NCBI GenBank assembly: GCA_016215105.1
Contig: JACRLJ010000044.1
Location: 1-35,042 of the forward strand
Reading direction: 5' to 3'
DNA length: 35,042 bases
Origin: Candidatus Hydrogenedentota bacterium
GTDB taxonomy: Bacteria > Hydrogenedentota > Hydrogenedentia > Hydrogenedentales > SLHB01
Shown: one piece after another, positions 1 through 35,042 of the stretch
How the letters are laid out: each line of letters starts with the position of its first letter
Position numbering within the stretch: the stretch's first letter is position 1
The notes under the pieces: model-generated
What the model saw: the letters and a program-made list of their open reading frames with translations, nothing else
Database searches by the model: none
Told to the model about the DNA's origin: nothing
Program-made: the position numbers and the translations under genes

Positions 1-2
1 GC

Positions 3-95
3 TACAAAATTACCGCCAAAGGCCGCGAAATATGTACCGCCATCCTCCTCGCCCAAAATGCAACCATTCAACAACTTAACCCCAAAGCAGCCTGA
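3..95 (+). CDS. C-terminal tail of an unidentified protein (partial)
   Basis: The first 93 bases read open in frame 3 to a TGA at 93-95, giving about 30 residues beginning YKITAKGREICTA and ending in LNPKAA. The pattern Tyr-x-Ile-Thr-x-Lys-Gly-Arg followed by an alanine-rich helix resembles the last strand and helix of a winged-helix domain. Similar tails close some multi-copy proteins in environmental bacteria. The start lies outside the window, so the function cannot be told. An IS200-type gene follows about 110 bp downstream, so a link to a mobile element is possible but not shown. Confidence 0.4.
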   Translation, partial: YKITAKGREICTAILLAQNATIQQLNPKAA

Positions 96-134
96 TGAAA
101 TGCGAAAGTCTTTCACGATGTTGAAGATTAGGGA

Positions 135-153
135 CCCAGGGCAACGCCCTGGG
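135..153. repeat. Perfect hairpin upstream of the IS200-type transposase gene
   Basis: An 8-bp perfect inverted repeat, CCCAGGGC and GCCCTGGG, is separated by a three-base loop. It lies 54 bp before the transposase start. IS200/IS605 transposases recognise subterminal hairpins as single-stranded DNA, and IS200 elements also carry a leader hairpin that limits transposase expression; either role would fit. No matching right-end hairpin is evident. Confidence 0.5.
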
Positions 154-207
154 GAATAGGGACAGAATCAAGATAGTCCTGAAAGGGCGCACTATAAGGG
201 AGGCCCG

Positions 208-660
208 ATGCCACAGTCCTTGGCGAGCGTGTACGTCCATGTCATTTTCAGCACCAAGAACCGGATTTCGTGCATTGATCAGATCGTACGACAGGAATTG
301 CATAGGTATACGGCGACGGTCCTAAAGAACATCGAATGCCATGCCGTCCGTATCGGTGGTGTATCAGACCATCTGCACGTCCTTTGTCGAATGTCGAAGA
401 CACTTTCCATATCCGGGCTTGTTGAAGAGATAAAGGTCCCCACATCCAAATGGCTAAAGACCAAGTCCCCAGCCCTGAAGGATTTCCATTGGCAGAACGG
501 CTATGGCGCCTTTTCAGTCAGTCCATCGCATGTCGAAGATGTCACGACGTATATTGATCAGCAGGACGCCCATCATCAACGGCGATCATTTCAGGACGAA
601 TTCAGGCGGTTCCTCGAAAAGCATGGAGTGAAATACGACGAACGATACGTATGGGACTGA
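208..660 (+). CDS. tnpA: IS200/IS605-family Y1 (HUH) transposase
   Basis: This 150-residue protein has the full length of a TnpA of the Y1_Tnp (PF01797) family, the single-strand DNA transposases of IS200-type elements. The HUH metal-binding motif is His55-Leu56-His57 within the sequence SDHLHVL. The likely catalytic tyrosine is Tyr115, with Gln119 four residues on, matching the Tyr-x3-Gln arrangement of the family. The conserved NGYGAFSVSPS block lies at residues 97-107, and the C-terminus YDERYVWD is typical. The ATG at 208 follows a GGGAGG Shine-Dalgarno-like stretch. No accessory tnpB follows, and the next gene ends convergently only 9 bp downstream, so an intact right end is hard to place. 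It may be a stand-alone or domesticated copy. Confidence 0.88.
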   Translation: MPQSLASVYVHVIFSTKNRISCIDQIVRQELHRYTATVLKNIECHAVRIGGVSDHLHVLCRMSKTLSISGLVEEIKVPTSKWLKTKSPALKDFHWQNGYGAFSVSPSHVEDVTTYIDQQDAHHQRRSFQDEFRRFLEKHGVKYDERYVWD

Positions 661-669
661 CTTCGTTCG

Positions 670-1074
670 TCACTTTGTGTTCTCCGTTTCCGATGGCGGA
701 TTCTGCGCCGTATCATTCGCCGGGATACTTGCGGCTAGGACGACCGAGCCATCAGTCCTGACTGTAAGCGTTAGATTCGAATACACGATAGTAAACCGCC
801 GCGCGTCCGGGCGAATTTTGGCGCACTCCTTGCCGTCCAGTAGCAGGCGCTCTTTTTCGATACCCAGTTGGTGGTTGTTCCCGAATTTCAGGGTGGTGAT
901 CAGACCTGAAGGGTAGAGTTGACCTTTTCCTTCGATCTCCGCCGTATATTCGCGCCCGAGCACCTGCGCTGTGAGGGTCATGTGTTCTTTGGCGTCGCGA
1001 GCGCAGCCGCATGCGGCGCATGCGATAGCTAGAGCAATGCCAACACGAAAGCGTTGCCAACGAAAACGGGCCAT
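670..1074 (-). CDS. Small predicted lipoprotein, function unknown
   Basis: The preferred start is the Met at 1074, because GGAGG lies about 9 bases upstream; a longer reading to 1188 adds 38 residues with no support. The resulting 134-residue protein begins with basic residues (ARFRWQRFR), then a hydrophobic segment ending in a lipobox Ala-Cys-Gly-Cys near residue 23. This indicates export and lipid anchoring by signal peptidase II. The mature part is a short beta-rich domain with no motif I recognise. A TTGACA -35-like box lies upstream on this strand near 1125, with a poor -10. The gene is convergent with the transposase gene and divergent from the DUF1501 gene. Confidence 0.65.
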   Translation of the reverse strand: MARFRWQRFRVGIALAIACAACGCARDAKEHMTLTAQVLGREYTAEIEGKGQLYPSGLITTLKFGNNHQLGIEKERLLLDGKECAKIRPDARRFTIVYSNLTLTVRTDGSVVLAASIPANDTAQNPPSETENTK

Positions 1075-1191
1075 GATAGTGACGCCTCCTTCTCGCAGTA
1101 TCGTGGCGCATTCTAAAGATACTGTCAAGAAAGACCCGCATGAACGCGGCATTTTGGACGCACCGAAAGGGTTTTCTCCAAGAAGCAATAT

Positions 1192-1200
1192 TGCTATACT
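1192..1200 (+). promoter_or_regulatory. Extended -10 promoter for the DUF1501 gene
   Basis: TGCTATACT fits an extended -10 element (TGn followed by a TATAAT-like hexamer). No good -35 is visible 17 bases upstream, which is tolerated for extended -10 promoters. Transcription would start near 1207, so the ATG at 1210 would be almost leaderless. This supports the ATG at 1243 as the true start. Confidence 0.5.
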
Positions 1201-1242
1201 AGGCGTGGTGTGGCAAATGCAGCGGTGAAGAGGTGTTCGGAA

Positions 1243-2703
1243 ATGGATCCTGTAAACGACCGTGATCTGTTATTGACTCGCCGTCATTTTTTTGGCCTTT
1301 GCAGTTGTGGCATTGGCGCGGCGGCGCTGGGCTCACTGCTGAATCCGCAGGCCTTCGCGGCGCTGGCGAATTCCGCGGGTAGTGGTGGGGCGCTGAAGAA
1401 TCTGCATTTCCCGCCGCGCGCCAAGCGCATCATCTATCTGTTCATGTCCGGCGGTCCGTCGCAACTCGATCTTTTCGACTACAAGCCCGGCTTGGTCAAA
1501 TTGCAGGGCACGGATCTGCCGGATTCGATTCGCAACGGACAACGGCTTACCGGAATGACCTCGGGACAGGCCCACTTCCCCGTCGCGTCGACCATTTACA
1601 AATTCGCGCAGCACGGGCAGTCCGGCGCGCTCGTGAGTGAACTGCTCCCGCACACGGCCAAGATCGCCGATGGCCTGTGTTTCATTCGCACCGTCAATAC
1701 GGAAGCCATCAATCACGATCCCGCCATCACGTTCTTTCAAACCGGGAGCCAGTTGCCCGGACGCCCCAGCATGGGCGCGTGGCTGACCTACGGCCTCGGG
1801 ACCATGAACGACAACCTGCCCGGCTTCGTGGTGATGCTGTCGCGCACGGACCCCAATCGCGGCGCCCAGGCGCTGTTCGATCGCCTGTGGGGTTCAGGCT
1901 TCCTGCCTTCTGAATACCAGGGCGTCAAGTTCCGATCCGGCCACGATCCCGTGCTCTATCTTTCCGATCCACCCGGTATCGACAAGCCTACCCGCCGGCG
2001 CATGCTCGACGCCGTCGCGAAACTCAACTCCATCGAGCAAGACGCGTTTGCCGACCCGGAGATCAACGCGCGCATTTCGCAATACGAAATGGCCTATCGC
2101 ATGCAGACCTCGATTCCCGAACTTACCGACGTTTCCGATGAACCGGAATCGACCTTCGCGCTCTACGGTGACGAAGCGCGCAAGCCCGGTTCGTACGCGT
2201 CGAACTGCCTCTTGGCGCGCCGATTGGCCGAGCGCGGCGTCCGCTTCATCCAACTGTATCACCGCGACTGGGACCAGCACGGAAACTTGCCCAGCCAGAT
2301 TACCATGAACTGCAAGGACACCGACCAAGCCACCGCGGGCCTTATTACGGATCTGAAACAACGCGGCATGCTCGAAGATACCCTGGTGATTTGGGCGGGC
2401 GAATTCGGGCGCACGGTCTATTGCCAGGGTGACCTCAAACCCGACAACTACGGGCGCGACCATCACGGCCGATGCTTCACCGTCTGGCTGGCGGGCGGGG
2501 GAGTGAAGCCCGGCGTCACCCACGGTGAGACCGACGATTTCTGCTACAACATCGTCAAAGATCCTGTCCACGTTCACGATCTGAACGCTACCATTCTCCG
2601 ACTCATGGGCATTGACCATGAGCGTCTCACGTACAACTTCCAAGGCCGCGACTTCCGCCTCACGGACGTTGCGGGCAAGGTCGTCGAGCCTATCCTCGCG
2701 TAA
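1243..2703 (+). CDS. DUF1501 family protein with Tat signal
   Basis: This 486-residue protein matches the DUF1501 family (PF07394), which has an alkaline-phosphatase/sulfatase-like fold and is abundant in Planctomycetota and relatives. The N-terminus carries a twin-arginine signal (TRRHFFG followed by a small-residue hydrophobic stretch ending QAFA), so it is probably exported folded. Family hallmarks are visible: [18 protein letters not shown], an NHDPAITFF segment, WAGEFGRT near residue 385 and GRDHHGRCF near residue 405. Exact biochemical activity is not established for the family. DUF1501 genes are often paired with DUF1549/DUF1553 cytochrome-type partners; none is present here. The start at 1243 was chosen over 1210 because of the promoter position and a GAGG about 9 bases upstream. 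Confidence 0.85.
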
Positions 2704-2715
2704 GCGCCACCGTAC

Positions 2716-2738
2716 TTGCGCGCTCGCCGGGCGCGCAA
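2716..2738 (+). terminator. Candidate terminator hairpin after the DUF1501 gene
   Basis: A perfect 8-bp stem, TTGCGCGC and GCGCGCAA, with a seven-base loop lies 13 bp after the stop codon. The following tract is only moderately T-rich, so termination efficiency is uncertain. Confidence 0.4.
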
Positions 2739-2838
2739 TCGTTCTGTCCATCCTCTCTCCCGTCGAAACTGGAACTCTCCACCCCATGCGCATATCGTAG
2801 GGGTACTTTGACAATCGAATGCCCCGGGGAATTCATCT

Positions 2839-3696
2839 ATGACCGATATCGACTTCGATCTCGAACGAAGCTGGTGGAACGAGAAGGCTTCCAAGGAAGA
2901 GCGCATAGGGCCCGACGTACTTATCAACCGAGCCCTGCGTTGGCGCGAGATTGAACGGCGCCTCGATGGCGTATCGAGCATTCTTGAAGTAGGGGCCGCA
3001 ACCGGGGTCTTTTCAATTCCGCTCGCCCGGCGCGGTTTCAATGTGACCCACCTCGATTTCTCTCCCGCCATGCTCGAAATTGCGCGCGAGAATGCTCGAG
3101 GCATCCAGAACATAACCTTCGTCGAGGCCAACGCCACAGACCTGTCTGAGTTCGAGGACCGCTCATTCGACCTCGTCCTCAACATGGACGGCGCCATTTC
3201 ATTCAGCGGCGTCCGCGCCGGCGAGGCCGTGCGCGAAAGCTGCCGCGTAACGAAAAAGACTCTCATCCTCACCGTTTCCAACCGCGCCCAAATGGCCGCG
3301 CTCTGTTTTGCCGACAGCGTGACGGAAACCGGCCGCATACTGCCTGCCGTACACGAAATGTTCTTACACGGCCAATGGCGTCAGGAGCAGTTTCCAGACA
3401 ATGCGCTTCTCGCTAAGGGAAATACCCAAAACCGTATCGGCCCATTGAAGGCTTATCTTCCCACTGAACTCCGTGACTTGCTCCAAAGCGCTGGCATGAG
3501 TGTCCTCCGTTGCGGGGGATTGGGGTCATTGACCGCATTCTGCGACGCCGAACTCATCACGCGTCTATCTACCGATAAACTCCTGCTGGAGCCCTTCCTC
3601 GATCTCTGCGAGCAGTTCGATACGGAGATTATGCCCGACGGCCCGGGCACCCGGAACCGCGCCGGTCTGATTGCCGTCGCCGCGCCTCGCCCGTGA
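2839..3696 (+). CDS. Class I SAM-dependent methyltransferase
   Basis: This 285-residue protein has a class I methyltransferase fold. Motif I is ILEVGAATGVFSIPLA near residues 49-64, followed by THLDFSPAMLEIARENA with an acidic residue expected to bind the SAM ribose. FVEANATDLSEF and the FDLVLNMDGAISF segment complete the Rossmann half. The C-terminal third has no obvious substrate-specifying motif, so the acceptor is unknown. GGGGA lies about 8 bases before the ATG. The gene stands alone, with 135 bp before it and an 88-bp repeat starting 17 bp after it. Confidence 0.8.
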   Translation: MTDIDFDLERSWWNEKASKEERIGPDVLINRALRWREIERRLDGVSSILEVGAATGVFSIPLARRGFNVTHLDFSPAMLEIARENARGIQNITFVEANATDLSEFEDRSFDLVLNMDGAISFSGVRAGEAVRESCRVTKKTLILTVSNRAQMAALCFADSVTETGRILPAVHEMFLHGQWRQEQFPDNALLAKGNTQNRIGPLKAYLPTELRDLLQSAGMSVLRCGGLGSLTAFCDAELITRLSTDKLLLEPFLDLCEQFDTEIMPDGPGTRNRAGLIAVAAPRP

Positions 3697-3712
3697 CCCG
3701 TCCGCTGGCCGT

Positions 3713-3800
3713 TCCTGCCGTCTTGCTCGCGCACCCGCCGCGGTGTACCATCAGGTGACAGGTTATGCCGTGAACTACGGCGGGACGCGCGGAACCGGGG
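3713..3800 (+). repeat. 88-bp promoter-like repeat, copy A
   Basis: This intergenic sequence recurs at 5230-5317 with 6 differences in 88 positions. It contains a TTGCTC box (3723-3728), a 17-base spacer and a TACCAT box (3746-3751), which resembles a -35/-10 pair. Flanking the -10-like box is an inverted repeat (CCCGCCGCGGT and ACTACGGCGGG) that is imperfect in this copy. It lies about 110 bp upstream of the GNAT acetyltransferase gene. Confidence 0.75.
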
Positions 3801-3908
3801 ACTGCGGTCTACAGCCTAGGAATCAATCCTCCATTGGTTTACTAGAGCTTGCGCAATGCAGGCCTTGGCTCTTTTCACTTTCGACACGTGGGGAAAGTAC
3901 TTCTCGGA

Positions 3909-4466
3909 ATGAATGCGGACACGGTATTTGAAACTGAACGACTGATCCTCCGGCCATTTACGGGAGATGACCTGGACGCCGTATTCGAGAGGACCTCGGA
4001 CCCGGACGTCATGCTCTACCAGAACTGCGGCACCTTGACCTTTGAAGACACCCGGACCGGCCTGGAGCGAACCATTCGCGCCGCGCTTGAAACATGGCCG
4101 TTCGCAATCAGGGCCATTGTTGTGAAGGCCACGAATCAGAACGTGGGGGTCTGCCATCTTGGCCCATGTCACCGACTCGAAGGACATCCGATCGAGATTT
4201 CCTATTCCATCGTACGAGCCCGCTGGGGCAATGGCTACGCAACGGAGGCGTCCGCTAGGCTTATCCAGTATGGGTTCGAGAGCTTGGACCTCGCCGAAAT
4301 CATTGCGGCCGTCAACCCGAAAAATGGCGCCTCGGCCCGCGTTGCCGAGAAACTTGGGCTCTCGGTGCGGGAGAAAGTGGAGTGGCCTAAGCAGGGCCTT
4401 GTTGATCTCTACACCATTACAAAAGAAGCATACGCGGATTGGAGGAGAGCGTGCTCAAACACCTAG
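3909..4466 (+). CDS. GNAT family N-acetyltransferase (RimJ/RimL type)
   Basis: Starting at the ATG at 3909, the 185-residue product begins TERLILRPFTGDD after a few residues, the classic start of RimJ/RimL-like GNAT enzymes (Acetyltransf_3). The acetyl-CoA pyrophosphate-binding loop is RWGNGYATEA, and the following motif NPKNGASARVAEKLGL is the usual motif B with the conserved Asn. These enzymes transfer acetyl from acetyl-CoA to an amine, either a protein N-terminus or a small molecule; the substrate is not predictable here. A longer reading to 3849 would add 20 unconserved residues. The 3' end overlaps the next gene by 16 bp, pointing to co-translation. Confidence 0.82.
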   Translation: MNADTVFETERLILRPFTGDDLDAVFERTSDPDVMLYQNCGTLTFEDTRTGLERTIRAALETWPFAIRAIVVKATNQNVGVCHLGPCHRLEGHPIEISYSIVRARWGNGYATEASARLIQYGFESLDLAEIIAAVNPKNGASARVAEKLGLSVREKVEWPKQGLVDLYTITKEAYADWRRACSNT

Positions 4467-5002
4467 AAGTCTTGAAAACAGTTGTCGAAAGACTTGCCGA
4501 AGCGGATGCCGCCTGCGGTGTCGTGGCGCAGGGAAGCGTTGTGGATGGCGCCGCACGGCCAGACTCGGACCTTGACCTGTTTGTGGTGTGCAGCACCGAC
4601 CAGCCTGTCTTTAACGACTTCATCCAGGCCGACAATCGTGGGCGCATGAGGCTGAGAGTTCCCGTCGACGGCATTCCCATTGACATTGGCTGGGAATACC
4701 ACGAAACGCTCGTGTCTCTCATCGAACAGAAAGGGGCCGGCGGCTGGTACATGTTTTCACGCGGCAGCGTGGCGCGTGACCCGGCAGGCCATGCCAAACG
4801 AATCCAGCAACGCATTCGCGATTGGTTCACAGTAAACCCCAGAATCGCCGCCGCTTGGGCGCAACAGCATGAAGAAGTCAGAAAGCGAAAGGTGGACTCG
4901 TCATACCCTCTTGAGTACCCAACCTTCGCGGACTTCTATCGGTACGTTCAGGAACTGGCCACACGAAAAGAAGGCGAGCACCCGGGCCAACCCGCCAAGT
5001 AG
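4451..5002 (+). CDS. Nucleotidyltransferase-fold protein (NTP_transf_2-like)
   Basis: This product of about 183 residues carries the polymerase-beta nucleotidyltransferase signature: Gly28-Ser29, then DSDLDLF with Asp40 and Asp42 as likely metal ligands. A third acidic residue occurs in PIDIGW. The family transfers nucleotides to drugs, proteins or RNA, or acts as the MNT half of toxin-antitoxin pairs. No HEPN partner is adjacent, and the substrate is unknown. GTG at 4451 is preferred because GGAGG precedes it by 5 bases; a TTG at 4439 is in frame but would place the Shine-Dalgarno inside the gene. It overlaps the acetyltransferase gene by 16 bp. An acetyltransferase/nucleotidyltransferase pair recalls drug-modifying enzymes, but no resistance subfamily is recognisable. 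Confidence 0.75.
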   Translation: MLKHLEVLKTVVERLAEADAACGVVAQGSVVDGAARPDSDLDLFVVCSTDQPVFNDFIQADNRGRMRLRVPVDGIPIDIGWEYHETLVSLIEQKGAGGWYMFSRGSVARDPAGHAKRIQQRIRDWFTVNPRIAAAWAQQHEEVRKRKVDSSYPLEYPTFADFYRYVQELATRKEGEHPGQPAK

Positions 5003-5137
5003 GGCCGCAGCGGCCTCACGTGCAGGCTATCGCGCCGCCTTGCTTAGAGAAAGGACGGAATAAGAATGATCCAGATGTTCCGTCTCGAACAAGCGCTAAT
5101 ACTGTTGTGGCAAACGATAGATGTACGCACACTGTGG

Positions 5138-5210
5138 CTTGGGCATCTTGCCCAAGGGGACCTTGGCCTGGAAGGCCTAGCCACGCAAGGGTCGGACTAA
5201 CGCGACCCTT
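5138..5210. repeat. Cluster of three short palindromes
   Basis: The 342-bp gap between the nucleotidyltransferase and fucosidase genes has no coding sequence that I can support. It holds three consecutive hairpins: CTTGGGC/GCCCAAG (5138-5156), GGCCT/AGGCC (5165-5177) and AAGGGTCG/CGACCCTT (5187-5210). Repeat copy B follows within 20 bp. None is followed by a T-tract, so they look more like a REP-type palindrome cluster than terminators. Confidence 0.5.
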
Positions 5211-5229
5211 AAGCGCGGATTGCGGACAG

Positions 5230-5317
5230 TCCTGCCGTCTTGCTCGCGCACCCGCCGCAGTGTACCATCACGTGACAGGTTATGCCGTGAACTGCGGCGG
5301 GACGTGTGGATCCGGGG
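5230..5317 (+). repeat. 88-bp promoter-like repeat, copy B
   Basis: Second copy of the element at 3713-3800, with 82 of 88 bases identical. TTGCTC (5240-5245), 17 bases and TACCAT (5263-5268) form a plausible promoter. An 11-bp perfect inverted repeat, CCCGCCGCAGT (5251-5261) and ACTGCGGCGGG (5291-5301), brackets the -10-like box, and a TCACGTGA palindrome lies between the arms. The element ends 27 bp before the GH29-like gene, so here it is well placed to be the promoter/operator of the sugar operon. Confidence 0.75.
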
Positions 5318-5344
5318 CAATGCGCGATAGAGAGGGAGGTCTCC

Positions 5345-6388
5345 ATGAAGCTGATGCTGATCGGCGTTGTCGTGGCGGGAATGCTGTGCGCAATCACGGC
5401 CAGCGCCGCCGAACCTGACGCCAGGGCCAAACGCACCGAATGGTTCAAAGACGCGCAGTGGGGCGTGTTCACGCACTATCTATCCGATATTGCACTGAAA
5501 GGCGCCGAGCCCACGGTCGAGAACTGGAACAAGGTGGTGGACGCGTTTGACGTGCCCGGACTCGTCAAACAACTCGAATCCGTCGGCGCGAAGTACTACG
5601 TGATTACCCTCGGCCAGAATTCCGGATTCTACTGCTCGCCAAACGCCACCTATGACAAGTACGTGGGCATCTCCCCCAGCAAGTGCTCCCGGCGCGATCT
5701 GATCGCCGATATCTACGCCGCGCTTCAGCCCAAGGGCATTCGTCTCATGGTGTACTTGCCCGCCGGCGCGCCCGACCGCGATACCGTCGCAATGGCCGCC
5801 CTCGGGTGGAAGAACGGCAAGTATCCCCGCTGGTCGCATCCCAAAGGCGGACCCGACGGCGGCGACGACCGTCTCGTCGAGTTCCAGAAGAAATGGGAGG
5901 CCGTTATTCGCGAATGGTCCACGCGCTGGGGAACAAAGGTCTCCGGGTGGTGGTTCGACGGCTGTTACTTTCCCATTGCGATGTACGAACACCCCGACGC
6001 CCCCAATTTCGCGAGTTTCGCCGCAGCGGCGCGCGCCGGCAATCCCGATAGCATCGTGGCCTTCAATCCGGGCGTAGTTGATCCTGTTATCTCGTTGACC
6101 AAGTACGAAGACTACACCGCGGGCGAAATCAACGACGCGGAGAAGGTTAAATGCCCTGGACGTTTTGTGGATGGCGCGCAATTCCAGATACTGAGTTTCC
6201 TTGGACCGAACTGGGGGCAGAGTCCGCCCCGTTATCCGAACGAGACGGTCATCGCTATCACTCGCTCCATCATCGACAAACAGGGTGTCGTCACCTGGGA
6301 CGTTCCCATCCAGCCCAGCGGGCTCATTGCCCCGCCTTTCATCGAACAACTCAAGGCCCTGCACGAGGGCTTGGCGAAACCGAAATGA
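5345..6388 (+). CDS. GH29-like alpha-L-fucosidase domain protein, secreted
   Basis: The 347-residue product begins with a signal peptide (KLMLIGVVVAGMLCAITASAAEP). The mature region resembles the catalytic barrel of glycoside hydrolase family 29 (alpha-L-fucosidase): RTEWFKDAQWGVFTHY near the start, an AKYYVITLGQNSGFYC strand, and WWFDGCYF with Asp205 in the position of the catalytic nucleophile. GH29 enzymes release alpha-linked fucose by a retaining mechanism. The protein is shorter than many GH29 members and lacks an extra C-terminal beta domain, so activity on another glycoside is possible. GGGAGG lies about 5 bases before the ATG. Its TGA overlaps the start of the sugar-binding protein (ATGA), so both are translated together. 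Confidence 0.8.
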   Translation: MKLMLIGVVVAGMLCAITASAAEPDARAKRTEWFKDAQWGVFTHYLSDIALKGAEPTVENWNKVVDAFDVPGLVKQLESVGAKYYVITLGQNSGFYCSPNATYDKYVGISPSKCSRRDLIADIYAALQPKGIRLMVYLPAGAPDRDTVAMAALGWKNGKYPRWSHPKGGPDGGDDRLVEFQKKWEAVIREWSTRWGTKVSGWWFDGCYFPIAMYEHPDAPNFASFAAAARAGNPDSIVAFNPGVVDPVISLTKYEDYTAGEINDAEKVKCPGRFVDGAQFQILSFLGPNWGQSPPRYPNETVIAITRSIIDKQGVVTWDVPIQPSGLIAPPFIEQLKALHEGLAKPK

Positions 6389-7716
6389 AGCGGAATTCAA
6401 TCATGAATCGAATTTCCTCCGTGTTTGTCCCTTTGACTCTTTCTGTCCTCTTGCTTGTTCTCGCCGCCCCCGGCTGCGGCGGAGCGCCTGACGATTCCAA
6501 GGTCATCCGAGTTACACGCAACATCGGGGGTAGAGAAGGGTTCCGGCATCACTTTGACGCCTGGAAGGGCGCCTTCGAAAAGGCCAATCCCGGCTGGAAG
6601 ATGGAGCTAATCGATCTCGGTAACCAGGAAGGCTCCGACTACTACAAGACGCGCATCGCGACCGGCGACCTGCCGGAGGTCGTAATGACGTGGGCGCTGA
6701 CCAACTTCCTGGCGGACGCGGGGCAGTTGCAGCCGCTGCAGGATTCCTATTACGAAAAGTTTGGCATTCCATTGCCGACGCCCTATAAGGGCAAGCGGTA
6801 CACTAGCCAAAGCGGCTTACAGCTCCAAGGCATCGTGATCAATAAGAAGATGTGGACTGACATTGGTGTTACCACGCCGCCAAGTACGTGGGACGAATTG
6901 ATCTCCGACCTCAAAAGACTGAAGGAGAAAGGATATCGTCCTCTCGTCTTTGGTGGCCGCGAATGGTCCGCTTCGCAGCCGCTCTTCTATGCCATCGTCA
7001 CGAACGTTTACGACCGAGTCAATGATCCCGCAAAGCCCTCTTGGACTAAGCGAAGGGACGCGGGGGAGGTCAGTTTCCGCACGGACCCCACGATGAAGAT
7101 GATCATAGGCAAGATGTTTGAGTTCGTTGACGCGTTCGTCGAAAAAGGCGCCTTGAGCGACGGCTACAACGAAGAGCAGCGGGACTTCTACGGCGGCAAA
7201 GGGGCCACTTGGCTCATGGGCAGCTGGATGGGCGGAGACATTGAGCCCAACAAAGTGGACTTCGAGATGGAGTACTGGCCTATTCCATCCATGACCGGCC
7301 TGCCGCCCGTTATGCTCGAGACCTCGAGGCTTCCGAACGGGTGGGCCATTTCGGCCTCCGCCAAGGGCGAGAAATACGACAAGTCCCTCGCCGCGTTGGA
7401 AGCGTTCTACGAGCCGGATGTCTACCAAGCGTTTCTTAACGGGGAGAGCCAGTTCAAGATTGCGTCCAAGGTCGCGGTCGATGGCCCCAAGAGCTCATGG
7501 GCGCCCGCGCAGCATCTCTACGACAGCATGGCGGCGAATATGAAGCAGTACGGGACCGCGCTGGGATGGCATATTGCCCTGGACGACTTGCCGCCCCCGG
7601 TTATTGTGACGTCCATGGCCCGCGTAATGCAGGAAATCCTCGTCGGCACCAGGGACGTTGATAAGCTCCTCAAAATGCTCGACGACGACTGGGATAGCGC
7701 CAGGAAGAGCATGTAG
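6385..7716 (+). CDS. Sugar ABC transporter substrate-binding lipoprotein
   Basis: This 443-residue protein has a type II signal: a hydrophobic stretch ending APGCGG, with the Cys as lipid attachment site. The mature part is a family 1 extracellular solute-binding protein (SBP_bac_1): DAWKGAFEKANPGWKMELID, YYKTRIATGDLPEVVMTW and SGLQLQGIVINKKMWTDIGV are characteristic. Such proteins capture oligosaccharides outside the membrane and deliver them to MalFG-type permeases. The start overlaps the fucosidase stop codon; a Met at 6403 is an alternative. The order glycosidase, binding protein, permease, permease argues that the imported sugar is what the glycosidase releases or trims. Confidence 0.92.
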   Translation: MKRNSIMNRISSVFVPLTLSVLLLVLAAPGCGGAPDDSKVIRVTRNIGGREGFRHHFDAWKGAFEKANPGWKMELIDLGNQEGSDYYKTRIATGDLPEVVMTWALTNFLADAGQLQPLQDSYYEKFGIPLPTPYKGKRYTSQSGLQLQGIVINKKMWTDIGVTTPPSTWDELISDLKRLKEKGYRPLVFGGREWSASQPLFYAIVTNVYDRVNDPAKPSWTKRRDAGEVSFRTDPTMKMIIGKMFEFVDAFVEKGALSDGYNEEQRDFYGGKGATWLMGSWMGGDIEPNKVDFEMEYWPIPSMTGLPPVMLETSRLPNGWAISASAKGEKYDKSLAALEAFYEPDVYQAFLNGESQFKIASKVAVDGPKSSWAPAQHLYDSMAANMKQYGTALGWHIALDDLPPPVIVTSMARVMQEILVGTRDVDKLLKMLDDDWDSARKSM

Positions 7717-7773
7717 CTTTCCTTCCGGGAGCGAAAATGAGCGGACGCTTCCTTAGGGGCGCAGGAACCAATA

Positions 7774-8661
7774 GTGACTAGAACGAGCCTGTACAGATAC
7801 CTATCTTCGTTCGTGCTCTGCGGGCCAGCCGTGATTCTTTACGGCGGTTTCGTGGTTCTGCCGGCGATCTTGGGATTCGCCTACAGTTTCACGGACTGGA
7901 CCGGTTGGAATTCCCATCCTCATTTCGTTGGGCTCGCCAACTTCCGCGAACTGGTTCGGGATGACCGATTCTTCTCCGCCATCCGCTTCACCCTTTTCGA
8001 AACCGTTCTGATTGTCGCCTTCTTTACCTTCGGGGCGCTTGTCTTGGCCGTGTTGCTCGACTCGATCACCAAGTTCAAAGGTCTCATCCGCGGGCTGTTC
8101 TTCTACCCGTACGTGCTCAGTATTCTTGTCAGCGCCCTCCTGTTTCAGTATCTGGCCAACTACCGCGAAGGTGCAATCAACACCCTCTTGCGCGCCGTGG
8201 GATTGAACGATTGGACCCAAGATTGGATGGGCGATTCCCGATTGGCGCCCTACTTCATCTTCTGTCTGGTCGCGTGGAGCGGGTTTGGCTTCTTCACCAC
8301 GCTCTATCTCGCGAACCTTCAGACCATTCCTCAGGACTTGTATGAGGCGGCAAGAATTGACGGCGCCGGCGCCTGGTCCGTGTTCCGGCGTATCCAGTTT
8401 CCCATGCTGGTGCCCACCCTGACCATCAATTCCGTGCTCGCACTGATCACGGGCATCAATCTGTTCCCGCAAATCGTCGTAACGACCGAAGGCGGCCCCG
8501 GCTATCGCACGGCGACTCTCGGCTATTACATCTATTGGCAAGGCATTCAAAACAGCCGCCAAGGATACGCCGCAACAGTGTCCTTCGTTGCTTTCCTGGC
8601 TCTGCTGGGCGTCGCCGCGCTCCAGGTGGCCCTCCTTCGCCGCAAGGAGGTCGTTCTGTGA
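7774..8661 (+). CDS. Sugar ABC transporter permease, MalF-like
   Basis: This 295-residue integral membrane protein has about six hydrophobic segments. The permease EAA loop is EAARIDGAGAWSVFRRIQFP, the cytoplasmic contact for the ATPase. The N-terminal GPAVILYGGFVVLPAILGFAYSFTDW is typical of the MalF/UgpA branch (BPD_transp_1). The start codon is GTG, preceded by an AGGAA sequence; 57 bp separate it from the binding-protein gene. It should pair with the next gene product as a heterodimeric channel. Confidence 0.92.
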   Translation: MTRTSLYRYLSSFVLCGPAVILYGGFVVLPAILGFAYSFTDWTGWNSHPHFVGLANFRELVRDDRFFSAIRFTLFETVLIVAFFTFGALVLAVLLDSITKFKGLIRGLFFYPYVLSILVSALLFQYLANYREGAINTLLRAVGLNDWTQDWMGDSRLAPYFIFCLVAWSGFGFFTTLYLANLQTIPQDLYEAARIDGAGAWSVFRRIQFPMLVPTLTINSVLALITGINLFPQIVVTTEGGPGYRTATLGYYIYWQGIQNSRQGYAATVSFVAFLALLGVAALQVALLRRKEVVL

Positions 8662-9491
8662 GCCCCAGGCGTGTACATTATGATAGACATATCCTCGGAT
8701 TCACACTGTTTCTAGCCGGTGTTCTTGTTGTTTCACCCTGTTTCCTGGCCATTCTGAACTCTTTCAAGACCCTCCGCGAGATTGTACGCTCGCCACTTTC
8801 TCTTCCCGAGCACTTCACGTTGGAGAATTACGTCTACCTGTTCACGGGTGTAAAGCTTGCGTTACCTATGGTAAACAGTTTCTTGATGTGCATCAGTGTG
8901 ATCGCCGGGCTGGTGGCAATTGCCCCCATGGCGGCGCACTGGATGGCGAGACGGAGTACGATTGTAAGCAAATCATTACAATTGTTCATGCTGATGGGAC
9001 TTACGATACCGTTTCAGGTGATCATGATCCCCTTGCTGCAAGAGTACAGGATACTTGGTATACAAAGTACGTACTTCGCCCTGCTGCTGCACTACATCTC
9101 ATGGGGGTTGCCGCTCTGCGTCTTCATCTATTCCGGTTTCATCTCCTCCGTCCCAAAGGAGCTCGAAGAGTCCGCCGTCATCGACGGCTGCGGCCCCGTC
9201 GGCGTGTTCTGGCGCATCGTCTTCCCGCTGCTCACGCCATGCACGGTCACGGTCGTCATTTTTTGGGGCCTATGGATCTGGAACGACTTCATGCAGGCCT
9301 TCATCGTCATGGGGCCCGACAAAGGCCGCCTCGTGTTCGTCCAGCTTTGGCGGTTTCTCTCCGACAAATACGTCAAGAACTGGAACCACATTTTCGCCGG
9401 GGTCGTTGTCCTCTCCATGCCCGTGACGATTCTCTACGTTGCCCTGCAACGCCATTTCATCAAAGGCCTGACCGCCGGCGCCGTCAAGTAG
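8658..9491 (+). CDS. Sugar ABC transporter permease, MalG-like
   Basis: This 277-residue permease belongs to the MalG/UgpE branch. It has a single N-terminal transmembrane segment followed by FKTLREIVRSPLSLPE, a core of five further segments, and the EAA-type loop EESAVIDGCGPVGVFWRIVFP. GTG at 8658 overlaps the previous stop (GTGA) and has AAGGAGG 7 bases upstream, which decides against a longer reading from 8535. No ATPase gene follows, so the transporter probably borrows a shared MsmX/UgpC-type ATPase encoded elsewhere. The gene ends 39 bp before the convergent methyltransferase gene. Confidence 0.92.
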   Translation: MSPRRVHYDRHILGFTLFLAGVLVVSPCFLAILNSFKTLREIVRSPLSLPEHFTLENYVYLFTGVKLALPMVNSFLMCISVIAGLVAIAPMAAHWMARRSTIVSKSLQLFMLMGLTIPFQVIMIPLLQEYRILGIQSTYFALLLHYISWGLPLCVFIYSGFISSVPKELEESAVIDGCGPVGVFWRIVFPLLTPCTVTVVIFWGLWIWNDFMQAFIVMGPDKGRLVFVQLWRFLSDKYVKNWNHIFAGVVVLSMPVTILYVALQRHFIKGLTAGAVK

Positions 9492-9530
9492 GTCGGGAAG
9501 GGCCACACCGAGCCGCAGCCGAGCACGCAC

Positions 9531-10541
9531 TTACCGCGATGACACGATGACTTTCTGTATCCCGCCCGGGAGATCGTGGGCTACGTTGCGTGTGAAGCCG
9601 GAGTTCTTGAACATGCGCTCCAACTCAGTGCGCGTGTAGGCGTCACCCGCCGGAGTCGCCGCCAGCATCGTAAGGCTGAATCCGGCGGCCGTTGAGGGAG
9701 TGATGCGATCCTCGTTCGGGACGAATTCCAACGTTATGACCCGGCCGTCCGGCTTCAGTGCGGCGGAGATCTTTCGAATCAGTGACTCGCACGCGGCAAC
9801 GTCGAAGTGATGCAGGAAGTTGGTCAACAGTACGATGTCGTACGGCCCCCCAAAGTCCACATCAAACGCGTTACCCGGTAAGAGGCGATGGCGTCCGTCC
9901 AGCCCTGCCTTACGCGCGTTCTCCTGTGCGACCTCGAGCACGTGGGGCCAATCCTGCGCGACGATTTCGGCGGTGGGGCATTCCTTCGCGACCGCGACAC
10001 CGAATGCGCCGTGTCCGGCGGCGATATCCAACACTTTCAGCGAGCCGTTGGCGTTTTCAGCCGCCAGTTTGGCGATGAACTGGGCCGGTTGGTACATCAG
10101 CGGCGCCATTGCGCGCGCGAACTTGGCCCACATCGGATGATCCGTCTCCAGCGCGCGCTCGCCGGGGACCGCGGTTCCACCTGACCGCACCGCATCCGTC
10201 AGATGCTCGAAGGACTTTTGCGAGGTTGGATTCAGCAGAAACTCGAGCGCGCCGCCGAGATAGGCCGGGGAGTGGGCATTGAGGAACAACGCCGAATCGG
10301 GGGTAAGCGTGTAGTTCGCGCCGGATTTCACCAGGAAACCCCGGACGGTCAGGTAGTCGCAGAGAATGCGGATGCCGCGTTCTGACGCGTGACACGCCGT
10401 CGCGAGTTCGGCCGCCGTGGCGGCGCCACCGGCGCTCGCCGTGAACACGCCCAATTCGATGGCGGCCCGAATCGCGGCGGTTTGCTGGTAGGCGTTTACC
10501 GTTTCGAAAAACAACTGTGGCGATGGTTCGTACGTGGACAT
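9531..10541 (-). CDS. SAM-dependent O-methyltransferase (acetylserotonin/hydroxyneurosporene type)
   Basis: This 336-residue protein has the two-domain layout of the Methyltransf_2 group. An N-terminal winged-helix dimerisation domain (residues 1-100: LFFETVNAYQQTAAIRAAIE, ERGIRILCDYLTVRGFL) precedes a class I SAM domain with motif I VLDIAAGHGAFGVAVA. The segments IVLLTNFLHHFD and GRVITLEFVPNEDR follow. Members O-methylate small aromatic or isoprenoid hydroxyl groups; the substrate is not predictable. The start at 10541 has AGAGGAG 7 bases upstream; the reading to 10625 lacks a comparable site. It is transcribed against the sugar operon and away from the regulatory operon at 11 kb. Confidence 0.85.
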   Translation of the reverse strand: MSTYEPSPQLFFETVNAYQQTAAIRAAIELGVFTASAGGAATAAELATACHASERGIRILCDYLTVRGFLVKSGANYTLTPDSALFLNAHSPAYLGGALEFLLNPTSQKSFEHLTDAVRSGGTAVPGERALETDHPMWAKFARAMAPLMYQPAQFIAKLAAENANGSLKVLDIAAGHGAFGVAVAKECPTAEIVAQDWPHVLEVAQENARKAGLDGRHRLLPGNAFDVDFGGPYDIVLLTNFLHHFDVAACESLIRKISAALKPDGRVITLEFVPNEDRITPSTAAGFSLTMLAATPAGDAYTRTELERMFKNSGFTRNVAHDLPGGIQKVIVSSR

Positions 10542-10837
10542 GGGTACGCTCCTCTGTATTCCGTTCATGGCTTGGGTGAACATCGCTTCCACGTTACGCC
10601 GGTCGCGGCCATGGGGGACACTCATCCTGGGAACGCCGAATCTGCCGCGAGTCGGCGCGAAACTCTACGAGAGAACACTGGAAAAGGCGTAAACCTTTCA
10701 ATGACCCCTACATGACGCTGTTCGGCCGCACGGTGTTGCTTGCTCAAGGAGGACCACCTGAAGCCAGGTTCAGCCGTGGACTATAAGTTATTTACAGCCA
10801 AGAGGATAGCGGGCGTCCTTCCCCGTAATTGGACCTA

Positions 10838-10868
10838 GCCCCGAAAAGCTTGGGGGCGGCATTTTTTT
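10838..10868 (+). terminator. Terminator- or attenuator-like hairpin with T-run
   Basis: GCCCC and GGGGGC arms enclose a short loop, and seven T residues begin 4 bases after the stem. No plus-strand gene lies directly upstream; the nearest ends at 9491. The hairpin may stop read-through before the operon promoter, whose -35 box begins two bases later. The rest of the 10542-10837 gap shows nothing I can name. Confidence 0.4.
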
Positions 10869-10869
10869 C

Positions 10870-10898
10870 TTGCTTAGATATGGTATTCATGTTATCAT
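10870..10898 (+). promoter_or_regulatory. Sigma70-type promoter of the regulatory operon
   Basis: TTGCTT (10870-10875), a 17-base spacer and TATCAT (10893-10898) match the -35/-10 consensus at most positions in an AT-rich stretch unlike its GC-rich surroundings. Transcription from about 10905 gives a 5' leader of about 105 bases before the first gene. The leader contains several near-repeats of the type ATATGGTAT. Confidence 0.6.
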
Positions 10899-10994
10899 GA
10901 CCACGATATATGGTATGTCGGTATCTGGGTAGCGAATATGACGCCGTTATTTTGTGGTTTCTGGACTTCTTGAACCTATATATAGATTAGCTCC

Positions 10995-11009
10995 TACCAA
11001 GGAATGGTA
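10995..11009 (+). promoter_or_regulatory. Ribosome-binding site in a hairpin loop
   Basis: TACCA (10995-10999) and TGGTA (11005-11009) can pair, placing the Shine-Dalgarno AAGGA in and beside the five-base loop and leaving the ATG at 11010 just outside. Spacing of six bases from AAGGA makes 11010 a better start than the in-frame ATG at 11004, which would lie inside the stem with no spacing. Confidence 0.4.
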
Positions 11010-12653
11010 ATGGACACTCGAAGTCTGCTCATCCGTTTCCCGGCCTTTCCGTTCAGTTTTTGCGATCTAACACCAGATTCCGAGTTGGCTCGACTCGCCG
11101 CTTCTCTGATTGACGCCGGTCATTCGGCCGAAATTGCCGATTTTGGCACCGTCGCGGTCCTGGACCGCCTATTCCCGCATGAACACCAGGCCTCTCTCCA
11201 GTCATTACTCGATAGGGCAGATAAATCGAGTGCATGGAATCCCCTTGCGGGCTTGATTTCGGCGTGGCGAACCCACGGCGCGGCAGAATGTTACCGCTCA
11301 AAACGTGATTCTTTATGCACGGATATTGCCCGAGAGATCGCGGGCAGGCGCGATGTACGAGTGGTTGCCTTCAAGGTTGATTCCGTTGGCAATATCGATA
11401 CGGTTCATCGCATCGCCAGGGAGATCCGTTCAACAAACTCCAGGACCATTCTCGTTGGGGTGGGAAAGAACGTCGAGCTGGCCCAAAATCAGTTTCTGGG
11501 CTCATCCGGGCCCCTGGATGCGCTGCTCTTGTCCGATGCGAGTGAGGCGCTTATTGAGCTGGTTTCTCATGGCGATGGTCCGGTGGACTGGTCCGTGGCG
11601 CCGAACGCGTTGTATCGATGTAATGGCGAGATCCGGCGATCCGCGCGTACTGCTTCAGTCCAGTTCCTTGACATTTTTCCCACGCCAAATTACTCGCGGG
11701 AGGTCTATCCGACTGCGTCCAACGGAGAAAAGGCCCGCGTCTTCACGATTGAGGAGCGAAGCGGTCCGGCACGGGCCAAACCCGCCGCCGGACCATCGGG
11801 TAAGGCCGTTTCGGCGCCAGCGCGCGAACTGGTTCAACTGCACGCGCTGTACGGCGCCACGGCGTTTCATATCGATGCGGGATCGTCGTCGCACGATCAG
11901 TTGCGCGCGCTGGTGCGGGAGGTCTTGTTCCGGCGCCTGCGCCTGTCCTTCTCGATGAACGCCGCCGTCGAAAACGTGGACGCGATTGTGCTCGCGGCTT
12001 TGAAATCGTCCGGATGCCGCGCGTTAGGACTCGATACGCCTTCCGGCAGCCAGCGGCTGCTCATGGACTACTACCAGCGGCCCTTTGGTGTTACTCAGTT
12101 GGAGCAGGCGCTTCGGGCCAGTAAGGCCGCCGGTCTGTACACTGTGGCGCACCTGACCTATCCGAGCCCCCACGACGACTATCACACCGAGGCGGAGACC
12201 CTGCGGGTACTCGACCGAACCAGGCCTCATGCCGCCCCGATCCACCCTGTTGGTCCGAAACTGAGCGCTGCGTCTCGCTACGAGCCCCCTGGGGCGCGTC
12301 CCCGCAATCTCCGCCCGGAGGTCGTCTATGCGATGGGAACGGCCTGGGATTGGCTCCGTGAGACCGAACCGGTGTCCGTATCGCCTTGTGCGGCCCGGCG
12401 CACTCTGGCCGAAGCTATCGAAAAGAGGCGTATTTCCGCGCGCGTTACGGAATACACCGCGTTGCTCGCGTCCCTTGCGGGGTATTCTGGACTCGAAGAC
12501 GAGTTTTGGCGTATAGTTCAGCGTCAGTTCTTCAGCGGTGATTGCGCGGGGATCGCTACTTGGATAGGCGCCCTGAACGAAGCCGCATGTGACCCGGCGA
12601 GGGCCTGCGCTGCGGAGCCTTGGGGCCAGATTCAGTCCGCGGTCGGAAATTGA
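11010..12653 (+). CDS. Degenerate B12-binding/radical-SAM-like protein lacking the cluster cysteines
   Basis: The 547-residue protein reads like a B12-dependent radical SAM enzyme that has lost its iron-sulfur site. Residues 5-45 (LLIRFPAFPF, then ELARLAASLIDAGHSAEIADFG) and about 120-190 resemble a cobalamin-binding domain. After it, VFTIEERSGPARAKPA (from residue 244) sits where active enzymes have the SRGCPxxCxFC loop, but every expected Cys is Ala or Pro. The following half barrel is recognisable: FHIDAG, AALKSSGCRALGLDTPSGSQRLL (usually ESGS), ALRASKAAGLYTVAHLTYPSP. No CxxxCxxC occurs anywhere. It is therefore probably not a radical enzyme and may bind a ligand or partner. It is the first gene of the operon; the ketosynthase start lies 11 bp after its stop. 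Homology is inferred from motif order, not from a search. Confidence 0.6.
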   Translation: MDTRSLLIRFPAFPFSFCDLTPDSELARLAASLIDAGHSAEIADFGTVAVLDRLFPHEHQASLQSLLDRADKSSAWNPLAGLISAWRTHGAAECYRSKRDSLCTDIAREIAGRRDVRVVAFKVDSVGNIDTVHRIAREIRSTNSRTILVGVGKNVELAQNQFLGSSGPLDALLLSDASEALIELVSHGDGPVDWSVAPNALYRCNGEIRRSARTASVQFLDIFPTPNYSREVYPTASNGEKARVFTIEERSGPARAKPAAGPSGKAVSAPARELVQLHALYGATAFHIDAGSSSHDQLRALVREVLFRRLRLSFSMNAAVENVDAIVLAALKSSGCRALGLDTPSGSQRLLMDYYQRPFGVTQLEQALRASKAAGLYTVAHLTYPSPHDDYHTEAETLRVLDRTRPHAAPIHPVGPKLSAASRYEPPGARPRNLRPEVVYAMGTAWDWLRETEPVSVSPCAARRTLAEAIEKRRISARVTEYTALLASLAGYSGLEDEFWRIVQRQFFSGDCAGIATWIGALNEAACDPARACAAEPWGQIQSAVGN

Positions 12654-12664
12654 TGGGTTAGACC

Positions 12665-13909
12665 ATGTTTCATGAGTCCATAGCCATAACCGGGGTTGGC
12701 GTATTGGCCTGCAACGGACTGGGGCGCGAGGCCTATTGGGACGCGTTACGGAACGGTAGGTCGGGAATACGCCAAATCCAGCGATTTGACGCCTCGGAGT
12801 TTCCATGTCAGATCGCCGGTGAGTTGCTGGACTTCAATCCCGAAGATTTCATGCGTAAGTCCGAGGTCAAGAATTGGCACCGCCACGTTCACCAAGCGGT
12901 CGCGTCGTCGCGCTTGGCGGTGGATGACGCGTCACTCGCCAAAGCGGGGTACGACTCCGAACGCATCGCCGTCGCATTCGGCACCAGTATTGGCGCGCCC
13001 AACGAGATCTACGAAGAATCTCAACTCGCGTACCAATCCCAGGGCTGGCGCAAGATTAGCAAGCTAGCGACTTCATCCTATGCCGGGCACTCCGCTACGG
13101 TTCACGTTACCGTAAACCTTGGGATGCGCGGTCCCGCGATCACGATATCCAGCGGTTGCGCCACGGGACTCGATGTTATCGGCTGGGGAGTTCAACAGAT
13201 ACGGAGCGGACACGTCGACGCGGCGCTCGTGGGCGCTACCGAGTCCCCAGTGTATCCCTTGGCTCTGGCGGGAGCCTGTTCGTTAGGCATTGTATCCAAA
13301 CGAAACAGCGACCCCGAGGGAGCGATGCGGCCCTTCGACCGCAACAGCGACGGTTTGGTTCTCAGTGACGCGGCCGTGGCGCTGGTCTTGGAGCGCGCCG
13401 GCGCCGCGCGGGCGCGCGGAGCGCGAATTCTCGGCGAACTCGTCGGACACGGTTCCGCGGCCGAAGGAATGAATCCGCTCATCCTGGATAAGGATGGCAA
13501 GGGTCTGGCCCGCGCAATATCCACCGCCCTGACCAATTCAGGGGTGACTCCGGATTGTTTGGACAACGCCCATCCACACGGTGTGTCCCTGACCATGTAC
13601 GACCGAAGCGAAACGAACGCTTACAAGCTTGCTCTTGGCCCTAGCGCGTACCGGATTCCCATCTCGGCCACCAAGTCTCTCACGGGCCAATCCTACGCGG
13701 TCGGCGGACTGCTGGGAGTAGCTTCCGCGTTGTTTTCCCTAAATACCGGGATTGTTCCCGCTACCAAGAATCTTACCGATCCCGATCCCGCCTGCGATCT
13801 CGATTACGTGCCGCTTCATGCCCGCATGAACGACATTAACACCGCGTTGGTCACTTCAATCAGCTTTGGCGGCACCCACAGCGCCGTCGTGCTGAGGCGG
13901 ATGAACTGA
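12665..13909 (+). CDS. Beta-ketoacyl-ACP synthase-like protein (FabF fold) with altered active site
   Basis: This 414-residue protein is a full-length thiolase-fold ketosynthase of the FabF/KAS II type, starting SIAITGVGVLACNGLG. The nucleophile is present (Cys165 in SSGCATG), and a His follows in NAHPHGVSLTMYD (His303 or His305). The family's KSxTGH motif reads KSLTGQ, so Gln342 replaces the second catalytic His. In FabF both histidines help malonyl decarboxylation and condensation, so condensing activity may be reduced or changed; acyl loading on Cys165 is still possible. No acyl carrier protein, ketoreductase or acyltransferase is nearby. The TGA overlaps the start of the kinase gene (TGATG), which ties the enzyme to the signalling genes. 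Confidence 0.85.
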   Translation: MFHESIAITGVGVLACNGLGREAYWDALRNGRSGIRQIQRFDASEFPCQIAGELLDFNPEDFMRKSEVKNWHRHVHQAVASSRLAVDDASLAKAGYDSERIAVAFGTSIGAPNEIYEESQLAYQSQGWRKISKLATSSYAGHSATVHVTVNLGMRGPAITISSGCATGLDVIGWGVQQIRSGHVDAALVGATESPVYPLALAGACSLGIVSKRNSDPEGAMRPFDRNSDGLVLSDAAVALVLERAGAARARGARILGELVGHGSAAEGMNPLILDKDGKGLARAISTALTNSGVTPDCLDNAHPHGVSLTMYDRSETNAYKLALGPSAYRIPISATKSLTGQSYAVGGLLGVASALFSLNTGIVPATKNLTDPDPACDLDYVPLHARMNDINTALVTSISFGGTHSAVVLRRMN

Positions 13910-16416
13910 TGGTGACGTGGTTTCCATCGGCGTGTCTCTTATTCACCGCCGCGGCCTGCGGAACGCTTGCCGTGGTGATGGTGATTAACAACCACCGCCA
14001 GAGCACGCACTGGGCGTTCGCCGGTCTGGCGTTGAATTTTGCCGTCTGGTCGCTCACTGTCTATGGTGTTGTCAATTCGGACGACGAAGCGTCTGCCCGC
14101 TGGCACATCCAATTGACCATGGTTGCGGCGGCATTTTACCCCGCCACATTCTATCAGTTCATCGGATTCTTCCCGCGCGGCCGCTTTGATGCTTCGAAAT
14201 GGCTGCAAACCATCTACTGGCTAGCCGTGCCCGTATTCTGTGTTGGAGCTTTCATCGGCAATTGGTATGTCGCTGGCGTCCAAGTCTCGCCAAACGGCCC
14301 TCCGGTTTTTACTCGCGGTCCCTTGTTTCTTGCCTACACCGCCATCTGCGTGTCCACCATCGTCGCCATGCTGGCGAACCTGGTGTCGAAGCTCCGCATG
14401 GCAGCAGGAGTTGATCGTAGACAACTTCAACACGTTCTCCTGGGGATTTTTTCCACGGCGTTGTTGGCGTGCGGAACGAATTTACTGGCGCCGCTCATTG
14501 CTACGGAGAACAACCTCGAACCCTACGGGCCAGTATTCAGCCTGGTCATGATCGGTATCTTTGCGTACTCGATGGTTCGTTACAACCTGCTGGACCTGTG
14601 GGAACTCTACTCGCGAACCACGGTTTACGCCGTCATTACCGGCTTCGTAATTCTGACGTTCTTCGGCTCGATCTCGCTAGTACAATTCGTCTTGAGTGGC
14701 GGGGGGCAGGACGTACGGAACCCGGTCTCCATTGTCATTGCCGCCGTAGTCATTGCTACCGTGCTGCATCCGCTCAAGGAGCACATGCAGCTATTCCTGG
14801 ATCGGACCATCCTCAAGCGGCGCTACGACATCCAGAAACTGTTCTCCCGGGTCAGCGCCAATTCCGCCCACATTGTCCGGCTTGACCAGCTACTCGAAAA
14901 AGTGGCCACCGATATCGCCGACACTGTCGGCGTAACGGACGTCCGGGTGTTGCTGTTGGACAGCACCACCAAGACCAGCTTGGTTACGGAGTTCGCGACC
15001 GTTCCGCCTGAAGATGGCGCCTCGACGCCGGAACTGGGACGCGTGGTAACCTATCTTCAGGCAAGGCCTGAACCAATCGCACTCGAACATCTGGTTCGCA
15101 CCTGGTCCACTCCCGAAGAATCGGAGATTGGGCGCATTCTATCCGAGTGCGATATCTACTTGTGCATACCTCTCAAACCGATCGCCGGACTTGTCGGAAT
15201 TCTCACGCTCGGCGAGAAGGCGTCCCGAGAGATGTACTCTCAAAGTGATATCGACGTGCTCATGGCCCTTGCGGGACCTCTTGCCACAGCCATCGAAAAT
15301 GCGCGGTTGTACAGGAAGCTCGAGGAGGCGAACCTCCACCGCGGGCGCATCTTGAGCACGATGCGTGGCGGGGTCATCGCCGTCGACACGGACGGCCGCG
15401 TAACCACGATCAATCAGAGCGCCGTGGATATCCTGGGGCCCGTTACTCTTGAGCAGTCAATGGAGACCATCAATCCGGCCGTCGCGCAGCTTCTGAAGCG
15501 GGCGCTGAACGACCAGCGGCCGATTATCGATTTTGAGGCCCTGATAGTCTCAGAAGCCGGCGAGCGGATTCCGGTCACGATGTCGGCGTCATCACTGTCC
15601 GCCGCCGATGGCGCGATCACGGGCGCAATGGTGTTCATTTACGACCTGACTCAGGTGAAGCGCCTCGAACACAATGTGCAGCGCGCGGATCGCTTGTCCT
15701 CGATAGGCACACTGGCCGCGGGTATGGCGCACGAGATTAAGAACCCGCTCGTCTCGATTAAGACGTTTACCCAACTGATGTTGAATCGCTGGAATGATCC
15801 CGATTTTCGCAACACGTTTACCGAGGTTATTCCGCATGAAGTTGAACGGATCGACACCATCGTTACCCGTCTGCTCGATTTTTCCCGTCCGCGAGCGACG
15901 CAATTCGCGCCGCAAAGCATCAGCGCCGTTGTCCATAAGGTGCTGGCGCTCGTCGAAAGCCAGACTCAGCGGCGCAACGTTACCGTCGAGCTCGAGTTTC
16001 CTGAAGAGACGTTGGAAGTGTACGGTGACGAACAACAACTCCATCAGATGTTTCTGAATCTGTTTTTGAATGCGCTTGACGCACTCGACCAAACCGATGG
16101 CGGATATCTTCGCATACGCGCATACTCGGACTTTATGCACGTGCGGCGCAACGGAATGGCCCCGCTTCTGGATGTCGAATGCGTGAAAGTGGCGGTATCC
16201 GATACCGGTTGCGGTGTCGCTCCGGAACATGTAAAACATCTCTTTAATCCTTTCTATACCACGAAAGAAAACGGGTATGGGTTGGGACTCTCTGTCGTAC
16301 ATGGGATTGTGACGGAACATGGGGGCGAGGTAGACGTCTCAAGTATTCAAGGCGTCGGAACTGCGTTTACGGTTACCTTGCCGTTGGCTCGAAGTATGAC
16401 TTCAGTGGAGGATTAG
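13909..16416 (+). CDS. Membrane sensor histidine kinase (7TM-GAF-PAS-HisKA-HATPase)
   Basis: This 835-residue kinase begins with seven or eight hydrophobic segments (about residues 7-258), resembling the HisKA_7TM sensor region. A GAF domain (about 300-460), a PAS domain (about 470-590), a dimerisation/phosphoacceptor domain and an HATPase_c domain follow. The H-box is MAHEIKNPLVSIKTF with His608. The ATPase boxes are intact: NLFLNALDAL (N), SDTGCGVAP (G1), GYGLGLSVV (G2). It should autophosphorylate and donate to a receiver, either that of the next gene product or the NtrC-type regulator. Its layout recalls kinases such as PrsK, but no exosortase or PEP-CTERM genes are present. Its ATG overlaps the ketosynthase stop. 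Confidence 0.92.
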   Translation: MVTWFPSACLLFTAAACGTLAVVMVINNHRQSTHWAFAGLALNFAVWSLTVYGVVNSDDEASARWHIQLTMVAAAFYPATFYQFIGFFPRGRFDASKWLQTIYWLAVPVFCVGAFIGNWYVAGVQVSPNGPPVFTRGPLFLAYTAICVSTIVAMLANLVSKLRMAAGVDRRQLQHVLLGIFSTALLACGTNLLAPLIATENNLEPYGPVFSLVMIGIFAYSMVRYNLLDLWELYSRTTVYAVITGFVILTFFGSISLVQFVLSGGGQDVRNPVSIVIAAVVIATVLHPLKEHMQLFLDRTILKRRYDIQKLFSRVSANSAHIVRLDQLLEKVATDIADTVGVTDVRVLLLDSTTKTSLVTEFATVPPEDGASTPELGRVVTYLQARPEPIALEHLVRTWSTPEESEIGRILSECDIYLCIPLKPIAGLVGILTLGEKASREMYSQSDIDVLMALAGPLATAIENARLYRKLEEANLHRGRILSTMRGGVIAVDTDGRVTTINQSAVDILGPVTLEQSMETINPAVAQLLKRALNDQRPIIDFEALIVSEAGERIPVTMSASSLSAADGAITGAMVFIYDLTQVKRLEHNVQRADRLSSIGTLAAGMAHEIKNPLVSIKTFTQLMLNRWNDPDFRNTFTEVIPHEVERIDTIVTRLLDFSRPRATQFAPQSISAVVHKVLALVESQTQRRNVTVELEFPEETLEVYGDEQQLHQMFLNLFLNALDALDQTDGGYLRIRAYSDFMHVRRNGMAPLLDVECVKVAVSDTGCGVAPEHVKHLFNPFYTTKENGYGLGLSVVHGIVTEHGGEVDVSSIQGVGTAFTVTLPLARSMTSVED

Positions 16417-16422
16417 AATCAG

Positions 16423-18354
16423 ATGCGCGTGATCGTAGTTGTTGCCGACGACCCTGCCATTGCTGAGTCTCTGCGGGCGGCGTTACCGGAGAACGATCTT
16501 GTCTTGATCGAACCGAGCGTCGACGCCGCCCTGCGGCGTATGATTTCGATTAAGGCGGACGCCGCGATTGTTGACGATACCCCGCAATTGGGACGTCACG
16601 CGCTGAGCCGGCTGCGCGAAGCCGTACCAGCCATGCCGATCGTGATGCTTGCCAGCCGGAGCAATCCGGAGACGCTTGCGGGTTTCACGTTGGGCGGCGC
16701 CAGGGCCTGCCTTCCGAAGCCGTTCTCGTGTGAAGCGCTCCGCCAGGTCCTCTCCCAACTTAGCGCCGTTGAAATCGAACTGCCTGTGTCACGCGTGGCG
16801 GCGCCGCACCCGGTCGAATTCCTGGGGAGCAGCGGCGTTTCGGTCGGGCGTCACCAAGTGGCCCTGCGATGGCTCGGCCGCACGTCCGGCCTTATCCGCG
16901 AGCCGTTGCGGTTGAGTCAAAGCCTGGTGGATGCAGTCCTGGATATATTCGACACCGTACGCAGCGCAGTTCTCCTCGAGCAGGATGGAGTGGTTCGCGT
17001 GGCCGCGAGTCATGGCATTGCGCCTGAGGTCATCGGGTCACTGCGCCTTAGCTTCGCGTCCGGCCTCATGCGTTGGTTCGAGGGAAATCCGTGCCTGATC
17101 GACCGAGCGGCGCACCGCGCCGAATTCGACGCCATTAAAGAGATGCAATTGCTTGGAGCCCGTCTCGCCATGCCGCTGTTGAGCGGAGGCAGGGTGTGCG
17201 GCGCGATTCTCGTCGGAGACAAAGCCACCGGCGGAGAATACTCCCTGGAAGAACGCGACTTGCTTACCGTGATGGCGCGAAGCGCCTCCGTGGCGATTGA
17301 AAACGCCAAACTTTACCGGGACAGTTCGCGCCACCAGAGCCGGCTCGACGCGATACTCGCGAATATCACGGCGGGCGTCGTTACAGTCGCTCAGAACAAG
17401 ACGATCTCCATGATGAATCAAAGCGCGGAACGAATCCTTCAGATTCGCGCCGTGGATGTACTGGGGCGCAGCGTGCAGAAGCTGGGATCGGCGTTCGCCG
17501 ATATCGTGTTGCGCACCTTGACGGACGGCCAGCCGCTCCTGCGCAAAGAGATCACGGACCCTGCCATCGACGCGACGCTGGGTCTCAGCGCCACACCCTT
17601 GGGCGCCGAAGGCGTCGTGGTGATTTTCACCAAATTGGAGGAGGCGTCCGCGCCGCCCAGCGAACTCGCGTACAGTCCTTTTTGGGAGTATCTCGCGTCG
17701 CGCGTGGCCCAGGAAATCAAGAACCCCATGGTGGCCATCAATACGTTTGCCCAGTTGTTGCCCCGCAAATACGCTTCCGAGGACTTCCGGGAAACCTTCG
17801 GGACGGTGGTGCAGAAAGAGGTCACGCGGATCAATTCCGTGGTCGAGACCCTATTCGATTTTGCGCGCCAGCCCCGATTGGTGCTGCAACGCACGAATCT
17901 GAACGACACCCTCCGCAATGCCTTGCGTTCATTCGATGACGTGCTTGCGGCGCGAAACATCAAACTGAACCTCGACTGCGATCCCGCGGTCGCCGAAGCC
18001 GACCTGGACCCGGTCTTCTTTTCACAAGCCGTGCATAACGTGGTTCAAAATGCGATTGACGCCATGCCGCAGGGGGGAAATCTCACGGTTAAGACGAAAC
18101 GCGCCGCGGAAGGCAGCGAAGTCCTCATCGCGGATTCCGGCCCCGGTGTTCCGGACCAAGACGCTTCACTCATTTTCATGCCATTCTTCAGCACCAAGGA
18201 ACAAGGTATGGGATTGGGACTGACCGTCGCCAATCGCATCATGCAACAGCACGAGGGGCAGCTCAAACTGGTTGTGACACAGGAACCGGGCGGCGCCTTC
18301 GCATTATCTCTGCCCGCATCAAAGGAAGCCCATGCAAACCATACTAGCGGTTGA
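16423..18354 (+). CDS. Receiver-GAF-PAS histidine kinase homologue without the phosphoacceptor His
   Basis: The 643-residue cytoplasmic protein starts with a receiver domain (Asp9/Asp10, phosphoacceptor Asp51 or Asp52, Lys99 in LPKPF), then GAF (about 150-300), PAS (about 305-410), an HisKA-like segment and HATPase_c. The H-box equivalent reads RVAQEIKNPMVAINTF: Gln430 (codon CAG, 17710-17712) stands where kinases have His. The N, G1 and G2 boxes are intact (NVVQNAIDAM, ADSGPGVPD, GMGLGLTVA). From the HisKA segment on, it closely parallels the preceding kinase, suggesting tandem duplication and divergence. It probably cannot autophosphorylate on His, but could bind ATP, act as a phosphatase or heterodimer partner, or be regulated through its receiver. 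GGAGG lies 11 bases before the ATG; its end overlaps the next gene by 23 bp. Confidence 0.88.
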   Translation: MRVIVVVADDPAIAESLRAALPENDLVLIEPSVDAALRRMISIKADAAIVDDTPQLGRHALSRLREAVPAMPIVMLASRSNPETLAGFTLGGARACLPKPFSCEALRQVLSQLSAVEIELPVSRVAAPHPVEFLGSSGVSVGRHQVALRWLGRTSGLIREPLRLSQSLVDAVLDIFDTVRSAVLLEQDGVVRVAASHGIAPEVIGSLRLSFASGLMRWFEGNPCLIDRAAHRAEFDAIKEMQLLGARLAMPLLSGGRVCGAILVGDKATGGEYSLEERDLLTVMARSASVAIENAKLYRDSSRHQSRLDAILANITAGVVTVAQNKTISMMNQSAERILQIRAVDVLGRSVQKLGSAFADIVLRTLTDGQPLLRKEITDPAIDATLGLSATPLGAEGVVVIFTKLEEASAPPSELAYSPFWEYLASRVAQEIKNPMVAINTFAQLLPRKYASEDFRETFGTVVQKEVTRINSVVETLFDFARQPRLVLQRTNLNDTLRNALRSFDDVLAARNIKLNLDCDPAVAEADLDPVFFSQAVHNVVQNAIDAMPQGGNLTVKTKRAAEGSEVLIADSGPGVPDQDASLIFMPFFSTKEQGMGLGLTVANRIMQQHEGQLKLVVTQEPGGAFALSLPASKEAHANHTSG

Positions 18355-19729
18355 CGATGAAGCGAGCGTCTGCCAAGCGTATAGGATGATCCTTTCGGAC
18401 CGTTACAACGTCTTGCTTGCCGGCAGCGGGGCCGAGGCCTTCACCATCATCGATGACGCTCACGTAGATCTGATTCTGCTAGACCAGATCATGCCCGGCA
18501 TGACCGGGACGGACGTGCTGCGCGAATTGCGCCGCCGAAACGAGACTATGCCCGTGATTATGGTCACGGCGTCCGGCGCCGTCCCGTCCGTAGTTGAAGC
18601 CATGAAGCTTGGCGCGCGCGAGTACGTGCTGAAACCGTTCGACGTGGACGAAATCGTCTTGGTGGTCGAACGGACGCTCGCGGAACAGCGGGACAGGCAG
18701 GAACTCAACGCGCTCCGCGAAGCCGGGACCTGCGGGTTTGGCTCCATCGTCGGTGAAAGCTCGGCCGTGATGCAGACGCTCACGCTGATCCATCAGGCCG
18801 CAAAAGTAGATTCCACCGTGCTGATTACCGGCGAGAGTGGAACGGGAAAGGACCTTGCGGCTCGCGCAATTCACTCCAGCGGTAAGCGCGCGGAGGAGGC
18901 GTTTGTCGCGGTTTCCTGCTGCGCCATTCCCGAGCCTTTGGTCGAGAGCGAACTCTATGGCCACGAACGAGGGGCCTTTACCGGGGCGACCGAGCGGCGT
19001 ATCGGCAAAATGCAGGTCGCGGACCGCGGTACGCTTTTTCTCGATGAATTGGGTGAGATGCCGCTCGAAGCGCAAGCCAAACTTCTTCGCGTTCTTCAGG
19101 ATGGACGCTTCTACCCCGTCGGTAGCTCCAAAGTGATCGAGGTGGATACCCGATTCGTATGCGCCACCAACCGCAATCTGCGTGACGCTATCGCGCAGGG
19201 ACGATTTCGCGAGGACTTGTTCTACCGCATCAACGTCATTCCGATCGAAATGCCCCCGTTGCGTCAGCGGCGCGAAGACATACCGCTCTTGGTCAATCAC
19301 TTCATTGGAAAGCATGCGCCCCGCGCGAATGCTCGCACACACGCGTTTAGCCTAAAGGCGATGTCCCAGCTAGCGTCATATCATTGGCCCGGAAATATCC
19401 GGGAACTCGAAAACACTATCGAGCGGGTTCTCGTCTACCACGGCCATCACGACGTCATCGGCCCAGAGCACCTTACTGGCATCCTGCCGGGAACTTTGAC
19501 GGACGACACCAGTCAACTGACGGAATTCGAGGGGCTTTCGCTGGCGGATGCTACCGGACGCCTTGAACGCCGTCTCATTCTGCGAGCGCTGGAGCGCAGT
19601 AACCAGGTGCAGTCTCGAGCCGCGGAACTCTTGGGCACGACTCGGCGAATTCTCAAGTACAAAATGGATCAGCTGGGCATCGAGTCCGCCGCGGAAGATG
19701 CGGAGCAGCCACGATCCAATTCCGCCTGA
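18332..19729 (+). CDS. NtrC-family sigma54-dependent response regulator
   Basis: This 465-residue protein has a receiver domain (Asp8/Asp9, phospho-Asp51 in LLDQIMPGMTG, Lys in LKPF), a central AAA+ domain and a Fis-type helix-turn-helix. The AAA+ part has Walker A GESGTGKD, the sigma54-contact loop GAFTGA, Walker B TLFLDELGEM and the arginine-finger region FREDLFYRINV. The C-terminal DNA-binding helices lie around NQVQSRAAELLGTTRRILKYKM. It should activate sigma54 promoters when phosphorylated, presumably by the upstream membrane kinase. I found no convincing -24/-12 promoter (GG-N10-GC context) in the gaps of this window, so its targets probably lie elsewhere. AAGGA precedes the start by about 6 bases inside the upstream gene. 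Confidence 0.95.
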   Translation: MQTILAVDDEASVCQAYRMILSDRYNVLLAGSGAEAFTIIDDAHVDLILLDQIMPGMTGTDVLRELRRRNETMPVIMVTASGAVPSVVEAMKLGAREYVLKPFDVDEIVLVVERTLAEQRDRQELNALREAGTCGFGSIVGESSAVMQTLTLIHQAAKVDSTVLITGESGTGKDLAARAIHSSGKRAEEAFVAVSCCAIPEPLVESELYGHERGAFTGATERRIGKMQVADRGTLFLDELGEMPLEAQAKLLRVLQDGRFYPVGSSKVIEVDTRFVCATNRNLRDAIAQGRFREDLFYRINVIPIEMPPLRQRREDIPLLVNHFIGKHAPRANARTHAFSLKAMSQLASYHWPGNIRELENTIERVLVYHGHHDVIGPEHLTGILPGTLTDDTSQLTEFEGLSLADATGRLERRLILRALERSNQVQSRAAELLGTTRRILKYKMDQLGIESAAEDAEQPRSNSA

Positions 19730-19814
19730 TTCAGGCAAAGAACACTCGACGTAAGACTGATGGCCCCGCGCCATCTTCATCTATGGCAAGACACACAATG
19801 GAGGAGTCGGAAGC

Positions 19815-20711
19815 ATGTCGGTAACGGTAGTTGGTTCGGTCGCATTGGATACCGTGGAAACGCCCTGGGGCCGAAACGAAGAGGGACTCGGCGGCGCCGC
19901 CACGTTCTTTTCTCTGGCGGCTGCGAATTACACTACCGTTCACTTGGTTGGTGTCGTCGGCGCGGACTTTCCCAAGCAACATATCGAGTTGCTGCAAAAG
20001 AAGAGCATCAACTTGGACGGTCTCGAGCGCGCCGCCGGCAAGACGTTTCGCTGGTCTGGCCGGTACCACGATGATGTGAACATGCGAGACACCCTGGATA
20101 CGCAATTGAACGTGTTCGAGCAATTCCACCCCAAGCTGCCCGCCGACGCGCGAAAGTCGAAGTACCTGTTTCTCGGCAACATTCACCCCGCGCTGCAATT
20201 GGAGGTGCTCGATCAGGCGGAACCCGCGTTCGTAGCGCTGGATACCATGAACCTCTGGATAAACATACAACTGGAGGAGCTCAAGAAAGTGCTTGCGCGC
20301 GTAGACGCGATCATCATCAATGATTCCGAGGTCCGGGATCTCACGGGCCACAGGAATCTAGTCAAAGGCGCCGCCGCTGTTCGCGCGCTTGGCCCCCGCG
20401 TAGTCGTCATCAAGAAAGGGGAGCACGGTTGCCTGCTCTTTCACGAGGGCGAGTTCTTTTCCGCGCCTGCCCTGCCTTTGGAAAATGTTGTCGATCCTAC
20501 GGGCGCCGGCGATACCTTTGCCGGCGGATTCATGGGGTACTTGTCGCAACAAGACGCAACCGATTTCTCGACGCTCAAGCGGGCCGTGGTGCATGGAAGC
20601 GTGGTCGCCTCGTTCACCTGCGAGAAGTTCGGTCCAGACCGGCTCATGGAAATCGGACCCGGCGACATCCGGACACGGTACGAGCAGTTCGAGCGCCTCT
20701 CAGCCTTCTAG
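19815..20711 (+). CDS. PfkB/ribokinase-family carbohydrate kinase
   Basis: The 298-residue protein opens with VTVVGSVALDTV and GLGGAATFFSLAAANY, the PfkB N-terminal glycine-rich signature. The C-terminal signature VVDPTGAGDTFAGGFMGYL contains the catalytic base Asp in GAGD. It phosphorylates a sugar or nucleoside with ATP; the precise substrate (adenosine, fructose, ribose or other) cannot be assigned. GGAGT lies upstream of the ATG. The 85-bp gap after the response regulator holds no clear terminator, so it may be the last gene of the operon, though an own promoter cannot be excluded. Confidence 0.88.
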   Translation: MSVTVVGSVALDTVETPWGRNEEGLGGAATFFSLAAANYTTVHLVGVVGADFPKQHIELLQKKSINLDGLERAAGKTFRWSGRYHDDVNMRDTLDTQLNVFEQFHPKLPADARKSKYLFLGNIHPALQLEVLDQAEPAFVALDTMNLWINIQLEELKKVLARVDAIIINDSEVRDLTGHRNLVKGAAAVRALGPRVVVIKKGEHGCLLFHEGEFFSAPALPLENVVDPTGAGDTFAGGFMGYLSQQDATDFSTLKRAVVHGSVVASFTCEKFGPDRLMEIGPGDIRTRYEQFERLSAF

Positions 20712-20893
20712 ACCCTGAGAGTCTACGAGTCCGGCCGCTCTTGCGTCAAGCTGTCGGAGCGGTCTGATTCGGACGGATCCGGCCGATCTGCGTCTTCCGT
20801 GATCGCGTTGCATCCGCCTCCGCCCCTTTATGTCGCGGTATCCAATATGCTCTAATCTTCCTTGCCGCGCCTCGCGGTTTGAAGGACTCTCAC

Positions 20894-21484
20894 ATGGCTA
20901 TACGCAAACACGAAGACCCGATAGAGCTGTTCAAGGAATGGTACAAGGAAGTCGACAAGTGCAATTTTGAGGAGCCGACCGCCATGACTCTCGCGACGGC
21001 CACCCCTTCGGGTGTCCCGTCCGCACGCGTGGTGCTCCTGAAAGGAGTTGATCAGCGCGGTTTTGTTTTTTACACCAATCTGGAGAGCCAAAAAGGCGAG
21101 CAGTTGCGCGCCAATCCGCAGGCGGCCCTGTGTTTTCATTGGATGCCGCTTGGCAAGCAAATACGTGTGGAAGGCCCCGTGGAGCTGGTGAGCAACGAAG
21201 AGGCCGACGCATACTTTGCGTCCCGCGCCCGCGATAGCCAAATCGGCGCTTGGGCGTCGCGTCAGTCGCGACCGCTAGCGAGCCGCTTCGATCTCGAGAA
21301 GCGAATCGCCGAATTCGCGCTGAAGTTCGGCATTAGTAAAGTCCCCCGGCCTCCGTTCTGGTCCGGGTACCGCGTTATCCCCCAGCGAATTGAATTCTGG
21401 AAGAGTGGAATGTTCCGTCTGCATGATCGGCTGGTGTACGAGAAGACGGACGAGGGCTGGCTCACACGCGAACTGTTCCCATAG
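20894..21484 (+). CDS. pdxH: Pyridoxamine 5'-phosphate oxidase
   Basis: This 196-residue protein is a full-length PdxH, the FMN enzyme that oxidises pyridoxamine or pyridoxine 5'-phosphate to pyridoxal 5'-phosphate, the last step of vitamin B6 salvage. Visible hallmarks are [23 protein letters not shown] and [13 protein letters not shown] (FMN and phosphate contacts), [15 protein letters not shown], and the C-terminal signature [21 protein letters not shown] at 20894 has GAAGGA 7 bases upstream; a TTG at 20879 is in frame but unsupported. The 182-bp gap upstream shows only a weak -10-like TCTAAT. The gene is monocistronic, facing the BACON-vWA genes. Confidence 0.95.
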
Positions 21485-21504
21485 ACTGAGGGCGCCGGTT
21501 GGCC

Positions 21505-21558
21505 GGGACTGACCCCGTACCTTGCAGGATAGTCTTGCGCGAAACACGGGGTCTGCCC
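21505..21558. repeat. REP-like interrupted palindrome I
   Basis: GGG plus GACCCCGT (21511-21518) pairs with ACGGGGTC (21546-21553) plus CCC around a loop of about 27 bases. Its CTGACCCCG core resembles the arms of the palindrome at 28224-28318. It has no T-tract and lies between convergent genes. Confidence 0.5.
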
Positions 21559-21585
21559 CTTACTTCGAACAGGTCATACATAAGA

Positions 21586-21619
21586 CGAAGCGGGCGGCCC
21601 TTCCAGGCCGCCCGCTTCG
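21586..21619. terminator. Bidirectional terminator between pdxH and the BACON-vWA genes
   Basis: A perfect 14-bp stem (CGAAGCGGGCGGCC and its complement) with a six-base loop lies in the 160-bp gap between convergent genes. The T-tract is short on both strands, but strength and position suggest it ends both transcripts. Confidence 0.75.
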
Positions 21620-21644
21620 AGTTTCGCAACCTTCTTGCAGTGAC

Positions 21645-24600
21645 TTATCCGGTCACGTTGATCGTGACGTTTTGTGTTCCGCCGTTTGACGTGATTGGAA
21701 TTGTATACGTGTACGTATTGCCCACGGTCAGGCCCGTACGATCCACGGTCAACCCAATCGAGTCGGTCTCACTCGTCGTTATGCCCGATGACGGAGTCGC
21801 GGTCAGCCACGTTGGGAGCGCCGCCGCGCTAAACTGCCAGTTTAGCGTGCTCTGCCCTGAATTCGTGATAGTGAGGGTATCCGACGTGGAAACCGCCCCA
21901 AAATCGATCAAGTTCGAGCTCACCGATAGCGCCGGGTTCGTGATTTGCATCGTGATGGGGATCTGAATCGAATTCGCTATCGCAAGCGTGTTGCCGGTAT
22001 ACACGAATACGATGGTTCCCGAATAGAAACCGGGGTCGCCCGTACGATCCGCCGTCACCGTCACCGTGTCCGCGCCAACGGTTGTGTTGCGGCTGCCATC
22101 GGCCGGGTCCACAGTCACAAAGGTTGGGTTGGACTGAACTTCCCAATTCAACTGCACCGACGATGGCGTGACGCCATATGGATAGCTGCCACCGATATTC
22201 TGAACCGTCAACGCTTGCGAGTTGAGCGCCGTGCCAAACGCAATGGACGTCGGCGCAATCAGAGCCGTCGGGAACGCAGGAGCGATAGAACCGTCGGCGC
22301 CGACCGTGATCGTATCCGGGTACACGAAGTACTTCGGTTCTGGGTCGGCGGAGTAAATCGTATTGTCGACCGTCAGGGCAACAGTGAACGGAGTCACGCC
22401 GACCGCCGGGAAAGTCAACGTGAGCAGATTGCCGAAGGCGCCGTACTGGAGCACGTCGGTTGGAGCCGGCGCGGTCAGCGTGTAGACCCCGCCGCCGAGG
22501 GGCGTCAGCGTCCAGCCGTCAGTCGCTCCGCCGTCCGCCGCAGTGACCAGGGCCGGAGGATCGAACGCCTCGGCGCTGGTCAACGTGAATCGGAATTTGT
22601 TCACATTACGCGGCGCATAGTCGAGCCGCAGCGTGACGGTCGCCGCGCCTCCGGCGACACCGGAGCTGCGCATCGAAATCTGTCCCATCTTCACATCGCC
22701 GGCGATCTCGCTTAACTTGAGGTCTTGAGCGAAGGTGCCCTGAAGAAGGCCCTCATCCGGACTGTCATTCGGATCGTTAACCTGCGCGTTCACGCGGGCC
22801 GGAACTCGTTCCGTTTCGTTCAGCGTCACGTACGTCAAGACCATCTGAGACGACAAGTCGCTGAGGATCGTCTGGAGTTTTTGATCCAGTTCCGCCACTG
22901 TCGGGTCGCCGTTCGCATCGCCGCGTGTCGCATAGTAGTGACCACCCGAACTTACCGCCAAACGGGCCAAGGGCTCGTTGTTCACATCCTTGCCCCAGCC
23001 GATCGAGAATATCCGCATCCGATTCGCGACGGCGAGATCCACCGTATCCTGCATGATTCCCGGCGGCGTCGTGAGACGTCCGTCCGAGACCATCACCAGC
23101 GCCCGTACGTCCGCGTTGTCAAATGAGAGAAGCTGCGCATCGACATCCCGCAACCGGCCCGCCGCGTCATCGACCGCCGGAAGAATTGGAGACGCCCCGT
23201 GATCCGAAATCCTGATATCGTGCAGAGCCGTCTTGAGCGCGGTCTTGTCTTCCGTGAAATCGCGCACCAAACGCGTCGCCTGGCTGCGATCATGGAATTC
23301 CATCAACGCGACGCGGTATTGCGCCGGAATGCCATCAATAAAATCGGACACGGTCTGTTCGTACGCCGCATGCAGTTGGTCCGTTCCAAGAAGTCCAAGG
23401 CCCTGCGCCGCGTCATACACGCTTCCCGAGAAGTCCAGCATGATCACCATATTGGTCCGCAGGTTCGCGCCCGACGTGACGAACTGATTCGTTTCCGTCG
23501 TCTCCAGCGAAACGCCGTTTTCGATGATCGGGAACGAATTCGCCAAATCCGCCGGCGTCGCGAACATGGCGCGATTGCGGAAATGCCTCATGATGAACGC
23601 GAATTGCACCAACGAAGGAATCCGCGTCCGCGCGTTGGCCAGCTCGAACGACAGCGGAGCAGCTTCCACCGAGACGAGCACCTGCTTTGGCGCTATGTCG
23701 GTAATGACAGCGCCCGTCCCATCCACCGCTTGGATGGTGAAGGTGCCCGTTGAGCCGCGGCTTTCCAGGCTCCCCCGATCAACGGAGACGCTAATCGTGC
23801 GATAGTCCTTGAATGGCGGCGGGCTGGCCACGCCAATGCTGTTGCCGGTAGATGGGCTATTGAACAGCCACACCTTGTCACTGCTCACGGTGAAGTTGAG
23901 TATCGTGCCCGGATCGCCATAGTTCGCGACGCCGAAGCTGCCTACACTGGCCAGCAAACCGAAGTCCAGTTCATCCGCATCGGTTCCAATCGAGGCGCGC
24001 AACGGCACCACCATGCTCACTTCAATTATCGCGTTGCCGCCGTTCGATGTAACCGGAACGTCCTGTTTGTACGCGCCAACCGCAAGGTCCGTGCGGTCAA
24101 CCGTAACAGTTACGGTGTCTGTCTGAGTGGTAAGTGAACCGGCCACCGGAGCCATGGCGAGCCACGAGGGGAACTCGGCGGGGTCAATATTCCAGTCCAG
24201 CGAGCCCGTTCCGGTATTACGAATGGTGAATGTCAGCGTAGTGTCCCGGTCGCCAAGCGGCACGAGCGGGCGCTCGTCGGCCGACACCTGGCCGGTTTCT
24301 ATTGTCAGGACCGGGGTCACTGCGACAGTCATCGTGACGGAGACCGTAGCGCTCCCGACGTTCGGTGAAGACGTAACGGAAAGGTCATGGGTGTAATTCC
24401 CAGGAGCCAGGCCAGTGCGGTTCGCGCTGACAAGCACTCCGTGCGCCGTCGTTGTAATGCTTCCGCTCGTCGGCGCCGCCACGCTCAGCCAGGCCGGAAG
24501 ACCGGCGGTATTGACGGTCCAATTCACCGTACCCGTGCCCGCGTTGGCAATCGTGAACAGCTTGTTGGTGGCGAATGATCCAAAATTCAGTGTCAAAGGC

Positions 24601-25583
24601 GAAACCACCATTTGGGTCGCCGCTACGGACGCCGTGACGTTTACCGTGGCGGCCCCGCCATTCGAGGTGATCGAAAGCGTTCCCGCAAGCGGACCAGCGC
24701 CCAGTCCCGTTCGATCCACGGTCACGGTGATCGTGGCCGGTGTGGTGGTCGTCGCCCCTGTCGCCGATGAAACGCTTAACCAGGACAAGCTCTCGGTCAG
24801 TGTCCAATTCAGCGTCCCGGTTCCGGTGTTGCTAATAGTGAAGGTAGACGTCGTCGTTTGCGCGCCGAAGTCCAATGACAAAGGCGCCACCGACAATATC
24901 GGTATCGCCCCGGCGACGGTCACGGTCACGGCGATGGTGGCGTTTCCGCCGTCGGATGTGATGGTAATAGTGGCGGTGGGGGATCCCGATAGCGTGCTTC
25001 GGTCTATCGTCGCGGTAATCGCATCCGTCTCGCTGGTCGTAGTGCCGGACGTCGCGTTGAGTGTGAGCCAGGTCTGGTCGCTGGCCGCCGTCCAATTCAA
25101 CGTTCCCGTACCCGTATTCCGAATCGTGAATCCGCGATCCAAATCCGTGGATCCAAAATCGAGGCTGCTCGGATTCACCGACAATACCGGAGTGGGGGGG
25201 CCAACCACGGTGACGCTCACCGCCACGTTCTGGTTTCCGCCATTCGATGTAATCACGACCTGGCCGCTATGTATACCTGCGGTGAGCCCGGTCCGGTCAA
25301 TGGTCATTGTTACCGCTTGAAGGGCGTTATGCGCCAAACTCCCGCTCAGCGGCGCCGCGGTTAGCCAGGAAGGGCTTGAGGTGATGGTCCAGTTAAGCGT
25401 CCCGCCACCCGTATTTGAAATATTGAACACATCTGTTTCCGGCCCCGGGAGGGACGGGGGAAGAAAATTGAAGGCCAGGTTCGAGACCGACATCTGCGGT
25501 GGAAATGTGCTGGGACAGCCCACAGCCCAAATCAGCGCGCACAGAAGTCCGTATTGAATGAGGCGAGGTGATACGCGTGGCAT
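21645..25583 (-). CDS. Large BACON-repeat / von Willebrand A lipoprotein
   Basis: The 1312-residue protein has a lipobox at AVGCPS near residue 23, so it is probably lipid-anchored outside the cytoplasm. About six BACON-type beta-sandwich repeats of roughly 95 residues follow (to about residue 620). Each has an LDFG-like start, a NTGTGTLNWT strand, a WL pair, a TVDRTGL segment and a SNGG end. A von Willebrand A domain comes next, with an intact MIDAS Asp717-x-Ser-x-Ser in LDFSGS. A beta-rich segment and two more BACON repeats reach the C-terminus. BACON modules are thought to bind glycans or mucins; vWA domains bind protein ligands through a metal ion. AAGGAG lies 6 bases before the ATG, within the end of the upstream gene, two bases away, showing translational coupling. 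Confidence 0.88.
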   Translation of the reverse strand: MPRVSPRLIQYGLLCALIWAVGCPSTFPPQMSVSNLAFNFLPPSLPGPETDVFNISNTGGGTLNWTITSSPSWLTAAPLSGSLAHNALQAVTMTIDRTGLTAGIHSGQVVITSNGGNQNVAVSVTVVGPPTPVLSVNPSSLDFGSTDLDRGFTIRNTGTGTLNWTAASDQTWLTLNATSGTTTSETDAITATIDRSTLSGSPTATITITSDGGNATIAVTVTVAGAIPILSVAPLSLDFGAQTTTSTFTISNTGTGTLNWTLTESLSWLSVSSATGATTTTPATITVTVDRTGLGAGPLAGTLSITSNGGAATVNVTASVAATQMVVSPLTLNFGSFATNKLFTIANAGTGTVNWTVNTAGLPAWLSVAAPTSGSITTTAHGVLVSANRTGLAPGNYTHDLSVTSSPNVGSATVSVTMTVAVTPVLTIETGQVSADERPLVPLGDRDTTLTFTIRNTGTGSLDWNIDPAEFPSWLAMAPVAGSLTTQTDTVTVTVDRTDLAVGAYKQDVPVTSNGGNAIIEVSMVVPLRASIGTDADELDFGLLASVGSFGVANYGDPGTILNFTVSSDKVWLFNSPSTGNSIGVASPPPFKDYRTISVSVDRGSLESRGSTGTFTIQAVDGTGAVITDIAPKQVLVSVEAAPLSFELANARTRIPSLVQFAFIMRHFRNRAMFATPADLANSFPIIENGVSLETTETNQFVTSGANLRTNMVIMLDFSGSVYDAAQGLGLLGTDQLHAAYEQTVSDFIDGIPAQYRVALMEFHDRSQATRLVRDFTEDKTALKTALHDIRISDHGASPILPAVDDAAGRLRDVDAQLLSFDNADVRALVMVSDGRLTTPPGIMQDTVDLAVANRMRIFSIGWGKDVNNEPLARLAVSSGGHYYATRGDANGDPTVAELDQKLQTILSDLSSQMVLTYVTLNETERVPARVNAQVNDPNDSPDEGLLQGTFAQDLKLSEIAGDVKMGQISMRSSGVAGGAATVTLRLDYAPRNVNKFRFTLTSAEAFDPPALVTAADGGATDGWTLTPLGGGVYTLTAPAPTDVLQYGAFGNLLTLTFPAVGVTPFTVALTVDNTIYSADPEPKYFVYPDTITVGADGSIAPAFPTALIAPTSIAFGTALNSQALTVQNIGGSYPYGVTPSSVQLNWEVQSNPTFVTVDPADGSRNTTVGADTVTVTADRTGDPGFYSGTIVFVYTGNTLAIANSIQIPITMQITNPALSVSSNLIDFGAVSTSDTLTITNSGQSTLNWQFSAAALPTWLTATPSSGITTSETDSIGLTVDRTGLTVGNTYTYTIPITSNGGTQNVTINVTG

Positions 25584-25585
25584 GG

Positions 25586-28120
25586 CTACTCCTTCACCTT
25601 GTAGGACACGCCGGGCGCTCTCGAACCGGACGCGTCTTTCGATACTAGGGGGTTGTCCGGCGCGGCGTCGTCAAAATCCGCTGTGCCGTCCGCATCACGG
25701 TCAAACGCGCCGGTCGCGTCCGGGTTAAACCCGTCGGCCAGCGCGATGGGTGTCACACTTGCCGCGCTGGACCCCGTGCCAACCGTGATGAGGTCGGGGT
25801 ACTGGAAGAACTTCGTGTTGGGCGGATTCACCAGAACGCGGTTATCCACGCGGAATCCAAGATCGAAATCTGCCGCGGCGCCCGTGAACGTCAGCTTCAG
25901 CATGTCGCCGAACGAACCGTAACGGAGATAATTGGTGTCGGTAGTCAGCACGGTGTATACACCGCCGCCTTCTGGAACCAAGGTCCATCCGGCGAGAAGC
26001 CCGTCCGCCAAGACCTCGACCGTCGGCGTAATCGCCGATATGAACCGGAGCCGGAATTGCGTCACATTGCGCGGCACATACTCCGCGCGAACGAATACTT
26101 CCGCGCTGCCGCTTTGAATGCCGGCGGTGCGCAACGAGATTTGGCCGGCGCGCACATCGCCGCCGACGGTAAATACCGAGTCGCGCTCAAATGAACCCTG
26201 AAGCCCGTTGTAGATCGCCTCGATTAGATAGTTGTGGGAACCGTCTTGAAAGAGCGTGATATACGTTAGCGATACTTGACGCGCCAAATCGGAGGTAAGC
26301 AGGCCGGGTGCCGTTGCGGCCGCGCCGGTCTCATTGTCCAGCAGGCCCATCAAGGCAGACGAGTTGGCCGCGACATAGTAGTGGCCGCCGCTGTCCGCCG
26401 CCAGCTTAACCAGCGGGGCTGTGTTGACCAGGTCACCAAAGCCGATCGGATACAGGCGCACACGGGAATCCTTCGCGATGGTGCTGAGCTGCTCCGTTGT
26501 GTTCACCGATGAGGTGTCACGTCCGTCGGTAATATATACGACCGCGCGCACGTCCGCGTCGTCAAACGGCAGGGCCGTCGCATCCTCATTGACCAGCCGC
26601 GTGCAGGCGTCCGCAACCGCATCGTTGACTTCCGACGCGCCATGATCGCCGACCGGAAGCGAGAACGCGTCCAGCGCGTCCAATAGCGGTTGTTTGGCCG
26701 TCGAGAACCCGTGGATCAGCCGGTTGGTCTGTTGCCGTTCGTGATATTCCATTAACGCGATTCGGTACGTTCCGGGAAGGTCAGTGATCAAGCTCCGCGC
26801 CCCGGCCACCATCTGCTCGATGGCCACCCCGGCGCCCGTCTCGGCGGCGTACATACTGCCGGTAAAATCGAGCAGCAGAACGATGTTGTACTTCAGATTC
26901 TGGGGGCCGGTAACGAACACGTTGCTTTCACCCGGATCGAGGAAAACTCCGTCCTCTCTGACCGTGAACGCCGTTTGCAGCTGCTGCAAGATCAGCGGGT
27001 CGGTGCTGTCAATGGACCGGCCGGTCCCGTCCCGCATCAGGAAAACAAACCGCTGAATGAACGGCGGCCGCGAACGGTTAATCGCGCCTTCAAAGCGCAA
27101 GGGCGCCGACTTTGCCGTCACCGCGACGCTTACAGAGTCGATGCCGTCGGCGGAAACCGTGATGGTCCCGCCATCCTCCGAGCCTGACAGCATGTTGCGA
27201 TCGATGGTTACCGTGATCGGGACATTGTTCTTGTCAGTAGTGCTGGTGCCCAAGCTCGTCCCCGACGCCGGATTCATGAATATGAGATCCGTCCTGTCGG
27301 TCGTCAAGGTAAAGTTGAGTGTTGTGCCGCTCGGGCCGTTATTGAACACGTTGAAGGTCAATTCACTCTGGTCTTCGCCAAAGTCCAGGACGTTCGGATC
27401 GACGCCAATTACGGGACTCGTTCCCACGCCGATATTGATACCGACCGGAACCGTTCCGCCATTCGATACGACATTCAACGTGAAATTGATGATCCCCGTG
27501 GGCAGGTCCGTGCGATCTATGGTGATTGTAACCGTGGTCGTGGCGCCCGGCGCCGTGACACCGCCCAACGGCGAGACCGTCATGTAACTGGGGATGGGAA
27601 TCGTCGCGGACGCGTCCGAAGGATCTTGCAGGGAAAGGCTCCAGTTCAACGGACCGGTGCCCGTGTTTCGAACCGTAAACGTACCCGTCGTGGTTGTCCC
27701 GAGAAGGTTCACCGTCTGAGGACTTACGTCCACTACCGGAGTGCCCGGAACCGACACCGAAACCCGAACTTCCCTTGATTCGCCCACGTTCGGTGTGATC
27801 GTTATCGTACCCCAATAACTTTCGCCCGGCGCGAGACCAGTGCGATCTACTGTCAAGTGGACCCGCTGCACCCGATTGCTTACCGAGCCGCTGGTGATGT
27901 CCGCCGTTAGCCAACTGATCGATTCCGACAGAGTCCAGGTCAGCGTCCCGGAGCCATCGTTCCCAACGGTGAAACTCTCATCAACTCCATCGGTCCCGAA
28001 GTTCAGGGCAGTGGGATTTAGTATCAACTGTGGGCCAAGAGCCGATGGACACCCTGTCAGGGCGATTCCGGCCATGCCAAGTAACAGCCAACACACGGGG
28101 GGCCGAAAAATTCGCATCAT
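25586..28120 (-). CDS. BACON-repeat / von Willebrand A lipoprotein with calcium-binding tail
   Basis: This 844-residue paralogue of the next gene down has a lipobox ALTGCPS, about three BACON-type repeats (starts LNFG, VNLL and LDFG), then a vWA domain with MIDAS Asp418 in LLDFTGSM. A beta segment ends in FQYPDLITVG, closely matching VYPDTITVG in the partner. Unlike the partner, its tail carries an Asp-rich motif, FDRDADGTADFDDAAPDNP, typical of thrombospondin type 3-like calcium-binding repeats. Met at 28120 is preferred because GAGG lies 6 bases upstream; the reading from GTG at 28138 is less supported. The two proteins are probably co-expressed and may form a surface complex. Confidence 0.87.
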   Translation of the reverse strand: MMRIFRPPVCWLLLGMAGIALTGCPSALGPQLILNPTALNFGTDGVDESFTVGNDGSGTLTWTLSESISWLTADITSGSVSNRVQRVHLTVDRTGLAPGESYWGTITITPNVGESREVRVSVSVPGTPVVDVSPQTVNLLGTTTTGTFTVRNTGTGPLNWSLSLQDPSDASATIPIPSYMTVSPLGGVTAPGATTTVTITIDRTDLPTGIINFTLNVVSNGGTVPVGINIGVGTSPVIGVDPNVLDFGEDQSELTFNVFNNGPSGTTLNFTLTTDRTDLIFMNPASGTSLGTSTTDKNNVPITVTIDRNMLSGSEDGGTITVSADGIDSVSVAVTAKSAPLRFEGAINRSRPPFIQRFVFLMRDGTGRSIDSTDPLILQQLQTAFTVREDGVFLDPGESNVFVTGPQNLKYNIVLLLDFTGSMYAAETGAGVAIEQMVAGARSLITDLPGTYRIALMEYHERQQTNRLIHGFSTAKQPLLDALDAFSLPVGDHGASEVNDAVADACTRLVNEDATALPFDDADVRAVVYITDGRDTSSVNTTEQLSTIAKDSRVRLYPIGFGDLVNTAPLVKLAADSGGHYYVAANSSALMGLLDNETGAAATAPGLLTSDLARQVSLTYITLFQDGSHNYLIEAIYNGLQGSFERDSVFTVGGDVRAGQISLRTAGIQSGSAEVFVRAEYVPRNVTQFRLRFISAITPTVEVLADGLLAGWTLVPEGGGVYTVLTTDTNYLRYGSFGDMLKLTFTGAAADFDLGFRVDNRVLVNPPNTKFFQYPDLITVGTGSSAASVTPIALADGFNPDATGAFDRDADGTADFDDAAPDNPLVSKDASGSRAPGVSYKVKE

Positions 28121-28223
28121 GTCGCACCTCATTAACACGCGCTTATGTCAAGTACACAGCGGACACTGTGGCGCGTTCCACTGCCGGGAGTGTGGCTCCG
28201 AATCGGCCAAGGCTTCGGTGTGA

Positions 28224-28318
28224 GAGTCTGACCCCGCATGATTCGTCGCCAATTCGGGCCGTCGAATCTCGGAGTCTCACTCTCGCGCCGTTGCCCCGGC
28301 ATACTTGGGGTCAGACTC
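28224..28318. repeat. REP-like interrupted palindrome II
   Basis: Perfect 12-bp arms GAGTCTGACCCC (28224-28235) and GGGGTCAGACTC (28307-28318) enclose 71 bases that contain a further GGAGTCTC motif. The core resembles the palindrome at 21505-21558. It lies in the 300-bp gap between the LRR terminator and the BACON-vWA operon; nothing else in that gap is recognisable. Confidence 0.6.
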
Positions 28319-28380
28319 CTCGACAGGAGGCTTCGCGCCGTGGCGTCACCGGGAACACCGGGAAAACTGTAAACACAACG

Positions 28381-28410
28381 AAAAAAGGCGGGCGCCCTAA
28401 CGCGCCCGCC
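28381..28410 (-). terminator. Intrinsic terminator of the LRR lipoprotein gene
   Basis: A perfect 9-bp GC-rich stem (GGCGGGCGC and GCGCCCGCC) with a six-base loop is followed, on the minus strand, by TTTTTT. It lies 10 bp after the stop codon. Confidence 0.88.
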
Positions 28411-28419
28411 CTTCCAAAT

Positions 28420-28998
28420 TCATTTTGCCGCCGTGGCCAGCACGACATTCACCCCTGCCGCCTCAAGCGCGGGCACTTCCACGCTGAGCGCATAATCATT
28501 CAGAGTCGAGGAATCCAGCACCACCACATCGCCCGGTCCAAGTCCGCCATTGGCGGCATTCGTGACAAGCGCGTTGATGTCTCCAATCTGATTGCTGAAC
28601 AACGACAACTGATCAAGATTGAACAAACCCGCCAGTGGCGAAATGTCGAAGATTTGATTGTCGTCCAGATTGAGCACCGACAAGTGCTGCAGGTCTTTGA
28701 GCGGGGTGAGATCCGTGATGTTGTTCGTATCCAAGTCCAACCACATTAGATTACTGGCGTTCTCAAGACCTTTCAGACTCGTGATTCCGCGCTGCTTGGC
28801 GTCCAGCGTCGTCAAGTCGAGCAGAATGGTCTTGGTCAGGAAACCAAACGGATTTCCCAACTCCGCGCGGATGGCCTTATCAAGCCCCTGGTCGGTGAAG
28901 ACGACGATCTCATTCGGGCTCGGGCACCCGCTTAGCAGCGCCGCCACGCCGGTTAGCAACCCCACCACTCCGATATATCGTGCCAGTTTCGTGTGCAT
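28420..28998 (-). CDS. Leucine-rich-repeat lipoprotein
   Basis: The 192-residue protein has a hydrophobic leader and lipobox LLSGCPS. Three to four 22-residue leucine-rich repeats of the internalin/LRR_4 type follow: LMWLDLDTNNITDLTPLKDLQ, LSVLNLDDNQIFDISPLAGL and LDQLSLFSNQIGDINALV. A capping region precedes them (ELGNPFGFLTKTILLDLTTLDA), and a short C-terminal domain follows. LRR surface proteins usually bind other proteins; the ligand is unknown. The start at 28998 has AGGG sequences upstream; a reading to 29028 adds 10 unsupported residues. The same GCPS lipobox occurs in the two BACON-vWA lipoproteins. Confidence 0.85.
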   Translation of the reverse strand: MHTKLARYIGVVGLLTGVAALLSGCPSPNEIVVFTDQGLDKAIRAELGNPFGFLTKTILLDLTTLDAKQRGITSLKGLENASNLMWLDLDTNNITDLTPLKDLQHLSVLNLDDNQIFDISPLAGLFNLDQLSLFSNQIGDINALVTNAANGGLGPGDVVVLDSSTLNDYALSVEVPALEAAGVNVVLATAAK

Positions 28999-29099
28999 GG
29001 TCCCTGCCCTTATATTTCGGGAATCCAACGTGAACCGTAGACCCGTCGCGTCCCACTTCTCCTAAGCAATCAGTCCAATCACAAACTACGCTAGCCAGT

Positions 29100-29128
29100 A
29101 TTATGCTCTTTGAAGCGCATTCTGTCAA
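29100..29128 (-). promoter_or_regulatory. Sigma70-type promoter of the LRR lipoprotein gene
   Basis: On the minus strand a perfect TTGACA (29123-29128), a 17-base spacer and CATAAT (29100-29105) form a near-consensus promoter. The transcript would start near 29093, leaving a leader of about 95 bases. Confidence 0.75.
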
Positions 29129-29290
29129 TAGTTTTCCTTGCCGAGATTTGTGCCGGGCGCCTCCAAGATTGCGGGCCTTCGCGCACTATTCAATAAAAGC
29201 TCGCACGCGTCTACCGAATGAACAGCAATCCAATTATACTGCCCAATCCCGATTCTCGCCAGCTACCGCGCCATAGCGGGGGTATAAAAT

Positions 29291-29460
29291 ACGAATAATG
29301 CGATCCCGCCTGAGGTGGCATCGGCATGCGATCACAGGCAGACGCTGAGAATCCAACGCGCCAACAACGTGGCGTCCGTAAACCTCATCCGCCTGGGACG
29401 AACGGTGCCGGGTCCCACCCATTCGCGGAGACGAACCCGCGCTGCCAGCGGGTCAACGCG
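29291..29460 (+). ncRNA. Candidate structured RNA, 6S-like rod
   Basis: A -10-like TATAAA (29283-29288) precedes a stretch of about 165 bases with no ORF that can fold into one long rod. Nested pairs are: GATCCCGC (29302) with GCGGGTC (29448); TGGCA (29316) with TGCCA (29443); ATCGGCA (29320) with TGCCGGGT (29406), sharing base 29320; CAGGC (29335) with GCCTG (29391); TGAG (29346) with CTCA (29384); and a terminal GCGCCA/TGGCGT hairpin (29358-29375). A small CGCGG/CCGCG hairpin sits in the 3' bulge. Size, rod shape and a large interior bulge recall 6S RNA, which sequesters RNA polymerase. This is hand folding with no covariance support; another RNA or chance is possible. Confidence 0.4.
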
Positions 29461-29564
29461 CCGTGAATAGGCTCAAATTGCTTGAGTCAACATCGCGCTG
29501 CACTACAGCTGGAGGCCGCTCTATGGCCGCACGAAACTGTTCGCAAGGCTCTCTGAATAGGGAT

Positions 29565-29729
29565 CTAAGTGGTCGGGTTGCACTTATTGAACGCAACATC
29601 CAGGAACGGAGAGGCCCCGCCCTTTGCGCTCACCACATCAGAGAATAGAAAGGTGACGCTGCATACGATGTCTTGCCAAATAGCCGCTTTGGAAGGGCCT
29701 TTCTTCGATATTCCGCTGATGTGTTTCAT
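29565..29729 (-). CDS. Possible small ORF, 54 residues
   Basis: A short minus-strand ORF starts with ATG at 29729 and has a strong GAGGAG about 7 bases upstream. An AT-rich promoter-like block lies about 65-95 bp upstream: TTTACA at 29818-29823 and TAATTATAA around 29791-29802. The peptide begins MKHISGISKKGPSKAAIW, has a mildly hydrophobic middle (IVCSVTFLFSDVV) and ends NKCNPTT. I recognise no family. A 71-residue ORF overlaps in another frame. The remainder of the 29029-29953 gap (apart from the promoter and RNA candidate) shows nothing further. Confidence 0.35.
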   Translation of the reverse strand: MKHISGISKKGPSKAAIWQDIVCSVTFLFSDVVSAKGGASPFLDVAFNKCNPTT

Positions 29730-29953
29730 AGTGATTCTCCTCATCCTCCGCTGTAACGGTCGCGTCGCGCATCGGCGCGACAATGCCCTGCTTATAATTA
29801 TCCGCCCTTGTGGACGTTGTAAAGAGTTTACCTGGACGGCAGGCTGCTGTCAAGACCTTTTCCTAGCGTCCTGCTCATCCTACCGTGCAAGGTCCGGTCC
29901 GTTAGCATCGCCCAGCAGCAAGGATGCCGAAGACGCTCGAGGTCAGGTAAGGC

Positions 29954-30409
29954 CTATTCCTTTGCGGCGGGGCCTCGGAGCTTTTCCTGAAGCGCCTGAA
30001 CCCGGTCGAGAAGGGCTCGCGTTTGTTCGGACTGCGCCGTGGGCCCCTTTTGCTCAAATTCCTCCAGCGCGCGGCCCAGCGCGGCCGCCAACACGTTCAA
30101 TTCCTCGAACATTTGTTCCGCGAGATCGGAAGGGGTTGGAATGCGCGTCTTGAGTATAACTCGCGGAGTGGGGGATAGCCCCATGACCGCCAGCGGGTCT
30201 TCCGTTTGGCCCGCGCCGGACGCCGTCGATGGCTCGAAAACATCGAAGAGCGCGTGATTCCTGATAAACGCCAGAAGCTCATCAGCGTTGATGTCAACGC
30301 ATTCGGGATCCTGGCGTATGTGGGCCAGGAGTACGTCCAGTGACACCAGCGGATTCTCGGCTTCAGATAGCACGAGGAAACAGCGTTGTTCTATTGCCTC
30401 GAGACTCAT
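29954..30409 (-). CDS. Small helical protein coupled to the membrane glycosyltransferase
   Basis: The 151-residue protein starts at an ATG overlapping the stop of the upstream glycosyltransferase gene (ATGA), so it is translated together with it. The N-terminal 55 residues (EAIEQRCFLVLSEAENPLVS to ELLAFIRNHALFDVF) look helical and could be a winged-helix-like domain. A linker of small residues follows. The C-terminal part, from DLAEQMFEELNVLAAALGRALEEFEQ to LLDRVQALQEKL, is a likely coiled coil. No signal peptide or membrane segment is seen, and the family is not recognised. Confidence 0.7.
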   Translation of the reverse strand: MSLEAIEQRCFLVLSEAENPLVSLDVLLAHIRQDPECVDINADELLAFIRNHALFDVFEPSTASGAGQTEDPLAVMGLSPTPRVILKTRIPTPSDLAEQMFEELNVLAAALGRALEEFEQKGPTAQSEQTRALLDRVQALQEKLRGPAAKE

Positions 30410-31890
30410 GGCGCCACCTTGCGCATATTCTCCGGCTTCGGCACGTATACCTCCACGCCGTTGATATTCTTGTCCAGCGAGTAATTTCGAGCTATCGCCT
30501 CGGTCCAACTGGCGGGAAACGGCCGTTCTGTCCGCGCTGTTGCAGTCATCGCGATGGCGCTGAAGTAGCCGGACCGCAATCGTTCCAGCATCGGCTCCGC
30601 CGGGATGATACCGCCCTCGACTGCTACGCTCACCAAATCCGAGGGACACACCCACGGTTCGTGGTTAGACTCGAAGTACATCCAGGATTCCGTCGCCAGT
30701 ATCGGTCCTTGAACTCCTTTCAGGTAACGCAAGACGTCCTCGCGATTCGAGGCGCCGGCCGTTTCCGCGCGCGCCGCCCGCAACGCCACGATCGAGTCCA
30801 GACCGGGCAGCAGTAGCAGGGTCAGCGCCGTCGCCAGCCACAGTGCGGCTCGCGCGCGTGCGGAGACTCTGGGCAGCGAGTGTTCGAGGCCGTATGCTGC
30901 GAGGACCAACGCAAACGCCGCCGGTTCCAGCACGTAGTTCATCGACGCGCCCGGCTTGACCATCGCCACTACGTTCAACAAAAAGCTTACAATCATCGCC
31001 GCGGAAAGAAACCGCGCCGGGCGCGTCAGACCGGGCATAGCCGCCACCGCAAGTCCGGCCGCAAGTGGAAGCGCCGCGCCGCGGCAGGCAATAAACATCA
31101 GGTACAACACCTGTCCGGGCTTTGCTCCATGGAACCCTTGCAGTAGGGGCCCCTCGAGCCAATGCGGTCCCATCGTCCAAAGCGATACCCATACCGCAAC
31201 GACGCAGGTAACCACTGCGCCCAACACGAGCGCATAGACCGATTTCCATTCGCGGCCGATACAGTAACCGGAAAAGAACACCGCCGGCACAGAGATATAC
31301 GAATGCTTGGCGAACACCGCCAGCGTCAGCAACACGCCCGCCGCCCATGCCGTGTTGAACCGCAGCGACACGTATACGGCCAGCAGCGTCAGCGTCAACG
31401 ACAGCGCGTACGGACGAAGGCTGACTGCAAACAACTGAATCGAATGCAGGTTCAGAAACACGACAGCTGCGAACGCCGAGTAGCTCCAGCGCGCGCCCAG
31501 CATGCGGCACAAACAGACAATCAATAGCGCCGCGATGAGCGTAAACCCAAACGCGCAATAGTGTCCCGCCTTGCGCGTGGCCTCGAGTCCGCCTCCGAGC
31601 GCCTTACCCACGGTTCCGTTTAGGATGTAGCCAAGCGGGGGATACGGGAGCACATTGTGCGGAACGGCGCGCACGGCGCCGGCGTGATGCCCGCCCGGAA
31701 AGGCTTGTTGCGCGGCGTATACGTGCCACCCCTCCGCATAGTCCAAATCGGTGGTCTGGCGCAGCGCCGCGTTCCATCCATAGATCGTCACCGCCGACCA
31801 GCCAGTCAGAACCGCGATCAAGAACGCGCGCGAAGCAAATCCGAGTACGCCTGTGTTTCCGCTGGAATCGACTTTGATGGAGTTCGTCAT
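30406..31890 (-). CDS. GT-C type membrane glycosyltransferase-like protein
   Basis: The 494-residue protein has about ten to twelve hydrophobic segments and a soluble C-terminal tail, the layout of GT-C fold enzymes (PMT_2/ArnT-like). These use a lipid-linked sugar donor on the outer face of the membrane. The first external loop carries the acidic pair TTDLDYAEGW, where GT-C enzymes place catalytic or metal-binding acids, followed by YPPLGYILNG, typical of the family. The acceptor is unknown. The Met at 31890 is preferred: GGGAG lies just upstream, and the extra 43 residues of the longer reading are highly charged and precede the first membrane helix. It is translationally coupled to the downstream helical protein. 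Confidence 0.78.
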   Translation of the reverse strand: MTNSIKVDSSGNTGVLGFASRAFLIAVLTGWSAVTIYGWNAALRQTTDLDYAEGWHVYAAQQAFPGGHHAGAVRAVPHNVLPYPPLGYILNGTVGKALGGGLEATRKAGHYCAFGFTLIAALLIVCLCRMLGARWSYSAFAAVVFLNLHSIQLFAVSLRPYALSLTLTLLAVYVSLRFNTAWAAGVLLTLAVFAKHSYISVPAVFFSGYCIGREWKSVYALVLGAVVTCVVAVWVSLWTMGPHWLEGPLLQGFHGAKPGQVLYLMFIACRGAALPLAAGLAVAAMPGLTRPARFLSAAMIVSFLLNVVAMVKPGASMNYVLEPAAFALVLAAYGLEHSLPRVSARARAALWLATALTLLLLPGLDSIVALRAARAETAGASNREDVLRYLKGVQGPILATESWMYFESNHEPWVCPSDLVSVAVEGGIIPAEPMLERLRSGYFSAIAMTATARTERPFPASWTEAIARNYSLDKNINGVEVYVPKPENMRKVAP

Positions 31891-32036
31891 AGTCTCCCGC
31901 CGTGTGATTGGATATGGCCCAGTATAGCGCCTGCCGCGATGCACATGCCATTCCGGTTTCCGTGGCTCCTCACGACGCAATAAACCGAAGCGGATTCGCG
32001 CCTGGGCCTTGTCCTTCAACGCGAACGATTAGAGTA

Positions 32037-32057
32037 GACGCGGCGGCTCGCCGCGTC
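32037..32057. terminator. Hairpin in the gap downstream of the GH38 remnant
   Basis: A perfect 9-bp stem, GACGCGGCG and CGCCGCGTC, with a three-base loop lies in the 31891-32132 gap. No strong T-tract follows on either strand; on the minus strand it could end the transcript of the 184-residue gene. Nothing else in this gap is recognisable. Confidence 0.35.
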
Positions 32058-32132
32058 GCCGGGGCGCCATAACCCTGTAATACTCCAGGCCTGCGATAGG
32101 CGATTCCACCGTTCTCCTCACTCGCCCGGCGC

Positions 32133-32219
32133 CTAGTCCTCCAGCAGATTTGTCTCGCGAGTCTTCCAGGTTTTCACATTGAGCCGGTTCGTTTTGATTT
32201 CGTGCGGCGTGACGAACCT
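32133..32219 (-). pseudogene. Remnant of a GH38 alpha-mannosidase C-terminus
   Basis: On the minus strand this stretch encodes PHEIKTNRLNVKTWKTR followed by ETNLLED and a stop. It aligns without gaps to the last residues of the GH38 gene at 32974 (PHEIKTIRINTKTWKIR, ETNLLEE, stop). DNA identity over the matching 78 bases is roughly 83%. Similarity fades right where the 184-residue gene ends, and no start exists in this frame. It is best read as the last 26-28 codons of a second, otherwise lost GH38 paralogue. Confidence 0.8.
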
Positions 32220-32223
32220 GTAA

Positions 32224-32778
32224 TCACGGTTCTCCCCGATACACCTTCGAATTCGCTATCACCTTCTCCAATACCAATGTGGCACGACGCTTAACAAAAT
32301 CTGTTTCACCTAGGCGAGAGAGTCTTTCCAGCCGAGAGATTAGCGTTCCATCTGCCAGCACTATGAGTAGGCGACTGAGTGCCAGCCACTCACGCCGGTA
32401 ACCGGGTTGGCCGAGAATGGCAATGGCTATATCGAGAAGACGTGATCGTTGTTGTTCGGACAACGGAACCCTCTTCAGTCGACGGTAGAACCATTCTTTC
32501 GCATACCCCACACGGAACGCCGGAACATCAACTTCGAGGAAGTCCAGTACCGCGTCGACGGCCTTTGGCGCGCCACTAAGAAAAGGACCCCAGAGCGGAG
32601 ACAATAGCTCGTAGAACTCGGCGACCACTTGATTTCTCTTCTCATATTCCCGGTCCAGGAGTCGGTACGTTTCACGCGCGCTGTGATTCGGCCGCAAGCT
32701 CTTCCATCCGGCTTGAAAGATCTCGTCAGCTGCTTCGATTTCCTGCATTTTTTGCCGATATGGAGTCTCTTGCGTCAT
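32224..32778 (-). CDS. Hypothetical helical protein, 184 residues
   Basis: I do not recognise this protein. It is predicted to be mostly helical, rich in Arg, Leu and Glu, with no signal peptide or membrane segment. The C-terminal half (RSRLLDIAIAILGQPGYRREWLALSRLLIVLADGTLISRLERLSRL) resembles a pair of HEAT-like helices. The AT content of the gene and its upstream region appears higher than in the flanking genes, and no clear Shine-Dalgarno precedes the ATG. It is wedged between a GH38 C-terminal remnant (immediately after its stop) and the intact GH38 gene, which suggests later insertion. Confidence 0.65.
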   Translation of the reverse strand: MTQETPYRQKMQEIEAADEIFQAGWKSLRPNHSARETYRLLDREYEKRNQVVAEFYELLSPLWGPFLSGAPKAVDAVLDFLEVDVPAFRVGYAKEWFYRRLKRVPLSEQQRSRLLDIAIAILGQPGYRREWLALSRLLIVLADGTLISRLERLSRLGETDFVKRRATLVLEKVIANSKVYRGEP

Positions 32779-32881
32779 GTCGGTTTTTCGCCACCTCGGA
32801 AATCATTGGGAACAGTCAAGCCGCAGAAGAGTCGCTCCATCGTGTCTTTGCTTCATATGCTCCGACGGTATGTATAGAGAA

Positions 32882-32916
32882 CTCCTTCAGACTGGTCCAG
32901 AGCCAGTCTGAAGGAG
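32882..32916 (-). terminator. Terminator hairpin downstream of the GH38 gene
   Basis: A perfect 14-bp inverted repeat (CTCCTTCAGACTGG and its complement) has a seven-base loop. On the minus strand it is followed by the T-rich TTCTCTAT and lies about 60 bp after the GH38 stop. It should separate that transcript from the 184-residue gene. Confidence 0.65.
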
Positions 32917-32973
32917 AGAGCTTATGGAGCCAATACGATGGTTTCGTCTTAGCCATCGTTTCCAAGTTCGCGC

Positions 32974-35042
32974 CTACTCCTCCAGCAGATTCGTCTCGCG
33001 AATCTTCCATGTCTTCGTGTTGATCCGGATCGTCTTGATTTCATGCGGCGCGAACGTCACATCGAGGGACTTCTTCCAGTGCGGGAGCTGCACCTTTGCC
33101 GCGCCGGTCTTGCCCGCTGTCTCATACCCGCGAATAATCAAATCCTTGCCGTCTTCGCTCTTCTTGAGCACCGTGAGCAGCACGTTCGCCGCCGTGGCGT
33201 TCAGGAACGACGCGTTCGCCGGCAGGGCGCCCTTGTGACCCGACTCCACGTGTACGATCACCGGCTCATTCAGCTCCCACGACTTCTTCGCGACATTCGC
33301 CGCTTCCCAGCCGCCCTTATGCGGAACGAGTTGGATGTGTACCGTCTGCCAGCCCTGATCGATGATCGACCACGGCTTTGACGAATCGTAACGGCCCCGA
33401 TCATGGTGAGCGTAGGCCGGACTGCGCAGCATCGTCACGCGCATTATTCCGTCGCGCACGTCGAAGCCGTACTTCGAGTCGTTCAGCACTCCGAATCCAT
33501 ACGTCTTGCCATTCGCGGTCCCTGTCAAGTCAAACCACTTTTGCCCCGGCTCCTCGAATCCCTGAGTGTTCCGCACCTGCGACCCGTAGGCGGTATCGTA
33601 GGTCGCCGTACCCTCGGTGATCGTGGTTTCGTACCCAAGCTTCAGCATGGTGTATTTCTGCTGCCAGTTGATCCGGAACTTGCAGTCAATCGTGTCCACG
33701 TCGCGGTAGACGCTTACAGTCTGATCGATAGTGGACTTGTCGAACGTCGAAACGATGCGCATCGTCGCGCGGATATCGCCCAGTTCCAACAGTTCGAGCG
33801 AAGCGCTGCCGAACCGCCCCGCCTCGTTGCGGAACTCGTCGTACCCATGGCTCCACGTGTCGGAACTGTCCACCATGCACGCCAGCACGTTACCCTTCGT
33901 CAGCGTTTCAACTTTGTTCTTCTTGTCGTACAGGCGCAGCATCTGGCCCGTGGACGGGTCGAACTCGATGCGCCACCACTCGTTATCGAGGAAGTCGCGG
34001 CCGCCAAGCAATGTCTTGGCGACCTTCACCGTTTTGGCGCCCGACTTCGCGCTGAAACAGCGGTAGCCCAGCGCAGGCACTTCCGCCGTGAAGAGCTTGG
34101 TCGTGTGGCCGATGCGGTCTCCGTCCGCCGCTTGGCTCGGGATAGGTTTACCCTTCTCATCCGCGATGTGATACGGATGCGTCAATTCGCGGCCCACCAT
34201 TCCACCGGGATTCACGACGGTCTTAACCGGCCACGGCAGCGGATTCACCACCACGATGGTGTTGCCCTCGTCCGAGGTGTCGATGGTCCGCGCGATGGTC
34301 TGAATGGATTCGTTGAGAATATGGCGCGCGGCGTGTTTCGCGGCGCCCATCTGGTCGCGCGTGTCGTTGTAGGATTCCTCGATGCTGGTGCCCGCGAGGA
34401 TGTCGTGAAACTGGTTATAGAGCACGTGTTTCCAGGAATGCTCCAACGCGGCCTGGGGATACGGGTGGCCCTGCAGCAGCCACGCGATCGTCGCGAACCG
34501 TTCCGCCGCCATCAACACATGCTCGCCCTGCCGATTCAACCGCTTCACTTCCGAGTGAACGCTGTAACATCCCCGCGCGTGATGTTGCAGGTCGGTCGTG
34601 ATACGGGGAATCGCGGTCTTCTTCGTTTTCTTCTGGAAACCCTCGAAGTACTCGAGCAATGTCGAGAACTTCACGTTGGCCAGCCCGGTATCCTTCTGCG
34701 CGTCCAGGATCTGCTTGATCGCGACTTTGGTTGGCCCGCCGCCGTGATTACCGACACCGAAGAATCCGATGATTTCTGTTTGCCCCGGATTCAGGTGTGG
34801 ATTGTGCGGCAGGCGCTTAATCCGGTCCAACGCGTCATTTCGGGCGACATAGTTTTCCTGCAAACAGCACGCCAGAATCTCTGAGCCGTCGTTGGCTTGC
34901 CACCAGAACGTCGTGCCATCTGTGTAACGCATCTCACCCCAGTCCGGCCGCATATAGACGTAATAGTCGATGCCGCTTTTCTTGAAGATTTGGGGAAATG
35001 TTCCTGCGTGACCAAAGCTGTCCGGATTGAATCCCACCCTCG
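32974..35042 (-). CDS. Glycoside hydrolase family 38 alpha-mannosidase (5' end outside window)
   Basis: The reading frame is open to the window edge, so the N-terminus is missing; about 689 residues are visible. GH38 enzymes are retaining, zinc-dependent alpha-mannosidases. The catalytic nucleophile motif is seen at the start, RVGFNPDSFGHAG, with the Asp at 35020-35022. It is followed by FPQIFKKSGIDYYVY and the conserved GVGNHGGGPT. The middle helical domain (NQFHDILAGTSIEESYNDTRDQ) and the C-terminal beta domains with NEWWRIEFDPSTGQMLRLYDK are typical. The frame carries on upstream through the GTG at 35037, which is therefore unlikely to be the start. A diverged copy of its last codons lies at 32133-32219. 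Confidence 0.93.
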   Translation of the reverse strand, partial: RVGFNPDSFGHAGTFPQIFKKSGIDYYVYMRPDWGEMRYTDGTTFWWQANDGSEILACCLQENYVARNDALDRIKRLPHNPHLNPGQTEIIGFFGVGNHGGGPTKVAIKQILDAQKDTGLANVKFSTLLEYFEGFQKKTKKTAIPRITTDLQHHARGCYSVHSEVKRLNRQGEHVLMAAERFATIAWLLQGHPYPQAALEHSWKHVLYNQFHDILAGTSIEESYNDTRDQMGAAKHAARHILNESIQTIARTIDTSDEGNTIVVVNPLPWPVKTVVNPGGMVGRELTHPYHIADEKGKPIPSQAADGDRIGHTTKLFTAEVPALGYRCFSAKSGAKTVKVAKTLLGGRDFLDNEWWRIEFDPSTGQMLRLYDKKNKVETLTKGNVLACMVDSSDTWSHGYDEFRNEAGRFGSASLELLELGDIRATMRIVSTFDKSTIDQTVSVYRDVDTIDCKFRINWQQKYTMLKLGYETTITEGTATYDTAYGSQVRNTQGFEEPGQKWFDLTGTANGKTYGFGVLNDSKYGFDVRDGIMRVTMLRSPAYAHHDRGRYDSSKPWSIIDQGWQTVHIQLVPHKGGWEAANVAKKSWELNEPVIVHVESGHKGALPANASFLNATAANVLLTVLKKSEDGKDLIIRGYETAGKTGAAKVQLPHWKKSLDVTFAPHEIKTIRINTKTWKIRETNLLEE

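Follow-up and report, generated by a model that had tools for sequence, protein, structure and literature searches.

The window, meaning the whole 35,042-nucleotide stretch of Candidatus Hydrogenedentota DNA analyzed here, carries on its forward strand a gene (11010–12653) for a radical-SAM-like protein of 547 amino acids that lacks the cluster cysteines. The open reading frame is intact, with 549 codons counted from a further in-frame ATG at 11004 and 547 from the ATG at 11010, and alignment places the latter in line with the starts of the orthologues. The name RSL is given here to the Hydrogenedentota orthologue family of this protein. The cluster is what defines a radical SAM enzyme; the superfamily is recognized by a CX3CX2C motif, or a spacing variant of it, that binds a [4Fe-4S] cluster in the β1–α1 loop, and by reductive cleavage of SAM to a 5′-deoxyadenosyl radical. 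The window protein has no such motif in this loop; RSL is therefore described as radical-SAM-like and not as a radical SAM enzyme.

Gene neighborhood of RSL

Directly 3′ of RSL lies a FabF-like ketosynthase gene (12665–13909, forward strand) in which the triad cysteine is encoded at 13157–13159 and the first histidine at 13577–13579, while the second histidine is replaced by glutamine (13688–13690). The triad was placed using an E. coli FabF row as reference. Cys-His-Gln was found in all 23 aligned orthologues across the phylum, instead of the Cys-His-His expected of a FabF (KAS II) enzyme; the genome also has two further FabF-like genes, in which the Cys-His-His triad is retained. The following genes, also on the forward strand, encode a 7TM-GAF-PAS histidine kinase (HK1, 13909–16416) with an intact phospho-accepting histidine (15730–15732), a REC-GAF-PAS-HisKA-HATPase protein (HK2, 16423–18354), and an NtrC/AtoC-type sigma-54 response regulator (18332–19729) with an intact phospho-accepting aspartate (18482–18484). 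In HK2, the phospho-accepting histidine is replaced by glutamine (17710–17712) with the ATP-binding boxes intact, and the same substitution (RVAQEIKNP), again with the ATP-binding boxes kept, was present in 21 of 21 alignable orthologues. A sugar-kinase-like (PfkB-like) gene at 19815–20711 on the same strand was named by eye from its translation and not from a profile match.

The ketosynthase gene is found directly 3′ of RSL in 36 genomes, with 52–69% identity to the copy in the window, and in most cases where the contig continues it is followed by the 7TM-GAF-PAS histidine kinase, the REC-GAF-PAS-HisKA protein, and the NtrC-type regulator. Orthologues with and without the cluster cysteines occupy the same operon position. 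Relatives of the sugar-kinase-like gene are located near RSL in 12 of 40 neighborhoods, coming after the NtrC-type regulator in about a dozen, and the sugar transporter and O-methyltransferase genes upstream of RSL are not syntenic in relatives. A search for a sigma-54 promoter upstream of RSL found none, the matches in the window being no more frequent than expected by chance. In two families (f6 and f10), RSL is present without a ketosynthase orthologue or an operon of this kind; since RSL is kept there without these partners, its core activity must be its own. Further along the window, on the reverse strand, two large adjacent genes (21645–25583 and 25586–28138) encode proteins with BACON_2, HYDIN-type Ig, and VWA domains.

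Fold, cluster loop, and conserved residues of the RSL protein

The AlphaFold2 model of the window protein, obtained with 26 family members, had a pLDDT of 80.7 and a pTM of 0.83. Foldseek comparison of this model with the PDB returned TsrM as the first match (E 9e-14, probability 1.00), followed by AprD4, MgmA, OxsB, TokK, and CysS, and the model of an orthologue that carries the cysteines returned these enzymes again, with stronger scores (TsrM, 8.5e-19). On the basis of the model, the window protein is predicted to have the cobalamin-dependent radical SAM fold, including a partial or full TIM-barrel SAM domain; the structure prediction suggested as a check in the initial annotation thus came out on the side of this fold (TsrM, E 9e-14), and an unrelated fold was ruled out by the Foldseek matches.

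Searches at the sequence level gave fainter signals. The Pfam radical SAM profile PF04055 did not match the window protein, although it matched 9 of 26 orthologues at E 0.01, and a search of the PDB with the window protein alone gave no match; NCBIfam ApyD matched it at 8e-6 in a single-sequence search. TokK, CysS, AprD4, and TsrM were also found by sequence when the RSL family profile was used. A weak PF02310 (B12-binding) match at residues 104–182 (E 0.0065), together with the paralogue alignment and the model, delimits a putative N-terminal Rossmann-type, B12-binding-like domain of approximately residues 1–210 (11010–11639); the Pfam B12-binding profile matched only 6 of 26 RSL members at E 0.01. 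In the paralogue alignment, this domain keeps P11, P22, G37, D44, and G152 and lacks PLG and GGxH; because these two signatures are lost, B12 binding by RSL is not to be assumed.

The degenerate cluster loop was assigned to residues 244–263 (11739–11798) from alignments and the AlphaFold model. Residues 244–259 (11739–11786) read exactly VFTIEERSGPARAKPA. When a 46-sequence family profile was compared with TokK, the segment 'eesrgaaevghad' was set on 'ETNRGCPYSCSFCD' of the TokK cluster loop; an alignment of RSL together with 13 canonical radical SAM paralogues from this phylum gave the same register, with the cluster cysteine columns falling on P253, K257, and A260; and eight RSL orthologues carry CX3CX2C at exactly this position. 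By these three lines of evidence, the window loop occupies the alignment position of the cluster loop. In the model, it lies between β1 (245–248) and the helix formed by residues 268–281, as in radical SAM enzymes, with residues 253–262 disordered (pLDDT < 50). No Cys, His, or acidic residue is present at the cluster positions. The nine cysteines of the protein (18, 94, 103, 204, 336, 460, 512, 527, and 533) were searched for a CxxxCxxC-like group, and none was found. The initial annotation had read the loop from residue 244 as one in which all cluster cysteines are replaced, with no CxxxCxxC elsewhere and with AGH, SGS, AGL, and PSP segments at family spacing; the three-way register and the cysteine positions bear this out, all four segments were found at the family positions, and the homologue alignment it called for, including the eight CX3CX2C sequences, sets the cluster loop precisely there.

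A family-specific motif, P385-S-P-H-D389-D390-Y-H392-T-E-A-E396, is encoded at 12162–12197. Its general form, P-x3-[DE]-D-x-H-x3-E, was present in all 57 complete orthologues and also in two additional members that are highly divergent, and P385, D390, H392, and E396 were 100% conserved in the 48 rows without and the 8 rows with the cluster cysteines; at these four positions, the 13 canonical paralogues show mostly G, T, E, and a mixture of residues. The model shows the motif directly after barrel strand 377–383, at the start of helix 391–404. The segment GSQRLL (residues 346–351, 12045–12062) retains the GSQ that B12 radical SAM enzymes have in their ESGSQ region, and in the model GSQ346–348 directly follows strand 336–342. 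Judged from secondary structure, not from distances, both elements would therefore be located at the barrel mouth on the C-terminal side, which in radical SAM enzymes is the site of SAM and the cluster. The protein ends in AVGN (12639–12650), found exactly in 25 of 60 orthologues and as AVAN, VVGN, or AAGN in many others; in most RSL members such a tail is kept up to the last residue, as if functional.

Other hallmarks are missing. The aromatic residue of CX3CX-φ-C was present in 13 of 13 paralogues versus 0 of 8 cysteine-bearing and 1 of 48 cysteine-less RSL proteins, and neither RSL class retains, from the features of the paralogues, the β2 Asp pair, the ESGSQ glutamate, or the B12-domain signatures PLG and GGxH. 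Because the cysteine-bearing members also lack these radical SAM and B12 signatures, the alignments suggest that specialization away from standard radical and B12 chemistry probably preceded the loss of the cysteines in most lineages.

Distribution, cysteine state, and selection in the RSL family

Of 60 kin genomes, 57 contained a matching orthologue or weaker relative, and profile matches were obtained in 66 of 68 Hydrogenedentota genomes. A handful of the latter, G008, G012, G022, and G060 among them, were matched by canonical paralogues only, and once such matches are removed approximately 60 true RSL carriers remain; in some non-carriers (G001 and G008) the contig stops where the gene would sit. 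A profile match was obtained in each of the 38 genomes with completeness of 90% or more and contamination of 5% or less, and the weakest two of these (G044 and G051) keep both the motif and the C-terminus. The orthologues are spread over 11 families of the phylum. The window protein itself is at most 36% identical over its full length to any orthologue, and it carries the features by which RSL is recognized: P-x3-[DE]-D-x-H-x3-E, GSQ, an A-V-[GA]-N-like C-terminal tail, and a match to profile A1.

A search of species genomes with the single sequence gave no match. GTDB release 220 (one genome per species, 84,980 species) was scanned with two short motifs; the patterns came from a closer 9-row alignment, since the 46 rows of the larger one varied too much for this purpose. 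The scan returned 27 loci, comprising 26 RSL loci and one canonical paralogue in a Woesearchaeota bin. The 26 RSL loci are titled Hydrogenedentota, Hydrogenedentes, Hydrogenedens, or 'uncultured bacterium', and in one case as a 'Rhodothermaeota' bin. As scanned with these two motifs, RSL looks phylum-restricted. The 'Rhodothermaeota' bin (L127, VFKU01000140.1) has a Hydrogenedentota RSL locus, the same as that of G049 from that phylum, and is probably mislabeled.

Sixty orthologues were aligned, 56 of them usable for the cysteine columns, and cysteines were counted on columns because the CX3CX2C pattern overlooks CX4CX2C paralogues. CX3CX2C is kept in eight of the 56, each from the same GTDB family as the window; the three cysteines are absent in 48, a recurrence that makes their absence more than a matter of chance. 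In the cysteine-less rows, the three columns hold a cysteine in 2/48, 2/48, and 1/48 cases. These loops range from near-motif forms (SRGSDHLPHATP, SRGCHHVTHQQP) to short or missing ones (L024, L036, L045, L046, L050, L109, and L141). On this alignment, most members of a family spread across the phylum have lost the cysteines, and the window protein is not alone in this. A maximum-likelihood tree built without the loop columns implied four changes of cysteine state within the family, and a single cysteine-bearing clade was not rejected (p-AU 0.27). Given the superfamily and a cysteine-bearing outgroup, the direction of change would be loss and not gain.

Two smaller features of the loop were observed. 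About 12 cysteine-less loops (e.g., L002, L007, L017, and L027) keep a histidine one position past the second cysteine column. The eight cysteine-bearing proteins (L008–L015) have CX3CX2C with no Phe at the φ position before the last cysteine, where 13 of 13 paralogues have it; the position is mostly small (G/A/S) or D, with His in L011 and L012. The cluster chemistry of these members, to go by their loops, may also be unusual. The idea that another RSL copy in this genome, one with the cluster, does the work was considered and rejected, as G000 has one strong match and the other is an ordinary radical SAM paralogue.

Selection was estimated as dN/dS by the Nei-Gojobori method on orthologue pairs. 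Cysteine-less pairs gave 0.087 (L002/L003), 0.109 (L004/L005), 0.105 (L044/L047), and, for three further pairs, 0.131, 0.164, and 0.158; a seventh pair, at 46% identity and near saturation, gave 0.328, and three more pairs were saturated. Cysteine-bearing pairs gave 0.085 (L011/L012, the closest pair) and 0.138. Loop identity was often slightly below that of the rest of the protein in both classes alike. RSL is under purifying selection. The initial annotation had argued from the open frame that the protein is still selected rather than decaying, and values of 0.087–0.164 in six of the seven finite cysteine-less pairs, against 0.085 in the cysteine-bearing pair, agree with it.

Proposed function and comparison with known systems

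The cysteines were lost, yet the protein was kept in nearly every sequenced member of the Hydrogenedentota, which suggests that a B12-radical-SAM scaffold has been reused for a job that needs no radical chemistry. We put at roughly 0.6 the probability that RSL is a cluster-free, repurposed protein of the B12-radical-SAM fold that has its own pocket and works without reductive cleavage of SAM. RSL would have descended from cobalamin-dependent radical SAM enzymes and then been repurposed to work without the [4Fe-4S] cluster, so that reductive SAM cleavage would not be possible. The barrel pocket, lined by GSQ and D390/H392/E396, would bind a small molecule, on which polar chemistry is probably performed. 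In most lineages, RSL would act together with the adjacent Cys-His-Gln ketosynthase, a putatively non-elongating, acyl-accepting partner, and the two may be under, or feed, the neighboring two-component sigma-54 system or phosphorelay. The case for a polar enzymatic role consists of the invariant Asp, His, and Glu, residues for which a structural part or the binding of a regulatory ligand is just as conceivable. A further step, which we hold to be less likely than not, is that a phylum-wide cluster-free catalyst with a new Asp-Asp-His-Glu site, in an operon whose ketosynthase and second kinase likewise have rebuilt active sites, constitutes with them a new sensing or biosynthetic module.

RSL might instead be a pure pseudoenzyme that performs no chemistry and serves as a ligand sensor, a scaffold, or a partner that regulates the ketosynthase and/or the sensor kinases in a DivL-like manner. 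The non-canonical sites of its neighbors, fixed across the phylum in the ketosynthase (23/23) and HK2 (21/21) beside an intact kinase and an NtrC regulator, fit such a role, and DivL shows that a kinase can be turned into a sensor (PMC4211667). Although this reading deserves serious attention, we consider it doubtful, because f6 and f10 keep RSL outside the operon and because Asp, His, and Glu that stay invariant at ~25–35% overall identity are more typical of a working site. It is improbable that RSL still performs radical SAM chemistry with a cluster whose ligands are other residues or come from a partner protein: GSQ, the CX3CX2C of eight orthologues, and the His next to the second cysteine column in about 12 loops speak for it, but the window loop offers no ligand at the cluster positions, several lineages have a short or missing loop, and the cysteine columns are almost empty (2/48, 2/48, and 1/48).

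A similarly low probability is assigned to retention of cobalamin and/or SAM for non-radical methyl transfer in the manner of TsrM, carried out cluster-free. The top structural match, TsrM, is a nonradical Cbl-dependent methylase (PMC8992657), and GSQ is kept; TsrM itself, however, retains its CX3CX2C cluster (PMC8992657), PLG and GGxH are lost in RSL, B12-binding profile matches are limited to 6/26 members, and a search of RSL for an axial or SAM-binding acidic residue yielded no identifiable candidate. Fast divergence, with no orthologue above 36% identity to the window protein, could hint at a decaying pseudogene or an artefact of assembly or frame, a reading with next to no probability: full-length frames in dozens of independent assemblies, dN/dS of ~0.09–0.16 in most pairs, and the conserved operon refute it. 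The cluster-free, repurposed protein remains our preferred reading. Its orthologues with and without cysteines in the same operon position form a natural series in which to ask what the scaffold can do once the cluster is gone, and the operon combines three proteins whose active sites are non-canonical and fixed, in a phylum of which the biology is little explored.

Literature searches, which covered few subscription papers, returned nothing relevant on Cys-less or pseudo-radical-SAM proteins, on radical SAM proteins of Hydrogenedentes, or on Cys-His-Gln ketosynthases. We know of no other phylum-conserved clade that has shed the cluster yet kept the radical SAM fold under purifying selection. 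Among the neighbors of RSL, HK2 can be likened, from sequence alone, to DivL-type kinases, which are also conserved two-component proteins with the phospho-accepting histidine replaced. DivL has Tyr in place of this histidine; HK2 has Gln rather than Tyr and a different domain set.

In its predicted structure, RSL shares a two-domain fold with TsrM (6WTE), AprD4 (6FD2), MgmA (9CCB), OxsB (5UL3), TokK (7KDX), and CysS (9N1B), the common elements with cobalamin-dependent radical SAM enzymes being a Rossmann B12-like domain, a SAM barrel, and a helical C-terminal part. TsrM, a nonradical methylase that uses cobalamin and SAM and keeps CX3CX2C, is both the best structural match and the closest known example of this fold carrying out polar chemistry (PMC8992657); unlike TsrM, the RSL of the window has no cluster ligands and no B12 sequence signatures. 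The canonical paralogues of the same phylum (L147–L159, e.g., G000:C53, which is L155) are homologous over the barrel with the same loop register, but 13 of 13 have the three cysteines and the φ aromatic and none of the 13 has the DDxH-E motif. Compared with cobalamin-dependent radical SAM enzymes in general, RSL shares the GSQ region and profile similarity to TokK, CysS, AprD4, and TsrM, and has lost CX3CX2C (in 48 of 56), PLG, GGxH, the φ aromatic, the ESGSQ glutamate, and the Asp pair of β2, whereas P-x3-D-D-x-H-x3-E is invariant in RSL and new with respect to these enzymes.
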